From positions 1 through 64,000 of the forward strand of contig NZ_JAQMUB010000091.1 of NCBI RefSeq assembly GCF_028330965.1: 64,000 bases of DNA, written 5' to 3'. Of this stretch, positions 1-64,000 are shown piece by piece. The first letter of the stretch is position 1; each line of letters opens with the position of its first letter. The position numbers and the translations under genes were made by a program. Under the pieces are notes generated by a model. The model did no database searches. It was not told the origin of the DNA and saw nothing but the letters and a program-made list of their open reading frames with translations. This DNA is from Oscillatoria sp. CS-180. Lineage in GTDB: Bacteria; Cyanobacteriota; Cyanobacteriia; Phormidesmidales; Phormidesmidaceae.

Positions 1-65
1 CGATACGGAAAGCTTTCGTAAATCGCTTGGCGAAATTGGCGCAGCGGTTCAAGATAGGTTGACAT
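1..65 (-). CDS. 5' end of an ORF cut by the left edge, possibly a transposase
   Basis: Reading down from an ATG at 65, the frame stays open to base 1 and gives about 21 residues beginning MSTYLEPLRQFRQAIYES. This resembles the start of a cyanobacterial DDE transposase family (pattern YL..LR.FRQ.vY, from memory). It does not resemble the start of DGR reverse transcriptases or Avd proteins that I recall. Just upstream, an 8-bp perfect inverted repeat (67-74 with 95-102) encloses a 20-nt loop, which would fit an insertion-sequence end or a regulatory hairpin. If it is a transposase, an insertion sequence sits where a DGR reverse transcriptase would be expected. The identity is weak because only 21 residues are visible. 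Confidence 0.35.
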   Translation of the reverse strand, partial: MSTYLEPLRQFRQAIYESFPY

Positions 66-287
66 CAGTGGTAGGGCTTAGAGTTTCCAATCCTCTACCA
101 CTTTCCTGCTCTTCAGTCACCCTGATTGTCCAAAGTCCAGAGCCGAGCAAGTCTTCGGCGAACCTACCAAGGTGATCGGCTCCGGGTGATATTTGGAAGC
201 CGTCGCCGACTTCACTGAAAACAGGTCTGGACTCCCGAATGTACGCTCGATGCAATCCCTTACACCGATTCTGACCGCAGGGAGTGC

Positions 288-405
288 TGCCGCGGCAACG
301 CACACCACCCGAAAACCGACATTGTTGTTGCGGTTAGCGGGCGTATTATCGTTGCGAGTGGCCGAGCGGCAATTGCGCGGATTGTTGTTCCACGAGCCGC
401 CCCGG
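288..405 (-). repeat. DGR template repeat (TR)
   Basis: This 118-bp segment duplicates the last 118 bp before the stop of the FGE-domain gene (594-711) at a constant offset of 306 bp. There are 13 mismatches and no gaps. Each mismatch falls on a T of the plus strand here, that is, an A of the coding-orientation strand: positions 322, 323, 325, 326, 329, 334, 346, 347, 352, 353, 359, 374 and 389. So 13 of 24 template adenines differ and none of the other 94 positions does. Translated in the target frame, the copy is rich in Asn (AAC/AAT) codons exactly where the target varies, the classic TR design. The 33 bp at its 3' end (288-320) match without change and would serve as the homology for initiation. 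It is not expected to be translated. Confidence 0.95.
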
Positions 406-501
406 CGCATCTATGCCTGCTCTCAACGTCACGTCTCAGCGAGTGAGAAGGGTAACGCTTGATTAGCGTAGAGCAACGCACCACCAGACCCCCCAAATCG
501 T

Positions 502-529
502 AAAAAAATTTGAGGCGCTGCGCGCCAAG
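502..529 (-). terminator. GC-rich hairpin with T-run downstream of the DGR target gene
   Basis: On the minus strand a TTGGCGC / GCGCC(T)CAA stem with a short GCA loop is followed by seven T residues. This is a good rho-independent terminator for the four-gene operon. It lies about 65 bp beyond the end of the VR and before the TR. DGRs often carry a GC-rich hairpin just downstream of the VR that promotes retrohoming, so this structure could serve either purpose or both. Its distance from the VR is larger than in the best-known phage case. Confidence 0.65.
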
Positions 530-590
530 GGGCCAGAGGGAAAAAGATTAAGAAATGCAAAGCGCAAAAGAGTAAGAGGGCAAAGGGGAA

Positions 591-2756
591 TCATGCCGCG
601 GCAACGCACACCACCCGAAAACCGACAACGAAGTCGCGGGTAGCGGGCGTAGCATCGACGCGAGAGGCCGAGCGGCAATAGCGCGGATTGTTGTACCACG
701 AGCCGCCCCGGACGACCCTTGTACCTTGATCGCCACCCTCAACCCAGGCCGAGCCGTCCGTTGGCGCCCCTTCATAATTGCCGTGCCACACATCCTGGCA
801 CCATTCCCACACGTTGCCATGCATGTCATACAGGCCAAAAGCATTGGCTACCCCAAAACTCCCCACAGGAGTAGTCTCTTGTCGATATTCACCGGTAGGA
901 CCAGACCCATAAGAATCTGAAGCGTCATAACTGACTAGGTCAGACGTAATGGTTTCGCCAAAGTGAAAAGGAGTCGTTGTACCGGCACGACAAGCGTATT
1001 CCCATTCCGCTTCAGTTGGAAGGCGACAGGTAACACCCAGGAAGGCAGAGAGGCGATCGCAAAACTCCGTCGCGTCTTCCCAAGAAACAGTTTCGACGGG
1101 GCGATCGTCTCCTTTGAACTGAGAAGGATCGGGCTCTAAGTTGCGATTGACACGCTCTAGGTTTTCTGCAACATATCGCCATTGGGCCTGCGTCACTGGA
1201 TAACGCCCCATCGTAAAAGCCGATACGGTCACCCAACGCTGCGGGCCTTCCGACTCCAACCGGTCACGTTCACCCTCCGGAGATCCCATGAGAAAAGCCC
1301 CCTCAACGGCTTGAATTGCCCCTACAGCAGATGCATTCCTTCGGCGCATTCGCTGAGCCAAAGCCAGTTCTCGGGTTAAGACCTCTGCCCAAATCACTGC
1401 TAACTGGTACTCGTTCACACGGTTGGCTCCCTCCTCCTCCTCAAGCGGCGCTTGATTCCAAAGGTCGGCATCTCGGGCAGTCACCGACATTAAGTATTGA
1501 TCGTTGATTAGGATGACCGGTGTCCTATTGCGAATTTCTGTAGCGACGAGCAGATCTTCATCCGTTTTAATCCACGCATCTAATGCTTCATTTGTCGTGC
1601 GGGTACGCAGTTGCGGCGTCTCTTCATTGTTTGGGGACGCCACCCTGAAGAGCAAACGTCCGTCGATGAAGATGCTATCTAAGAGATTGTTAATTATGGT
1701 GGGGGCAACTGAGCTTATGATATTATTTATCAGTAGTACATCTGCCAAATCAGCAGATGCTGGAATATCTACTAGCTCCAACACAAAATCTTGAACATCC
1801 CGGCGGTACAACGGACCAAAGATATTCCGTGAGTGGCGCAATACAATCTCACCCGCCTCGTCGACGAATGCAATTTCAGTGTCGAACAGTCTAAACTCTG
1901 TTCGTTCGATTTGTTGAGAATTCGGTTCTTCAATCGGACTTGTATCTTGTTGCAACGCACGATTAACAAGACCGACTCCGATCACGCCAGCAACTCCCCA
2001 CCCGGTTAACTGTAGCCAACGACGACGGGATACTGGCGAACCGGGCTGAAGCTGCTGGCGCAATTCTTCGGGAATTGTCAAGGGTACGCCAGCTACGGTG
2101 ACTGGGCGGCGTCCGACTCCAGGCAACTGCCGAAATTCCTCTAGGGCAGAGGATTGTTGGCCCTGCATTAGCGTTGCCATGCCTCGTACATAATGCAACA
2201 GCGTTTGTGCCTCCTCATCGGGTAATGGTAGTCCCGCCATGATGCCTGCCATACGTCCCCATTCGGCCTCATCATGGCCTTGCACGCTAACAGCGTTACG
2301 GGCTAGCTCTTTTACCACTTGGGTTGGCTGCGTCTGGGCCATCGCCATCCAGCGCTGTATCTGGGCCAGCTCTTTGACATCTGGGTCGTCGCTATAGAGC
2401 TGGGATGATTGGTAATAGGTCAACAAAAAATTAGCCAGTTCCCGTTGCCGCACTGCACCAAACCGCGAGTCCATTTGGAGTTGCAGCAGCAGGTCAGCGC
2501 GGATATCCGCGTCCATCTCATATAGATCTAGCCCCACCTCATTACAGAAGGGCGCGAGCATCACATCCGCCACCGCCACCCAGGGAATATTCAGGGGCCG
2601 CCCCTGCACATCGCTGCGAAAGTGCGCCCACAGGCGATAGATCAGATCTGGTGTCAGCGCCATGGGAAAAGCTGCGTGGTAGGCCAGGTCGAGATGGGGT
2701 TGGCCAAACTGGTCAATAAAATTTTGCAGCCGTTGATCCGTGGTCTTCGCCATCAT
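591..2756 (-). CDS. DGR target protein with C-terminal FGE-sulfatase (SUMF1-like) domain
   Basis: 721 residues. The N-terminal ~240 residues are alpha-helical and unrecognised. A single hydrophobic segment at about 247-266, preceded by SRRRW, probably anchors the protein in the membrane. A middle region of no known family follows. Residues ~480-721 form an FGE-sulfatase/EgtB/PvdO-type C-type-lectin-like domain ([67 protein letters not shown]). The final 40 residues (682-721) are the DGR variable repeat. Relative to the template, residues 688, 693, 698, 700, 702, 706, 708, 709 and 710 are changed, eight of them from Asn. The start overlaps the vWA gene stop by 4 bp (ATGA), showing translational coupling. 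In other DGRs this fold displays variable ligand-binding residues, so a recognition role is inferred; no enzyme activity is implied. Confidence 0.9.
594..711 (-). repeat. DGR variable repeat (VR)
   Basis: This is the 3'-terminal 118 bp of the FGE-domain gene, ending directly at its TGA stop (591-593). It matches the template at 288-405 in 105 of 118 positions, and every difference sits at a template adenine. Nine codons are altered (to Tyr, Tyr, Ser, Val, Ala, Thr, Asp, Phe and Val). The last 33 bp (594-626) are invariant, as expected for the initiation-of-mutagenic-homology end. Homology with the template stops exactly at 711/405 on one side and 594/288 on the other. Confidence 0.95.
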
Positions 2757-4153
2757 AGCCCAGCCCTCCCTTGCCCTCGCAACACACTGATGGCCGCATC
2801 CAGCCCCACTCGATCAAACTCAAACATCGGTACCCGCTGGGCAATGGCCCCAGCAGTGGTGCCCGCCCAGCGCTTTTGGGGCATGGGATTGAGCCAGGTG
2901 ACGTAGCGCAGGCGTTGGTGGAGCCGGGTCAAAAACTGTTCGGTCAGTTCCAGACGGTGGGGATACCAGCGACCGTGGGCCGCGCCCCCGTCACTCAGAA
3001 TCAGCGCCCCGGCATAGTCTGACGTGAGGCTCTGCAACACCTGATCGATGGTGGCAGCAGATTGCTGATAGGGATCGCGATACAGCCAGGTCACCGGGCA
3101 GTTGTGAAAATAATAGATGCAGGCCTGGGTCTGGCGATCACCGTATTGGACGATATCCACCAAGCGCTGGGCCAGGGCATGAAAGGGCACCATGGAGCCG
3201 CCATAGTCCACCAGGAGTAACACTTCAGCCAGATTGATGCGCCGGGCTCGAAACACAGGAGTTAACAACAGTCCCTGTCGCCCCACAACCTGCACGGTCG
3301 CCTCTACGTCTAACTCCGTTGGTGGTCCCGAACGCACCATGCGTCGCAGGTGACGCCAGCTTTGTTTCATCTGGCGGCGGGTCACGGGCAAATAATCTGC
3401 CGTCATGACTGTTTGCCCCAGCCGGACCACTTGCACCTCATCCTGCATATGCTGCGTCACCGCTAAAGACATACCCGCTGTCACATCAGGTTGATCCGTC
3501 ACTTGACGCTGCCGCGACGATCGCCATTGAAACCATCCCCAAACCGCTCCCGAGGTCAGCCATAGCCCTCCCCATAGCCTTAAACCGTACTGTTGCCACC
3601 AGGGTGGCGGCAAAAGGACTTCTGTGGAGATAGCGGTTGGGATGTCTTCCTGGGCTTGCAAATTGTCTTCAAAGTCTTCAGCAGCGTCTGTAGCCGCCGC
3701 TTCCACAATCGGCTGGGTCGCCTCGTATAGCTCAGTGGTGCTCTCATTGACCAAGGGTAAGGCCAAAGCGAGCGGCCTCAACTCAACACTTGGCTGTGGC
3801 CGGAGCATCCACCAACAAGTGCCAAGAATTAGTGAACTACCCCCAAAGATTCCCAACGCCACAGCTTGAATCAGTCGTGAGGGGCCCGGATGAGGTTTCG
3901 CGGTAGTGTTTTGAGGCGTCGATGTCGGCAGTTCTCGAATTAAGCGATTGAACTGCACCTCAAAAATCTGCGCTTCTTCTGGTGTTTTCACCCACACTGT
4001 GCAGCAGAGACGCGCTAAAGCGGCTCGATCTTGAGTGCCATAGCCTGCCTGCCACGCTTTCAGCACCCACTGATACTCTCCAATCCCGAGAGGCAATCCG
4101 GCCTCTCGCAGTTGGGTAAACAAATCTAGTAGGGGTAACGGTTCGGCTACCAT
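2753..4153 (-). CDS. Membrane-linked vWA-domain protein of a MoxR-vWA system
   Basis: About 466 residues from the ATG at 4153. That start has a GAGG ribosome site just before it and lies 8 bp after the MoxR stop; a longer frame from 4237 is possible but would overlap MoxR by 77 bp. The N-terminus ([21 protein letters not shown]) resembles the SAV_2336-type N-terminal domain found with MoxR and vWA partners. Two hydrophobic segments follow, near residues 105-125 and 190-212. The C-terminal ~190 residues look like a CoxE-type von Willebrand A domain. The metal site reads DYGGS (316-320) rather than DxSxS, with a second acidic loop LSDGG, so metal binding may be altered. In related systems the MoxR ATPase and vWA protein form a chaperone-like relay between sensor and effector. 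Confidence 0.75.
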
Positions 4154-4160
4154 CCTGACC

Positions 4161-5099
4161 TCACAGTCCTGACTGACGATAGCGTTGATAGGCCGCCTGG
4201 CTCTTGAGCAAAACCTCCGGATAGGGCAGTGAGGCACTGAGCTGCGCCAGAATATCGGGCTCGGATTGTCGCAGCAGCACTTTCACCCAGTCCACTAACT
4301 CACTGGTGCTGACCCGTTTGCTAGCAAAGGTCCGTTCCGTCTGCTGATTTTGGCGGAGCTGCCAAAAGCGATCGACCGATTTCGCCACTACCGTGTCGGT
4401 CGCACTGGGATAGCGCTGTTGGGGAAACAACGAGTGGATAATTTGCACCAAGCGATCTTGATTGGGAAAGTCGACATAGTGAAATAAACAGCGCCGCAAA
4501 AAGGCGTCGGGCAAATCCTTCTCGTCGTTGCTGGTGATGAACACAATAGGTGCGATGTTAGCTCGAACCTTACGCCCAGTTTCATCTATTTTGAACTGGC
4601 GCTCATCCAGCTCTAGTAACAAATCATTGGGAAAATCAATATCGGCTTTGTCGATTTCGTCGATCAGCACCACGGTGCGCTGGGGGTTAAGAAAGGCTTG
4701 CCCCAAGGGACCCCAGTCAATATACTCGGCGGGATCTTTAATGCGGTTGAGTTCCGCCTCCGACAGCATTTGGTTGGCCGCTAGTTGGGCATCTCGCAAG
4801 CGACCAACCGCATCGTAGGTATACAGGCCATCCCGAGCGCGGCTGGTAGATTTGATATACCAGGTTTCGAACGGGAGTTGCAGCTCATAGGCCACGGCTC
4901 GGGCCAGTTGCGTTTTTCCACAGCCCGGTTCGCCCTTCAGCAGTAGCGGCCGCTCTAGAAAAATGGCCAGGTTCACCGCCTCGACCAATTCTGAGCTGGG
5001 TAAATAAGGAGTGAGCAACTGCCCAGTTTCGGGATCTTGCTCTCCGTCCTGGGGCTGCACCTTACCGGTATACTCAGGCAGGTTTAGTACTTCAGCCAC
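4161..5099 (-). CDS. MoxR-family AAA+ ATPase
   Basis: 312 residues. The Walker A motif GEPGCGKT lies at 56-63 and Walker B VVLIDEID at 143-150. ITSNDEKDLPDAFLRRCLF carries sensor-1 and the arginine-finger region. The domain order and length match MoxR ATPases, which remodel client proteins together with vWA-domain partners such as the one encoded immediately downstream. Its start overlaps the end of the TIR gene by 16 bp, so the genes are co-transcribed and probably translationally coupled. In this context it is probably the NTP-dependent switch between the diversified sensor and the TIR effector; that role is inferred from gene order. Confidence 0.9.
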   Translation of the reverse strand: MAEVLNLPEYTGKVQPQDGEQDPETGQLLTPYLPSSELVEAVNLAIFLERPLLLKGEPGCGKTQLARAVAYELQLPFETWYIKSTSRARDGLYTYDAVGRLRDAQLAANQMLSEAELNRIKDPAEYIDWGPLGQAFLNPQRTVVLIDEIDKADIDFPNDLLLELDERQFKIDETGRKVRANIAPIVFITSNDEKDLPDAFLRRCLFHYVDFPNQDRLVQIIHSLFPQQRYPSATDTVVAKSVDRFWQLRQNQQTERTFASKRVSTSELVDWVKVLLRQSEPDILAQLSASLPYPEVLLKSQAAYQRYRQSGL

Positions 5100-6325
5100 T
5101 TATCCAACTCCTCATACCAGTCAAACCCACAGCGCTCGCAGATCTCTTGCAATACCAAATCGGGCACCCCCTGATCGGTCAGGGCCAGAATCTCGTTGAC
5201 CTGTTCATCGATCCCCTGGGTCAGCACCGGGGGGAGATCCCGAAACTGAGAGACGATCCAACTCATCACTTCCTGGTCGGTAAATTCCTGCAGCTTAGGT
5301 GGTTTGATGGGCTTGCGGGGATCCCAACTGGCATCCAACTTTTCCACCCAGGGGAGCTGCCATTGTTCAGCTTTGCCTTCATAATCCACAAAAAACATTA
5401 GCAATTTGCGATCGCTCTCTCCGGCCTCGGCCATCTGTACTCTCTGGGTCAGGGGTAACCAAAATTGTTCAATCAAGTTTACCAACGATGACTCTGGCAT
5501 CAAGTTAACATCGTGGAACACAAAAATGACGTCCTGAGTGAGCCACCAGCGATATACCCCATCGGCTACAGCGATCGCATTGATTTCGCTCAATTTCAGG
5601 TTTAAGCGCTTACCCAACTCACGCCAATAAGCACTGACATCTTTGCGGCGAGCCGTGCGGCTGAGGTCAATGGTGACCACTTTGCTGACGGTGTGCAGCG
5701 GCACATACTCTACCACCAGACGATTCAGCAGCCAGCGCTGGCCGTACTCTGGCGAACCGCCGTGAATCAAAAACGCAGCCACCGATTCAGCATCAATGGC
5801 GCGCAAAAACAATTCTGCCTGTTGTTGAAACCCCAGCTTCAGCAGCGCACTGTAGAGATTCGTTTTGAATTCAGCCCGGGCGGCGGCAACTTCCTGCAAG
5901 GTGTGTTTGATACCCTGGGCTACATTGAGCAGCGCCTCATCCTGATTTGCCCATTTGGCGATCGGCTGGCCATCGGTGGGTAATGGCTTGAGCTGGCCAA
6001 AAGGCGCATCTTGCCAATCGACGGGTCGCAGAATCACCGGAATCACCCGCGCCTCTCTGGCCTCGTGGCGTTCCATTGCCCGCTTCACTTCCACGTCGTA
6101 GCAATAGTCTGAGGCTAAAAAATCAGCACTCACCAGCAACAAGATAATATCGGCTTGGTTGAGATGCTGCTGAATTTCGGGGAGGCGCTCCGCTCCAGCT
6201 TCGATATCGCGATCGTACCATGCATCAATTTTGCCCTGGCGCTGCAACAGCTTCAGATGCTTCTCTAATTCGTCCCGCAGGTCTTCGTCTTTGTGAGAGT
6301 AAGAGAAAAAAACTTCGACGCTCAT
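5084..6325 (-). CDS. TIR-domain protein with iSTAND-like C-terminal region
   Basis: 413 residues. Residues 1-145 are a bacterial TIR domain (VEVFFSYSHKDEDLRDEL, DIEAGAERLPEIQQHL, ADIILLLVSADFLAS). The conserved Glu expected to be catalytic in NAD-cleaving TIRs is present (E79 in DYCYDVEV). After a helical linker, the C-terminal half (HGGSPEYGQRWLLNRL, then VIFVFHDVNLMPESSLVNLI) resembles the inactive-STAND module that accompanies TIR proteins in cyanobacteria. I see no Walker A motif there. As first gene of the operon it is the likely effector, killing or arresting the cell through NAD depletion when triggered. NADase activity is inferred from the family and not demonstrated by the sequence. 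Confidence 0.85.
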   Translation of the reverse strand: MSVEVFFSYSHKDEDLRDELEKHLKLLQRQGKIDAWYDRDIEAGAERLPEIQQHLNQADIILLLVSADFLASDYCYDVEVKRAMERHEAREARVIPVILRPVDWQDAPFGQLKPLPTDGQPIAKWANQDEALLNVAQGIKHTLQEVAAARAEFKTNLYSALLKLGFQQQAELFLRAIDAESVAAFLIHGGSPEYGQRWLLNRLVVEYVPLHTVSKVVTIDLSRTARRKDVSAYWRELGKRLNLKLSEINAIAVADGVYRWWLTQDVIFVFHDVNLMPESSLVNLIEQFWLPLTQRVQMAEAGESDRKLLMFFVDYEGKAEQWQLPWVEKLDASWDPRKPIKPPKLQEFTDQEVMSWIVSQFRDLPPVLTQGIDEQVNEILALTDQGVPDLVLQEICERCGFDWYEELDKWLKY

Positions 6326-6838
6326 AGACCTTTTTATCAGGATTACCCTTACTGGGAGTATAGCGTCAGTTGCTGAGGTACCTCTTGACTCTCTACATAG
6401 AGAATCATCTGAATTCCGCTTTCAGAAATTCTGCTCATGAACTTTCGAGTAGCGCCTATCGCCGCAGACAGAACCAATATGCTAATCAAGTGATGCGAAG
6501 TTCGACCCGTTGAGCAGTGCCTATCTCCTTGCATTCCTACGCAAATCTCTGCAAGCGCACACAAGAAATCAGCACAGTATTTAGTACATCATTCTTTGAA
6601 GAGGCTCTAATCCTTGCTAGTCAAAGTCTTCAAATTCTGCGCTGCCGATTTGTAATCAACTACCCGGTAAGTGTGAGCAGGAATACCGGCTTCAACAATG
6701 GCCATGCATCAACTTCATTTTCATCTTACAGTGCAAACAAAACTCCCCTGTACTTCTAAGACAAAGAGGGTATTACGCTCAGGAAATGAGTACTTAACAA
6801 ATCTGTAGCGTTGTCTTTTGAGCTGTAATTTTCCGCGA
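6326..6838. other. Intergenic gap between the DGR/TIR operon and the relaxase
   Basis: These 513 bp hold no convincing gene. A 71-residue minus-strand frame (6349-6564) matches no family. The promoter of the TIR operon should lie here, just right of 6325, but I cannot pick one with confidence. I searched this stretch by eye for a copy of the tRNA-Arg 3' end that would mark the left end of the integrated element and found none. Confidence 0.5.
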
Positions 6839-9268
6839 CTACCTCTCCAACACTGGCCCTTGCATGCCTCGCTGAGGCCCCTGCAATGCTTCCGGCAAGA
6901 ACGTCGCTGCCAATTCTTTCTGCCGACTGCGGTCCATCTTCTTCGACAAGTCTGCTAAAGAATCACCCGCTTCCAAACGATCAGTAAACAGAAAAGTTTT
7001 CTGCCGACTGCGCGACAGTTCGACATAACTGAGTTCCCGGTCTTGCATAGCTCCGCCGAGCAGCACAAAACTCTGCTGTCGGGTATCGCCCTGGGCCTTA
7101 TGAGTAGTGACAGCATAGCCTAACCGGATGTGTGAGTACGCATCGGTATCAATGGTTCGCCTTTCGCCGTTATCGAGTTCCACATCAAGGCGCGTATTAT
7201 TCAGAGCCGTTATTGTTCCAAACGCTCCGTTCTTGAGGTTCATCAATCGATCGTTGCGGGTAAAGACGATGCGGTCATTTTGCCGTAGGTCATATCCGTT
7301 AACCCGTAAAGTGTTGCCAGTGAGCAAACCCGCGTTGATGCGCGTTGCCTGGGCCTTCTCGTTCAGGTCCAAGACATCCAGGTTAGACCCAGCCATGATC
7401 AGGTTATCCTGTGGCGCAGTGGCCCCGCCCTGCTTACTCCAGGTATCAACCAGCGCCGTTCGAGCTGAGTTCCAATCCTCTTTGACTGAAAGCAAACCGT
7501 TTTGCGCATAGGCCGATAAGACCTCGGTTGCCTTACCGGCAATCATATCCTTCACGGCTTGACGCATCCAGGGGATATGTTGCCGGGTGATGTCCGTGAG
7601 TTCTGCTCTCCCAACGCGATCTCCGATTTTCTGAAACGCCCCACCCGCCTCGACGGGCTGGAGTTGTTTGGCGTCTCCGACCAAAACCAGCTTGGCTCCT
7701 GCCTCTGTAGTGGCGGTCACTAGCTTTGCCATTTGTCGAGTGCCGACCATCCCAGCTTCATCTACTACCAACACATCGTTTTTGGATAAGGGGCTGACCC
7801 CTGTCTCCAACCGGTACAGCAAACTATGAATCGTTTGGCTAGGAATGCCTGCGCCTTTTTCCAATTCCCCTGCTGCTTTTGCCGCCAATGCGCCACCCTG
7901 GACTTGATAGCCTTCCCGTTCCCAGGCTTCTTTGGCGACCCGCAACATAAACGTCTTCCCTGTTCCAGCCAACCCTTCCGTCACCTTGATCGAGCTGTGC
8001 TTATCGAGCAAATGCGTTACGGCTGCGTGTTGTTCCGCTTTAAGCGTGGGATAGTCACTAACGACCTTACCCAAGGTACGGTCACTTACGCGGTGGGTGC
8101 TAGCAGATTTCGCCTGCTCAACCCGCTGCATCATTGTCCGCTCAATCGCCAGCATTTCGGTGGTGGTGTAGCGCCGCTCTTCTCCGACCCGCCCCAGTCG
8201 AACAATATCCGGGCTGTGCAGACATTGTTTGACCTGTTGCTTGATGTCCTCGATGCCTAATCCGGTTCCTGGGGCGGCTTCCGCCATCTGCCGTAAGAGA
8301 TCTCGTTCTACAAACGTGCTGTTATAAAACATCAGTTTCTCCAACACGGCTTCTTGCAGAGCGCCGATAACCTTGACGGGTTGGCGATCAATAACCGTTG
8401 CCTGCGGTGCCTGATACCCAAAAGCGGCTCCTGCTTGTTGCCAACGTTGAAACAGCTCCTCTCGCGCAACGTGGCCTTTGACATGCCGGGTATCCAGCGC
8501 GGCGATTTCAGCGGCTTTAGCACTGGTGTTGCCACTGTCTTCTAGTGCTGCTTCAATCTCGGAACGCCGTTTGGAGAATTCTTCCACCAATGCCGGATCG
8601 ACGCCTTTGAATTCAAATAGATTTTGCCGATCTCCAGTCTTAACCACCTCCAAACCAAGGCTGCTTTCCAATTGCCGCGATAATTCCGCTCGGTATAGAG
8701 CGCCAGCGGTCATTTTGTTGCGATAAAACTGTTGACTTTCGATGGCTCCTGTACTGCCGTCTTCCCTCACAGCGGCATTCATGATCAGGCAATGCGTATG
8801 CAGCTGCGGGTCAAGCGCCCGGCTGGTGCCATGTTCAAAGGTGGCAATGATCAGCTTTGCCGGTTCTTTGATTGCGCCGCCTTTTCCTCTTCGGGTGACG
8901 CTTTCTTCCTCAAGCCAGTCCAAGGCTTTCCGCACGGCGGTATCTTGCGCTGCCTGAATTTTCTGACGCGTATCCCCATCCGCCTGACTCCAAACAACGC
9001 TTACCGTTTTTGGAACCGAGAAGGTTAAATCCCAGCCGGGTTGTCGCTTGGTTTCACCAGCGTTTTGCACCAGTTTTGCCTCACCGTCTGGGGTAAACCC
9101 ATCAATGACCTGTCGATAATGCGCTGGTTTGACGTTGCCAATTAACTCTAGGGCTGCTGCCCCTTTTCCGTGCCATTTCCCCGGCGGTTCACCGCCATTC
9201 AAGTAATAGTCATCCTTGGCGATGTCGAGGTAATACTCCTTCGACTTAATTCCATTAATGGATAGCAT
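6839..9268 (-). CDS. MobF-family (TrwC-like) conjugative relaxase/helicase
   Basis: 809 residues. The N-terminal ~300 residues form the TrwC relaxase domain. Tyrosines cluster at EYYLDIAKDDYYLNGGE, followed by KWHGKGA and TFSVPKTVSVVW, and the metal-binding histidines lie in FEHGTSRALDPQLHTHCLI. The C-terminal part is a superfamily-1 helicase with Walker A GLAGTGKT, LVVDEAGMVG and GYAVTTHKAQGDT. The protein would nick and unwind plasmid DNA at oriT for transfer. It is somewhat shorter than classical TrwC (about 966 residues) but all core motifs are present. A small gene lies 6 bp upstream on the same strand, so the two are co-transcribed. Confidence 0.92.
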   Translation of the reverse strand: MLSINGIKSKEYYLDIAKDDYYLNGGEPPGKWHGKGAAALELIGNVKPAHYRQVIDGFTPDGEAKLVQNAGETKRQPGWDLTFSVPKTVSVVWSQADGDTRQKIQAAQDTAVRKALDWLEEESVTRRGKGGAIKEPAKLIIATFEHGTSRALDPQLHTHCLIMNAAVREDGSTGAIESQQFYRNKMTAGALYRAELSRQLESSLGLEVVKTGDRQNLFEFKGVDPALVEEFSKRRSEIEAALEDSGNTSAKAAEIAALDTRHVKGHVAREELFQRWQQAGAAFGYQAPQATVIDRQPVKVIGALQEAVLEKLMFYNSTFVERDLLRQMAEAAPGTGLGIEDIKQQVKQCLHSPDIVRLGRVGEERRYTTTEMLAIERTMMQRVEQAKSASTHRVSDRTLGKVVSDYPTLKAEQHAAVTHLLDKHSSIKVTEGLAGTGKTFMLRVAKEAWEREGYQVQGGALAAKAAGELEKGAGIPSQTIHSLLYRLETGVSPLSKNDVLVVDEAGMVGTRQMAKLVTATTEAGAKLVLVGDAKQLQPVEAGGAFQKIGDRVGRAELTDITRQHIPWMRQAVKDMIAGKATEVLSAYAQNGLLSVKEDWNSARTALVDTWSKQGGATAPQDNLIMAGSNLDVLDLNEKAQATRINAGLLTGNTLRVNGYDLRQNDRIVFTRNDRLMNLKNGAFGTITALNNTRLDVELDNGERRTIDTDAYSHIRLGYAVTTHKAQGDTRQQSFVLLGGAMQDRELSYVELSRSRQKTFLFTDRLEAGDSLADLSKKMDRSRQKELAATFLPEALQGPQRGMQGPVLER

Positions 9269-9274
9269 GCCTTT

Positions 9275-9619
9275 CTAGCAATATTTACTAATGTGAGTCA
9301 GCAGCACATCTGCTTTTTCCTTCGGCGTATCAAACGCCATCAGTACACCAAATAAAATATCAATCAGCATCGCACGGTTATCATGAACGGCATTTGCTAA
9401 TTGATCCTGCCCCTTCAAGATGTTCTGATAGGTGCGTTCCATCAAATCAATTGCGTGATCTGGTGAATAGATGTCTCTTAACAACAGATTTTTTGCATAA
9501 CAATGAACGCTATCAAAGTGATGAGTGAACGCTCGTTCTGCTGTTTTTTCAAAATCTACAACCGGTAGCCTAAAGCTTATATGTTTGCTTTTCTTTGCCA
9601 TCTTGCTGTCATTGCTCAT
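9275..9619 (-). CDS. Small mobilization accessory protein (putative)
   Basis: About 114 residues from the ATG at 9619, or 108 from the ATG at 9601. A longer frame reaches 9727, but its first 36 residues look unrelated. It contains KKSKHISFRLPVVDFEKTAERAFTHHF, resembling the beta-strand and first helix of ribbon-helix-helix-like plasmid accessory proteins, then a helical C-terminal half. Its position 6 bp before the relaxase gene suggests a DNA-binding relaxosome partner or regulator of the relaxase. I do not recognise a named family. Confidence 0.55.
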   Translation of the reverse strand: MSNDSKMAKKSKHISFRLPVVDFEKTAERAFTHHFDSVHCYAKNLLLRDIYSPDHAIDLMERTYQNILKGQDQLANAVHDNRAMLIDILFGVLMAFDTPKEKADVLLTHISKYC

Positions 9620-10033
9620 TACCAACACTAGGTAGAAACTGTTTACAGCAAAAACGCCTGGTTGCAATGTCAATTTTAGCCCATGGTCAGCTTCTTTGTT
9701 TGCTGATCTGTATGCTAAATAAGGCACTGAAACATCTCTATAAAAAAGACAACTCTACACGTCTTGTGAGCATCGTAGGTGCATTGGGTGTGGGAATTTT
9801 CATGGAATCGACGAAAAAGCAACAGATTAATGAGTGAGCGTTCACCTACTGAACGGGAAAAACGTGTCGCGATTTGGAGCGGAGAAATAGCTACATAACG
9901 GTGAGTATTTGTTCACCAAAGCGGCCACCAGTCTCTGCCGGGATTGTTAGATGGTTTGACAAGAAAAGAGCAACAAACTAACGAACGAATTGCAGCCCAT
10001 GCATTTTTATGAACTCAGTAAGGAATTATCAGC
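9620..10033. other. Divergent intergenic region, candidate oriT
   Basis: This 414-bp gap lies between the minus-strand relaxase unit and the plus-strand parB-like gene, where MobF plasmids commonly place oriT. It contains a near-palindrome GTGAGCGTTCAC (9835-9846) and an inverted GGTGA/TCACC pair around 9900-9917. I cannot identify a nic site. The GTTCACC motif seen here recurs twice in the integrase promoter region (20481-20502). Confidence 0.35.
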
Positions 10034-11074
10034 ATGTCTCAAGATGTCATTCAGAAAACAAACCAGAATCAAAATGTGAAACAGTCCGTATCCTCACATA
10101 GTCAATCTCATGATGAGATACCGAACGCTGAAAATAACGCGGCAACCATCGCTCTAAGATCAGGAAAAGAGCGCGGCGTTCAGGAAATAGAAATCGACAG
10201 GATTATTGAAGAACCTTGGCTGCCCAGAAAGTGCAAACCCTATCAGCAACTCGAAGAGTTGACGCGCTCTGTAAAAGACAAGGGCATCATTGTTCCAATC
10301 TTGTTACGCCCCATAGCAGCGGATACGGCAAGCGATATCTATGAGCTGGTTGCGGGTAGCAGAAGGCTCACCGCCGCCCGTAGGATAGGGTTAAATACGG
10401 TTCCAGCGGTTATTAGACCACTATCCGATCAGGAAGCCCTCTACCATGCCCTGATCGAGAATAATCTTCGCCAGGACTTCAGCGCTATTGAGCAAACCGA
10501 AGCCACCATAGCCCTGTTACAGAAGGTCCTGAATATGCCGGAACCTGACATCATCAAGCTGTTTCAGCGCGTGGCGCATAGTCAGGACGTGCTACAGAAT
10601 AACGATATTCAGCAACAATGGGAGGCCGTTCTTGGCGTCTTCTCAGCCCTTGGAAAAAACTGGAACAGCTTCCGCAGTAATGACCTGCCCATGCTGCGCT
10701 GGCCGGAGGAGGTCAAACAAAGCGTTCGGATGCAGAAAATTGCCCCCAGCAAAGCACGCATCATTGCCCGCATTGACAACTCGGAAACCCGACAGGCGAT
10801 TCTCCAACATGCCGTCGATAAGGCCGCCACGATCAGCACCATTAAAACCATGCGTCAGGAAGCCGAAGGCCATCAACGAGAACTCAACACCAAGGAGCTA
10901 AAGGCTCGGGTGGAAAGCACCTGGTCAAATCTGAATAAGTCAGCTGTCTGGGATAGTCCACACAAAAAAGAAAAACTCGCATCGCTGTTAAAGCAAATCA
11001 ATCGATTAATGCAGGAAACGGATCCCATAGAGACTTCGGTTGCGCACCTCCCTGAAGCCGGAAATCACAAGTAA
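10034..11074 (+). CDS. ParB-like partition protein (orphan copy)
   Basis: 346 residues with an AAGGAA ribosome site before the ATG. After a polar ~50-residue leader come the ParB/Srx nuclease-type N-domain (EPWLPRKCKPYQQLEELTRSVKDKGIIVPILLRP, ELVAGSRRLTAARRIGLNTVPAVI, ALIENNLRQDFSAIEQTEA) and a helical DNA-binding middle. It is a diverged paralogue of the ParB at 15303-16298: both contain a FxxxDLPML.WP..V segment. No parA lies beside it. It may be a transcriptional regulator or plasmid-specific ParB for the relaxase side of the element rather than the main segregation protein. Confidence 0.8.
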   Translation: MSQDVIQKTNQNQNVKQSVSSHSQSHDEIPNAENNAATIALRSGKERGVQEIEIDRIIEEPWLPRKCKPYQQLEELTRSVKDKGIIVPILLRPIAADTASDIYELVAGSRRLTAARRIGLNTVPAVIRPLSDQEALYHALIENNLRQDFSAIEQTEATIALLQKVLNMPEPDIIKLFQRVAHSQDVLQNNDIQQQWEAVLGVFSALGKNWNSFRSNDLPMLRWPEEVKQSVRMQKIAPSKARIIARIDNSETRQAILQHAVDKAATISTIKTMRQEAEGHQRELNTKELKARVESTWSNLNKSAVWDSPHKKEKLASLLKQINRLMQETDPIETSVAHLPEAGNHK

Positions 11075-11230
11075 AAATGCGTGTTTGGTTGCCCGCATTG
11101 TAGAGATTAGAAAGGACCATAACATCTTTTAAAGAGAATAAGTAAAACCGCATTTTTATGTCATCGCAAATTATTTTTTCTTGACGAGACTACTAAAAAT
11201 AAGTACTCATATGTAGTGAAATATGACTAC

Positions 11231-11556
11231 ATGGCCATTGCTGAACTGCCAGGATTTAGTAAGCAGGTTAAGGGCTTGTTGGATGCTGAAGACTTACAGT
11301 GACTGACGTTCACATTGGCGTCCTGTCCTGAAGCAGGCGATGTCATAAAAGGCGGTAATGGTTTACGCAAACTCCGCTTTGCCATTGGAAAAAAGGGGGA
11401 AAGCGGGGATGTCCGGATTATTTACTATTACTACAACGCCTCTATGCCGCTTTGGCTTATTGATGTTTATGCCAAAAGTAAAAAAGAACCCTCAGTCAGG
11501 CACAACTGAATGAATTAAGTAAGTTAGTCGATACATTGAAAAAACAGGAAGAAAGC
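11231..11556 (+). pseudogene. RelE/HigB-like toxin, broken by a stop and a frameshift
   Basis: From the ATG at 11231 the frame reads MAIAELPGFSKQVKGLLDAEDLQ and then meets an in-frame TGA at 11300-11302. The same frame resumes with LTFTLASCPEAGDVIKGGNGLRKLRFAIGKKGESGDVRIIYYYYNA and WLIDVYAKSKKE, the conserved body of RelE-type toxins. After KKE the frame ends early (11507-11509), while the expected tail LSQAQLNELSKLV continues in another frame, implying a 1-nt loss near 11488. Two independent lesions make a working toxin unlikely. The displaced tail frame runs without a stop into the antitoxin frame. Confidence 0.75.
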
Positions 11557-11859
11557 ATGGATAATACTCATTTCAACAGAATGAAAACCGGTCTAGAAGA
11601 GGCCATTGCCTTTATGAATGGCGATGCGACTCGCGTCACCCTTCACAAGGTTCCGATCTTGAATGTGAAAGCTTTACGGCAGGATCTGGGAATGACGCAA
11701 AACCAGTTCGCTCAGCTGATCGGTTCTACACAGCAAACGGTTGCCTCGTGGGAGCAAACATCCAGTCAACGTTGCCCTGTTGGACCGACACAGAAGTTGC
11801 TGTTCCTACTGAGGCAAAATCCGGGCATTGTTCAGGATTTACAGCAACTACCAAACTGA
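11557..11859 (+). CDS. XRE-family antitoxin (NadS/HigA-like)
   Basis: 100 residues from the ATG at 11557, preceded by AGGAAG. The open frame extends upstream to a TTG at 11536 but that part belongs to the toxin tail. The C-terminal half is a helix-turn-helix (LRQDLGMTQNQFAQLIGSTQQTVASWEQ) and the middle LHKVPILNVKALR is typical of the NadS group. It would normally repress the toxin-antitoxin promoter and neutralise the RelE-like toxin. It is intact although its toxin is broken, so it now acts at most as a regulator or as an anti-addiction factor. Confidence 0.85.
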   Translation: MDNTHFNRMKTGLEEAIAFMNGDATRVTLHKVPILNVKALRQDLGMTQNQFAQLIGSTQQTVASWEQTSSQRCPVGPTQKLLFLLRQNPGIVQDLQQLPN

Positions 11860-12152
11860 AAACAGAGCAGCCTGTTTTTCACTCGCCTTGACCTCAAACC
11901 ACTCAGGGCAAACAAGCTTAAGTTGGTCTCCTTCCTGCGACGCCTGATCAAGATTAGAACAAACAGAAAGACACCATGGCAGTGGAAGCGGAATCCTGAC
12001 GCTACCTGCCACAGTGCATGTGTAGCACTATTTGGCGCTTAGAAGCCTCTGACAGGGGTGTTGGAAGATTTTGGCAGGACTAGTATCAAATAATGGGTTA
12101 AACCCACTCTAATCGCCTCTAAATGGCTCCTAAAGGGTAAGAAGGGATATTG

Positions 12153-12677
12153 ATGAGACAGTTGTACGTTGGATGCTACAGGTTACGAAGAGTCGCCGCG
12201 ATCGCTGGCGCGATCTGTTTCCTGGCCTACTGGCATGAACCGACCGACACACAGAGCCAAGCAAGGCTCGACAGGATCACCGGAAGGGCATGGATCATTG
12301 ACGGTGATTCTCTGGAAATCAATGGCCGAAAAATAAGATTGTGGGGGATTGACGCCGTTGAACTACAGCAAACCTGTACCGTGAACAACCGGCCCTGGGC
12401 ATGTGGCAAGATTGCGCAAAAGGTTTTACGCAACGTCATTGCTGATGCTCCGCTCACCTGCATCGCGAGAGACATCGATCGATATGGCCGCACGGTTGCT
12501 GAGTGTTTCTTAGGTAGCGGTTCAAGTATCAACGCCACTATGGTCGAGAGGGGTTGGGCTTTAGCCTACCGCCGCTACACGGAACAATACCTCCCCCATG
12601 AAGATCGGGCCAGAATGAGAAAACTAGGGATTTGGCAGTCGAGCTTTGTTGCACCCTGGGAATGGCGAAAGCGTTAA
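12153..12677 (+). CDS. Thermonuclease-family (SNase-like) exported nuclease
   Basis: 174 residues from the ATG at 12153, with GAAGG upstream. A hydrophobic N-terminus (RVAAIAGAICFLAYW) suggests export or a membrane anchor. The staphylococcal-nuclease fold follows: RAWIIDGDSLEINGRKIRLWGIDAVE contains the conserved Asp and Arg, then DRYGRTVAECFL and MVERGWALAYRRY. Such nucleases are common on conjugative and mobilizable elements, but their role there is not settled. It stands alone between the antitoxin and the iteron origin. Confidence 0.85.
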   Translation: MRQLYVGCYRLRRVAAIAGAICFLAYWHEPTDTQSQARLDRITGRAWIIDGDSLEINGRKIRLWGIDAVELQQTCTVNNRPWACGKIAQKVLRNVIADAPLTCIARDIDRYGRTVAECFLGSGSSINATMVERGWALAYRRYTEQYLPHEDRARMRKLGIWQSSFVAPWEWRKR

Positions 12678-12840
12678 ACGCAACATAACGGGCACATTAA
12701 ACCCATCCAATAAAAACAAGCAACAACAATCGAGATTTGCGAATCTCCTAAACCCCATGTTGTTGTTTATTTAACAACATTATTAACAAACATTTAAGGG
12801 GTGTTGGTAAGTAACTGTTTTATATTCGAAAATCCGAGTG

Positions 12841-13107
12841 AAAGGTCGTAGGATTCGGGGCGAAAGGTCGTAGGATTCGGGGCAACAAAAATAGTTTATA
12901 TATTTATCAATGCCTTATGCGCCTAAAGGTCGTAGGATTCGGGGTGAAAGGTCGTAGGATTCGGGGAGGCCCTTTTCTAAAAGCTTGATATTCCAATAAC
13001 TCAAAATTGGCAGTTCAATGAAAAGGTCGTAGGATTCGGGGCGAAAGGTCGTAGGATTCGGGGTGAAAGGTCGTAGGATTCGGGGTGAAAGGTCGTAGGA
13101 TTCGGGG
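12841..13107. repeat. Eight plasmid iterons (replication origin)
   Basis: Eight perfect direct copies of the 20-bp core AAAGGTCGTAGGATTCGGGG are present at 12841, 12863, 12925, 12947, 13022, 13044, 13066 and 13088. They are grouped 2 + 2 + 4. Within groups each core is separated by only 2 bp, a 22-bp period of two helical turns, as expected for initiator binding on one face. AT-rich DNA lies between the groups and to the left. The downstream gene encodes a Rep_3-type initiator, so this is most likely oriV of the integrated plasmid. The 2-bp spacing excludes a CRISPR array. Confidence 0.93.
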
Positions 13108-13144
13108 AGCCGAAAAGACACACCGGAAAAAGGAATTTTGCTAG

Positions 13145-13171
13145 GTCGTATAAATCACTTTTGTGAACGAC
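13145..13171. promoter_or_regulatory. Inverted partial iteron, candidate Rep autorepression operator
   Basis: GTCGT (13145-13149) and ACGAC (13167-13171) form an inverted pair flanking the small dyad TCAC-TTTT-GTGA (13155-13166). AGGTCGTA at 13143-13150 matches the 5' part of the iteron core. Iteron plasmids often carry inverted half-iterons at the rep promoter, where initiator dimers repress transcription. Its location 25 bp before the likely ATG of rep fits this; function is inferred. Confidence 0.5.
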
Positions 13172-13195
13172 TTTTATTCTTTTAAGTCCAGTGAC

Positions 13196-14542
13196 ATGCA
13201 TGACCAAGATTCTAAGACGCTGACTATTCCTCAGTTTATTAACAAGCCAACGGCGGCCGTGCATATCAGGAACAGCTATACGGCAACGGAGCGAAAACTT
13301 TTGAATATTTGTCTGTATGAGGGCATAAACAATAGTTTCTCATCGGACTTCTATTACATTCAGGTTTGGGAAACCCTTCAGTTGCTTGGCTGCGAGAAGA
13401 GCAAAAATTCTGCGTGGCTGAAAAATGAACTGTTTGAGTCCTTACGCAAGAAACCAATTCGCTGGAATGTATTCAAAAAGGACAGGCGTTTACAGGAGTG
13501 GACGTGCTCTTTTCTGTCCGCGTATATAGATGATCCTGGTGCTGGAAGAATAGGCTTTCAATTTAACCCGGTCATCGTCAGGCATTTCCAGCAAAGGCAG
13601 CTATATTCAAAACTCTTTCTTCAAATTCAGGCCCCTATCAAAAGCGCTTATGCCCTGTCACTCTATGAATTTTTAAATGATGAGCTTCACCGTCACAGAG
13701 CACATCGTAGAGATTTGCTCGTTTCACTAGAGGATCTACGAACACTCTTTGATCTGAAAGAGGGACAATATACAGAGTTTAAGCATTTCAATAATCAGGC
13801 AATTAAACCTGCCTTCTTAGAGATTAATACTCACACGGATATAAGTATCAAGTCGCAACAAATTAGAGAACGGCGGCGAGTTTCCGGCTTGCAACTCAAT
13901 ATCCAGCGACGCAAAAATTTTCAATTATCTTTCAATGTAGGAGCTGATTCTCTCAATAATTCTGACTCATCAGCCCTAGATGAAAATAGCTGTGAGGTAC
14001 AAAAGCTGTTGGAGGCCTACGGCATAAGCTCGAAAAAAGCCATCTACATGGCTGGGAATTTTGATGTTCAGCGTATCGTTGCAAATCTAAAATACGCACT
14101 AGAAAAAGTTGAAAAGGGAGGGATTTGTAATTTTCCATCGTTTCTGATTAAAGCTGTTGAAGATAATTACATGTCTAATATTGACAGCAACGGATGCCAG
14201 AAGACCATTGATGAAGCGTGGTCTACGTACCAATCAAAGCGTATGGAAGAGCGTTTCAATCAACTATCTCAAGAGGCACAAACAAGACTGAAAGACGAGT
14301 ATGAGCACTCGATTAAGAACGATGCAGGGTCTCAGATTGCAAAGCAGAAATTCAATTATGAGGATGGCTGGCGCAATCAATTTATTCAGCATGATTTTAG
14401 GAAAAAAGTCTTGATAAGACTGTTGCAGTCTCCCGAAGAAACCAATATCGAAGCGTTTTCTGAGTGGTGGTTCAAACAGGAGATCAAGCAATTGCGTAAT
14501 GATGCTCCGTTTAGTAAGAATAGGGCCTTGTGCGCACAATAG
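13196..14542 (+). CDS. Replication initiator, Rep_3/RepB winged-helix family
   Basis: About 448 residues from the ATG at 13196. A GTG at 13163 would add 11 residues but sits inside the putative operator. The N-terminal half follows the Rep_3 pattern (NSYTATERKLLNICLY; KNSAWLKNELFESLRKKPIRW; YSKLFLQIQAPIKSAYALSLYEFLND), ending in FDLKEGQYTEFKHFNNQAIKPAFLEINTHTDI, the second winged-helix domain. The ~190-residue C-terminal extension is polar and helical and unrecognised. It should bind the iterons just upstream to start replication. The parA start overlaps its last 13 bp, tying replication and partition in one operon. Confidence 0.87.
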   Translation: MHDQDSKTLTIPQFINKPTAAVHIRNSYTATERKLLNICLYEGINNSFSSDFYYIQVWETLQLLGCEKSKNSAWLKNELFESLRKKPIRWNVFKKDRRLQEWTCSFLSAYIDDPGAGRIGFQFNPVIVRHFQQRQLYSKLFLQIQAPIKSAYALSLYEFLNDELHRHRAHRRDLLVSLEDLRTLFDLKEGQYTEFKHFNNQAIKPAFLEINTHTDISIKSQQIRERRRVSGLQLNIQRRKNFQLSFNVGADSLNNSDSSALDENSCEVQKLLEAYGISSKKAIYMAGNFDVQRIVANLKYALEKVEKGGICNFPSFLIKAVEDNYMSNIDSNGCQKTIDEAWSTYQSKRMEERFNQLSQEAQTRLKDEYEHSIKNDAGSQIAKQKFNYEDGWRNQFIQHDFRKKVLIRLLQSPEETNIEAFSEWWFKQEIKQLRNDAPFSKNRALCAQ

Positions 14543-15279
14543 CTCTCTTCAATCAAGCAGGCGGTCAAGCAAAAACGACCTTGACGCTCAATCTTGGCTA
14601 TCACCTCGCGGAAAAAGGACACAGAGTTCTGTTGATTGACCTTGATGGTCAGGCCTCCTTAACCAAGCAAAGCGGCGTTCATCCCCGTGAGTTGAAAACA
14701 ACCATCTATCACACGTTGATGGACAGCAAGCCCATGCCAATATTAAAAGATATCCATGGCATGGATTGGGTCCCTGCTAATGGGGACCTATATGGTCTGG
14801 ATCTGAAGCTAGCGGGGAAGCACAAACCAGGACTCAAGTTACGTACAGCGCTGCAAAACGCCTCACAAGAGTACGACTTTGTCCTGATTGACTGCCCGCC
14901 GAATCTTGGGATGGCAAGTGCGAATGCCTTGATTGCGGCCTCCCATGTGCTGATTCCCATAGAGACCGCAGAGAAAGGGCTTGAGGGCATTGAAGAACTG
15001 CTGGCAACAATTAACTATGCCGTGAAAATGGGAAATCGCTCTATCCGCTCTGCTGGCATCATTCCAACGAAATACGATGTCCGAGAGAGCATTTGTAAAG
15101 AGTACTACAAGAAAATCGAGACCTATTTTGGCAAGGCCATGAAAATTCATCCCATAATCCCGTCCAGAACAGATTTTAAGCATGCTTGGGCGGCCAGAGT
15201 GCCTTTGGTGAAATGTAATCCCAGTAGTGACGTTATTCCGCTCTTTAAAGAGGTTGTTGAATCGTTAGAGACGTTGTAA
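14530..15279 (+). CDS. parA: ParA-type partition ATPase
   Basis: 249 residues, read from a GTG that overlaps the end of rep. The P-loop is NQAGGQAKTT, which departs from the deviant Walker A consensus KGGxGKTT: the signature Lys is Ala and the second Gly is Ala. The rest of the fold is normal (RVLLIDLDGQASLT, DFVLIDCPPNLGMASANAL, VLIPIETAEKGLEGIEEL, GIIPTKYD, SRTDFKHAWAARVPL). The altered P-loop may reduce dimerisation or change ATP handling, although related NQ.GG plasmid ParAs exist. It works with the ParB encoded 23 bp downstream. Confidence 0.92.
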   Translation: MRTIALFNQAGGQAKTTLTLNLGYHLAEKGHRVLLIDLDGQASLTKQSGVHPRELKTTIYHTLMDSKPMPILKDIHGMDWVPANGDLYGLDLKLAGKHKPGLKLRTALQNASQEYDFVLIDCPPNLGMASANALIAASHVLIPIETAEKGLEGIEELLATINYAVKMGNRSIRSAGIIPTKYDVRESICKEYYKKIETYFGKAMKIHPIIPSRTDFKHAWAARVPLVKCNPSSDVIPLFKEVVESLETL

Positions 15280-15302
15280 ATCTCTTTTGACAAGAGATTT
15301 AT

Positions 15303-16298
15303 ATGCCACGAAAAAAACTTGAGTCTAAGTCTGTCTTCGAGATGCCTTCAGAGGCTCATTTATCATTTTTTGAGCCATCAGAACCAGACGCAACAGCTGA
15401 TGACACGGCTTTAACGGTGTCTATGAATCTGATAGCGCTGGCACCAGAGCAACCCCGCGATCGAGAATTCATCACGACGCAAGAAATTGATGAACTTGCT
15501 TTATCCATTCAAAAACATGGCGTTTTACAGCCCATTGTCGTTCGTCAACAGAACGATCAGCGCTATGAACTGATTGCCGGAGAACGACGCTATCGTGCTG
15601 CTCTCAAGGCGGGATTAGAGGCTATTCCCGTGGTCATTAAGGATGTCTCTGATACTGAGGCTTATGAAATTGCCTTAATTGAAAACCTACAGCGGAAAGA
15701 TCTGAACCCCATTGAAAAGACGGCTGGCATTGTCAAACTCTGTGCGCAATTGCGTAATGTGACACAGAAAGAAATGCTACGAGAGTTCTTTAAATTCACA
15801 AACATGACCCAGGCGGATACTTACACTATGGTAAGTATTCCAGAATGGTCAGAGGTGGGTAATGTCTTTAAGTATCTAGGCAAGGAACTCCGGAGCTTTG
15901 CTTGTCATGATCTTCCTATGCTTAATTGGCCCCAAGACGTGCAGGGTGCAATTAAAACGGGCGATATTCTTCCCGGCCATGGTCGGATCATTACAAAACT
16001 GAAGGATCCCGAAAAACGACAAGCGCTACTCAAACAGGCTATTGAAGAAGGTTTATCGATGCGTGTCCTAGAGGAGCGTCTCAAGAAAATGTCAGGGGAT
16101 CAGACAACGTCATCTGGAACAAAACGTGCACGGAGCAAAAGCCTTCCGCCTCTGGTCGAGCGCTTGAATCATTTTTGTAAGCTCTACAAGGCTCCCAAAA
16201 AATGGTCCTCTTTAACCGAGGAAACACAGCAAGAGGTGAACAGACTTCAGGATGAAATCGATGAACGGTTACAAAAACTAGAGGGCATGTTGCGTTAG
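15303..16298 (+). CDS. parB: ParB partition protein
   Basis: 331 residues. It shows the ParB N-domain (NLIALAPEQPRDREFITTQEIDELALSIQKHGVLQPIVVR, YELIAGERRYRAALKAGLEAIPVVI, ALIENLQRKDLNPIEKTAG) and then a helix-turn-helix-type centre containing ACHDLPMLNWPQDV, shared with the orphan ParB at 10034. The C-terminus is Lys-rich and helical. It lies directly after parA on the same strand, so this is the working partition pair of the element. I could not identify its parS site. Confidence 0.92.
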   Translation: MPRKKLESKSVFEMPSEAHLSFFEPSEPDATADDTALTVSMNLIALAPEQPRDREFITTQEIDELALSIQKHGVLQPIVVRQQNDQRYELIAGERRYRAALKAGLEAIPVVIKDVSDTEAYEIALIENLQRKDLNPIEKTAGIVKLCAQLRNVTQKEMLREFFKFTNMTQADTYTMVSIPEWSEVGNVFKYLGKELRSFACHDLPMLNWPQDVQGAIKTGDILPGHGRIITKLKDPEKRQALLKQAIEEGLSMRVLEERLKKMSGDQTTSSGTKRARSKSLPPLVERLNHFCKLYKAPKKWSSLTEETQQEVNRLQDEIDERLQKLEGMLR

Positions 16299-16916
16299 GC
16301 AAGTATCAATGCCCGTTCCCAAACTCCCCTTAAACGCGTTGATAAAGGTGAGCTGTCCTGTGAGGTAACCCCCATATCAAAAGATTCGGATCACCGATCC
16401 TGAGACAGGATTGCGAATTGGCAAGCGGGATATATGATCTCCATAGAAACCCTGTGAACCATCTGCACGCTACTTTACACAGACTCTAATCGAGCCGGTT
16501 TTCCCTAGGTCTGTTGTCATTGCTTGAGCACATTGCTCTGCTAGGTATGTGTGCCGCTTCGAAATGAAACGGACTGTGTGTGTATAACAGTCCGCAATAA
16601 GAAGAGCCTCCAGCTGTTCCAGCAGCTAAGGACTCTGAAGCACAACCAAGAGTGTGCACGATGGCAATCGGTTTGATGGCGTGCTTACGATGAGCTAACG
16701 CCAGATCTTTTGTATTCCTATCAAACCATAGGCTCCTGTAGCCAACAAGGTCGGTTTTCCGATCGTCGCGTGTGTGAAACCCATACGCTCCTTTGCCATG
16801 ACTGCCTCTTTTCCTGTGCTTTCTGTAGAGCAACGGAGACGGTGATGGTTTTTTCGCAGCATCCATACAACTCAGCATTCACTTTCCACTTTTATCCAGT
16901 GCGGAGGGCAACGTGA
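16299..16916. other. Intergenic gap between parB and the primase gene
   Basis: These 618 bp have no convincing gene. A 130-residue minus-strand frame (16486-16878) is low-complexity and unlike any family. A short perfect hairpin ATCCTG-AGA-CAGGAT lies at 16397-16411; it lacks a T-run and could be a weak terminator or a protein-binding site. A centromere (parS) for the partition operon might be here but no tandem repeats are obvious. Confidence 0.4.
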
Positions 16917-19088
16917 ATGCCGTTTAACATTCTTGAGCATTTATCCAAACTGCAACCAGATGGAGGGCATCAGACGCCGTCTCAAGGCTCCTATCAGTGC
17001 CCTGTTTGCCAAGCGCCCAATTTCAAGGTCGATTTGAGAACTGGTAAATACAGTGGGTTCAGCTGTACCTGTACTAAGACTGCTGCCGGGAAACGTCAGG
17101 TGCGCGAGGCAATTGCTCCTACGCTTTGGGAAAAACCACATCGCCCCAGGCAGAAGCAAACGTGGTCTTACACCGACTGGAATGGCACCCCACTCATCAA
17201 CGTGCATCGCACCGATAACGGCGACGGTAAGCGCCGAATTTGGCAGCAATCCCTCATCCCTGACACGTCACCAAAAGACTTGGAGCAGCAGTGTGTTCCC
17301 TATCGGCTGCATGATTGCCAAAAGGCGTTGGCAAAAGGGGCCGAAGTTGTCTTCTGGGTAGAGGGAGAACCGTGCGCCGAGGCTTTATGGCAACTCGGGA
17401 TTCCGGCAACCACCACCATTCGCGGTTGTAATGGCTATCAATCCGAAACTCATCGAGGATTATTCCCGGATGAAAAGCTGGTTATCTGCCCTGATCAAGA
17501 TCTTCGAGGCCTGAAATATGCGGCATCAATCGCTGCGGATTATCCTGCTGCCCAGTGGCTTTATGCCAATCCCACGTCATACCTCTGGCAAAGGCTGCCC
17601 AAGTCTGGCGGGTTTGATATTGCCGATTGGATTACCAATGGCGCAACGGCTGAAACGATCCTCGCCGCCGTAGAGCCTCAACGGCTGTTGAAGAGCAAAG
17701 AGAACGCCAAGCGTCCCATCACCTCCGACGTGTTACCTCGCATAGCGATGCAATATCACTCCATTGAGGAGATTTGGGGTGAAACGCTGCGGCTGAATGA
17801 GTTAACCAACCAGATTGAACTGGAGGGAGCGCCCCTTGAGGATGTCGCAGACTTGCGGCTGACGTTGGCCTTGGACCACGGTCTATCGGTCTCTATCGTG
17901 GACGGTGAGACTATTATCAGACGGATTGCCAAAGCCAATCGTTACCATCCGGTTCAGCAATACCTGGACGAGTGCGCTCAGCGATTCGGGTCGGGGACAG
18001 AGATTTTAGAAGACGTTGCCTACCGATACTTTGGCTGTGTTGAGCCGATATACACCGCATACCTGAAAAAGACGTTGGTCGCAGCGGTTGCCAGGATCAT
18101 GCAACCGGGCTGCAAGGTAGATACGGCCCTGATTCTAAACGGTCCGCAAGGCTTCAGGAAGTCCAGTTTCTTTCGAATCCTGGCTGGAACTGAGTGGTTT
18201 GATGATTCCATGGGGGCTGCCACATCAGAACGGGATGAGCGTCTCAAGCTGCATCAATTCTGGTTTCTGGAGTGGGGCGAACTGGAGGCGGTGTTCAGGC
18301 GCAAAGATCTGGCGGCAATGAAAGCCTTTTTGACCTGTAGTGTCGATACCGTGCGGCCTCCCTATGGCCGACAGGCCATCAGCCTGAAGCGGCGCTCGAT
18401 TATTGTTGGGAGTACGAACCAGGAGGAGTTTCTCACCGATGCCACTGGCAATCGACGCTTTTGGGTTATCCCAGTCAAGCAACCCATTGATATGACGTGC
18501 CTGATAGCGGAGCGCGATCGACTCTGGGCTGCCGCAGTTGCCCTGTATTACGCGGGATATCAATGGTGGCTGACAGCCGATGAAGAGGCGCTCTCGGCAG
18601 CGTTTAACGAAGACTACCGGACGGAAGATCCTTGGTTGGTGGCGATCACCCGCTACCTCAAAGAGAACGCTTGTGGCGAAATCACGATTTCGGAACTGCT
18701 CACCCATGCGCTGCACATCGAATTATGCGATCAAAGCCGTGGAGATCAGATGCGTGCAGGGGAGATATTGCGGACGTTGGGCTGGATAAGAACACGCTGC
18801 ACCATAGGCGGGACCCGCAAGCGAGTATGGGTGAGACCCGAATCTGAGGTGAAGCAGGTTGACCAACCTTTCTTCGCAACTCCTGCCGATGGGCAAGCCC
18901 AATATGCCCATGAGACAGAGGAGTTTGGTGACGTGGCCAACCTGGCCAACCCAAATCAACAACATATAGATCGCCGTCACCCGAACGGTCACAGACCCAT
19001 ATCGACGAAATGCTTGCCTATGGATGAGGTGGAGCCAATTCCCCTGGTCGAAGCTGAAGACCAAAATGCTGACGGGATGGTGCAGTAA
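16917..19088 (+). CDS. Primase/helicase with Zn-finger, Toprim-like and VapE-type ATPase domains
   Basis: 723 residues with GGAGGG before the ATG. The N-terminus has a zinc-finger-like CPVC...CTC pair, typical of plasmid and phage primases. A Toprim-like section follows (VFWVEGEPCAEALWQLG, VICPDQDLRGLKYA). The C-terminal half is a VapE/VirE-like superfamily-3 ATPase (ALILNGPQGFRKSSFFRIL as P-loop, HQFWFLEWGELEA, SIIVGSTNQEEFLTDATGNRRFWVIPV). Such proteins prime and unwind DNA during replication of plasmids, satellites and prophages. It could replicate the excised element in addition to the Rep/iteron system. Confidence 0.85.
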   Translation: MPFNILEHLSKLQPDGGHQTPSQGSYQCPVCQAPNFKVDLRTGKYSGFSCTCTKTAAGKRQVREAIAPTLWEKPHRPRQKQTWSYTDWNGTPLINVHRTDNGDGKRRIWQQSLIPDTSPKDLEQQCVPYRLHDCQKALAKGAEVVFWVEGEPCAEALWQLGIPATTTIRGCNGYQSETHRGLFPDEKLVICPDQDLRGLKYAASIAADYPAAQWLYANPTSYLWQRLPKSGGFDIADWITNGATAETILAAVEPQRLLKSKENAKRPITSDVLPRIAMQYHSIEEIWGETLRLNELTNQIELEGAPLEDVADLRLTLALDHGLSVSIVDGETIIRRIAKANRYHPVQQYLDECAQRFGSGTEILEDVAYRYFGCVEPIYTAYLKKTLVAAVARIMQPGCKVDTALILNGPQGFRKSSFFRILAGTEWFDDSMGAATSERDERLKLHQFWFLEWGELEAVFRRKDLAAMKAFLTCSVDTVRPPYGRQAISLKRRSIIVGSTNQEEFLTDATGNRRFWVIPVKQPIDMTCLIAERDRLWAAAVALYYAGYQWWLTADEEALSAAFNEDYRTEDPWLVAITRYLKENACGEITISELLTHALHIELCDQSRGDQMRAGEILRTLGWIRTRCTIGGTRKRVWVRPESEVKQVDQPFFATPADGQAQYAHETEEFGDVANLANPNQQHIDRRHPNGHRPISTKCLPMDEVEPIPLVEAEDQNADGMVQ

Positions 19089-19399
19089 TGGAACCGAAAA
19101 TCCCGTTAAGTGAGGTCGAACGGTTGGTCGAGATTAAGGTCCGCCAGGTCTTGGCAGAGATGCTGGGAGTAGCCACCCAACCTGAACCCAGTGTTTTATC
19201 GCTCAAGAATGCAGTGCTGAGGTTGGGCTACCAGAGTGAGCGCCAACTCTACAAAGATATTGAGTCCGGTCTTTTGCGTGTGGGTATCGAGATAGAAGAC
19301 CGACGACGACCGGGGGCAAAGAAAGCCCGGTACTTTATCGACATCCCAGCCGCTAGGAAGAGACTGGCATCTGCTCCTGAGAAGCGGAAGGGGCTTTAG
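19088..19399 (+). CDS. Small DNA-binding protein, excisionase-like
   Basis: 103 residues. The start overlaps the primase stop as TAATG, so the two genes are translationally coupled. The central part (LSLKNAVLRLGYQSERQLYKDIESGLLRVG, then ARYFIDIPAARKRLAS) looks like a short winged helix such as those of excisionases and MerR-like DNA-bending proteins. It overlaps the 3' end of the convergent integrase gene by 47 bp. A role as recombination directionality factor for that integrase fits its size, fold and position but is inferred. Confidence 0.55.
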   Translation: MEPKIPLSEVERLVEIKVRQVLAEMLGVATQPEPSVLSLKNAVLRLGYQSERQLYKDIESGLLRVGIEIEDRRRPGAKKARYFIDIPAARKRLASAPEKRKGL

Positions 19400-20462
19400 G
19401 GCCTTGCGCAATGGCCTTTTGATAGATGGATGTCTGTTCAGCCGCCGATAGCCATCGTTGGTAGGTTTTCGTATGCACCGCGACCGAATGGCCCATCATC
19501 CGCGCCGCGATACTCGCTGAGATATCGAATTTGATGCAGCGCACCGCAAATGCATGGCGTAGGTCGTAGGGAACAAAAGGAATGTTGTAGCGAGCGAACT
19601 GCTGAGCTGTAGCCTCACCATACTTTCTAAGTTCAGAGTGGTTGAGACTCGGAGGGGTTCCTTGCAATAGCCCCCACTGCTCTACCCATTCTGGATAGAG
19701 GGCTGATGTTTGGCGAGGTCCTGTTTTCCCGTTAGACACATTCCAGCTCAAAGAATCGGCAGTAGAGCACAGAAAAAATGCTTCATGGGGTCGAACGCCA
19801 AATGTGGCGATGACACCATAGACCCAACGCCACTGTAGATTCGGGATTTTCTCCCACCATTCCTCAATCAGCGCATCGTCAGGCAAGTCTCTTGGAACCT
19901 CTGAACGCCCTGTGCAGTAATCTCCCCGGTAAGGACTCAGATCTATCTGGAGACCGGCAAATTCAGCCAAACGACTGTAGTAACCCGTTGTCCGTTTGCG
20001 CTCCCGTGTTCCTGGGGCAATTGTTAGGAGGGTAGTCAAGAGCGCCTCTGATGTCAGCGGTTGCTCTTGAGGAAGTCGGTTAAATGCTCGTTGCCAATGA
20101 CGCTGCCAGGTTGCTTCGCTGGTTTTCCCCTGACTTAACCATTGGTCGCGAAACGCGCTTACCCATTCTTTGACAGGACGTTGCTCGCGATCAGTCTTCC
20201 CTAACCAGGTCTCCCAGTCGAAGCTGCCATCCACCACACTTCCCCATAATGAGATTGCAAGTCGCTCGGCGGCCTTAATCCCCTGAGCCGTCGCGGGTAG
20301 TCCAGTGTGAGGTCGGGTGATATCTTGGCGAAAGCCCTTAACCTTGTCAGAGTTGGGCTTTGGTGGTAGCACCGTGCGAAGGTACAACCATTGTTTGCGT
20401 TGGACAATGGTTACTCGTATCCCAGCATCGCGAAGTCGTTGATTGACTGCGGTAATAGTCAT
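19353..20462 (-). CDS. Tyrosine recombinase (integrase)
   Basis: 369 residues. The catalytic domain is in the C-terminal half. The conserved residues are Arg in FGVRPHEAFFL, the His-x-x-Arg box in PYDLRHAFAVRCI, His in MMGHSVAVHTKTY, and the nucleophile Tyr in KTYQRWL. The N-terminal half carries a core-binding region (AFRDQWLSQGKTSEATWQRHWQRAF). The gene starts 136 bp from the 3' end of tRNA-Arg(CCU), the standard layout of an integrase that targets a tRNA. Two GTTCACC motifs (20481-20502) sit directly upstream of its start and may be regulatory. Confidence 0.92.
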   Translation of the reverse strand: MTITAVNQRLRDAGIRVTIVQRKQWLYLRTVLPPKPNSDKVKGFRQDITRPHTGLPATAQGIKAAERLAISLWGSVVDGSFDWETWLGKTDREQRPVKEWVSAFRDQWLSQGKTSEATWQRHWQRAFNRLPQEQPLTSEALLTTLLTIAPGTRERKRTTGYYSRLAEFAGLQIDLSPYRGDYCTGRSEVPRDLPDDALIEEWWEKIPNLQWRWVYGVIATFGVRPHEAFFLCSTADSLSWNVSNGKTGPRQTSALYPEWVEQWGLLQGTPPSLNHSELRKYGEATAQQFARYNIPFVPYDLRHAFAVRCIKFDISASIAARMMGHSVAVHTKTYQRWLSAAEQTSIYQKAIAQGPKAPSASQEQMPVSS

Positions 20463-20597
20463 GTGCCAATTTCCCTACAGCGTTCACCATTTGTTCACCA
20501 CATTAACGAAGAAATCTGGTGAATTATGGGTAATTTGGAACTGAGCGCTTCTTCCAAGGAAATCCTTGGACGCCTTGAAACCATTGATTTACAGGGA

Positions 20598-20671
20598 CGG
20601 GACTGGCGCGATTCGAACGCGCGACCTACCGCTTAGGAGGCGGTTGCTCTATCCAGCTGAGCTACAGCCCC
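20598..20671 (-). tRNA. tRNA-Arg (anticodon CCU), probable integration site
   Basis: The minus strand folds as a 74-nt tRNA. The acceptor stem GGGGCTG pairs with CAGTCCC with one G-T pair and discriminator G. The D arm contains GCTCAGCTGGATAGAGC, the anticodon stem is ACCGC/GCGGT around loop CTCCTAA, giving anticodon CCT, and the T arm has GTTCGAATC. No CCA is encoded. The 3' end faces the integrase gene and the plasmid-like element, so it probably carries the attachment site. Confidence 0.96.
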
Positions 20672-20738
20672 AGAGACTCTACCCACTATATCTTGACCAC
20701 TGGGAGGACTCAACCGGCGATCGCTGTTCCCTTAGAGA

Positions 20739-21482
20739 TCAAGAAACCCCCACAGAGCCTCGATAGATGCGCTCACATTGCTCACGGGGCAGGCGCGTCA
20801 CCCCAGGCAGGTGGCTTTGAGGAGCAACATAAGGTTCTTGGAAGGCATTCTTGCTGGTCTTTACACCATTAGGTGGGCAAAAGGCGTGATGTTCAGAGTC
20901 GTAAGTTAAGACCTCACCCGTCTCAATTTTGTAAACCCAGGCATGAATAGAAAGATCACCTCTGTAGAGTTTGGAGCGAATAACCGGGTAGGTTCTTAGG
21001 TTTTCAATCTGGGTTAGAACATTCTCTGCAACCAGCGCATCGATCATTTCCTTCTTGTCTAAATGACCGTAGTTGTCGTTGACCAATTTACGAGTGGCTT
21101 CAGCAAGGCGCAGCCATTCATAGACCAAAGGCATTTTTTCTTCTAATTCCCCCAACTGCAGCAGTCCCTTCATAGCACCACACTGACTATGCCCACAGAC
21201 AATCACCTGCTGAATGTCAAGCGCCTCGATCGCATATTCAATGGTCGCCCCCTCGCCTCCGTTACTTGCTTCGAAGGGAGGCACAATATTGCCCGCGTTG
21301 CGAATAATAAACAAATCACCAATCTCTGACTGGGTGATAATCTCAGGGCTGACACGAGAGTCAGAGCAGCCGATAAAAAGGACGCGAGGCGATTGTCCTT
21401 TGCTCAATTCCTTCATCAAAGCCTGGTGAGAAGGAACATAGCTGCTTTGAAACTGCCGGATACCTTCAATCAGCTTTTGCAT
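20739..21482 (-). CDS. ccaA: Beta-class carbonic anhydrase
   Basis: 247 residues. It interconverts CO2 and bicarbonate. The zinc ligands of the class are present: C39 and D41 in IGCSDSRV, H98 and C101 in VCGHSQCGAM. RNAGNIVPPF and GGEGATIEYA are also typical. Length and the C-terminal extension after the core fit cyanobacterial CcaA/IcfA enzymes that supply CO2 to Rubisco inside carboxysomes. It stands alone here, away from carboxysome shell genes. The symbol is by family resemblance. Confidence 0.9.
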   Translation of the reverse strand: MQKLIEGIRQFQSSYVPSHQALMKELSKGQSPRVLFIGCSDSRVSPEIITQSEIGDLFIIRNAGNIVPPFEASNGGEGATIEYAIEALDIQQVIVCGHSQCGAMKGLLQLGELEEKMPLVYEWLRLAEATRKLVNDNYGHLDKKEMIDALVAENVLTQIENLRTYPVIRSKLYRGDLSIHAWVYKIETGEVLTYDSEHHAFCPPNGVKTSKNAFQEPYVAPQSHLPGVTRLPREQCERIYRGSVGVS

Positions 21483-21657
21483 AACCGCCCTTCCTGTTGC
21501 TCAGAATCTAACTGTAGCTAATGTATCTATTGTTATCTCATATCTTATGAATAATGTGATCAAAGGTTTGCTTATTAGTTAAATTGCTGTAGCTTCTTGA
21601 CATCGCTTCTTGAATTGTCATGTGGGCTCAAACTCAGAAGCGAGGCAGATTGGCAAA

Positions 21658-22635
21658 TCAGAGATCGCGAGCGTCAATCGCTTTAAGTTGGTGATACAGC
21701 ATTTCTATGCGAGGAGTTTCGACGCCAACGGCTTGAGCTGCACGTAAGGGATTGCCAACAATGGCTTCAACCTCAAGCGGACGGCCCTCGTCGAAGTCGA
21801 TTTTCATGCTGGTGCGATAGGGTTTCATCGTTGCGGTATGGGCCAGCATTGTCTCGATGATGTCAGCTGGCAGAGCACGATCGCCCCTGGCAGCATCTTG
21901 GACACAGGCATGGGCAGCAGCAACCACCTCCGCCATCAGGTCAGCCGCGAGCTGTCGGGTATTAGAGTGCGCCATCATCGCTTCAGTCGTGGCGTTGAGA
22001 ATGACCGATAGGCTATTGAAAGGAATGTTCCAAACTAGCTTGCGCCAGCGAGCCAAGTAGAGATCGTCGGTCACATCAACTTTGATGCCGGCCTGAGTAA
22101 AGTCCTGGGCGATCGCCGCCAGTGAGGGCGAGATATCAACGGGTAGCTGCTCTGAGCTATAGCTTCCCAGAAGAACGCTGCCGTAATCGATATGGTGAAT
22201 GTGTCCTGGTCCTACTTTGTTCGAGCAGATGAAACACAGGCCGCCGAAAATTGGGTGATTCGGAGCGATCGCGGCAATGTCAGCCTCAATGTCCAAACCA
22301 TTTTGCAGCGTCAAAATGACGGTTTCCGGCTTCAGCAGGGGCGGTAATAGGGACGGTAACAGACGGGCATTTTGCGTTGTTTTCAAGGCAATGACAACGA
22401 CATCTACCTGGGGCATCTCGCTTGCCTGCTGATAAGCCTGCACCTGTGGCAAAGCAAAGTCACCGTTGATTGAATCTACCTTAAGGCCATGCTGGAGCAC
22501 CTGCGAATAGTCGCTGTGGAGTAAAAAATGAACGCCTAGACCACCGCGCTGGAGGCAAGCGCCATAATAACCCCCAATCGCTCCTGCCCCTATGATGGCG
22601 TAGTGTTGGGCAGAGGGATAAGCGTCAGTAGCCAT
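21658..22635 (-). CDS. panE: 2-dehydropantoate 2-reductase (ketopantoate reductase)
   Basis: 325 residues. It catalyses NADPH-dependent reduction of ketopantoate to pantoate in coenzyme A synthesis. The NADP-binding motif GAGAIG is at 16-21 (AIIGAGAIGGYYG). VIALKTTQNARLL and LTLQNGLDIEADIA are family segments, and the catalytic Lys lies in RWRKLVWNIPFNSLS. The C-terminal domain ends GNPLRAAQAVGVETPRIEMLY, as usual. The family also includes paralogues of unclear substrate, so the exact substrate is moderately certain. Confidence 0.85.
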   Translation of the reverse strand: MATDAYPSAQHYAIIGAGAIGGYYGACLQRGGLGVHFLLHSDYSQVLQHGLKVDSINGDFALPQVQAYQQASEMPQVDVVVIALKTTQNARLLPSLLPPLLKPETVILTLQNGLDIEADIAAIAPNHPIFGGLCFICSNKVGPGHIHHIDYGSVLLGSYSSEQLPVDISPSLAAIAQDFTQAGIKVDVTDDLYLARWRKLVWNIPFNSLSVILNATTEAMMAHSNTRQLAADLMAEVVAAAHACVQDAARGDRALPADIIETMLAHTATMKPYRTSMKIDFDEGRPLEVEAIVGNPLRAAQAVGVETPRIEMLYHQLKAIDARDL

Positions 22636-22699
22636 GAGATGCTTTCAACTTCAGCAGTCAGAAATTGCCAGAGCGTTTAGATATAGACTCAACACTTCG

Positions 22700-23542
22700 T
22701 CAGGATTTGCCTTCGCCGTTCTCAGGCGTCGTTGGACTATTCATTAAGTCAATAATGCCTTCAGAGAGGAACTTAGGATCCATGAACAGCACTTTGGAAT
22801 TCTGACTTTCACCCAGCTTTTGATTGGCTTCCACGTATCGCTGAGCAATCAGGAAGTTCAAAATTTCTCGCGCATCGGATCGTTCCTTCAGCGCCTCAGC
22901 CAACAGTTGAATAGACTGCACGGTCCCTTGAGCACGTTTAACGGACGCTTGCTGATCTCCTTCGGCTTCAGTCACAGTGGCACGTCGCTTAATTTCCGCT
23001 GCCTGCTGCTGCTGCATCGATTCCAGCAGTTCTTTAGGGGGAACAATGCTTTGAACTTCTACACGGGTAACCTTGACGCCCCACGGTTCTGTTGCTTCGT
23101 CTAACTGATCCAGCAGGGCTTGGTTGACTTCATCCCGAGAAGCAAACGTTTTTTCAAACGGCATTTTACCGATTTCCGATCGCAAAGTTGTTGTAACCAA
23201 CTCCCGAATGGCCGCTTGAATATCCTCAACCTCGTAGTAAGTCCGTTCCAGGTCCAGGATTTTCCAGTACACGACAGCATCCGCATCTAGAGGGACGTTG
23301 TCATTAGTGATCACGGGCTGTTTGGGCACATCCAAAAGCCGTTCCCGCATACTTTCTTCCCAGACGATGGTGTCCAAGAAGGGAACGATGAAATTCATCC
23401 CTGGTCGTAGCTTTCGATGATAGCGCCCGAGCCGCTCAACCAAAGCTTGATTACCCTGATTTACGATCCGCACTGAACCCACCGTGTAACCGATGATAAT
23501 CAGCGCCAAAATTACAAAAACTGATGCATTCATTAAGCGCAC
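22700..23542 (-). CDS. SPFH/band-7 protein, slipin (stomatin-like) family
   Basis: 280 residues (a second ATG at 23533 is equally possible). One N-terminal membrane segment (VFVILALIIIGYTVGSV) is followed by the band-7 domain: VRIVNQGNQALVERLGRYHRKLRPGMNFIVPFLD, VPKQPVITNDNVPLDADAVVYWKI, TTTLRSEIGKMPFEKTFASRDEVN. A helical region rich in Ala, Gln and Glu (QQQQAAEIKRRATVTEAEGDQQA) and PKFLSEGI at the end match the paraslipin type, like Synechocystis Slr1128. Such proteins form membrane microdomain scaffolds. It is a single gene with no NfeD partner next to it. Confidence 0.87.
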   Translation of the reverse strand: MRLMNASVFVILALIIIGYTVGSVRIVNQGNQALVERLGRYHRKLRPGMNFIVPFLDTIVWEESMRERLLDVPKQPVITNDNVPLDADAVVYWKILDLERTYYEVEDIQAAIRELVTTTLRSEIGKMPFEKTFASRDEVNQALLDQLDEATEPWGVKVTRVEVQSIVPPKELLESMQQQQAAEIKRRATVTEAEGDQQASVKRAQGTVQSIQLLAEALKERSDAREILNFLIAQRYVEANQKLGESQNSKVLFMDPKFLSEGIIDLMNSPTTPENGEGKS

Positions 23543-23753
23543 GCTCCTGCGGGTGCACGAGTTTACCGTAAGTCTAATGCCTTTATCGATAATCGGACTG
23601 GAAATTCCAATCGAAAGTCATTTTACGCAAGCAAGGAGAACTTAGGGGAATAGACGAACGGCGGGATCTTCTGCTCCCCTACCGCACCCCAAATCTGGGA
23701 AGGCTGGAATTGCTATGTCACAATGGAGGTCATTACGTTTGAGGAGCAAGTAA

Positions 23754-25307
23754 GTGCTGGAAGCGATGGTTCATGAACAGTTGCGGGCTTTTCTGCGACA
23801 TCATGGCAATACCGACTGGCCCCACCATCTAACGATGGCACGTCTTGCTGCTCGTGCCCTGCGGTTGGGCCGTAGTTCTCTGATGCAGACAGGAACATCG
23901 GCGTTTTATCAGGGGCATTATCGTCTCAGCTATCTCATGTCTTTGCTGATGTGGCCTGAGCCGGCAATTCTCATTTTGCCTGAGACGCTGCAACAGACTG
24001 TCCTGTTAGGAGATATTCCTCGTTTACAGGAATGGATGCCTAGCCAAAAGCCTGTTCACTGGGGCGAAGAATGGCCAGGTGAAACATTTCAGGGCTTATT
24101 CCTGACTCGTCCTGAGGCTTGGTTACGCGATCGCCTTAATCAGCAGAACCGTTTTCCCGCAGGCATTCCTGTCTTTATTGATGGCGCAGACAGTCTCGAA
24201 CAGTGGATTCGAGACTGCCTGACTGTCACCCTCGATGCAGATGCCTGGCAAAGCCTCATGCAGGCTTACCCTCAACATCAGGCTCTGGTCCGAGATACAC
24301 GGGTTCGCCTGACCCACAGCATCTTTCAGCATCCGCCGAATCCCTATCAGTGCCATCTGGTCGAAGACACAGAACGTCAGGCTCTTTTGGCAATTCGTCA
24401 GGTACTACTAGACGGGGATGTGGATCAGGCTTCAATGCCAACCCCTTGGAAACAGTTCTGGGCTCAGGTCAATCTTCCCGAATCTCTACAGTGGGTAAGG
24501 CTTAACCGAGCCACAGGGCAGTGGACGTTAAACTGTGCTCCGATTGACGTGGCTCCGTTTATTGAAGCATGCTGGCAGCAGCAGCCTCTGGTTCTGATGG
24601 GTGGCGCTTTAGACACCACAACAGAGGCCATCCATTACCGACAGCGATTGGGACTCGGCGACATGACTTGCCTGAAGTTTAATCCCGATCGCCAAACAGA
24701 GGAAATTCAGCTCTATCTGCCTGATCGCATTCCCTTTCCCAACACCGCAGAGTTTCAGCCAGTTCTCCTGGATGAACTCGCCTATCTTGTAGTTGCCGGG
24801 ACTAGCAGAGTTGGCTTAACGGTGGTCCTAGTAGACGATACGCCGTTGAAGCAGCAAGTGGCGACAGTACTCGCGTCGCAGTTTGGCTCCCGAGTCCAGG
24901 TCGAGACTACGGATTTGACCGAAAATGCGGTGCTGGTTACAGGCTGGCAGTTCTGGCAGGAGTACCAAACCCAACTTCCTATGCCAACACTGTTGGTGAT
25001 GGCAACGCTACCGCTACCCTCCTTGGAGGATCCGTTAGTGGCGGGTCGCGTGGCTTACTATAAGCGATCGCGACAAGATTGGTTTCGCCTATACCTCTTG
25101 CCGACAGCGCTAACAGCCTTACAACGGGCGATCGCGCCTGTGCGGGCCAATCAGGGAACAGTCGCTATCCTAGATAATCGAGTCAATCACCGTAGCTATG
25201 GCCGTCAGATACTGGAAGTCCTCGATCCTGCCGTGCGGTTTCATCAGCGACAGCACCTGTGGATTGCCGATCCATCTTCCTTATCTCAAAATCGGCAGCG
25301 CTTCTAG
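23754..25307 (+). CDS. DinG-like helicase homologue with degenerate motifs
   Basis: 517 residues from a GTG with GAGGAG 7 bp upstream. The C-terminal third resembles the second RecA domain of DinG/XPD helicases (AVLVTGWQFWQEYQ, ATLPLPSLEDPLVAGRV, QRAIAPVRANQGTVAILDNRVNHRSYGRQIL). In the N-terminal half the place of Walker A reads QTGTSAFYQGHY with no GKT, and the DExH position reads DGAD. ATP hydrolysis is therefore doubtful. Close relatives appear in many cyanobacteria, as far as I recall, annotated as helicase. It may have kept DNA binding without unwinding. Confidence 0.7.
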   Translation: MLEAMVHEQLRAFLRHHGNTDWPHHLTMARLAARALRLGRSSLMQTGTSAFYQGHYRLSYLMSLLMWPEPAILILPETLQQTVLLGDIPRLQEWMPSQKPVHWGEEWPGETFQGLFLTRPEAWLRDRLNQQNRFPAGIPVFIDGADSLEQWIRDCLTVTLDADAWQSLMQAYPQHQALVRDTRVRLTHSIFQHPPNPYQCHLVEDTERQALLAIRQVLLDGDVDQASMPTPWKQFWAQVNLPESLQWVRLNRATGQWTLNCAPIDVAPFIEACWQQQPLVLMGGALDTTTEAIHYRQRLGLGDMTCLKFNPDRQTEEIQLYLPDRIPFPNTAEFQPVLLDELAYLVVAGTSRVGLTVVLVDDTPLKQQVATVLASQFGSRVQVETTDLTENAVLVTGWQFWQEYQTQLPMPTLLVMATLPLPSLEDPLVAGRVAYYKRSRQDWFRLYLLPTALTALQRAIAPVRANQGTVAILDNRVNHRSYGRQILEVLDPAVRFHQRQHLWIADPSSLSQNRQRF

Positions 25308-25505
25308 GCGCGATCGCTGTAAGGCGATCTCCAGGACAGAATTTACTGCTGGATTGATTTATCCTTTTGCCTTGATCAGTACTCCTCTGTTCAAAGCTTT
25401 CTATCGCGGGTTACGGCGTGCTCAGGAACCCACGATATGATCGGCTTACGACTTCGCGGTTGAGTCCAACCCTGAGTCCAGTTGTCACATCTCCAGGGAA
25501 TTGTT

Positions 25506-25721
25506 ATGGGAGAAGCAAAACGCCGCAAGGAAAAACTAGGAGCCGACTACGGCAAAGAAGATAAGATCTTGCCGTGGGTCCCAATTACGAAGCGTCAGAG
25601 TGAGGACTTTGTAAAGTGGACAACTCGTGGAGCTTGGATTGGCATCTTCGCCATGATTTCGCTTTGGGTGACTGTTCGCTTTATCGGTCCTGGTTTTGGT
25701 TGGTGGGACGTGTCCGGTTGA
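25506..25721 (+). CDS. DUF2839 small membrane protein
   Basis: 71 residues from the ATG at 25506, at which the conserved start MGEAKRRKEKLG begins; the frame upstream is not conserved-looking. It contains PWVPITKRQSEDFVKWTTRGAWIG and one membrane helix (IGIFAMISLWVTVRFIG), ending GWWDVSG. The family is known from cyanobacteria and has no assigned function. It converges with the LapA-type gene to the right. Confidence 0.88.
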   Translation: MGEAKRRKEKLGADYGKEDKILPWVPITKRQSEDFVKWTTRGAWIGIFAMISLWVTVRFIGPGFGWWDVSG

Positions 25722-25744
25722 AGTGGCACCTCCAAAACCTGTAG

Positions 25745-25966
25745 TCATCGTTGTTTTGACGGTTTCCGTCCCTCTAGAAACAGCATCAAGAGGGCCGTCA
25801 AGAGCATGCCGCCCGCAGCACAAAAGCTGAGTACGAGGCCAAACGGCAGTTCTACCGATTGAAAGGCTATGAATCGGATCGCGACGGGCGTTGCATTTTG
25901 CACAGCGACGATCGCGATCGCGACAACCCAAACCGCTGGAATCAGCACTAGAAAAAATCTTTGCAT
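25745..25966 (-). CDS. LapA/DUF1049-type two-helix membrane protein
   Basis: 73 residues with two hydrophobic segments (LVLIPAVWVVAIAIVAVQN and LPFGLVLSFCAAGGMLLTALLMLFL) joined by TPVAIRFIAFQSVE, the pattern of lipopolysaccharide-assembly-protein-A (DUF1049) domains. Function in cyanobacteria is not known. It lies between DUF2839 and rplI on the opposite strand. Confidence 0.75.
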   Translation of the reverse strand: MQRFFLVLIPAVWVVAIAIVAVQNATPVAIRFIAFQSVELPFGLVLSFCAAGGMLLTALLMLFLEGRKPSKQR

Positions 25967-26087
25967 AGTTTAGCTGCCTCGTTCGTCAGTCATCACTCTG
26001 CCATTTGTGAAAGAACGCTCTGGTTGGTTCTTGCCTTTCATGACTTCCATTAGGTATGGTAATAGACCGGACGTTTGAAGGAAAAGC

Positions 26088-26546
26088 ATGGCTAAGAGAG
26101 TTCAGGTTGTTTTACAAGAAGATATTCGCAAGCTAGGCATTGCTGGAGACTTGGTAGAAGTTGCTCCTGGCTATGCCCGCAACTACTTGTTCCCAAGGGG
26201 ATTGGCTGTTCGAACCACACCCGGTGTCCTCAAGCAGGTGGAGCGTCGCCGTGAAGAGATTCGTCAGCGTCTTGAGCAGATCAGACAGGACGCCGAATCG
26301 ATGAAAACAGCCCTAGAAACAATTGGCATGTTTGTCATCAAGAAGCCTGTAGGTGAAGATGACGCTATTTTTGGAACTGTAACTTCTGGTGATGTGGCAG
26401 ATGCCATCCAAGAAGCGACTCAAAAAGAAGTTGACCGTCGCGACATCTCCGTCCCTGACATCAATAAGCTCGGCGAGTATCGCGTCACCATTAAGCTCCA
26501 TGCTGAAGTGACCGCTGTGATCAACATTCGAGTTGCGGCTGACTAG
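26088..26546 (+). CDS. rplI: 50S ribosomal protein L9
   Basis: 152 residues. The N-terminal rRNA-binding domain carries the family signature GDLVEVAPGYARNYLFPRGLAV. A long connecting helix (KQVERRREEIRQRLEQIRQDAESM) and the C-terminal domain (IFGTVTSGDVADAIQ, GEYRVTIKLHAEVTAVINI) are complete. A GAAGGA ribosome site precedes the ATG and a terminator follows at 26578-26623, so it is a single-gene unit. Confidence 0.97.
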   Translation: MAKRVQVVLQEDIRKLGIAGDLVEVAPGYARNYLFPRGLAVRTTPGVLKQVERRREEIRQRLEQIRQDAESMKTALETIGMFVIKKPVGEDDAIFGTVTSGDVADAIQEATQKEVDRRDISVPDINKLGEYRVTIKLHAEVTAVINIRVAAD

Positions 26547-26577
26547 AGTCAAGTCGCTTCAACGTCCGGCATTAATG

Positions 26578-26623
26578 AATAGGTTAGGTCGCCTCTGATA
26601 GAGTCTTCGGCCTAGCCTATTTT
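26578..26623 (+). terminator. Rho-independent terminator of rplI
   Basis: AATAGGTTAGG (26578-26588) pairs with CCTAGCCTATTTT (26611-26623) around a 22-nt loop, with a TTTTGTTGTG tail. It lies 32 bp after the rplI stop. Confidence 0.8.
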
Positions 26624-26660
26624 GTTGTGTTAGCTACAGACAGCTTCTAAGAACGTTGGT

Positions 26661-26679
26661 CCAGATGGCTAAAGCTATA
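26661..26679 (+). repeat. Fragment of the dispersed TATAGC repeat family (3' end)
   Basis: The 19 bases at this position match the right end of the full copy at 27575-27680 (AGATGGCTAAAGCTATA). Only this end is preserved here. Confidence 0.6.
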
Positions 26680-26837
26680 AAATCCAAGACTCAAAGTCTG
26701 TTTCTATCAGGTTTCACTCAGAAACCTCTCATGCAAGATTCCTACAATTTTTCCAACTAAAAAGTATGTCTTTTTGGAGATGTAGTCCCTACAATCTCGG
26801 TTAAGGACTGGCTTTTATTATTGCGAAACTTGAAGCT

Positions 26838-27527
26838 ATGAACACAACAGATATCTTGCGGCTTGTGCATCCGGCGATCGCGGTTTTTTATGTGTTTCCG
26901 TTGATAGGTATTGCGACTTACTTTGCCCTGCAAACTCGTCAGCGTCGTTTGGCAGCAGCCAACAAAGAAAAGACCAAAATCGCGCCTGTTGTCGGTCAAG
27001 AACACGTCAAAATTGGCCGCTTGCTTGCTGCCTCTGTGGTGGGTATATCGCTGTTGGGAATGGCCCATCCTATTCTCAAAACCTTAGTTGGAAACAACGT
27101 GTGGGCCGAGAATCCCTTCCAAATTATTTTTATCGGTGCCATGTATGTTTTTACAATCACCACGCTGATATTTCTTTATCAAGCTAAACTTCCTGCTTGG
27201 CGAGCGGCATTTGCGACCTTGTCCAGCATGGGAATCATTATTTTGGGTTGCCAGGACGGCATCTTTCGGCGAACCAACGAATGGTTTATATCTCACTACT
27301 ACTATGGAATTGTCGCCGCCGTTCTGATGGTGATTTCCGTCGCTGTTCTCCCCGAAATCTACAAGTCCAAAGCATGGCGACGCAGCCACATTGCCCTGAA
27401 TACGATCGCACTGCTGTTGTTTGTCGGCATGGGGATCACAGGGGCCCGTGACCTGCTCGAAATTCCCCTCTCTTGGCAAGAACCGGTTGTTTATCAGTGC
27501 GACTTTGTTAACAAAACTTGCGAGTAG
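26838..27527 (+). CDS. DUF4079-type integral membrane protein
   Basis: 229 residues with about five or six membrane segments: HPAIAVFYVFPLIGIATYF, LLAASVVGISLLGMAHPI, IIFIGAMYVFTITTLIFLY, AAFATLSSMGIIILG, YYGIVAAVLMVISVAVLP and IALNTIALLLFVGMGITGARDLLEIP. The conserved core APVVGQEHVKIGR and the His residues in membrane-proximal positions suggest a cytochrome-b561-like fold, but no function is established. It is a single gene. A repeat-family fragment lies upstream and a full repeat copy downstream. Confidence 0.75.
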   Translation: MNTTDILRLVHPAIAVFYVFPLIGIATYFALQTRQRRLAAANKEKTKIAPVVGQEHVKIGRLLAASVVGISLLGMAHPILKTLVGNNVWAENPFQIIFIGAMYVFTITTLIFLYQAKLPAWRAAFATLSSMGIIILGCQDGIFRRTNEWFISHYYYGIVAAVLMVISVAVLPEIYKSKAWRRSHIALNTIALLLFVGMGITGARDLLEIPLSWQEPVVYQCDFVNKTCE

Positions 27528-27574
27528 AGAGAACTGCATTCCTAGGGAACCTCCTGACTGTCCCAAATGCCTTC

Positions 27575-27680
27575 TATAGCCGTCACTAGTTCCGGTTAGG
27601 AGCAGACGGCGAGCCGTTTGGCGATGCGCTCAGCCGCCTAGACGCTATTGGGTGCACACGCCTAGATGGCTAAAGCTATA
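27575..27680 (+). repeat. Full copy A of a ~105-bp dispersed TATAGC...GCTATA repeat
   Basis: It begins TATAGCCGTCACTAGTTCCG and ends GGCTAAAGCTATA. Copies B (33707-33814, inverted) and C (39730-39832, inverted) align along their whole length; copies A and B share TGGCGATGCGCTCAGC and GCTATTGGGTGCAC exactly. Ends are 6-bp inverted repeats. It has no coding capacity and stops 6 bp before the start codon of the UPF0182 gene, so it must lie in that gene's leader. It looks like a MITE or other non-autonomous repeat. Confidence 0.8.
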
Positions 27681-27686
27681 TAGAAT

Positions 27687-30600
27687 ATGGGCATGTTAGA
27701 AAAACGACTCCAACATTGGTCTGGGTGGATCTGGCTCATTGCGATCGCACTCGGCTTTCTACTGTTTTGGGGAATCACCTACTTTTGGGCTGAGGGGCTG
27801 TGGTTTCGAGACGTCGGCTATAGCAGCGTTTTTCAACTTAGGTTAGTGACTCAGGTTCTGCTCGGCCTCATAGCGGGGGGGTTGAGCATTCTGTTTCTGT
27901 GGGTCAACCTAAGGCTGACGACGCGGTTTCCCCCTCCTCCCATCTCTCCAACGGCACTGTCTGCGTCTGATCAGAGATCGCGTTCACCTGGTATCGGACT
28001 GTTTTTGCTGCTGGCGTTGAGTAATGGCCTCGCTTTAGTCATCGGCATTCAAATGCTGTATTTGGGGCGGGTGGTTAGCAGCTATTGGTCACTGACATCG
28101 TCCGTCTATAACCCAGCACCGCCGCTGCCGTTGTGGGCAAAACCAGATGCGATTCAGGCGGTCTTCGTACAGCTGGTAGCGTATCCGCTCCAACTCGTCG
28201 CGCTGCTGTTCGTCGCGATCGCCTTTATCTTTCTACCGCGATTGTGTACGGCGATCGCAGCAGTCTTCACAGGGGTTGCTCTCGGGGTAGTCCTGTCCGA
28301 GCAGTGGACAAAAGTTCTGACGGCAATTAATCCCGTTACCTTTGGTTCGACAGATCCACTCTTTGAGCGAGACATTAGCTACTACCTGTTTCGACTGCCC
28401 TTTTTAGAAGTTCTAGAGTTTTGGTTCATTAGCCTGATCTTTTTTGCTCTGGCCAGTGTCACGCTGCTATACCTCTTATCAGGCAATAGCTTAAGCAATG
28501 GTCGTTTTCCTGGCTTCTCTCCAAAACAGCAGCGACATCTATATGGCTTGAGCGGTGTGCTGTTGCTGGCAACCAGCTTAAATCACTGGTTGGGCCGCTA
28601 CGAGATTCTCTACTCGCCGCAGGGAGTGGTGTATGGCGCTAGTTACACGGATGTCAACGTGGGCCTACCCGTCTACACCGTTCTCAGTGTTATGGCTTTG
28701 CTGCTGGGAATCGCCATGCTGTGGCGTACCTTATATTGGTCTGTTGGCGTCAGAGATGTGTTTGTCTGGATGGGCAAAGTCGGGCAGCGCAAACACGCAG
28801 GCCTACCACCGCTGTCCTATCGGCCACTGTCAGCTCGTCCTCTGATTTGGGGTTTAGGGATTTATATCTTGTTGGCAATCGCCGGGGGATTAATCGTACC
28901 CCGACTAGTGCAGCAAGTTGTCGTGCAACCCAATGAATTGCAGCGAGAGCGGCCCTATATTGAGCGGGCGATCGCCCTCACGCGACAAGCTTTTGACCTC
29001 TATGACATCAATGTACAGCCCTTTGATCCTGAGGGTGACTTGACGATTGATGACCTGCAAAGCAACCGCACCACTTTAGATAATGTGCGCTTGTGGGATA
29101 CTCGACCTTTGCTGCAAAGCAACCGTCAGCTCCAACAAATTCGGCTTTATTACGAGTTCTCGGACGCTGATGTTGATCGCTATCCCCTCATTCAAGATTC
29201 TGGCGAGACATCATTACGACAGGTCCTCATTTCAGCGCGGGAACTCAACTTCGAACGAGTTCCTGAGGTCGCTAAGACGTGGGTCAACGAACATCTCGTC
29301 TACACCCACGGTTATGGGTTCACCATGAGTCCGGTCAACACGGCTAATGAAGACGGGCTGCCGTCCTACTTCGTTAAAGATATCGACCATACACCTAGCG
29401 ACGAGGCTGTCCGCCGCAGCATTCCCATTGATAAACCCCGCATCTATTTTGGCGAATTAACAAACACGTACGTCATGGTGGACACAGACGTACGCGAACT
29501 GGATTTTCCCAGTGGTGATGACAACGCCTACAACACCTATGACGGCAGTAGCGGCGTGGCGATCGCTAATCCTTTTCAGCGACTCCTGTTCGCTTGGCAT
29601 CTCAAAGATTGGAAGATGCTATTCACTGAGGATTTTAATGAAAATACTCGGCTTCTGTTTCGCCGCCGCATTACCGATCGGGTTCAGAGCATTGCTCCCT
29701 TCTTGCGATTCGATTCTGATCCCTACTTAGTCATTGCTGATATTGAGGAGGATACACGCAGTTGGGGAACGAACGTTGCCTTCAGGGAAACCATTCCACC
29801 CAGTGCAGATGCCAATTATCTCTATTGGGTCATTGATGCCTACACGACGAGCGATCGCTATCCCTACTCGGATCCCCTTAGCAACGACTTCAACTACATC
29901 CGCAACTCAGTCAAAGTCGTGATTGATGCCTACAACGGCGCAGTTCGGTTCTATATGACTGATGTGCAAGATCCCATCATTCAAACCTGGGATCGCTTGC
30001 TGCCCGGCATGTTTCATCCCATTTCAGAAATGCCCGCAGCGTTGCTAGAGCACATCCGCTACCCCAAAGACTTCTTTCAGGTACAGTCCAATCAGTTGAT
30101 GACTTACCACATGACAGATCCTCAGGTGTTCTACAACCGGGAAGACCAGTGGCGTGCACCTAATGAGATTTATGCCAACGAGGCTCAAGAGGTACAGCCT
30201 TATTACCTCATCATGCGTCTGCCCAACCAGGATCGAGAGGAGTTCATTCAGTTACGTCCTTTCACACCCGCTCAGCGAAACAATCTGGTTGCTTGGCTAG
30301 CGGCTAGTTCGGATGGCGATCGCTATGGACAAATGCTGCTCTATCGCTTTCCCAAACAGGTGCTTGTCTTTGGTCCCGAACAAATTGAGGCTCGGATTAA
30401 TCAAGACCCCGCTATCTCCCAGCGGATTTCCCTCTGGAATACCCAAGGATCCAGAGCGATTCAGGGCAATTTGCTGGTGATTCCCATTGAGCGATCGCTC
30501 CTCTATGTCGAACCGCTCTACCTAGAAGCCGAACAGAACAGCCTGCCCATCCTAGCCCGCGTGATTCTTGTTTATCGCAACCGCATCGTTATGGCAGAAA

Positions 30601-30767
30601 CTTTGGCTGATGCGCTTTCCGCCATCTTCCAAGGTGAACGCGAAACTGCTCCGCCAGTGATTCGGGATTTGGAAGCAGACGTACAGTCTCTAGATGACCT
30701 GCTCCCTAACCTCATCGAAAACCCTGAAGGCGAAACCCCTGCTGCTGCTGAAGACAACCCTGGATAA
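27687..30767 (+). CDS. UPF0182-family large membrane protein
   Basis: 1026 residues. The first ~390 residues carry about seven membrane helices in the family layout (IWLIAIALGFLLFWGITYFW, LVTQVLLGLIAGGLSILFLW, LFLLLALSNGLALVIGIQML and others), with DPLFERDISYYLFRLPFLE conserved. The remaining ~600 residues form a large extracytoplasmic region (WDTRPLLQSNRQLQQIRLYYEF, YTHGYGFTMSPVN, RYPYSDPLSNDFNYIRNSVKVVIDAYNG). The family is widespread in cyanobacteria and actinobacteria with no known function. The length is typical. There is no clear ribosome site because a dispersed repeat abuts the ATG; a second ATG at 27693 is possible. Confidence 0.93.
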   Translation: MGMLEKRLQHWSGWIWLIAIALGFLLFWGITYFWAEGLWFRDVGYSSVFQLRLVTQVLLGLIAGGLSILFLWVNLRLTTRFPPPPISPTALSASDQRSRSPGIGLFLLLALSNGLALVIGIQMLYLGRVVSSYWSLTSSVYNPAPPLPLWAKPDAIQAVFVQLVAYPLQLVALLFVAIAFIFLPRLCTAIAAVFTGVALGVVLSEQWTKVLTAINPVTFGSTDPLFERDISYYLFRLPFLEVLEFWFISLIFFALASVTLLYLLSGNSLSNGRFPGFSPKQQRHLYGLSGVLLLATSLNHWLGRYEILYSPQGVVYGASYTDVNVGLPVYTVLSVMALLLGIAMLWRTLYWSVGVRDVFVWMGKVGQRKHAGLPPLSYRPLSARPLIWGLGIYILLAIAGGLIVPRLVQQVVVQPNELQRERPYIERAIALTRQAFDLYDINVQPFDPEGDLTIDDLQSNRTTLDNVRLWDTRPLLQSNRQLQQIRLYYEFSDADVDRYPLIQDSGETSLRQVLISARELNFERVPEVAKTWVNEHLVYTHGYGFTMSPVNTANEDGLPSYFVKDIDHTPSDEAVRRSIPIDKPRIYFGELTNTYVMVDTDVRELDFPSGDDNAYNTYDGSSGVAIANPFQRLLFAWHLKDWKMLFTEDFNENTRLLFRRRITDRVQSIAPFLRFDSDPYLVIADIEEDTRSWGTNVAFRETIPPSADANYLYWVIDAYTTSDRYPYSDPLSNDFNYIRNSVKVVIDAYNGAVRFYMTDVQDPIIQTWDRLLPGMFHPISEMPAALLEHIRYPKDFFQVQSNQLMTYHMTDPQVFYNREDQWRAPNEIYANEAQEVQPYYLIMRLPNQDREEFIQLRPFTPAQRNNLVAWLAASSDGDRYGQMLLYRFPKQVLVFGPEQIEARINQDPAISQRISLWNTQGSRAIQGNLLVIPIERSLLYVEPLYLEAEQNSLPILARVILVYRNRIVMAETLADALSAIFQGERETAPPVIRDLEADVQSLDDLLPNLIENPEGETPAAAEDNPG

Positions 30768-30836
30768 CAGTCTTGCTATCCTAAATGACAGACCACTAGG
30801 GTTAAGACAAAACACAATTGATCGACCCACACGATG

Positions 30837-30861
30837 CAGGGGCACACACTGTATGCCCCTG
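30837..30861. terminator. Strong hairpin between convergent genes
   Basis: CAGGGGCA (30837-30844) and TGCCCCTG (30854-30861) form a perfect 8-bp stem with a 9-nt loop, midway between the ends of the UPF0182 gene and the convergent repeat-protein gene. There is no long T-run, so termination is likely but not certain. Confidence 0.5.
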
Positions 30862-30887
30862 TGCAAATTGCAGTGGGCTGTGTAAGA

Positions 30888-31421
30888 CTAGGCAACTTCG
30901 CTGTAGATGGCGTCTTTGTCCAAATTCTCGCGGCGCAACTCGTCAAAATCCACAGCATCCTTGTCAAGGTTTTCACGGCGCAACTCGTCGAAATCAACAC
31001 CTTTAGCTAGAACCTCGTACACGGCATCTTTATCGAGGTTCTCCCGGCGCAGCTCGTCAAAGTCCACCGCATCCTTGTCAAGGTTTTCGCGACGCAACTC
31101 GTCGAAATCAACGCCTTTAGCTAGGACCTCGTAGACTACATCTTTGTCTAAGTTCTCCCGGCGCAGTTCATCAAAATCGACAGCATCCTTGTCGAGGTTT
31201 TCGCGGCGCAGTTCGTCAAAGTCAATGCCCTTAACTTGAATTTCGTACACGGCATCTTTGTCGAGGTTCTCGCGACGCAACTCGTCAAAATCCACAGCAT
31301 CCTTATCAAGGTTTTCGCGGCGCAGTTCGTCAAAGTCAACCGCTGCATTAGCGGTAGGAGCAATTGCGATCGCGGAAGCAGAAATCGTCAAAGCGGTCAA
31401 AGCAAGTGCAAAGCGTTTCAT
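30888..31421 (-). CDS. Secreted protein of eight identical 15-residue repeats
   Basis: 177 residues. A clear signal peptide (MKRFALALTALTISASAIAIAPTANA, cleavage likely at ANA) is followed almost only by repeats of VDFDELRRENLDKDA. Eight copies occur as four pairs. The first three pairs are followed by an 8-residue spacer VYE(I/V)(Q/L)(V/A)KG, giving a 38-residue higher-order unit, and the last by IYSEVA. The repeats are nearly invariant in protein sequence, but the DNA differs at many synonymous positions, so selection maintains the peptide. They are strongly charged. I do not recognise a family. Possible roles are a periplasmic or extracellular binding scaffold, a metal-binding acidic protein, or a precursor cut into peptides; none is shown. 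It lies alone, convergent with UPF0182. Confidence 0.85.
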   Translation of the reverse strand: MKRFALALTALTISASAIAIAPTANAAVDFDELRRENLDKDAVDFDELRRENLDKDAVYEIQVKGIDFDELRRENLDKDAVDFDELRRENLDKDVVYEVLAKGVDFDELRRENLDKDAVDFDELRRENLDKDAVYEVLAKGVDFDELRRENLDKDAVDFDELRRENLDKDAIYSEVA

Positions 31422-31623
31422 GGTTAGAACTCCTTTCAGCCTTAGTTGACTGATTCATCTTGAGTTCTATAGTGCTCTGAGGTTCTGAGAAGGTGCTGAC
31501 CCGAAAATAAGCGAAGGTTAATCGCTTCCTGAGAAAACTGAGGGGTAGGGATTGGGCTTTTGGGGGACATTGCCCCCTACGCGCACAGCAAACAGCTCGA
31601 TCTTGGATGTTGGGGACAGCTAG

Positions 31624-32838
31624 CTAGTGGTGAGAACTGTCTTCACCCAGGATTTTGAGGCAGTCTTGAGCGATCGCCCATTCCTCATGGGTGTGGATGA
31701 CAAAAACACGCACCTGCGATTCTAGGGTGGCGATGTCTTGGTCGGTTTTACTCCGGTGGAGCGTCTCCTCGTTCAGAGACAGTTCTAAAAAGTCCCAGTT
31801 CTGACAGGTAGCCTGCCAGATGTCAGGACTGTTCTCACCGATACCTGCGGTGAAGACAAGGGCATCCAGCCCACCTAAGTTACCGAGCATCGCGCCGATG
31901 TTACGACGCAGGCTATGGATGAACATGTCGTAGGCGAGTTGAGCGCGATCGCTGCCACTGTCTGCGGCTTCTCGCACTTGTCGCATATCGTTAGAGACAC
32001 CGGAGATACCTTTGAGTCCAGAGGCTTTGTTCAGCAGCGTATCTAATTCGTCCGCGCTGAGATGGTCGTGACGAGCCAAGTAGATCACGATGCCCGGATC
32101 GACAGATCCCGAGCGGCTACCCATCATCAAGCCGTCCAGAGGCGTAAATCCCATTGTCGTATCAGCGCTAACGCCATTGCGAACTGCGGCTAAAGAGCAT
32201 CCGTTGCCCAAATGGCAGGTGATGATTTTTAGATCTGCTAGGTCTCGGTGCATCAGTTCAGCAGCTCGCTGAGCCACGTAGCGATGACTAATACCGTGGA
32301 AACCATAACGCTGAATGCCCTGCTTAACCCAGTCATAGGGACCGGGATAGGTGCTGGCAGCGGCAGGCATCTGGGAATGAAACGCTGTGTCGAAGACCGC
32401 CACTTGAGAGACTAATGGCAAGATCGCTTCCATCGCCTCAATCCCTTGTAGGTTTGCTGGATTATGGGACGGAGCTAGGGGAAAAAGCTGTTTGATAGCT
32501 TCCTTAACGGCAGGGGTGATCTGAGTACTTTGCTGATAGTCCCGGCCACCATGCACGACCCGATGCCCGATCGCCTGAATCTCGCTGAGGTCCTGCAAAA
32601 TCTGCACTGGACTATCCACGAGCGTGTCCAGCATCCAGCGAATACCTTCGGTCTTGTCTTGGGTTTCTAGAGTCGCTTGGTGTTCCCGGCCATCGGCTGC
32701 CTCGGCCTCTAATTCAACTGCGCCAGCGCGATGGGTCCAGTCAAGCTGCGATCGCCAAAGCGGCTCCTGCCCTACCGAAAAATCGAACAGGGCAGCCTTA
32801 TGACTACTCGAACCGGCATTCAGAACGAGAATTTTCAT
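31624..32838 (-). CDS. ackA: Acetate kinase
   Basis: 404 residues. It interconverts acetate plus ATP and acetyl phosphate. Signature segments are MKILVLNAGSSSHKAALFDF at the start, GHRVVHGGRDYQ, VAVFDTAFHSQMP, RRYGFHG-type RYGFHGISHRYVAQRA, CHLGNGCSLAAV with DTTMGFTPLDGLMMGSRSGSVDPG, and LVFTAGIGENSP. The length is standard. No phosphotransacetylase gene is adjacent. Confidence 0.96.
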   Translation of the reverse strand: MKILVLNAGSSSHKAALFDFSVGQEPLWRSQLDWTHRAGAVELEAEAADGREHQATLETQDKTEGIRWMLDTLVDSPVQILQDLSEIQAIGHRVVHGGRDYQQSTQITPAVKEAIKQLFPLAPSHNPANLQGIEAMEAILPLVSQVAVFDTAFHSQMPAAASTYPGPYDWVKQGIQRYGFHGISHRYVAQRAAELMHRDLADLKIITCHLGNGCSLAAVRNGVSADTTMGFTPLDGLMMGSRSGSVDPGIVIYLARHDHLSADELDTLLNKASGLKGISGVSNDMRQVREAADSGSDRAQLAYDMFIHSLRRNIGAMLGNLGGLDALVFTAGIGENSPDIWQATCQNWDFLELSLNEETLHRSKTDQDIATLESQVRVFVIHTHEEWAIAQDCLKILGEDSSHH

Positions 32839-33010
32839 ATCACCCTCTTAGTATTCACGTCTCCACCTATCTGCTTGTCTCCGGTATTTCGGCTTTAGTG
32901 CACTGCGGCAGAAATAGGTTCACCATTCAAACCACTGAGAAAGCCTATCTGCGTTAGTTTTGTAGGGCTTTGCCCTTCCCGGAGGGTATTTTGAATTCCG
33001 CGTAGCCGTA

Positions 33011-33649
33011 CTAGGTGCCTGGTCGGGCATTTAATTCGGCAGGCAAATGAGAGCGATCGCCATGCTTGACCAACATAGGACCGTGAATATCGAACCGAAC
33101 CAGGCTGACGGAGGCAACGGGCATGTCGATGCGATCGCGATAGCGGCCTAAGTCAATCCCCAGTAGGCTACAGAGGATGATGCGAATCGTGGCTTTGTGA
33201 GAAACCACAAGGACATTTCCAGACGTATGCTTGTCTTCAATTTCAGCCATGACGAGGGAGGCACGGCTAGCAATCTCGACCGAGGATTCACCACCCGTAG
33301 GCGGATTCCAAGCCGGTTCTGTCAACCAGTGAATGTAGTCTTCTTCGTGAGCGGCTCTGACATCGGTGGGCGTTTTACCTTCCCATTCGCCATAGTGGAT
33401 CTCTCGCAGACCGTCCCGGATTTGCATCTCCATGCCGATGGCATCACAGAGAGGTTTAGCGGTTGCGATCGTGCGTTTCATCGGACTGATATAAATGGCC
33501 TGCCAAGGTAAAGACTGATAGTGCTTAGCAAAAGCTTGAGCCATCTCGTGTCCCTCCGGCGTCAGTTCGGGGTCAATCGAACCGCAATATCCTCCGGTTT
33601 TGCTGGCTTCGGTCTCACCATGTCGAACCATGTAAACACAAAGGCCCAT
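33011..33649 (-). CDS. Histidine phosphatase-family protein (phosphoglycerate mutase-like)
   Basis: 212 residues. The catalytic motif is YMVRHGETEAS near the N-terminus, with the second Arg/His in ISPMKRTIATA and VVSHKATIRIIL. The acid catalyst region IHYGEWEGKT is present. Members include phosphoglycerate mutases and broad phosphatases; the substrate cannot be told. It precedes a dispersed repeat and the phosphoglucomutase gene on the same strand, 240 bp apart. Confidence 0.88.
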   Translation of the reverse strand: MGLCVYMVRHGETEASKTGGYCGSIDPELTPEGHEMAQAFAKHYQSLPWQAIYISPMKRTIATAKPLCDAIGMEMQIRDGLREIHYGEWEGKTPTDVRAAHEEDYIHWLTEPAWNPPTGGESSVEIASRASLVMAEIEDKHTSGNVLVVSHKATIRIILCSLLGIDLGRYRDRIDMPVASVSLVRFDIHGPMLVKHGDRSHLPAELNARPGT

Positions 33650-33706
33650 GAAAATTCTCGATAGAGGACAAAGGGATATAGGAGTCAGAAGTCAGGAATC
33701 AGAATG

Positions 33707-33814
33707 GATAGCTTTAGCTCTCTAGGTTAGTGCACCCAATAGCATCCGAGTGCTGAGCGCATCGCCAGAGAGGGCTTGCCGTCTTGTCCTGACGAAACAG
33801 GCGACGGTCATAGC
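33707..33814 (-). repeat. Full copy B of the ~105-bp dispersed repeat
   Basis: It is inverted relative to copy A (27575-27680). The right part of the reverse complement reads TGGCGATGCGCTCAGC...GCTATTGGGTGCAC...CTAAAGCTATC. Directly to its left, 33681-33706 contains degenerate heptamers of the GTCAGAA type, a short tandem repeat like those known in cyanobacteria. Confidence 0.8.
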
Positions 33815-33889
33815 AAACAGGTGCGTGGCGACGCAATGTATCGCGTCGTCACCAGGAGTTATATCGTGTTCTGTCTCTAGATTCTGTAT

Positions 33890-35899
<2,010 letters not shown>

Positions 35900-37255
35900 T
35901 TGAAAACGCGCGTCATTTTGGTGAGACACGGTCAGAGTACGTACAACCTCAAAAAGTTGATTCAGGGGCAGCTTGACCTCTCCGTACTCACAGATTTTGG
36001 CATTGAACAGGCAAAGCAGGTCGGACAAACACTGACGGGAATTCCCTTTGATCATATCTACGCCAGCCCCCTCAAACGAGCCTATAAGACGGCAGAGACA
36101 ATCGTTGAGGTGCTTCGCACAGAAATCCCAGACACCCCTCTCCCAGAAGCCATCGATATGATCAAAGAAATTGACCTGCCCCTGTGGGAAGGTCTTTCTT
36201 TTGATCAGGTGAAGGCCAAATATCCTGAGATGCACGTTCTTTGGCGCAATGATCCCTCAAACTGCAAGATGACGTTAGAGGATGGCACTGAGTTTTATCC
36301 GGTGCGATCGCTCTACGATCGCGCTACTCAATTCTGGCAAACGACCCTCCCTAAACATGTCGGTCAAACGCTGCTGGTCGTCGGCCACAGCGCCATCAAC
36401 CGAGCCCTCATTGCCACCGCCCTGGGCCGAGGGGTGGCAATTCACGAACAGCTAGGACAGGCCAACTGTGCCATCAGCGTGTTGAATTTCACTGGGGAAC
36501 TGGGCGCAGGTGTGCAGGTTGAATCGATGAATCTGACCACCCACATGGGTGAACCATTACCTGAAATGCGATCGCGCTACAAGGGTCCTCGGATGCTACT
36601 GGTCCGACATGGCGAAACTGAGTGGAATCGGCAAAAGCGCTTTCAGGGACAGATTGACATTCCCCTCAACGACAACGGCAAGCGGCAGGGAGGACAGGCT
36701 GCTGAATTCTTGAAAGACGTGACGATTGATGCTGCCGTCTCCAGTTCCCTTTCTCGTCCCAAAGAAACAGCGGAAATCATCTTGCAGCATCATCCCAATG
36801 TTGTACTAGAGACGACCGATGGCCTGAAGGAAATTGGTCACGGTGAATGGGAGGGACTGTATGAGCATGAGATCGAGTCCGGCTATCCTGGCATGTTGAA
36901 ACAGTGGCAAGACACACCCAAAACGGTTCAGATGCCAGGAGCGGGAGGTGAAAATTTGGCTCAGGTTTGGGAGCGGGCGATCGCTGCTTGGAACGCCATT
37001 GTTGCTCAATACAGTGGCACTGGAGCACCCATCACTGTTCTGGTCTCCGCCCACGATGCCGTGAACAAGGCTATCCTGTGTCACATTGTCGGACTAGGAC
37101 CAGAATCCTTCTGGAATTTCAAGCAAGGCAACGGAGCCGTCAGCGTTATCGACTATCCCGATGGGGTCGAAAGCCGTCCAGTGTTGACCGCCGCCAACAT
37201 CACCATCCATTTATCCGGCAGTATTTTTGACAAAACTGCTGCCGGCGCACTGTAG
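35900..37255 (+). CDS. Two-domain histidine phosphatase
   Basis: 451 residues made of two complete histidine-phosphatase domains. Domain 1 (about 1-200) has ILVRHGQSTYN, YASPLKRAYKTAE and VVGHSAINRALI. Domain 2 (about 225-440) has LLVRHGETEWN, SSSLSRPKETAE, IGHGEWEGL and VSAHDAVNKAIL. Both keep the catalytic His and Arg. Similar tandem proteins occur in cyanobacteria and plant plastids, some annotated as carboxyarabinitol-1-phosphatase-like; the substrate here is unknown. The pseudo-dihydroorotase gene starts 7 bp after it, so they form one unit. Confidence 0.88.
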   Translation: MKTRVILVRHGQSTYNLKKLIQGQLDLSVLTDFGIEQAKQVGQTLTGIPFDHIYASPLKRAYKTAETIVEVLRTEIPDTPLPEAIDMIKEIDLPLWEGLSFDQVKAKYPEMHVLWRNDPSNCKMTLEDGTEFYPVRSLYDRATQFWQTTLPKHVGQTLLVVGHSAINRALIATALGRGVAIHEQLGQANCAISVLNFTGELGAGVQVESMNLTTHMGEPLPEMRSRYKGPRMLLVRHGETEWNRQKRFQGQIDIPLNDNGKRQGGQAAEFLKDVTIDAAVSSSLSRPKETAEIILQHHPNVVLETTDGLKEIGHGEWEGLYEHEIESGYPGMLKQWQDTPKTVQMPGAGGENLAQVWERAIAAWNAIVAQYSGTGAPITVLVSAHDAVNKAILCHIVGLGPESFWNFKQGNGAVSVIDYPDGVESRPVLTAANITIHLSGSIFDKTAAGAL

Positions 37256-37261
37256 GCAAAG

Positions 37262-38542
37262 ATGACAAGCACCCTACTGCGACAAGTCCGCATCGTTGAT
37301 CCTGGTTTACAGATTGACCAGATTGCGGATGTGCTGATGGTGGACGGCAAATTTCAGGCGATCGCCCCTACCCTTGCCGATCCACCCGAAGAGACCCAAG
37401 TTATTGATGGCACGGGTAAACTCCTCGCGCCAGGACTCATTGATCTCTATAGCAACAGCAGCGAGCCGGGCAACGAGTCGCGGGAATCGCTAGCAGATTT
37501 GATGGCGGGGGCGATCGCAGGCGGCTTTACTCGCGTCGGTATCCTACCCACCACTCTGCCCCCGCTGGATACGCCGGGAGCCATTCACCATTTCGTGACT
37601 CTGGCTCAACAGTCCGTCACGCCACGTCCCCAATTGCTGCCTTGGGCGGCGTTGACGCAAGGGACAAAAGGCGAGCAGATGACGGAGCTAGCAGAACTGG
37701 CAGCATCCAATATTCCCCTAGCCGGCTTTGCCAACGGACAGCCGATTAGTCATCCGGTCTTGCTGCGTCGGCTGTTGGAATATGCGAAACCACTAAATCA
37801 ACCCGTTGCGCTTTGGCCCTGCGATCTCGCTTTAGTTGGCAACGGCATTGCCCGCGACGGTTCTCTAGCGCTGATGGGAGGCCTTGCCGGAATTCCTGTT
37901 GCTGCCGAGACCGCCGCACTAGCTTTAATTGTGGAACTGGTGCAAGAAATTGGGACTCCTGTTCACTTGATGCGCTTGTCCACTGCCCGCAGCGTTCAAT
38001 TAATAGAGCGGACCAAAGCGGAAAAGCTACCTATCACCGCCAGCACGACGTGGATGCATTTAATGTTGTCCACTTCGGACACTCTAAGCTACGATCCCAA
38101 CCTCCGCCTCTCGCCCCCCTTAGGCAATCCTGAAGACCAGGCCGCGCTGATTGCGGGTATCAAAGCCGGTGTGGTTGAGGCGATCGCGGTTGATCACAGT
38201 CCCTACACCTACGAAGAGAAAACTGTTGCTTTCGAGGATGCTCCTCCTGGTGCGATCGGCTTAGCTTTGGCATTCCCTACTCTGTGGCAGAGGTTTGTCG
38301 CCTCCGGTGAATGGACCGCCACAGAACTTTTGGCACCTCTCACCACCCACCCCGCTAGCTGCCTCAGACAAAACGCTGGCAAAATCGCTGTCGGCAATCC
38401 GGTCGAAGCCCTTCTATTTAATCCCCAAGCTGAATGGACAATCGAACGAGAAACAGTGCGATCGCCCGCCCAAAACACCCCTTTCCTACACCAACACCTG
38501 CAAGGCAAAGTCACTCAAGTTTGGACCCAACACTCGTATTGA
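37262..38542 (+). CDS. Dihydroorotase homologue lacking the metal site (PyrC'-like)
   Basis: 426 residues with the overall dihydroorotase layout. The HxH that binds zinc, normally in GLIDxHVHxREPG, reads GLIDLYSNSSEPG here, so both His are gone. The later ligand segments are also altered (TASTTWMHL in place of TPHHL; HLMRLST in place of HxxHxST), while AVDHSPY keeps the Asp. It is therefore unlikely to close the pyrimidine ring by itself. Inactive dihydroorotases are known as structural partners of aspartate transcarbamoylase (PyrC'), which is the best guess. No pyrB gene is nearby. It is co-transcribed with the two-domain phosphatase. Confidence 0.85.
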   Translation: MTSTLLRQVRIVDPGLQIDQIADVLMVDGKFQAIAPTLADPPEETQVIDGTGKLLAPGLIDLYSNSSEPGNESRESLADLMAGAIAGGFTRVGILPTTLPPLDTPGAIHHFVTLAQQSVTPRPQLLPWAALTQGTKGEQMTELAELAASNIPLAGFANGQPISHPVLLRRLLEYAKPLNQPVALWPCDLALVGNGIARDGSLALMGGLAGIPVAAETAALALIVELVQEIGTPVHLMRLSTARSVQLIERTKAEKLPITASTTWMHLMLSTSDTLSYDPNLRLSPPLGNPEDQAALIAGIKAGVVEAIAVDHSPYTYEEKTVAFEDAPPGAIGLALAFPTLWQRFVASGEWTATELLAPLTTHPASCLRQNAGKIAVGNPVEALLFNPQAEWTIERETVRSPAQNTPFLHQHLQGKVTQVWTQHSY

Positions 38543-38562
38543 TTCTGTAAATGTGCTTTAGT

Positions 38563-38600
38563 AAAGCCGTCGCCAGTTCCGTTAAGACAAGACGAGTATA
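38563..38600 (+). repeat. Fragment of the dispersed TATAGC repeat family (5' end)
   Basis: AAAGCCGTCGCCAGTTCCGT and the following AAGACAAGACG match the left end of the ~105-bp repeat (compare 33814 to 33775 on the minus strand). The rest of the unit is missing. It lies just after the dihydroorotase-like gene. Confidence 0.6.
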
Positions 38601-38639
38601 AATCTTTGATTGCGAAGGAAATGATCGCAATTGCAAAGT

Positions 38640-39605
38640 CTACTGTTGAGGCTTTTTAAACGTTTTGCTTAAGAAAAAAAACGGGCTGACAATGCTGTAA
38701 ATATAAAGGGTGATTTCGCTGGCAGTTACGGTATCGGTCCAGGCTTGTTTACCGTGCTTCAAAACGCTCCAAATAATTTTACGAATGTCATTCAAGGCAT
38801 ATAAAATCACCATTTGAGGACGCTTGAGTGGACTAACGCTGAGCATTCTTGTGCGATGACGACTCAGGCCAATGCCGCGCATCAAGCTAATGAGATAGGG
38901 CCGTGTCAGACGATGAGCCGGGATTTGGTGTTCCAAACACATTGCGGGGTTGTACCAAATCTCCCAGCCTGCTTGTTGGATGTGAAGGACAGCTTCCAAG
39001 TCTTCCCCAGTTAGCATACTCTTTTGAGTTCTGCCACCGAGTACGAGTTTTTTAGACAGATGGCTTGACCAAGCCTCTCGTCGAACAACCATGCCAGCGC
39101 CAGGTGGAAGCACCTTCTTTTCAGGTGCATAAATCCGGGGGGAATCACCTCGATCAGTTAAGGCTAAAAAAGGTGCAATTCGCTCAAAACTGGCTGGAGT
39201 TGCACCGTCAAAACGACCTCGAATGCGACTACCAATAACGCCTGCTTGCGGATGATTTTTCAAAAAACGATGGGCTTCGTTCACCCAAGTCATGGCGGGA
39301 ATGGTATCGTCATCTAAAAACCCAATGAGGGGACTTTTAGCCAGACGAACGGCCTTTCGACGAGCATAAGCAGCTCCTTGTTCAGTTTCGAGAGCATATT
39401 TCAAAATAGGCCAGTCTTTCTGATAGTCCTTGATGACCTCAACTGTATTGTCGGTACTATTGTTATCTACAACAATGATTTCCCAACGAAGGTCTTTGGG
39501 AATTAGTTGCCACTTCAAAGAATCAAGCACCTGGGTGATGCGATCGCCACCGTTGTAGGTCGGAATGGCAACAGTGAAGTCGAGCTGCTCATTTGCCAAA
39601 GTCAT
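38640..39605 (-). CDS. hpsE: Family-2 glycosyltransferase, HpsE-like
   Basis: 321 residues from the ATG at 39605; the frame reaches 39719, but the extra 38 residues are not family-like. The GT-A fold starts FTVAIPTYNGGDRITQVLDSL, with WEIIVVDNNSTDNT and the metal-binding region LIGFLDDDTIPAMTWVNEA. PGAGMVVRREAW and LTGEDLEAVLHIQQAGWEIWYNP are acceptor-side motifs. It resembles the hormogonium-polysaccharide glycosyltransferase HpsE of filamentous cyanobacteria. It is a lone gene and not in an hps cluster, so the symbol is tentative. Confidence 0.8.
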   Translation of the reverse strand: MTLANEQLDFTVAIPTYNGGDRITQVLDSLKWQLIPKDLRWEIIVVDNNSTDNTVEVIKDYQKDWPILKYALETEQGAAYARRKAVRLAKSPLIGFLDDDTIPAMTWVNEAHRFLKNHPQAGVIGSRIRGRFDGATPASFERIAPFLALTDRGDSPRIYAPEKKVLPPGAGMVVRREAWSSHLSKKLVLGGRTQKSMLTGEDLEAVLHIQQAGWEIWYNPAMCLEHQIPAHRLTRPYLISLMRGIGLSRHRTRMLSVSPLKRPQMVILYALNDIRKIIWSVLKHGKQAWTDTVTASEITLYIYSIVSPFFFLSKTFKKPQQ

Positions 39606-39729
39606 ACAGCTGGTCCTTATGCAAAACTTTTCAATGGTTATATGGCCGTCCCAGATAACTCTAGGCGTGAGAAGGCTTTCTGAATCAGGTTTGCCTAGGA
39701 AAACCTGATTAAAATCCAAATAGGACCGC

Positions 39730-39832
39730 TATAGCTTTAGCCCTCTAGGCCACGGCATCCAACAGTATTCGGGGCTAAACACATCGCCAGACGATTCACC
39801 GTCTTGACCCAACGAAACTAGCAGCGGCTATA
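39730..39832 (-). repeat. Full copy C of the ~105-bp dispersed repeat
   Basis: Inverted relative to copy A, with perfect TATAGC/GCTATA ends. Its reverse complement reads TATAGCCGCTGCTAGTTTCG at one end and AGAGGGCTAAAGCTATA at the other. Confidence 0.8.
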
Positions 39833-40184
39833 AAACGAATGCATAAAAGTTGACTACTCAACCAAAATAGTCAACTTTTCAACAAGATAGCGGTGTTTAG
39901 TTTAAGGGTTCACGATGACATTACGTTAAGACTGAACGCAATTGTTTTAGTCAAAGTTAACGAGAAACAATTCCTATTCGTTTTCTGTGTAAATTATCCA
40001 AAAACAGTACGTTATTGGGTTTAGTGGTTACACTCAAAAATTGATATCTTCTTTTAGAAAAAGTGCAGCATTCTAGCGTTTATTCGGAGTTCGGGGATCT
40101 CAGGAAAGAACGTATCGCTGGCAGGGCGTCATTAGCGCAGTGTAATGCACCACATCCAGGTATCTTTAATTGTCAGAAATCTTC
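39833..40184. other. AT-rich intergenic stretch before moeA
   Basis: Together with copy C this is part of a 579-bp gene-free interval (39606-40184). The sequence is notably AT-rich with runs such as AACTTTTCAACAAG. I see no ORF, RNA gene or strong hairpin. Confidence 0.4.
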
Positions 40185-41438
40185 TTAGTTCTGCAAAGCT
40201 TGATTGATCCATAAAACACGTACTTGTGAGCCTGCTTCAATTTCGGTAACGCCAATAGGGACCACGGCAAGTCCTTGGGTGCCTGTAATGTTAATCAAGT
40301 TGCCAGAGCTGTGGCTTCCCTGAGCGAGGCTAAATTCCAGTCCTGATGGCGTTGTGTGGAGTTGTCCCCAAAGGTAAGTCTCGCGCTTTCCCCCCGCTTT
40401 GAGGACTTGATGCGATCGCGCCGTCAAAAACGTGGCAGACCAGTTGTCAACTCGACCTGACAGCTTACGCAGAGCCGGGGCGACAAACCGCCAAAAACTT
40501 ACCAGGGCCGAAACCGGATTGCCTGGTAATCCAAAGTAGAGCAGCGGGGGCACTCGCTTGGGAAAAGTGGCAACGGTCAAGGGCTTACCTGGCTTGACAG
40601 CAACAGACTGGATGTGGATTGCGGCCCCCAGTTCTTGAAGAATGGTATCAACATAGTCGTAATCCCCGACAGAAACGCCACCGGAAGACAACACCATATC
40701 AGCTTCTTCGACAGCTGTTTTGATAGCCTGCTTCAGCTGCGTGGGATCATCAGACACAATACCTTGACAGAGTGGTATTGCCCCCATTTGCTGGACTAAT
40801 GAAGCCAGAGCATATTGGTTGGAATCCACAATCTGTCCCGGCTGTAAAGGCTCATTGGGCGTCACCAATTCATTGCCTGTCGATAGGATCGCCACTCGTG
40901 GACGTCGATAGACCTGCACCTCTGAGCGTTGAGCGGCAGCCAGAACAGCGACTTCTGGGGGAGTCACTTCGTTACCAACAGACAATAGACGATCGCCCTC
41001 TTTGACAAATGTACCCCTCTCACGAATAAAGGCTTTAAGCCCCGGCGGCGAGAGGATTTGAATGCGATCGCCTTCCCGCTGGGTGTTTTCCTGAATCACG
41101 ATAGTGTTGGCCCCAGTGGGCACCATCGCCCCGGTCAAAATACGGGCAGCTTGACCCGGCTCTACGGTTTTTTGCGGTGGTTTTCCGGCTGGAATGTCTT
41201 CAACGACGGTCAGCTCGACGGGAGTAGTTTCGGACGCAGTGCTGACATCTTCGTAGCGAACGGCATAGCCATCCATAGCTGAGTTATCCCAATGCGGGAA
41301 ATCCAAAGGGCTAATAACCGACTCGGATAGAATCCGGCCCGTGGCTTGCAGCAGAGAGACCGTCTCACAATCACGACGAGAGTCGAGTGGCACAACCAGA
41401 TCCAAAATCTGAGCTTCGGCAGTGTCAGCAGGAATCAT
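40185..41438 (-). CDS. moeA: Molybdopterin molybdenumtransferase MoeA
   Basis: 417 residues from the ATG at 41438, preceded by GGATGG; the frame reaches 41510, but those 24 residues are not family-like. It inserts molybdate into adenylated molybdopterin. Conserved parts are PLDFPHWDNSAMDGYAVR, GQAARILTGAMVPTGANTIV, VAILSTGNELV and VLSSGGVSVGDYDYV, followed by YFGLPGNPVSALV. The C-terminal domain IV is complete. Confidence 0.94.
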   Translation of the reverse strand: MIPADTAEAQILDLVVPLDSRRDCETVSLLQATGRILSESVISPLDFPHWDNSAMDGYAVRYEDVSTASETTPVELTVVEDIPAGKPPQKTVEPGQAARILTGAMVPTGANTIVIQENTQREGDRIQILSPPGLKAFIRERGTFVKEGDRLLSVGNEVTPPEVAVLAAAQRSEVQVYRRPRVAILSTGNELVTPNEPLQPGQIVDSNQYALASLVQQMGAIPLCQGIVSDDPTQLKQAIKTAVEEADMVLSSGGVSVGDYDYVDTILQELGAAIHIQSVAVKPGKPLTVATFPKRVPPLLYFGLPGNPVSALVSFWRFVAPALRKLSGRVDNWSATFLTARSHQVLKAGGKRETYLWGQLHTTPSGLEFSLAQGSHSSGNLINITGTQGLAVVPIGVTEIEAGSQVRVLWINQALQN

Positions 41439-41520
41439 AACTACCCATCCAATTTCCCATTCGTCATCGTAGCAGCGGTTTCCCCTAAAGCGGAGAGTGC
41501 TAGCACACACTGACTGTGGT

Positions 41521-41709
41521 TTAGGAGACGTTTACGACGGGAATTGCGAGCTGTGTCACTTTCACACAGAGCTGGATATGGCTAGGCCAACCCGGTTGAC
41601 GTAGCCAAACGCGATCGCTTTTGCAGACCGTTACCAAGAAATCGGGTACGTGAGAGGGCTGTTGCTTGAGACGCACTGTTATCCCCGGACGCAGAAGCAA
41701 TGAAGGCAT
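41521..41709 (-). CDS. Small conserved-looking hypothetical protein
   Basis: 62 residues from the ATG at 41709 (MPSLLLRPGITVRLKQQPSHVPDFLVTVCKSDRVWLRQPGWPS...). The regular beta-strand pattern suggests a small SH3-like barrel. I do not recognise a family by name. It lies upstream of moeA in the same direction, 82 bp away, and could be in its transcription unit. A further 14 residues of open frame precede the chosen start. Confidence 0.5.
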   Translation of the reverse strand: MPSLLLRPGITVRLKQQPSHVPDFLVTVCKSDRVWLRQPGWPSHIQLCVKVTQLAIPVVNVS

Positions 41710-41771
41710 GATCAACCTCGGCTTTAGACCCTTTAGAGACAATTTTAGCATTCGATATAGTCCTTTTGTAC

Positions 41772-41856
41772 TATAGCCGTTACCAGTTTCGCTGAGACAA
41801 AATGGCGAGCTATCAGCAATGCATTCGGCACTCGGGCGCTTTTGAGTGCATAGAGC
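41772..41856 (+). repeat. Degenerate copy D of the dispersed repeat
   Basis: It starts TATAGCCGTTACCAGTTTCG, then GAGACAAAATGGCGAGC as in the full copies, and then diverges; the GCTATA end is lost. Confidence 0.6.
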
Positions 41857-41871
41857 CGAGTACCGCTACGC

Positions 41872-41913
41872 GAAATTCGAAATTCAAAATTCAGAACTCA
41901 AAACTCAAAACTA
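41872..41913. repeat. Tandem heptamer repeat (six units)
   Basis: Six consecutive 7-mers GAAATTC, GAAATTC, AAAATTC, AGAACTC, AAAACTC and AAAACTA. This matches the short tandemly repeated repetitive sequences known from filamentous cyanobacteria. Confidence 0.75.
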
Positions 41914-42055
41914 AGGCAGATGAACTTTCCTCACATTCTGAATGGCGAACCTATTTCTGCCGTAATGGATTAGAGGATTAAAGCTACACAACTGTGATGT
42001 CATCGATGGATGAGAATTGGAAGCGGGATAGGACTTACGCGAGGAGCAAAGCCGG

Positions 42056-42073
42056 GTTGAATCCGGATTCAAC
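42056..42073. promoter_or_regulatory. Perfect 18-bp palindrome upstream of the aminopeptidase gene
   Basis: GTTGAATCCGGATTCAAC is exactly self-complementary. It lies 176 bp before the aminopeptidase ATG in a 539-bp gene-free interval (41710-42248) that otherwise holds repeat copy D and the heptamer repeat. An operator for a dimeric regulator is possible. Confidence 0.45.
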
Positions 42074-42248
42074 GGCATAAATCTCGAAAGCATGAATTTT
42101 CGGATAAACGATTGGCCTGACCTGAAAGGACCGTTTAGAAAGTGGGATTATGGAAAAACGCGAAGGGTATAACGTTCTCTAGTCTGATACCAGCAAGGGA
42201 ACGACTTTCTACTTTCGTCTGACTGTTTTTCTTTTTTGGCCTCCAATC

Positions 42249-43625
42249 ATGACTGCGATCGCCCCTTCTCCAACCCTTGCTGAAACGTTGCGATCACGCC
42301 GGGAACGGCTGGCTGAACGGATTAATTTTCCAGTTATGCTGTGGTCGGGTCGACCAAGGGCACGCAATTTTCCAGCCAATACCTATCCTTTTCGAGCAAA
42401 CAGTCATTTTCTCTATTTTGCCGGCATGTCGCTGACAAATGCCGTCATTCGGCTTGACGGGAAACGCTTAACCCTGTTCATGGACGATAGTACGGTAGAG
42501 GATGCTCTTTGGCATGGACCAATGCCGACGTGTGTAGAGGTTGCCAACATCATTGGAGCGGAGGCTGCTCTGCCAATGAGTGAGCTACCCAAGGCCGCTC
42601 AAAATGTGGCCACCATTCCTGTGCAGGATGGCATAACCGTCGCTGAGCAAATGACTCTGAGGACAACCGTACAACCGGCCCAAGATAAAGCCTTAGCAGA
42701 AGCGATCGTGGCCGTGCGGCTCACCCACGATGCCGAGGCGATCACAGAGATCCGCAAGGCAGCGGCAGTTTCGACATGGGCACATCGGGCGGGTATGGCA
42801 GCGACGGCAGTGGGACAAACTGAGGCTGCTGTACGAGCCGTGATGGAGTCTGTCATTGTGGCAACCGGCATGACCTGTGCCTATAACAGCATTGTGACGA
42901 TACAGGGCGAGGTGCTGCACAACGAGCGCTACGACCATGTTCTACAACCGGGGGATTTGGTGCTGGCGGATGTGGGTGCAGAGGCTGCATCAGGTTGGGC
43001 GTCAGACATCACCCGAACGTGGCCTGTGACAGGTCAGTTTTCGTCTACTCAACGAGACATTTATGAGGTCGTGTTAGCGGCTCACGACGCTTGCATTGCA
43101 GCGGCTCGCCCTGGGGTGGAATATCGGGAATTACATTTCCTTGCCTGCCGAACACTGGCGACGGGCTTGGCAGAGTTAGGCATTCTCAAGGGAGACCCAG
43201 ATGGCCTTGTAGAGCAGGATGCCCATGCCCTGTTCTTTCCCCATGGCGTTGGACATTTGTTGGGGCTGGATGTTCACGACATGGAGGATTTAGGTGATCT
43301 GGCTGGATATGCATCTGGACGCAGTCGGAGCGATCGCTTCGGCCTAGCTTTTCTCAGATTAGATCGTCCCCTGCAAGCAGGCATGGCGGTCACCATCGAG
43401 CCAGGATTTTACCAAGTGCCCGGGATTTTACAAGATGCTGTGCGGCGTGAAGCTTACAGCGACTGCGTGGATTGGGACCGTCTAGCCCAATTTCAAGATG
43501 TTCGCGGTGTTCGTATTGAAGACGATATTTTTATTACCGCAGAGGGTTGTGAAATTCTAACTGGAGAGTTATCTAGTGATGTAGACACTATTGAGACAGC
43601 CGTGAAATCACAGAAGGTTATGTGA
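42249..43625 (+). CDS. pepP: Xaa-Pro aminopeptidase (M24 family)
   Basis: 458 residues. It removes N-terminal residues from peptides with proline in position two. The N-terminal creatinase-type domain includes FPANTYPFRANSHFLYFAG. The M24 metal site is complete: Asp in LADVGAEAASGWASDITRTWP, His in FPHGVGHLLGLDVHD, Glu in VTIEPGFY and Glu in GVRIEDDIFIT. The length fits the AMP-P type. Confidence 0.92.
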   Translation: MTAIAPSPTLAETLRSRRERLAERINFPVMLWSGRPRARNFPANTYPFRANSHFLYFAGMSLTNAVIRLDGKRLTLFMDDSTVEDALWHGPMPTCVEVANIIGAEAALPMSELPKAAQNVATIPVQDGITVAEQMTLRTTVQPAQDKALAEAIVAVRLTHDAEAITEIRKAAAVSTWAHRAGMAATAVGQTEAAVRAVMESVIVATGMTCAYNSIVTIQGEVLHNERYDHVLQPGDLVLADVGAEAASGWASDITRTWPVTGQFSSTQRDIYEVVLAAHDACIAAARPGVEYRELHFLACRTLATGLAELGILKGDPDGLVEQDAHALFFPHGVGHLLGLDVHDMEDLGDLAGYASGRSRSDRFGLAFLRLDRPLQAGMAVTIEPGFYQVPGILQDAVRREAYSDCVDWDRLAQFQDVRGVRIEDDIFITAEGCEILTGELSSDVDTIETAVKSQKVM

Positions 43626-43709
43626 AGAGACAATAGAGAATTTGGCTACAAGTGGTTGGATCTTGTCGATCTCACTTGTAGTATATGAAACAATATTTTG
43701 ATTACGGCT

Positions 43710-45356
43710 ATGTTTGCGATTATCTCTCCTATTCAGCGAGCTACAGTGCCTTACCCGTATCAGTTTCAAGATTCCGACCTCAATCGCGATCGCATCTTAG
43801 CTGCGATCGATGTTGGTACAAATTCCATTCATATGGTGGTCGTAAAGGTAAAGGCTTCGATTCCGGCTTTCACTATTATCGATAAGGAAAAGGAGACCGT
43901 CCGCTTGGGGGATTTTGCTGAAGACGGCAACCTTTCACAAGATGCCATGGAACGGGGAATTGATGCGCTGAAACGGTGTCGGGCGATCGCAGAGAGTTTT
44001 CGCGCAGAAGATATCGTCGCCGTTGCCACTAGTGCCGTTCGTGAGGCAAAGAACGGTCCAGCTTTTTTAGAACGAGTGAAACTCGAAGTTGGGCTGGGTG
44101 TGAACCTCATTTCGGGAACCGAAGAAGCCCGACGAATCTATCTGGGCGTCCTTTCCGGTATGGAATTTCACGGACGTCCCCATGCTGTCGTTGATATTGG
44201 GGGGGGATCAACAGAATTGCTGCTGGGAACGGGAGAAGTTCATCGTTTTCTGAGCAGCACCAAAGTGGGTGCAGTGCGACTGACGGCAGGATACGTTTCG
44301 TCCGATCCGATTAGCGATGAGGAGTTTACCTATCTTTCTGCCTACGTACGGGGACGCATGGAGCCAACCGTTGAGGACCTAAAGCGGCATCTCAAGCCAG
44401 GGGAAACTCTTCAACTAGTTGGCACTTCTGGAACAGCTGAGTGTTTGGCCTCGCTGGTTGCCTATGAGCGTCTGGGGGTTGTGCCCGATCCATTAAACGG
44501 ATTTCGCATGAGTCTGGAGGAGCTTCAGACTTGGGTAGAAAGGCTACGCAAAATGACGCTATCGGAGCGGCTAGACCTGCCTGAGATTTCTGAGCGACGG
44601 GCAGAAATCATTGTCGCCGGAGCCATCATTCTTCAAGAAACGATGAAGCTGCTCGGTGCGGACGATTTAGTTATTTGCGAACGTGCTCTGCGGGAAGGCG
44701 TTGTCGTTGATTGGATGCTGACCCATGGTCTCATTGAAGACCGAATGCAGTTTCAGGGATCGGTGCGAGAGCGCAGCGTTAGGGCGACAGCAGAAAAATA
44801 TCATGTGCCCTTAGAGGCGGGCGATCGCGTCGCAGATTTTGTGCTAGCTCTTTTTGACGCTAGCAAAGGCCATCTGCACAACTGGGACAATCCTGAACGA
44901 GAACTGCTATGGGCAGCCGCCATACTCCACAATTCAGGTCATTACATCAGCCACTCCAGCCACCACAAACATTCCTACTATTTGATCCGAAATGGCGAGC
45001 TGCTGGGCTACACTGAAGCCGAAATCGAAGTCATTGCTAATATCGCCCGTTACCATCGGAAGAGTCTCCCGAAGAAGAAGCACGACAATTTCCGAGGGCT
45101 GACGACTAAGTATCATCGGCAAGTTGTGATCGAACTGAGCGCCATGTTGCGGGTTGCTGTAGCTCTAGACCGTCGTGGTATTGGGGCCATTAAGGATGTG
45201 CAGTATTACTACGATGGCACCAACAAAACGCTTCATCTGGATATCAGACCGTCTCATCCCTTCGATGATTGCGCTTCTGAGCTATGGAATTTAGAGGATA
45301 AAAAGCTTTGGTTCGAGGACCTGTATAGCGTGAAGCTAGTAGCCCATTTAGTGTAA
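43710..45356 (+). CDS. ppx: Ppx/GppA-family exopolyphosphatase with C-terminal HD-type domain
   Basis: 548 residues from the ATG at 43710; the frame also has a TTG at 43698, and no ribosome site decides between them. It hydrolyses inorganic polyphosphate or pppGpp. The ASKHA-fold motifs are ILAAIDVGTNSIHMVVV, VVDIGGGSTELLLG and LVGTSGTAECLASL. The C-terminal ~200 residues have the Ppx-GppA HD-like region (LLWAAAILHNSGHYISHSSHHKHSYYLI, NIARYHRK). The length matches cyanobacterial Ppx. Confidence 0.93.
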   Translation: MFAIISPIQRATVPYPYQFQDSDLNRDRILAAIDVGTNSIHMVVVKVKASIPAFTIIDKEKETVRLGDFAEDGNLSQDAMERGIDALKRCRAIAESFRAEDIVAVATSAVREAKNGPAFLERVKLEVGLGVNLISGTEEARRIYLGVLSGMEFHGRPHAVVDIGGGSTELLLGTGEVHRFLSSTKVGAVRLTAGYVSSDPISDEEFTYLSAYVRGRMEPTVEDLKRHLKPGETLQLVGTSGTAECLASLVAYERLGVVPDPLNGFRMSLEELQTWVERLRKMTLSERLDLPEISERRAEIIVAGAIILQETMKLLGADDLVICERALREGVVVDWMLTHGLIEDRMQFQGSVRERSVRATAEKYHVPLEAGDRVADFVLALFDASKGHLHNWDNPERELLWAAAILHNSGHYISHSSHHKHSYYLIRNGELLGYTEAEIEVIANIARYHRKSLPKKKHDNFRGLTTKYHRQVVIELSAMLRVAVALDRRGIGAIKDVQYYYDGTNKTLHLDIRPSHPFDDCASELWNLEDKKLWFEDLYSVKLVAHLV

Positions 45357-45446
45357 TCCTGCTCTATATCTTGACTGGAAGCAGCCCCATGAGAGCATAG
45401 GCTCCACTAAACATAAGCAATGCCTCGTTCTGACATTGCTGCAAGC

Positions 45447-45485
45447 AAAAAGCGCTTTAGGCAAAACACGTTGCTTCGCCTAAAA
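45447..45485 (-). terminator. Terminator downstream of rpmF
   Basis: On the minus strand TTTTAGGC pairs with GCCTAAA across a 15-nt loop, followed by GCGCTTTTTG. It lies 15 bp beyond the rpmF stop. Confidence 0.7.
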
Positions 45486-45499
45486 CAGACCATTGCGCT

Positions 45500-45679
45500 C
45501 TACTCTTCGTCGTCGTCCTCTTCATCATCAGTGGGATAGACGAAGCCTTTGGAGCGTCCGGTGAGAACAGACTTGCCCTGGGAGAGTGCTTTTTGAGCTT
45601 GCAGCGCTGCTGTGCGCTTCCAATGCGCTTTGCGCTGATCACGCTTGGCTTTTGAAGTTTTCTTCTTAGGAACCGCCAT
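45500..45679 (-). CDS. rpmF: 50S ribosomal protein L32
   Basis: 59 residues from the ATG at 45679, where the universal start [21 protein letters not shown] begins; the longer frame to 45712 is not conserved. The zinc-binding Cys residues of some L32 proteins are absent, as usual in cyanobacteria, and the tail is acidic (DDEEDDDEE). It is followed by a clear terminator. Confidence 0.95.
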
Positions 45680-45827
45680 GACCGCTAGAAAATTTGACAA
45701 CCTTGTAAGCATAGCATTCTCTAACTGGGAGTACAGCTTTAATTTTTGGAATCAGGCGGATTGTCTTGGCGTGCGCCATCGAAAAAATTAGAAGTGTAGA
45801 GAATGCGGCAGTAGAGGCGTAGGAGAC

Positions 45828-45937
45828 AAAATATAGCGGTGTGCCTTTGAGTTAAGTACACCCCATTCCCTGTCCCTATTCCTTACTCCCCTGAGTCACT
45901 GAGATGTACTTAACCAAGCTGCACAGGGCTATATTTT
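45828..45937. repeat. 110-bp palindromic element
   Basis: The ends are long inverted repeats, AAAATATAGCGGTGTGC against GCACAGGGCTATATTTT (2 mismatches in 17). A second inner inverted pair is GTTAAGTACA against TGTACTTAAC, perfect. The loop between is T- and C-rich. The whole could fold into one long hairpin. It shares TATAGC/GCTATA ends with the 105-bp repeats but not their interior. Confidence 0.65.
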
Positions 45938-45964
45938 CTACTGAAGTGGTGTTGACCCAATTTT

Positions 45965-46387
45965 CTAAAGATCGAGTAGGACGGAGGCGTTGCTATAGTA
46001 CCGGGCCCAATATCGAGGATCGGGGCGTTCTTGCCATTCAGCCCGAGTGACTTGTATTTCCATAGTAGGAATCGCGATTCCCTGGTTGTCGCCAGCGACA
46101 GTAACAATGACCTCTGAGATCAGCGGATCCGTGATAAAGCTGAGCTGAATCTGCGCCTGAGCGATCGCTTCACTCTGCCGCAAAAAAGTGTCATAACGCT
46201 CACCCGGATTCCGAGGAACTAACAGGGTGGACCGCGACGTATAAGCGTGGGCCGCTTGGGGATGGGCCAAGTCAATAACTGAGAAGGCGCCGATGCTGCA
46301 CAATGCGATCGCCAAACCGAAGCCACTCGATAACAAACGCCAAAAGAGTTCTGGGGGACTTATAGGGATAGCAGGGCCGAGTTTCAT
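45965..46387 (-). CDS. Exported protein of unknown function
   Basis: 140 residues. A hydrophobic segment (LLSSGFGLAIALCSIGAFSVIDLAHPQAAHA) looks like a long signal peptide with a likely cut after AHA. The mature part (YTSRSTLLVPRNPGERYDTFLRQSEAIAQAQIQLSF, VTVAGDNQGIAIPTMEIQVTRAEW) suggests a small beta-rich periplasmic domain. I recall similar proteins in cyanobacteria but cannot name a family. It lies divergent from the caspase-like gene, 204 bp apart. Confidence 0.65.
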   Translation of the reverse strand: MKLGPAIPISPPELFWRLLSSGFGLAIALCSIGAFSVIDLAHPQAAHAYTSRSTLLVPRNPGERYDTFLRQSEAIAQAQIQLSFITDPLISEVIVTVAGDNQGIAIPTMEIQVTRAEWQERPDPRYWARYYSNASVLLDL

Positions 46388-46591
46388 AGTCTGATTTACC
46401 GTGAATCGTACATGTCTTTTTGTCTAAAGTTGGCAGTTCAAAGTGTCAAAAGACTGCCTGATCGCTAGAATTAGCATCGTTTTCAAAGGTCTGTGCTATC
46501 GTCTGTGTTCACACCTGGTGTGCAGTTGACGACTGTTACCTCATCGGTGGGAAAAAGATTGACGATTGTATGAGTAAAGGCGAAGGGCAAA

Positions 46592-48667
46592 ATGGCAAAT
46601 CAGTGGGCTCTCCTCATCGGGATCAATCAATATAAAGCGCTACAACCTCTGATGTACGCGCAAACGGATGCAGTCGCTTTGCGAAACTTCTTCGTTGATG
46701 AGCTAGGCATCCCAGTTAACAATTGCACTTTAGTAACCGACCTGTCTGCTTCTATTGAACCTCATGCCTACGCGCCCTTACGTAAAGAGATTGAAAGCCA
46801 GCTCCAAACGCTTTGTCGAGACAAGGTGCAGCCGGGAGATCTGCTGTGGGTCTTTTTCAGCGGCTGTGGTTTAACTGAAGGCGGTCAGGATTATTGGATG
46901 ACCGTGGACTCTGATCCGATGAAGCCGTCAGAGACTGCGATTTCTCTAACCAGTATCTTCAATATTTTGAATCAGGCAAAGACCGATCAAATTCTCCTAG
47001 CGATGGACATGAATCGGAGTCAGGGGGCGATCGGGCATCGGGATATGGGGGCTCAGACCCTAACTTTGGCCAATGATTTCAACATCACTACCTTGTTGTC
47101 TTGTCAGCCGGACGAATTTTCCCATGAGACGATGTACGTTCGGCATGGCTTATTTACTAAGGCTTTGTTAGAGGGACTGCGTTACCACGGCTGTATTACG
47201 ACATCTCAGCTAGGGTCTTATTTGAGCGATCGCGTCCCTGAACTATGTACCCATCACTGCCGCCCGCCCCAGCATCCCGCTATTACCATTCCAGCTGCTC
47301 AGAAATTCATGATGGTGGTGCCGTCTGACGGCCTTGCCAACTTGTCGGTCACTGAAGGTGCAGCTGTGAACTTGAGCAGTGATGTCAGCACGCCGACTAC
47401 GGAGTTTTCCGATAGTCCAGAAGTGGCAGCAGTGCCGCCATCGAGTTGGAACCCCTCGTTGACGAATCAGCCAGCCGCAGCGGTCGCTCCATCGGGCACA
47501 AAGACCTCCTTTGACACCCATGACCTAGCAGTCGAGCAAGGTGAGGTCCGTGTGGATCCTTCTACCGCTTCCAGAAAGCCTTCTGTAGCCGCAGCCAATG
47601 AGCCAAAACAGGGCGCCATTGTTCTTAAAGAAAGAGACAATCCAGAAGACGAATCGGAAGATATTGCGGCGCTAGGTGGGTTATGGAAATGGGGTGCCTT
47701 GGCCGCAGCGATCGCCTTCTTGGTTGGGGTATTTTTCCGCTATCAGCCTGCCCTCTTCAGAGGCGATCGCGCGGCTGATGCAGACAGGCCTACGGTGACG
47801 GCTGCCGGCGACTCAGTTGCCAACGACTCTGAAGCAGCCGCAGACGCTGGAGAAACTTCTCCCGAAGGTGAGGAAGTGCCCCCAACTGGCGAATCGCTCT
47901 TTCCCGCCGAAATTGATCCCATCGAGGCTGGAGAGACGGCCTTGCAGAGAGCTGAGGAAGCGATCGCGACGAGCCGCTATGGTGAAGCTCGGGCTTGGCT
48001 GACTCAGGTGCCGCCTGAATTGCAAGACAGCACCTACCAGTCACTGCTTCAGCAGGCTAATAGTGAAGTGGCTGAGGCCGCTGTTCGCAACCAAAGCGTT
48101 TTGGAAAGCGCCCGTCAGATTATTCAGCCGGCTTCTGCGTCCATGTTCAACGATGCCATTGAGCAAGCTCGCCAAGTGCCGCCTGAGGATCCCTATTACG
48201 AACAGGCTCAGGCTGACATTGCTCGTTGGAGTCAGGTGATTCTAGATTTAGCTGAAGGTCGCGCGGCCAGTGGCAATATCAATGGAGCAATCGCGGCGGC
48301 CCGATTAGTACCGGATGACCAGCCTGCCATTGCTGATTTGGCTCAACAGCGGATTGGGACTTGGGAACAACAGATTGCAAACCAGGATTTGATTCAACAG
48401 GCTCAGAATTCTCTACAGCCCGGACAAGCGAGTTCCTTTAATGACGCCGTTCGGACCCTTGAGCAAATTACGCCTGATCAGCCGGGCTATGAAACCGCTC
48501 AAGCTCGAATCAATCAGTGGAGTGAAGATATTTTGGCGATCGCCCGGGCAAGAGCCGCCCAGGGTGATTTAGGCGGCGCGATCGCGGCGGCTAGGTTAGT
48601 GCCCGACAATCAGGCTGCCTATGCGGAAGCTCAACAGGAAATTCAGCGCTGGCAGGAGCAACTATAG
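46592..48667 (+). CDS. Caspase-like protein with both catalytic residues replaced
   Basis: 691 residues. Residues 1-235 are a C14 caspase/metacaspase fold (WALLIGINQYKALQPLMYAQTDAVALRNFF, PGDLLWVFFSG, TKALLEGL). The catalytic His, normally SGHG, is Cys (SGCG, C92). The catalytic Cys, normally DxC, is Asn (DMN, N141). It should be proteolytically dead. A low-complexity linker leads to one membrane helix (about 360-385, WGALAAAIAFLVGVFF). The C-terminal ~250 residues are three imperfect helical repeats (INGAIAAARLVPDDQPA, LGGAIAAARLVPDNQAA). Pseudo-orthocaspases exist in cyanobacteria; this may be a regulatory decoy or scaffold. Confidence 0.85.
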   Translation: MANQWALLIGINQYKALQPLMYAQTDAVALRNFFVDELGIPVNNCTLVTDLSASIEPHAYAPLRKEIESQLQTLCRDKVQPGDLLWVFFSGCGLTEGGQDYWMTVDSDPMKPSETAISLTSIFNILNQAKTDQILLAMDMNRSQGAIGHRDMGAQTLTLANDFNITTLLSCQPDEFSHETMYVRHGLFTKALLEGLRYHGCITTSQLGSYLSDRVPELCTHHCRPPQHPAITIPAAQKFMMVVPSDGLANLSVTEGAAVNLSSDVSTPTTEFSDSPEVAAVPPSSWNPSLTNQPAAAVAPSGTKTSFDTHDLAVEQGEVRVDPSTASRKPSVAAANEPKQGAIVLKERDNPEDESEDIAALGGLWKWGALAAAIAFLVGVFFRYQPALFRGDRAADADRPTVTAAGDSVANDSEAAADAGETSPEGEEVPPTGESLFPAEIDPIEAGETALQRAEEAIATSRYGEARAWLTQVPPELQDSTYQSLLQQANSEVAEAAVRNQSVLESARQIIQPASASMFNDAIEQARQVPPEDPYYEQAQADIARWSQVILDLAEGRAASGNINGAIAAARLVPDDQPAIADLAQQRIGTWEQQIANQDLIQQAQNSLQPGQASSFNDAVRTLEQITPDQPGYETAQARINQWSEDILAIARARAAQGDLGGAIAAARLVPDNQAAYAEAQQEIQRWQEQL

Positions 48668-49006
48668 TCAATTAGGCACGAGTCTTAGGGAGCTAAAGCG
48701 TGTTCTGAGAGGGCATGGTTCTGTGTCCCCTTTCGAGATACCATTTTTTCGTTAGAGGCGGTCTCCATCGCAGTTGGCAGCAGACTACGAACAGTAGGCA
48801 GAATCAATCTCTTCTGCACTATGAACTTCGCGTTCTCGTTTGTCCTGAACTGAACCGCTGTGGCGAGAACAGTTGGTTTATAGAAACCTTGGTACGAGTT
48901 TTTTAGGAAAGGTTTCTCTGAACTGGAGACCGACCGGATGATATGACCTCGCTGGGGCATAAACTGTCAAATTACGAAGGATGACTCCCGACTAGCATTA
49001 GAAGCC
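48668..49006. other. Intergenic stretch before the rhamnose operon
   Basis: 339 bp without a gene. A perfect 9-bp inverted repeat AGAAACCTT/AAGGTTTCT (48882-48890 and 48909-48917) encloses an 18-nt loop and lies about 90 bp upstream of rfbC; it could be an operator or leader hairpin for the operon. Confidence 0.4.
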
Positions 49007-49558
49007 ATGAAAATAATTCCCACAGAAATCCCTGAGGTGCTGATCATAGAGCCGCAAGTTTACGGCGACCATCGTGGATTTTTCATGGAAAGTTTTAATC
49101 AGAAGCAGTTCCAAGACAAGACTGAAATCATCTGCCATTTCGTCCAAGACAACCATTCCCGGTCCAAAGGCGGCATCTTGAGAGGGCTGCACTATCAAAT
49201 CAAATCGCCTCAGGGAAAGCTGCTGCGGGTTGTGAACGGAGAAATCTTTGACGTCGCGGTCGATATTCGTCGCAATTCCCCCACGTTTCGGCAATGGGTG
49301 GGCGTTGTGCTCTCGGCTGAAAACTATCGGCAGTTGTGGGTGCCAGAGGGTTTCGCGCACGGCTTTTATGTCGTGTCGGACAGTGCAGACGTGCTGTACA
49401 AAACGACCGATTACTATGCGCCTCAGCACGAACGCACCATCATGTGGAATGACGAGGATCTTGGAATCGCCTGGCCTATTGGCGACAAGGAACCCGTATT
49501 ATCAGCTAAAGATCAGAAGGGCGATCGCCTAAGAGCAGCTGAGGTTTTTGAGACATGA
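49007..49558 (+). CDS. rfbC: dTDP-4-dehydrorhamnose 3,5-epimerase
   Basis: 183 residues. Third step of dTDP-L-rhamnose synthesis. Signature segments are GDHRGFFMESFNQKQF, FVQDNHSRSKGGILRGLHYQ with the catalytic His, VFDVAVDIRR-type IFDVAVDIRRNSPTF and PEGFAHGFYVVSD with the second His region. It is the first gene of an rfbC-rfbD-rfbA-rfbB operon; its stop overlaps the rfbD start (ATGA). Confidence 0.95.
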   Translation: MKIIPTEIPEVLIIEPQVYGDHRGFFMESFNQKQFQDKTEIICHFVQDNHSRSKGGILRGLHYQIKSPQGKLLRVVNGEIFDVAVDIRRNSPTFRQWVGVVLSAENYRQLWVPEGFAHGFYVVSDSADVLYKTTDYYAPQHERTIMWNDEDLGIAWPIGDKEPVLSAKDQKGDRLRAAEVFET

Positions 49559-50430
49559 AGATTCTGCTGATTGGTGGGCAAGGTCAAGTTGGACAAGAGC
49601 TGCAGACCACTCTTCCCGCGATCGGTGAGGTGGTTGTTTGGGATCGCACTCATCTTGATCTCACCGAGCTAGACGACATCGCGCCCAAGGTCGTGGCTCA
49701 GCAGCCCGATGTCATCGTGAACGCGGCGGCCTACACTGCCGTGGATAAAGCGGAGACCGAACAAACCCTAGCCTTTCGGATCAATGGTGACGCACCTGGC
49801 AAGCTAGCGGCAGCTGCTACAAACTGTAGGGCGGCGCTGGTCCACATCTCAACAGATTATGTCTTTGACGGGAGTCAGAACCGTCCCTATCAGCCCGATG
49901 ACAAGCCTAATCCGCTGGGAGCATACGGTCAGTCCAAACGGGCTGGGGAACTGGCGGTACAGGCGGCCTGCGATCGCCACATCATTTTTCGTACGGCCTG
50001 GGTGTACGGGGCCAAGGGACAAGGCAACTTTGTCAAAACGATGCTACGACTGGGAGCAGAGCGAGAAACGCTGAATGTGGTTTACGACCAAGTCGGATCC
50101 CCAACCTGGGCCTATGAAATTGCCGCAGCAATGACTGCTCTGATCCCCACGTTGAATTCCGCTAATTTCGGCACGTATCACTTCACAAATAGCGGCGCCG
50201 TTAGCTGGTATGATTTCGCAGTTGCCATTTTTGAGGAGGCAGCTCTCCTCGGTCATCCTCTTAAGATCAATCAGGTGAACCCCATTACGAGTGACCAGTA
50301 TCCAACAGTGACTCAACGACCGCATTACTCAGTACTAGCGGGGGAAAAACTGGCTCATTTGATTTGCCGATCAGCTCCCCACTGGCGAGAAAGTCTGAGA
50401 AAGATGCTGAAAGAGTATCTACTCGCATAG
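49555..50430 (+). CDS. rfbD: dTDP-4-dehydrorhamnose reductase
   Basis: 291 residues. Final step, giving dTDP-L-rhamnose with NAD(P)H. It is an extended short-chain dehydrogenase: ILLIGGQGQVGQEL at the N-terminus, NAAAYTAVDKAE, HISTDYVFDGSQNRPY, and the YGQSKRAGE motif with catalytic Tyr and Lys. FRTAWVYGAKGQGNFVKTML is also typical. It is coupled to rfbC by a 4-bp overlap. Confidence 0.95.
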   Translation: MKILLIGGQGQVGQELQTTLPAIGEVVVWDRTHLDLTELDDIAPKVVAQQPDVIVNAAAYTAVDKAETEQTLAFRINGDAPGKLAAAATNCRAALVHISTDYVFDGSQNRPYQPDDKPNPLGAYGQSKRAGELAVQAACDRHIIFRTAWVYGAKGQGNFVKTMLRLGAERETLNVVYDQVGSPTWAYEIAAAMTALIPTLNSANFGTYHFTNSGAVSWYDFAVAIFEEAALLGHPLKINQVNPITSDQYPTVTQRPHYSVLAGEKLAHLICRSAPHWRESLRKMLKEYLLA

Positions 50431-50450
50431 TCGCAACTGAGGTTACCAGG

Positions 50451-51530
50451 ATGGACATGAAAGCGTTGATTTTGTCAGGCGGACGGGGGACCCGTCTCAG
50501 ACCATTAACCTATACGGGTGCCAAACAGTTAGTTCCCGTCGTCAACAAACCCATCCTCTGGTACGGCATTGAGCAAATTGTGGCTGCGGGTATTTCTGAC
50601 ATTGGAATCGTCATTAGCCCAGAAACAGGCGACGACATTCGCAGCATGACTGGGGATGGTTCCCAATTTGGCGCAAAAATCACCTACATTCCTCAAGACA
50701 GTCCTGATGGGTTGGCTCATGCGGTCAAAATAGCGAAGCCGTTTCTGCAGAATTCGCCTTTCTTGATGTATCTAGGCGACAACCTGATCCGCGATAATCT
50801 AGTGAACTTTGTGGAAAAGTTCACTCAGCAGTCCTTAGACGCCCTGATTTTGCTCAAACAAGTGCCCAATCCAACTGCTTTTGGAGTGGCTGTGCTTAAT
50901 CAGCAGGGCAACGTGATTCGACTGGTTGAAAAGCCAAAAGATCCCCCCTCTGATTTCGCGTTAGTTGGCGTCTACCTGTTCTCAGCCGTCGTTCACGACA
51001 TCATTGAAACCTTGCAGCCCTCAGCCCGAGGAGAGTTGGAAATTACGGACGCTATTCAGTCTTTAGTTGATGCGGACAAAAACGTCATGGCCCAGCCTCT
51101 TCAAGGTTGGTGGTTGGACACGGGTAAAAAGGACGACTTGCTAGCGGCCAATCAAATTATTTTGGACGAGACGCTTTCTAGCAAAATTGAAGGTCAGGTG
51201 GATGACGCGACCAAAATTAGCGGTCGGGTGGCCATTGGTCACGGCTCGACGGTGATTAATTCAACCATTCGGGGACCCGTCGCGATCGGGCAAAACTGCC
51301 ATATTGAGAATTGCTTTATTGGCTCCTACAGCAGCATTGCTGACGGTGTGAAGCTGACAGATATTGAGCTAGACCACAGCGTTGTTCTTGAAAACGCCAC
51401 CATTCAGGACTTGCATCAGCGCATCACAGATAGCCTGATTGGCCGAAAAGCACAGCTTGTGCAGTGTCTCGATCGCCCCAAAGCACTCCGATTCATGATT
51501 GGAGATGACAGTCACATCGAACTCACTTGA
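50451..51530 (+). CDS. rfbA: Glucose-1-phosphate thymidylyltransferase (long type)
   Basis: 359 residues from the ATG at 50451 (GAGG upstream); the open frame to 50364 overlaps rfbD and is not family-like. It makes dTDP-glucose from glucose 1-phosphate and dTTP. The nucleotidyl loop is LSGGRGTRLRPLT with KQLVPVVNKP; then FLMYLGDN and GWWLDTGKKDDLL. The C-terminal ~110 residues form a left-handed beta-helix (ISGRVAIGHGSTVINSTIRGPVAIGQNCHIENCFI), so this is the long RmlA/RffH-like variant found in archaea, actinobacteria and cyanobacteria and not the short E. coli RmlA. Confidence 0.93.
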   Translation: MDMKALILSGGRGTRLRPLTYTGAKQLVPVVNKPILWYGIEQIVAAGISDIGIVISPETGDDIRSMTGDGSQFGAKITYIPQDSPDGLAHAVKIAKPFLQNSPFLMYLGDNLIRDNLVNFVEKFTQQSLDALILLKQVPNPTAFGVAVLNQQGNVIRLVEKPKDPPSDFALVGVYLFSAVVHDIIETLQPSARGELEITDAIQSLVDADKNVMAQPLQGWWLDTGKKDDLLAANQIILDETLSSKIEGQVDDATKISGRVAIGHGSTVINSTIRGPVAIGQNCHIENCFIGSYSSIADGVKLTDIELDHSVVLENATIQDLHQRITDSLIGRKAQLVQCLDRPKALRFMIGDDSHIELT

Positions 51531-51565
51531 TTTGTCAGACATTGTTCGTTTGATCCCTGATATTT

Positions 51566-52645
51566 TTGATGAAAACTATGGCTAAGCGAGGACAGCGGAT
51601 ATTAGTGACCGGCGGGGCTGGATTTATTGGCTCCAATTTTGTGCGGCACTGGTGCGATCGCGCCGATGAGATGGTGGTGCTGGACGCGCTGACCTATGCG
51701 GGCAATCGAGCGACCCTGTCCGATTTGGAAGCCAGAGAGGAGTTCTCTCTGGTTGAAGGGGACATCGGTGATGCCGCTCTGGTGGCGCAAATCCTTGAGC
51801 AAAATCGCATTGATACCCTGGTTCATTTTGCGGCAGAGTCCCACGTTGATCGCTCTATCCTGGGTCCGGCAGCCTTTGTGCAAACCAATGTGGTGGGCAC
51901 CTTCACCCTGCTCGAAGCCTTCCGCAAGCACTGGGACACGGCAGGAAAACCCGATGATTTTCGCTTTCTGCACGTGTCTACCGATGAGGTCTTTGGCAGC
52001 CTTGGCCCGGAAGATCCGGCTTTCTCAGAAACTACACCCTATGCACCCAACAGTCCGTACTCAGCCTCTAAAGCTGGGAGCGACCACCTCGTCCGAGCCT
52101 ACTTTCACACTTACGGCCTGCCCACGCTAATCACAAATTGCTCGAATAACTATGGGCCGTATCAGTTCCCAGAAAAGCTGATTCCGCTCATGTGCGTCAA
52201 CATCCTGCTGGGCAAACCGCTGCCGGTGTATGGCGATGGGCAAAACATTCGCGACTGGCTGCATGTAGAGGATCACTGCGAAGCGATCGCGATCGTTCTT
52301 CAACAGGCAACTCCTGGCGAAACTTACAACATTGGCGGCAATAATCAGGTCAAAAATATCGAGATTGTGGAATCTCTCTGCGATCTCATGGATCAGCTTG
52401 CCCCTGAATTACCGACTCAGCCTGCCCGAGACTTGATTACCTTTGTCACTGATCGTCCAGGGCACGATCGCCGCTACGCTATGAACATCTCTAAAATTCA
52501 GCGGGACCTAGATTGGCAGCCTAAATATGACTTTGCCACTGGGCTGAAGCAAACCGTACAGTGGTATCTTACGCATCGTGACTGGTGGCAGCCCCTGCTA
52601 TCCGAAGAATATCAGACCTATTACCGCAATTTGTACAGCGTGTAG
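51566..52645 (+). CDS. rfbB: dTDP-glucose 4,6-dehydratase
   Basis: 359 residues; the start may be any of the first Met codons (51566, 51569, 51578). It converts dTDP-glucose to the 4-keto-6-deoxy sugar. The NAD-binding loop is ILVTGGAGFIGSNFVRHW, with HFAAESHVDRSI, FLHVSTDEVFGSL (catalytic Thr-Asp-Glu) and YSASKAGSDHLVRAY for Tyr and Lys. NCSNNYGPYQFPEKLIPL and GQNIRDWLHVEDHC complete the family pattern. It ends the rhamnose operon. Confidence 0.96.
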   Translation: MMKTMAKRGQRILVTGGAGFIGSNFVRHWCDRADEMVVLDALTYAGNRATLSDLEAREEFSLVEGDIGDAALVAQILEQNRIDTLVHFAAESHVDRSILGPAAFVQTNVVGTFTLLEAFRKHWDTAGKPDDFRFLHVSTDEVFGSLGPEDPAFSETTPYAPNSPYSASKAGSDHLVRAYFHTYGLPTLITNCSNNYGPYQFPEKLIPLMCVNILLGKPLPVYGDGQNIRDWLHVEDHCEAIAIVLQQATPGETYNIGGNNQVKNIEIVESLCDLMDQLAPELPTQPARDLITFVTDRPGHDRRYAMNISKIQRDLDWQPKYDFATGLKQTVQWYLTHRDWWQPLLSEEYQTYYRNLYSV

Positions 52646-52881
52646 AGAAGGGTTGAAAACCAGCGTCTTACATCGCCGTCTCCAACGGTTGGTACATAAT
52701 GCTGAGGCCCTAACTCTATTTTTCAATACCTATTATTGAGGCAATCTTTAGCTGACATAAAGACTTTCGAGCTTTCCAATTGGACTTTCTAACATGGGTG
52801 CGGGGCATAAATACGCTGCGCACATAATAAACATGCTGGCGCGTAGCGACACTGCTTCTGACGTCCATTTGGGAGGCTTGA

Positions 52882-53937
52882 ATGGTTGACAGTTATCAAC
52901 CGTCCTCGGAACATACGCTGGATCGTGACTGCACAACACTGTCTCGTCATGTGCTGCAGCAGCTTCAAAGCTTCGGATCTGAAGCTCAGGATCTCAGCGC
53001 TTTAATGAATCGGATTGCCCTTGCCGGTAAGCTGATCGCTCGTCATCTTTCTCGCTCAGGGTTAGTTGCAGATACCTTGGGGTTTACAGGCGAAACCAAT
53101 GTTCAGGGAGAAGCCGTCAAAAAGATGGACGTGTACGCCAATGACGTCTTCATCTCTGTGTTTAAGCAGAGCGGTTTAGTCTGTCGGCTGGCCTCAGAGG
53201 AGATGGACAAGCCCTACTACATTCCTGAAAACTGCCCGATTGGACGATATACCCTGCTCTACGACCCGATTGATGGATCGTCCAACGTTGATATTAATCT
53301 GAACGTGGGCTCAATTTTTGCCATTCGTCGGCAGAGCGGAGATGATCTCGATCAATCTGCCTCAGATTTGCTGACGAATGGACAAGATCAGCTAGCGGCT
53401 GGCTATATCTTGTATGGCCCCACCACCGTTCTAGTCTATTCCATCGGATATGGAGTGCACTCCTTCACGCTAGATCCCAGCCTCGGGGAATTCATTTTGG
53501 CGTCTGAAAATATTCGCATTCCTGAGCACGGGCCGAACTATAGCGTCAACGAAGGGAATTTCTGGCAATGGGAAGAGTCCATTCGCGATTTTATTCGTTA
53601 CGTTCACAGGCATGAAGGGTATTCATCGCGATATAGCGGTGCATTGGTGGGTGATTTTCATCGGATTTTGCTTCAGGGCGGAGTTTTTCTCTATCCCGGT
53701 ACGGTGAAGAAACCTGATGGCAAATTACGTCTGTTGTATGAAACGGCACCGTTGGCTTTCTTGGCTGAACAGGCTGGAGGCCAAGCCAGTACGGGTACAG
53801 AGAGACTGTTGGATGTGGTTCCAACTGAACTCCATCAGCGAACGCCAGTTGTGATTGGTAGTTCTGAGGACGTCATGCTAGTGGAGTCTTTCATCAAAGA
53901 ACGTATCCGGGAACAAGCAACCATCGGAGCGACTTAG
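52882..53937 (+). CDS. fbp: Fructose-1,6-bisphosphatase, class 1
   Basis: 351 residues with GGGAGG before the ATG. It hydrolyses fructose 1,6-bisphosphate in gluconeogenesis and the Calvin cycle. The metal site is [24 protein letters not shown], and [22 protein letters not shown] and [20 protein letters not shown] are class-1 segments. Class 1 enzymes in cyanobacteria coexist with the bifunctional GlpX type. It heads a cluster with tal, zwf and opcA, a conserved cyanobacterial arrangement tying FBPase to the oxidative pentose phosphate pathway. Confidence 0.95.
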
Positions 53938-54068
53938 CTAGATACTGGTTCAACGCCCTATCAGACTAAGTTTCGCTTCATGACGCGCGATCGCCCCTCG
54001 CCAAATCTGAAGCAGTTGCCCCCATTAAAACCCAGTCCACTGAACTGCTGATACGTAGGAGATTACTG

Positions 54069-55214
54069 ATGACAATGACTGCTGATAATCCCATCCTGCA
54101 CCTCAAAGATTATGGCCAGAGTGTCTGGATGGACAACCTCAGCCGCGACATCTTGGAATCGGGCGAGCTGAAACAACTGATTGAAAGTCGTGACGTCCAT
54201 GGGATCACCTCCAATCCAGCCATTTTTGAGAAGGCGATCGCGGGCAATGCCATTTACGACGCTGACATCGAGGCGGGGATTCGTGATGGTAAATCCGTCG
54301 AAGAAATTTACGAGTCTTTAGTATTTGAAGACATCCGTAATGCTTGCGATGTCCTGATGCCGATTTACGAAGAGACCAATCACCTAGATGGATATGTCAG
54401 CTTGGAAGTGCCCCCCAGCATGGCCCGCAATGCGGACACTACTCTAGAAGCAGCACGCCGCTACTTCAACGAATTGCAGCGTCCTAACCTGATGATTAAA
54501 ATCCCTGGAACTTCAGAGGGATTACCTGCCGTAGAAGCGGCGATTCGCGATGGCATCAACGTTAACGTCACCCTGCTATTCTCTGTGCAGAGCTATATCA
54601 ACACAGCCTGGGCTTACATTCGCGGCCTTGAGGCCCGGGTCGAAGCGGGTGAAGACATTAGCAGCGTGGCATCAGTCGCCAGCTTCTTCCTGAGCAGAAT
54701 TGACAGCAAGGTGGATGCTCAGTTAGAGGAACTAGCGGCCAAGGCGGATGATATCAACGTGCAGGCCAAGCTCAATGAGGCTAAGGGTAAGGTCGCGATC
54801 GCTAACGCCAAGATTGCTTACCAGGAGTACAAAAAGATCATTAGCAGCGATCGCTGGAAAGCACTAGCGGAGAAAGGTGCACGGGTTCAGCGGCTACTTT
54901 GGGCTAGCACCAGCACCAAGAACCCTGACTATAGCGATGTGATGTACGTGGACGAGTTGATTGGCCCTGATACCGTCAACACTCTGCCGCCGAACACCAT
55001 TGAAGCGTGTGCCGACCATTGCGATGTGGACAGCCGCATTGAAACCAATGTGGAAGAAGCACAGCGGTTGATTGCGAATTTGCCTGAGCTTGGCGTTGAC
55101 CTAGATCAGGTTATGGATGAGCTGCTGGAAGAAGGCATTGATAAGTTCATCAAGCCTTTTGACACGCTGATGGATTCGTTAGTGACCAAGGTTAAGCAGT
55201 TATCTCCTGCGTAA
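54069..55214 (+). CDS. tal: Transaldolase
   Basis: 381 residues. It moves dihydroxyacetone units in the pentose phosphate pathway. The family start YGQSVWMDNLSRDILESGEL and GITSNPAIFEKAI are present, with the Schiff-base Lys in NLMIKIPGTSEGLPA and NVTLLFSVQSY following. The length matches the long, actinobacterial/cyanobacterial transaldolase subgroup. A terminator follows it (55228-55263), so zwf probably has its own promoter as well. Confidence 0.95.
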   Translation: MTMTADNPILHLKDYGQSVWMDNLSRDILESGELKQLIESRDVHGITSNPAIFEKAIAGNAIYDADIEAGIRDGKSVEEIYESLVFEDIRNACDVLMPIYEETNHLDGYVSLEVPPSMARNADTTLEAARRYFNELQRPNLMIKIPGTSEGLPAVEAAIRDGINVNVTLLFSVQSYINTAWAYIRGLEARVEAGEDISSVASVASFFLSRIDSKVDAQLEELAAKADDINVQAKLNEAKGKVAIANAKIAYQEYKKIISSDRWKALAEKGARVQRLLWASTSTKNPDYSDVMYVDELIGPDTVNTLPPNTIEACADHCDVDSRIETNVEEAQRLIANLPELGVDLDQVMDELLEEGIDKFIKPFDTLMDSLVTKVKQLSPA

Positions 55215-55227
55215 GTTAATGCGACTC

Positions 55228-55263
55228 AGGGGCGAGGTCCATTGGCCGATCTCGCTCCTTTTC
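55228..55263 (+). terminator. Terminator downstream of tal
   Basis: GGGGCGAGGTC pairs with GATCTCGCTCC (two mismatches) around a short CATTGGCC loop, followed by TTTT. Confidence 0.75.
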
Positions 55264-55314
55264 AATCGGTATCTGACTGTTCTGTTCATTTAGCTCCCAA
55301 CTACAGAAAACTTT

Positions 55315-56844
55315 ATGGTTAGCCTGCTTGAGAATCCTCTCCGCGTTGGTCTTCAACAAGATCGCATTCCCGACCCTCAGATTTTGGTTATTTTTGGTGC
55401 CTCAGGAGATCTCACTCAGCGTAAGCTGATTCCTGCCTTATATCAGATGAAGCTTGACCGTCGTCTGCCGCCTGAGTTGACGATTGTAGGCGTTGCTCGA
55501 CGAGAATGGAGCCACGATTTCTTTCGAGAACATCTGCGCGAAGGTGTCGAGGACTTTGGGGGCGGCCTGGGTAACGAAGCGGTCTGGAAAAATTTTGCAG
55601 AAGGTCTCTACTACTGTCCGGCCAACATCGATAAGCCTGAAAGCTACCAAAAGCTAAAAGCCTTTTTGTCTGAGCTTGATGAGAAACGGGGCACTCGGGG
55701 AAATCGTGTCTTTTATCTCTCGGTTGCTCCTCGCTTCTTTGGGGAGGCCACGAGGCAGCTGGGGGCAGCGGGTATGTTGGAAGAGCCTGACAAACAGCGG
55801 TTAGTGATTGAAAAGCCCTTTGGTAAAGATATTGGATCTGCTAGAACGCTGAACCGAGTCGTGCAAAATGTTTGCCGCGAAGAGCAGGTCTATCGCATCG
55901 ACCACTATTTGGGTAAAGAAACCGTTCAGAACCTGATGGTGTTTCGCTTTGCCAACGCCATTTTCGAACCGCTTTGGAACCGTCAATTTGTCGATCATGT
56001 CCAGATCACAGTGGCAGAAACAGTGGGTTTAGAGGGACGTGCAGGCTACTACGAAACAGCGGGGGCGCTGCGCGACATGGTGCAAAATCACCTCATGCAG
56101 CTCTTTTGTCTAACTGCAATGGAAGCTCCGAATTCTTTGGATGCTGACAGTATTCGCAGCGAGAAAGTGAAAGTCTTGCAGGCCACTCACCTGGCAGATT
56201 TGGAAGATCTCTCTAAATGTGCGGTGAGGGGGCAATATGCACCAGGCTGGATGAAGGGAGAACAGGTGCCGGGCTATCGGGACGAAGATGGCGCCAGCGA
56301 AACTTCTACAACGCCGACCTATGCCGCTCTCAAGCTCATGGTAGATAACTGGCGTTGGAAAGGTGTTCCTTTTTACATGCGAACAGGTAAACGGATGCCA
56401 AAGAAGGTTTCGGAGATTTCAATTCACTTCAAAGAAGTACCGTACATGATGTTCCAATCGGCAGCTAAGCAGCTCAATCACAACGTCTTGGCGCTGCGTA
56501 TTCAGCCGGATGAGGGGATTTCGATGCGCTTTGAAGTGAAAACTCCGGGGAACTCGCTGCGGACTCGCTCAGTGGCAATGGACTTTCGATATGATGCGGC
56601 CTTTGGTAAACCCAGCACGGAAGCCTATGGTCGTCTATTAGTGGACTGCATGTTGGGTGACCAGACGTTGTTTACCCGTGGCGACGAGGTAGAGGCATCT
56701 TGGCGGATGCTAACGCCCTTGTTGAATGTTTGGGATGCCCCTGCTGATCCTAAAGCTATTCCAATGTATGAGGCGGGTACATGGGGACCCGTCGAAGCTG
56801 AGTTGCTGCTGAACTGCGATCGCCGCCGCTGGCGCAGACTGTAG
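55315..56844 (+). CDS. zwf: Glucose-6-phosphate 1-dehydrogenase
   Basis: 509 residues. First, NADP-dependent step of the oxidative pentose phosphate pathway. The nucleotide-binding loop is [21 protein letters not shown], the substrate-binding signature [14 protein letters not shown] includes the catalytic His region, and VIEKPFGKD and [15 protein letters not shown] are conserved. In cyanobacteria its activity is controlled through OpcA, encoded 100 bp downstream, and by thioredoxin. Confidence 0.97.
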
Positions 56845-56944
56845 CATCATCCTTAAATTCCACTGATTTTCGGTGAAGTTCGATAGCATGGACTCGATCC
56901 GAAAAATATTGTTTGCTCCTGACCTTCATCTTTCAGAGCTAGAT

Positions 56945-58279
56945 ATGATCACAACTCCTGTTGTTGCGCTACAGAAACCTAAAGATATTTCCATTGAGGA
57001 AATCGAGAGTGAACTTCGTAATATTTGGCGGAGCCAAGATGGTGGAACAACGGCTCCGGCTGCCACTCGGGCCAGCACGTTCAGCATCGTGGTCTATGAA
57101 CCAGAAGAGTTTCAGCAGCTTTTGGCAGCCCTGACGTTTTATAAAGGAGATATTGATGGCGTTCATGGGCCTAAAACGCGAGAGGCAATTCGCCAAGCAC
57201 AAATAGCCTATGGCCTAAGGGTGACTGGACGAGTGGACGAAAAAACACTCGCTCGGCTGCGGTCGGAATATGAGAAGCTGCCGGACAGTCAAAAGGCGAT
57301 CGCTAATCCGGATCTACGGGGATTCAATTTGAGTGAGGCGATCGCGTCACAAAATCCCTGTCGCGTCATCACCCTGTGTCCCATTCTGGGTCAAGATGAA
57401 GGCGTCACGGCTCAAGTGTCGGCCTACTGTCCCGTACAGAAACGCAATGCAAGCAACCTGATCTGTTGTGAGTACATTACCCTACGAGGCACGAAAGCCG
57501 CCCTGGAGCGCGTCGGTGGTATTGTCTCTTCGCTGCTAATTGGTGACTTGCCTAAGTTTATCTGGTGGAAAGCCACCCCTAATCCTGAGCAAGCACTCTT
57601 TCGTCAGCTAGCGGATACTAGCAATTGCCTGATTGTGGATTCCAGCTACTTCAGCGAAGTGGAATCTGAGTTGAACAAGATTCAGGAGATCACTGAAACC
57701 GGCAAATATATTGCTGACCTCAACTGGCACCGTGTCTTTCCTTGGCAAGAACTGACAGCAGAAGCGTTTGATCCCCCTGAGCGGCGCGAGTCTCTAGCTG
57801 AGATCGACCAAGTTAGTATTGACCACGAGCCTGGCAATGCGGCTCAAGCGCTGATGTTCTTGGGCTGGTTAGCCAGCCGCCTAGACTGGACGCCCATGCG
57901 CTATGTCGACGAGGGCGGAGACTACGGCATTCGTAAGGTGTATTTCGAAAGCAACTTTGGCAACCGCGAGATTGAAGCGGAACTTGCAGCCATTCCAGTT
58001 GCCGATGTGGGTGAGGTGATTGGTGACTTAGTCGGCATTCGTCTGAATTCTAGTAACCAGGAAGCAGACTGCTGCACGATCCTCTGTTCTGAGACCACAG
58101 GCTGTATGCGGATGGAGGCTGGCGGTGGTGCTCAGTCTTGTCGCGTAGAGGAAGTTAGCGCGATCTCTGACCAACGGGCGGATCTGATTTTGGGTCAGCA
58201 ATTGCAGCGCTGGGGCGAAGACATTTTGTATCAGGAAAGTCTTTCGATGGCTGACCAGATTCTGCGTTTGTGCCAGTAG
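56945..58279 (+). CDS. opcA: OpcA, allosteric effector of glucose-6-phosphate dehydrogenase
   Basis: 444 residues from the ATG at 56945 (MITTPVVALQKPKDISIEEIESELRNIW), the usual OpcA start; the frame reaches a GTG at 56873. It activates Zwf and links it to redox control. After ~45 residues there is a peptidoglycan-binding-like fold (LLAALTFYKGDIDGVHGPKTREAIRQAQIAYGLRVTGRVDEKTLARL). The OpcA core follows (ITLCPILGQDEGVTAQVSAYCP, SSLLIGDLPKFIWWKATP, DLNWHRVFPWQELTAE, and C-terminal Cys-rich EADCCTILCSETTGC). Being cytoplasmic, it probably uses the N-terminal fold for protein contact. Confidence 0.92.
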   Translation: MITTPVVALQKPKDISIEEIESELRNIWRSQDGGTTAPAATRASTFSIVVYEPEEFQQLLAALTFYKGDIDGVHGPKTREAIRQAQIAYGLRVTGRVDEKTLARLRSEYEKLPDSQKAIANPDLRGFNLSEAIASQNPCRVITLCPILGQDEGVTAQVSAYCPVQKRNASNLICCEYITLRGTKAALERVGGIVSSLLIGDLPKFIWWKATPNPEQALFRQLADTSNCLIVDSSYFSEVESELNKIQEITETGKYIADLNWHRVFPWQELTAEAFDPPERRESLAEIDQVSIDHEPGNAAQALMFLGWLASRLDWTPMRYVDEGGDYGIRKVYFESNFGNREIEAELAAIPVADVGEVIGDLVGIRLNSSNQEADCCTILCSETTGCMRMEAGGGAQSCRVEEVSAISDQRADLILGQQLQRWGEDILYQESLSMADQILRLCQ

Positions 58280-58282
58280 TCA

Positions 58283-58310
58283 AAGGCAGAAGGCAGAAGG
58301 CAGAAGGCAG
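58283..58310. repeat. Tandem heptamer repeat (four units)
   Basis: AAGGCAG is repeated four times exactly, directly after the opcA stop. This is a typical cyanobacterial short tandem repeat. Confidence 0.85.
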
Positions 58311-58330
58311 AAGTATGTCTCAAAAAACCG

Positions 58331-58529
58331 ATGGAGTGTGTTACTCGTCCGCTTAAATCAGACGATGAACCATTTCTCTGGGAGATGCTGTACCAAGCTC
58401 TTTACATCCCCGAGGGACAGGCTCCAAGCCAATAATCCAGCAGTGCGACTTTACCAGCGTTTTGGGTTTGAAGTGGTCAGCAGTTGTGAAGAATCACTCA
58501 CCATGAAGCGAAATCATAGCCGTTGCTAG
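58331..58529 (+). pseudogene. GNAT acetyltransferase, collapsed by an internal deletion
   Basis: From the ATG at 58331 the frame gives MECVTRPLKSDDEPFLWEMLYQALYIPEGQAPSQ and a stop (58433-58435); this is the usual start of a cyanobacterial GNAT protein. A shifted frame continues directly with ANNPAVRLYQRFGFEVVSSCEESLTMKRN to a stop at 58527, the usual C-terminal part of the same family. The central acetyl-CoA-binding region (roughly 80 residues) is missing. It lies between a heptamer repeat and a dispersed repeat, which may have driven the deletion. Confidence 0.75.
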
Positions 58530-58590
58530 TTCCGTGAGGACAGGACGGTGAACCTTTTGGCTCTGCCAATTAGTGGGTGCGATGGGGCTA
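58515..58590 (+). repeat. Degenerate copy E of the dispersed repeat
   Basis: It starts CATAGCCGTTGCTAGTTCCG and continues with GAGGACAGGACGGTGAACC as in the full copies, then diverges, keeping AGTGGGTGCGATGGGGCTA near its end. It overlaps the tail of the GNAT remnant and touches the stop of the kinase gene. Confidence 0.6.
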
Positions 58591-60582
58591 CGACGTTTTG
58601 TAAAGCAACCGATTGATCGTATTAACCACATCTAGAGAGTCATAGGGCTTAGAGAGATGAGCTGAGTAGCCTACCGCGAGAGCGTGCTGCCGATCTTCCT
58701 CTCTGGCATAGGCGGTTAATGCGATCGCAGGAATTGTGCTGAGGGTCTTATTTGGGAGCGATCGAATTCTCTCGATAAAGCAGTAGCCATCTTCATCGGG
58801 CATAGCAATATCGCTGACAACAATGTCAGGTTGAGCCCGCTCTAGCTGTTGACAAGCCGCTGCAACGCTACTGAAACTCTCAACATCAGCTCCCCACTGA
58901 TCCAAAATAATCGTTAGCAACTCTCGGGCATCTGCTTCATCGTCTACCACCATTACCTTGACACCCGCCAAGCTGACCTCACCCTCAGAGGTGGACTGAG
59001 ACGCTTCGGTGTCTTGCTCTTCAAAACGCATTGGCAATTGCACCATGAAAGTTGCACCCTGGCCTAGGCCCGGACTACTGGCATGGATGGTGCCGCCGTG
59101 CAGCTCGACCAAGCGGCGACTGATAGCGAGACCCAAGCCCAAGCCCCCTTGCGATCGCTTTGAAGAGCCATCAGCCTGACGAAAATGTTCAAACACATAG
59201 GGCAAAAAGTCCGCACTGATTCCAATACCCGAATCAATCACCTGAACCTGTAGTTGAGTTTCAACAACCGACATGTGCACCGTAATCTGTTTTGAAACCG
59301 GGGTGAACTTAATGGCGTTAGAGAGCAAATTCCAGAAAACCTGCTGAAGCCGATTAGGATCCGCTAGAATTTCTCCGACATTGGGAGCGAGGTCAAGATC
59401 GATTTGAATAGACTTTGCTGAAGTGGCTGGGCGCAGTGACTCAACGGTCGATTGAATCAGCTCAGCGACATTGACGGGTTGAATGTTCAGACTAACTTGG
59501 CCACGAACAATACGAGACAAATCGAGTAAATCTTCAATCAGTTGAGTCTGAGCCGTCGCGTTGCGCTCAATCGTGTCCAATGCCCGTTGAAACGTCTCGG
59601 GCTTGAGGTCACCGCGCTGGATAAGTTGTATCCATCCAACAATAGCGTTGAGCGGTGTACGTAATTCATGGGAAAGAACCGCTAAAAACTCATCCTTGAT
59701 ACGATTCGCGGATTCGGCAGCTTCTCGGGCTGAACTTTCTTGCTGAAGCAACGCTAATCGCTGAGCTTCAATTTGTTTCCGCACGGTGATGTCAGTTGCC
59801 GTCATCACAACGCTGTAAACATAGCCATTGTCGTCCTGCAGTGGCGCCAGGGACACGCTAACGTCAACTTGCTCACCATCATCCTTGATATGCTGAAACT
59901 CGCGATTTGAAACGGTTTGATTGGCCAAAACTTGGTCAAAGCAGCGATCAAACTCAGCGCGTTCGCTATCTGAGATGACGGGCAGTAAATGATCAACAAG
60001 AGTCTCAGCAGAGTGACCATACAGCAATTCAGCGGCAGTATTCCACGTCATCACCCGTTGTTGGCGAGTTAGCGTAAGGATCCCAATCGGAGAGGCATCG
60101 ACGATTGCTCGTAACAGGTCATCCGTCTCCCGCAGTGCTTGCGCCACCTTTCCTCGCTCATACCGCTCCTCGCGCTCTCTTAAAGCTCGCTTCACAGAGG
60201 GAACTAACCGACCTATGCGTTGCTTGAGAACATAATCGGTAGCCCCCAACTTAAGCGACTCAATGGCCTGCTCTTCACCCATAACGCCAGAAACAATAAT
60301 GAATGGCACCTCTGGACAGACTTCCTTTGCTAGCTCTAAAGCCAGATTGCCGGTAAATTCAGGAACAATATAATCCGCCAGAATCAGGTCAAATGATTCA
60401 GAGTTAAGCTGCTCTAGAAAAGTTTTTCGGTTGCGAACTCCAACTGTATCGCTTTGAACATTACCACTCCTAAGCGTAGCCTCAATCAACTCAAGGTCAA
60501 TGGGATCATCTTCCAAAATCAAAATTCTTGGAGTACGCACGGGCTGCTGGGTCTGCGACTGAGCAATTGCGGATAAAAACAT
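58588..60582 (-). CDS. Hybrid histidine kinase (REC-PAS-HisKA-HATPase-REC)
   Basis: 664 residues. The N-terminal receiver (about 18-135: ILILEDDPIDLELIEATL, phosphoacceptor in FDLILADYIVPEF, IVSGVMGEEQA, DYVLKQRIGRL) is followed by a PAS domain (about 150-270, IVDASPIGILTLTRQQRVMTWN). Next come HisKA with FLAVLSHELRTPLNAIVGW, the HATPase (NLLSNAIKFTP, VIDSGIGISADFLPYVFEHF, GGLGLGLAISRRLVELHGG) and a C-terminal receiver (VMVVDDEADARELLTIIL, PDIVVSDIAMPDEDG, YSAHLSKPYD). No transmembrane segment is seen, so it is cytosolic. It is divergent in type from the next kinase but in the same cluster. The signal is unknown. Confidence 0.93.
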   Translation of the reverse strand: MFLSAIAQSQTQQPVRTPRILILEDDPIDLELIEATLRSGNVQSDTVGVRNRKTFLEQLNSESFDLILADYIVPEFTGNLALELAKEVCPEVPFIIVSGVMGEEQAIESLKLGATDYVLKQRIGRLVPSVKRALREREERYERGKVAQALRETDDLLRAIVDASPIGILTLTRQQRVMTWNTAAELLYGHSAETLVDHLLPVISDSERAEFDRCFDQVLANQTVSNREFQHIKDDGEQVDVSVSLAPLQDDNGYVYSVVMTATDITVRKQIEAQRLALLQQESSAREAAESANRIKDEFLAVLSHELRTPLNAIVGWIQLIQRGDLKPETFQRALDTIERNATAQTQLIEDLLDLSRIVRGQVSLNIQPVNVAELIQSTVESLRPATSAKSIQIDLDLAPNVGEILADPNRLQQVFWNLLSNAIKFTPVSKQITVHMSVVETQLQVQVIDSGIGISADFLPYVFEHFRQADGSSKRSQGGLGLGLAISRRLVELHGGTIHASSPGLGQGATFMVQLPMRFEEQDTEASQSTSEGEVSLAGVKVMVVDDEADARELLTIILDQWGADVESFSSVAAACQQLERAQPDIVVSDIAMPDEDGYCFIERIRSLPNKTLSTIPAIALTAYAREEDRQHALAVGYSAHLSKPYDSLDVVNTINRLLYKTS

Positions 60583-60947
60583 TGAAAGCTGGCCTTGTGT
60601 TACCTGCTGCGTCTAGAGACGTCCAAATGCTAAGACATCAAAACGATATTTCCAAGAGAAGCATTTTGCCACTCTCTTAAGAAATAAAAGATATAACGTA
60701 GTATCAATATGTCTTGAGACATAGATCTTGTGCTGTAGAAGAAGACTAATATTTTAAGATCAAAATGAATGCTTACGCTCAATGTTTCATTATTCTTACA
60801 GAAAGGAATAGTACGCTATGTCTAAACACAGATTTATTTTAGAAACTAGACTTTTACTTGAACCCAATATCTAAAAAAGATTGCTTGATACGCAAAAGTA
60901 AAACTTCAGACAACTCAGTACAAAAACATTGCAATTAAATTGCAATA
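60583..60947. other. AT-rich gap between the two kinase genes
   Basis: 365 bp with no gene. The promoter of the hybrid kinase should be near 60590-60700. I see no strong hairpin or repeat. Confidence 0.4.
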
Positions 60948-62456
60948 TTAATGATTTTCGACAACAGGAATTGAAAAGTAGAATGTTGCACCTTGGTCAA
61001 TTTGACCCTCAGCCCAAAGACGCCCACCATGCCGATGAATGACCCTCTGGACATTGGCCAAGCCAACTCCAGTGCCCTCGAATTTTTCAGCATTAGACAA
61101 CCGCTGAAATACCCCAAACAAATGTTCGATTTCGCTCATACTAAAGCCAATACCGTTGTCACAAATGAAAAAAATCGCTTCATCCTGACGCAATTCACTG
61201 CCAATCGAGATGTCAGCTTCTGCCCGAACACACGTATATTTAACTGCGTTCTCAATTAGGTTTTGCCAGACTTTGTGCAGTAGATTGCGATCGCCCCACA
61301 CAGCCGGTAATGGATCAATCTGCCAATGAATCTTTCGGTTACTTGATGATTGCTGTACTTGTCGAATAACTTCCTGTACTAAGCGATTCATGCTGACCTG
61401 GGTATAGTGCATCTCAGCACGACCCGTTCGTGAGAACTGCAACAGATCATCAATCATTTGCCCGGATCGCTGCGTCAACATCTGGATTCTTTCCAGGTAA
61501 TGCACTGCGGATTCGTCCAAAGGATCTAATTGAGTCAATTGTTGCTGAAGTTGCTCTATCAGCAACGTTACAAACCCTTCAATCTGGCGAATCGGAGATC
61601 GCAGGTCATGAGAGACTGAAAAGGCAAATGTTTCCAACTCTTTATTGAGCGTCTCCAAACGAGAAGTCCTTTGAGTCACCTGCTGTTCTAACGTGGCATT
61701 GAGCGATCGCAGTTCTTTGTCTTTTTCTTTCCGGTCTGTGATATCACTCACCAATCCATCAATAAAAGTCCGTCCGTAGGATTCAACAATTGCTTCACTG
61801 ACCTGTAGCCATCGAGAACGACCGTTGATATCGATGATCTGAACCTCTTGGCGATACTTTTGAACATCAGACTGATCTTCAGTATCTACAATAATGTGAT
61901 TTCGAAAAAAGGCTTCGACGTCAGATAGCGTTTCTACGCCTATTAGCTTTTGTAATCCCTCACTCGCTTCTAATAACTGCCCGTCCAGCGTAGCCCGGAA
62001 GACACCAATTTCAAGCTCATCCAGCAAAAAACCAAGACGAAACTCAAGCTCAGCAGTCCTGCGACGAATTTGAGTATTTTCCCAAACAGAGCGTACCGCT
62101 TGGCTGAGCCGCACCATGTGTTTAGGCGATTTAAGGACATAGTCATTGAGTCCTGCCTTCATCGCTTCGACAGCAATCTCCTGACTGCCAGAGTCCGTAA
62201 ACATGATGACAGGCTTATCAGGATACTGCTGTCTAACTGCTGTCAGGATTTCCATTCCTGTGGACCAGCGCAGATCATAGTCTGTAATCACGACATCGAA
62301 ATCGTCATCTAGCGTTGACTTAAACTCGTCCCAGCTAACAGCTTCCTGAATAAACACATCAGGAAACTCCCGTCTCAGTTCATGAATCGCTAGCAAACGG
62401 TCGTTGAGATCATCGTCTACTATCAAAACCCGTTCCAGTTGCCTAACTGAAGACAT
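60948..62456 (-). CDS. Response-regulator/PAS/histidine kinase fusion
   Basis: 502 residues from the ATG at 62456 (MSSVRQLERVLIVDDD); the frame extends to 62510 through a 15-bp tandem duplication (62476-62505) that is unlikely to be coding. The order is a receiver (about 8-125, VVITDYDLRWSTG, PVIMFTDSGSQE, DYVLKSPKHMV), a PAS region (FRATLDGQLLEASEGLQKLIG), a coiled coil (ELRSLNATLEQQVTQRTSRLETLNKEL), HisKA with FSVSHDLRSPIRQIEGF and the HATPase (ICDNGIGFSMSEIEHLFGVFQRL, GTGVGLANVQRVIHRHGG). The SHDLRSP type is typical of phytochrome-like kinases paired with Rcp1-type regulators, one of which is encoded just upstream. Confidence 0.92.
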   Translation of the reverse strand: MSSVRQLERVLIVDDDLNDRLLAIHELRREFPDVFIQEAVSWDEFKSTLDDDFDVVITDYDLRWSTGMEILTAVRQQYPDKPVIMFTDSGSQEIAVEAMKAGLNDYVLKSPKHMVRLSQAVRSVWENTQIRRRTAELEFRLGFLLDELEIGVFRATLDGQLLEASEGLQKLIGVETLSDVEAFFRNHIIVDTEDQSDVQKYRQEVQIIDINGRSRWLQVSEAIVESYGRTFIDGLVSDITDRKEKDKELRSLNATLEQQVTQRTSRLETLNKELETFAFSVSHDLRSPIRQIEGFVTLLIEQLQQQLTQLDPLDESAVHYLERIQMLTQRSGQMIDDLLQFSRTGRAEMHYTQVSMNRLVQEVIRQVQQSSSNRKIHWQIDPLPAVWGDRNLLHKVWQNLIENAVKYTCVRAEADISIGSELRQDEAIFFICDNGIGFSMSEIEHLFGVFQRLSNAEKFEGTGVGLANVQRVIHRHGGRLWAEGQIDQGATFYFSIPVVENH

Positions 62457-62575
62457 AGAACCAAATGCTATAAAACGATTACGAACAAACCGATTACGAA
62501 CAAACGCCAAAGGTTAAGGTTGAAATTCAGCCCCATGCTTCACAGGAACCAGCGTTCTGTTAATCCTAAAATATA

Positions 62576-63034
62576 TTAGGTTGCTAATACAACGGATGGA
62601 TACTGGTTTAGCCGTATCCAATAAGCATCTAAAATCCCAACCATCCTAGAAAGAGCATCAAAACTCACAGGCTTCACCAGATAGGAATTTACGCCGAGAT
62701 CGTAGGACAAATCAACGTCAGGACGCTCACTAGAAGAGGTTAGAATGACAACCGGCATCCGCTTCATGTCGCTTTTCTTCCTAATCCATTCCAAGACCTC
62801 TGTTCCTGAACGACGCGGCAATTTTAAGTCTAATAACACTAACGCTGGGATGGGGTAGCGATCTCGATCGCTGTATTCTCCGACGCCTGTTAGATAGTCA
62901 ACTGCAGCATCGCCGTCTTTGACCGAATAAAGCGTAATGATTGCATTTGTCTGACGGAACGCCCGTTGAATAAACAAAATATCGTTCGGGTCGTCCTCAA
63001 CTAGCAGGATATTGTAGGTATTAGTATTCATCAT
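62576..63034 (-). CDS. CheY-like response regulator, Rcp1 type
   Basis: 152 residues, a single receiver domain: NILLVEDDPNDILFIQRAF, phosphoacceptor in LVLLDLKLPRRSGTEVL, VVILTSSSERPDV and VNSYLVKPVSFDAL. The extended beta5-alpha5 region resembles Rcp1, the partner of cyanobacterial phytochrome kinases. It is the first gene of the cluster before the receiver-PAS-kinase gene, 120 bp apart, and is the likely output or relay of one of the two kinases. Confidence 0.93.
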   Translation of the reverse strand: MMNTNTYNILLVEDDPNDILFIQRAFRQTNAIITLYSVKDGDAAVDYLTGVGEYSDRDRYPIPALVLLDLKLPRRSGTEVLEWIRKKSDMKRMPVVILTSSSERPDVDLSYDLGVNSYLVKPVSFDALSRMVGILDAYWIRLNQYPSVVLAT

Positions 63035-63517
63035 GCCGTTGGATTCCTTGGCCTAAAATCCAAAATTGTCGAAAAGAGTTGTAATCAGGTCAATTACGAA
63101 GGATTCAACGATTGGCAGTGATAGAAAGTGATATGTCTATTGAGCACCACCTTTTACATCTGAAATCAGAGTAACTGGACTTAAAAAGCTCTGATGTACT
63201 CTCTCATAAACTCTAAGCCAGCTTGGTACGGTACCGTACGCAGATAGGTAATGTTAACACTTTTTTACTTTACCTAACCATCGTTAATGTATTGAAACCA
63301 AGCATCATGATGATATTAAGCTGACTACACAAAAAACTGGTTGCCTGAAAGAATCTTTTAATAAGTACTCGTGATTTGTTGATCAATGGATGTCTTTTTA
63401 TTAAAGTCTTGGAAAATTCTCAAGAAAGTTGTTTTTAACCAGACCGTTATTAGAGCAAACACATGTTTGCCTATCTTTGTTTCAGACGATTAATAACTTT
63501 GACTCATAGCTTCATAA
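63035..63517. other. AT-rich intergenic stretch before the signalling cluster
   Basis: 483 bp without a gene. It holds the promoter for the response-regulator gene and ends at the convergent-side tail of the Crp/Fnr gene. The only striking element is the 14-bp palindrome at 63226-63239. Confidence 0.45.
63226..63239. promoter_or_regulatory. Perfect 14-bp palindrome
   Basis: GTACGGTACCGTAC is exactly self-complementary and GC-rich in a very AT-rich stretch, about 190 bp upstream of the response-regulator start. An operator is plausible, with no known consensus matched. Confidence 0.35.
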
Positions 63518-64000
63518 TCACTTTTGTATATCTAAGAGCCGGGTCGATTCAGCTCGAACAACGTTATAACATTCACACGCAGCTGATTCCAGAGCTTCGC
63601 GATTCAGGATGTGAATGTAGCCTCTGTTGTAGTGAATCAAACCGCCCTGTTGGAGCTTTCCAGCAGCCAAAGTGACGCTGGCCCTCCGAGTGCCTAACAT
63701 GCTCGCCAAAAAGTCTTGAGTTAGCTCTAAGTGTGAAGCTTGTAAGGCATCTTGAGATTGTAAAAGCCAGCGAGCCAGTCGTTCTTCAACCGGATGGAAT
63801 CGGTTGCAAGCAGCATTTTGACTAATTTGAGCAATGAGCGCCTGAGTGTAGCGCAGCAAAACGGACTGCAAAGCTTCGCTGCGATTGAATTCTGCCTTGA
63901 GTACGGAAGCACTGAGTGCGATCGCCCAACCGGAAATCTGAACGACTGCCCGACTGGCACTATAGTTTCCCCCTAAATAAACCGGATATCCAACCATGCC
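63518..64000 (-). CDS. Crp/Fnr-family transcriptional regulator, 5' end cut by the right edge
   Basis: At least 160 residues are visible and the frame remains open to base 64000. Missing is the first part of the cyclic-nucleotide-binding-like domain; its end is seen (MVGYPVYLGGNYSASRAVVQISGWAIALSASVLKAEF). The dimerisation helix (LQSVLLRYTQALIAQISQNAACNRFHPVEERLARWLL) and the C-terminal winged helix (LTQDFLASMLGTRRASVTLAAGKLQQGGLIHYNRGYIHILNREAL) are complete. This fits cyanobacterial Crp-like regulators that respond to stress or to unknown ligands. Its target genes cannot be told. Confidence 0.88.
   Translation of the reverse strand, partial: GMVGYPVYLGGNYSASRAVVQISGWAIALSASVLKAEFNRSEALQSVLLRYTQALIAQISQNAACNRFHPVEERLARWLLQSQDALQASHLELTQDFLASMLGTRRASVTLAAGKLQQGGLIHYNRGYIHILNREALESAACECYNVVRAESTRLLDIQK

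Follow-up and report, generated by a model that had tools for sequence, protein, structure and literature searches.

Tandem-repeat Sec arrays and a double-glycine peptide of matching core in Oscillatoria sp. CS-180 and related cyanobacteria

The repeat gene, its paralogs and their promoter

The window, a stretch of 64,000 nucleotides from the genome of Oscillatoria sp. CS-180, carries on its minus strand a gene for a Sec-type tandem-repeat protein, in which an N-terminus resembling a signal peptide precedes 15-residue repeats, set in four pairs, and a short tail. The features of the gene and of its upstream region are the following.

30888..31421, minus strand: coding sequence of the Sec-type tandem-repeat protein, 177 aa (ATG start, homologs found)
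31344..31421, minus strand: predicted signal peptide, residues 1-26, MKRFALALTALTISASAIAIAPTANA followed by A (read from sequence)
31251..31340, minus strand: repeat pair 1, repeats 1+2 (repeat comparison and profile match)
31227..31250, minus strand: spacer VYEIQVKG (sequence)
31137..31226, minus strand: repeat pair 2, repeats 3+4 (repeat comparison)
31113..31136, minus strand: spacer VYEVLAKG (sequence)
31023..31112, minus strand: repeat pair 3, repeats 5+6 (repeat comparison and profile match)
30999..31022, minus strand: spacer VYEVLAKG (sequence)
30909..30998, minus strand: repeat pair 4, repeats 7+8 (repeat comparison and profile match)
31430..31435, minus strand: ribosome-binding site AAGGAG (kept in paralog alignment)
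31466..31471, minus strand: -10-like TATAGA within conserved CACTATAGAACTCAAGAT (paralog alignment)
31485..31542, minus strand: conserved promoter element, 11-bp-phased CTCAG..TTCTCAGG..ATTAA..CTTATTT..GTCAG..CTCAG (upstream comparison)

An earlier note on this DNA had described a secreted protein made of eight invariant 15-residue repeats, set in pairs with 8-residue spacers. Secretion is supported by the Sec signal peptide predicted by eye (MKR, a hydrophobic stretch and an ANA/A site) and by an N-terminus that is kept in the paralogs and has similar counterparts in Sec-type arrays built on other cores. The four pairs and their spacers are as described, and invariance applies to a 13-residue core, DFDELRRENLDKD, which shows no difference across the eight repeats; the full 15-mer, VDFDELRRENLDKDA, is found in only six of the eight, since repeat 3 begins with I and repeat 4 ends with V. 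Tandem Repeats Finder (TRF) returns a 114-bp period in the gene (3.8 copies, 83% matches). The repeat pair is the unit of duplication, because at the DNA level A repeats resemble one another (0.87), as do B repeats (0.83), more closely than A resembles B (0.78). The 28 pairwise comparisons of the repeats hold 213.5 synonymous vs 27.5 non-synonymous differences (pS 0.85, pN 0.027, ratio 0.03), which agrees with the selection on the peptide that had been proposed. The repeat pattern is far beyond chance, and independent copies of it occur in many genomes.

The protein had been assigned to no known family, and searches of Pfam, NCBIfam and PDB sequences lead to the same result, with sub-threshold or compositional matches only. 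Against TIGR02953 (pentapeptide MXKDX repeat, cut-off 41), the window protein scores 31.8 and its paralog L002 44.4. EF-hand, dockerin and RTX motifs (DxDxDG, GGxGxDxxx) are absent from the window protein, with no Pfam match above cut-off. The ion-binding role offered by the earlier note is unsupported as a general one, because the acidic stretch DKDAVDFD is not conserved in relatives (KFDQLRRENLDKSQN, LNERFDEARRENLDK) and the cores of other lineages are unrelated; calcium binding by the window repeats was rejected on the same lack of conservation. Two AlphaFold2 predictions for the window protein gave no reliable fold and no usable model (pLDDT 44 with 13 sequences, 42 alone). The two other roles offered, extracellular scaffold and peptide precursor, both stay on the table. 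Neither plasmid records nor an IMG/VR scan contained a match to the window protein. Four uncultured phage records gave 31-37% identity and were rejected as homologs, the likeness being taken as low-complexity; repeats 34-37% identical to the window protein lie in the large uncultured phage genomes LR756502.1 (226154-226522) and LR745206.1 (199434-199706) and are probably compositional. The window has other repeat tracts as well: a 22-bp repeat, AAAGGTCGTAGGATTCGGGGTG, forms three short arrays at 12840-13107 (98-100% matches), and a perfect 7-bp tandem repeat, AAGGCAG, lies at 58283-58313 (4.4 copies).

The own genome (6.5 Mb, 102 contigs) holds nine matches on nine contigs, which comprise eight Sec-type copies of about 5-8 repeats each, the window gene counted, and one short copy; the number of repeats thus varies between paralogs. 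Matches were found in 20 of 59 relatives, all of one family (f1), with up to 15 per genome, and a profile search with the repeat across 390 genomes of the class, an approach the earlier note had suggested, found them in 30, of which 29 belong to f1 and one to a second family, f24. The named relatives with matches are Leptolyngbya, Halomicronema, Nodosilinea and Shackletoniella genomes. Sec-type spacers vary (VYEVLAKG, VYEVAA, VVELQVKG) and are missing from L020 and L053. Conservation of gene position was rejected, as different genes flank the 91% identical relative in Leptolyngbya SIOISBB. One Sec paralog, L034 (G001:C1:1378910), has an apparently frameshifted signal peptide and is likely a pseudogene.

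The own genome has roughly eight Sec paralogs at unrelated positions, and most of them have the same type of promoter, made of CTCAG/ATTAAG repeats in 11-bp phase. In this layout, CTCAGNNTTCTCAGNNANNNATTAAG lies about 120-145 bp before the ATG; CTTATTT, GTCAG and CTCAG come next, likewise phased at 11 bp, and then the TATAGA box. When presence is defined as no more than two mismatches over 19 fixed positions, where shuffled upstream regions seldom get below five, the element precedes 25 of 28 Sec genes in f1 and 9 of 13 in f24, despite their differing cores; a reversed-pattern control gave no match. It is absent from all 16 of the double-glycine (GG) genes examined, which are described below, and from the arrays of genomes G198, G033 and G038. 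The sole other gene found with the element at zero mismatches to the core pattern encodes a DUF4278 protein (MKLTYRGVSY..) of the own genome (L128, G000:C92:95053). At another own-genome locus (L120, G000:C30:139058), the Sec-type promoter, leader and ribosome-binding site are intact and the downstream region is paralog-like, while the repeat ORF has been lost. The element at 31485..31542 looks like an OmpR/PhoB-type activator site. Three Sec genes of the Nodosilinea group (L016, L017 and L019, in G016, G035 and G023) lack the CTCAG promoter and carry GGAACG-like repeats at a phase of about 11 bp.

A double-glycine counterpart with a matching core

The earlier note missed the dispersed paralog set with its shared promoter, and also that a double-glycine/C39 exporter encoded in this genome has the repeat as its cargo. 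The short own-genome copy, on contig C7, reads MTEQAKKDANPKGEQLSDDQLKDVSGG followed by VNFDELRRENLDKDATNFDELRRENLDKD (MTEQ..LSDDQLKDVSGG, then VNFDELRRENLDKDATNFDELRRENLDKD), i.e., a double-glycine leader and exactly one repeat pair. Leaders of the GG precursors end in L..V(S/A)GG before a short core, and a C39 exporter is adjacent. The GG gene is divergent from genes for a cNMP-binding protein (TIGR03896 cyc_nuc_ocin, 210, cut-off 161), a short HlyD-like protein (partial TIGR03794, about 71 bits, cut-off 156) and an NHLM-type C39-peptidase ABC exporter (TIGR03796 NHLM_micro_ABC1, 1103 bits, cut-off 853). The TIGR03797 partner reaches 677 bits in the own genome, on an incomplete gene cut by the locus edge, and 965 bits in L136 (cut-off 709). 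There are only three PF03412 matches in the own genome. The linkage of GG gene and exporter recurs in ten f1 genomes, once on a 7.9-Mb and once on a 6.1-Mb contig, and the same gene order is found in the f24 genomes G259, G097, G266 and G174. A gene for a DM13-domain protein lies near the GG locus in three f1 genomes (L063 7085-7588, L074 2926-3462, L082 4072-4563).

Three precursors (L073, L082 and L161) have two GG sites with a unit after each, the unit being a repeat pair in L073 and L082; such precursors would reveal the unit that the C39 peptidase releases. The GG precursors score below cut-off against the NHLP and Nif11 leader models, and those compared with the CTB family NF038167 (cut-off 32 bits) reach 14.5, 24.1, 30.2 and 19.0 bits. 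The short, generic TIGR01847 signature is present in L168 (25.6 bits, cut-off 15.7), with the own GG copy below cut-off. Among the neighbours of the exporter cluster that were scanned, no receptor gene and no immunity gene was recognised, and RiPP modification was rejected since no maturation enzyme was recognised there. All GG cores examined carry a net charge of -1 to -6, have a GRAVY of -1.0 to -2.1 and are devoid of Cys, Trp and Tyr.

When GG repeats of the own genome are compared with its Sec repeats, synonymous differences have reached saturation (pS about 1), and pN is 0.07-0.09. Recent gene conversion is therefore rejected as the source of the match. In f24, Sec arrays read LSDRFDEARRENLDKGIS.., and GG precursors, encoded beside orthologous exporters 68% identical to that of the own genome, read GG followed by LNERFDQARLENLDK.., then GG followed by LNERFDDARRANLDT. 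Expressed as a fraction of the self score, f24 GG cores score 0.62 against the Sec arrays of their own genome and 0.33 against those of other genomes, and only 1 of 20000 permutations matches cores as well. The same test in f1 alone gave 5658 of 20000 permutations as good, the core varying too little there for a per-genome test.

Exporter peptides of other lineages carry different cores (RPPSGDSNPSD.., RLEHLDNQTK.., GRSAEEFKDGLGNK..), of which RPPSGDSNPSD.., from G198 and G302, shows no detectable resemblance to the rest. The prediction that the G198 GG core, RPPSGDSNPSDLNNPTVDTSD, would recur in Sec arrays held: five copies stand behind MKRLMLASLSALVLSTYAGTANA, and the arrays occur also in G302. 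A second prediction used three further cores from a survey of cNMP-gene orthologs, joined as one query against 13 genomes; matches came only from the lineages that had supplied the cores (G038, G033, G230 and G323), and none from the nine controls. G038 carries an array of ten LTGRSAQEFTDGLGNK units, SVDDIQKVRLEHLNNQTK arrays are numerous in both G033 and G230, and the search of G323 yielded the GG gene alone. Since the GG core of other lineages recurs in their own Sec arrays, the peptide is lineage-specific and is found in two routes, with the core changing in both together. Altogether, GG peptide and Sec arrays with a matching core are present in most genomes examined, and both forms occur in about two dozen. 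Sec arrays are present without this GG copy or the exporter in G001 and G004, and the GG peptide is found without a detected Sec array in five genomes (G032, G365, G323, G180 and G266). We consider this two-route anatomy, Sec arrays plus a GG/C39 peptide of the same core, to be very likely. Units resembling the PPSGD-type core of GG peptides also occur in fasciclin-domain (FAS1) proteins of two genomes of a single genus (L207 in G085:C52; L209 in G302:C139, partial), a match of low significance (E 0.07 in G085, 0.006 in G302).

Possible functions of the paired products

What the two routes deliver would seem to be matching parts of a single extracellular system. We tentatively favour, as a plausible reading that falls short of probable, that the array and the GG peptide are matched components from which an extracellular matrix or an adhesion layer is built. 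In such a model, the C39 exporter would cut at GG and free short units, of two repeats in f1 and of one or more elsewhere, while Sec export, under a separate regulator, would supply long arrays of the same unit. Arrays and short peptides would then meet outside the cell and assemble together or on a common partner, with the arrays forming the polymer and the short peptides acting as its linker, cap or nucleator, and the outcome would be a matrix or adhesion layer that is self-matching. Because the parts must match, the cores of both routes would stay in step. A matrix or adhesion role is favoured because of the precedent of EbfG1-4, which are exported by PteB, are needed for biofilm formation and count matrix proteins and amyloid formers among their members (PMC4997328, PMC9981879), because the fasciclin proteins with core-like units are a weak pointer to adhesion, and because the chemistry of the cores speaks against a membrane-active bacteriocin. 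The high copy number of Sec arrays, the core-like units in FAS1 proteins and the Cys-free, anionic and hydrophilic cores of all lineages also count for it. Against it stand cores that are neither amyloid-like nor hydrophobic, the missing AlphaFold2 fold, the lack of the GG copy and the exporter in G001 and G004, the five genomes without a detected array, the small core variation within f1, which makes its permutation test uninformative, and the weakness of the fasciclin match and its restriction to one genus. It is further conceivable, if rather doubtful, that the system serves bacterial self-recognition or self-assembly, each lineage having a private peptide 'word' sent out once in short C39-released units and many times in long Sec arrays, the two co-changing, with only like binding like.

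Both precursors could instead release one small signal, from Sec arrays by cleavage in the spacers and from GG precursors directly, so that the core would define a lineage 'pherotype'. Pheromones typically combine a conserved leader with a core specific to the lineage, the precursors with two GG sites look multi-unit, and the spacers set the pairs apart; yet the spacers are variable or absent (L020, L053) and offer no constant protease site, at least eight genes with up to ten repeats each amount to a large dose for a signal, and the exporter cluster is without a receptor gene. On balance, we regard a pheromone as unlikely. The disordered-looking, charged and hydrophilic repeats, with no stable fold predicted, would also suit independent protective or ion- or water-binding secreted proteins that an exporter joined later. 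This account is distinctly unlikely, given that conservation of the acidic motif does not extend from core to core and that a hydration role would need no matched cores in two routes.

The exporter family is named after bacteriocins, and the matched, lineage-specific cores would also fit a GG peptide that inhibits relatives and is soaked up or blocked at the producer's surface by Sec arrays of the same core. Such a bacteriocin with its decoy is highly improbable, as the cores are net negative, strongly hydrophilic and lacking in Cys, Trp and Tyr, unlike membrane-active bacteriocins, and no immunity gene or modifying enzyme was recognised in the cluster. Drift could likewise be invoked, with slippage and conversion expanding and homogenising the repeats and with no function in the likeness of the two precursors: repeat number differs between paralogs, gene positions are not syntenic, and the locus at G000:C30:139058 keeps its promoter and downstream region with the ORF lost. 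The substitution pattern, with a pN/pS of 0.03 within the array, largely refutes this account, and the GG and Sec peptides are conserved despite saturated synonymous sites, the promoter is conserved across families and so is the exporter linkage; drift alone is scarcely credible.

Comparison with known systems

The window protein shares with the TIGR02953 MXKDX proteins that it is short, secreted and of low complexity, and differs from them in its period of 15 instead of 5 and in having no M-x-K-D-x repeat. In curli, two secreted proteins with matched repeats, CsgA and CsgB, assemble jointly, which is an analogy only, since curli use a single export route and beta-rich repeats; we know of no homology between them and the Sec arrays or GG peptides. 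Cyanobacteria commonly encode GG-leader peptides together with C39 exporters. EbfG1-4, the best studied of these peptides, are the only ones with a tested role in the literature searched. In Synechococcus elongatus PCC 7942, these small GG-leader proteins of the cell surface and matrix, whose secretion is aided by the C39-peptidase ABC transporter PteB, are required for biofilm formation (PMC4997328, PMC9981879), and mature EbfG is reported to have no homologs in other cyanobacteria (PMC4997328). Compared by description, both systems pair a short GG-leader peptide with a C39-peptidase ABC exporter, whereas EbfG is described neither as tandem repeats nor with a Sec-exported twin (PMC4997328, PMC9981879).

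The exporter genes, the GG leader and the very variable core are also features of NHLM-type clusters (TIGR03796/TIGR03797/TIGR03794) and of the cyanobacterial bacteriocin groups III and V, which have a GG leader and very variable cores (Wang et al. 2011; PMC3140520). Unlike those of NHLM-type clusters, the precursors studied here reach no NHLP, Nif11 or CTB cut-off and show only the TIGR01847 signature, in one of them; no modifying enzyme was recognised adjacent, and the core is a repeat shared with Sec arrays elsewhere in the genome.

In the open-access literature searched, no paper contains the exact core strings, and no description was found of the Sec tandem arrays or of their pairing with an exporter peptide. 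The exporter and GG leader are thus of a known kind, and tandem Sec arrays paired with an exporter peptide are new in that literature. If the pairing is functional, it amounts to a two-route export design for which we know of no described system. Sec arrays are recognisable from sequence without further data, and their core would point to the partner of the exporter in question; the core match predicts an interaction of array and peptide within a strain and none between those of different lineages. Self-recognition in which like binds like would, if true, be a new kind of system, a matrix or signalling role less so.
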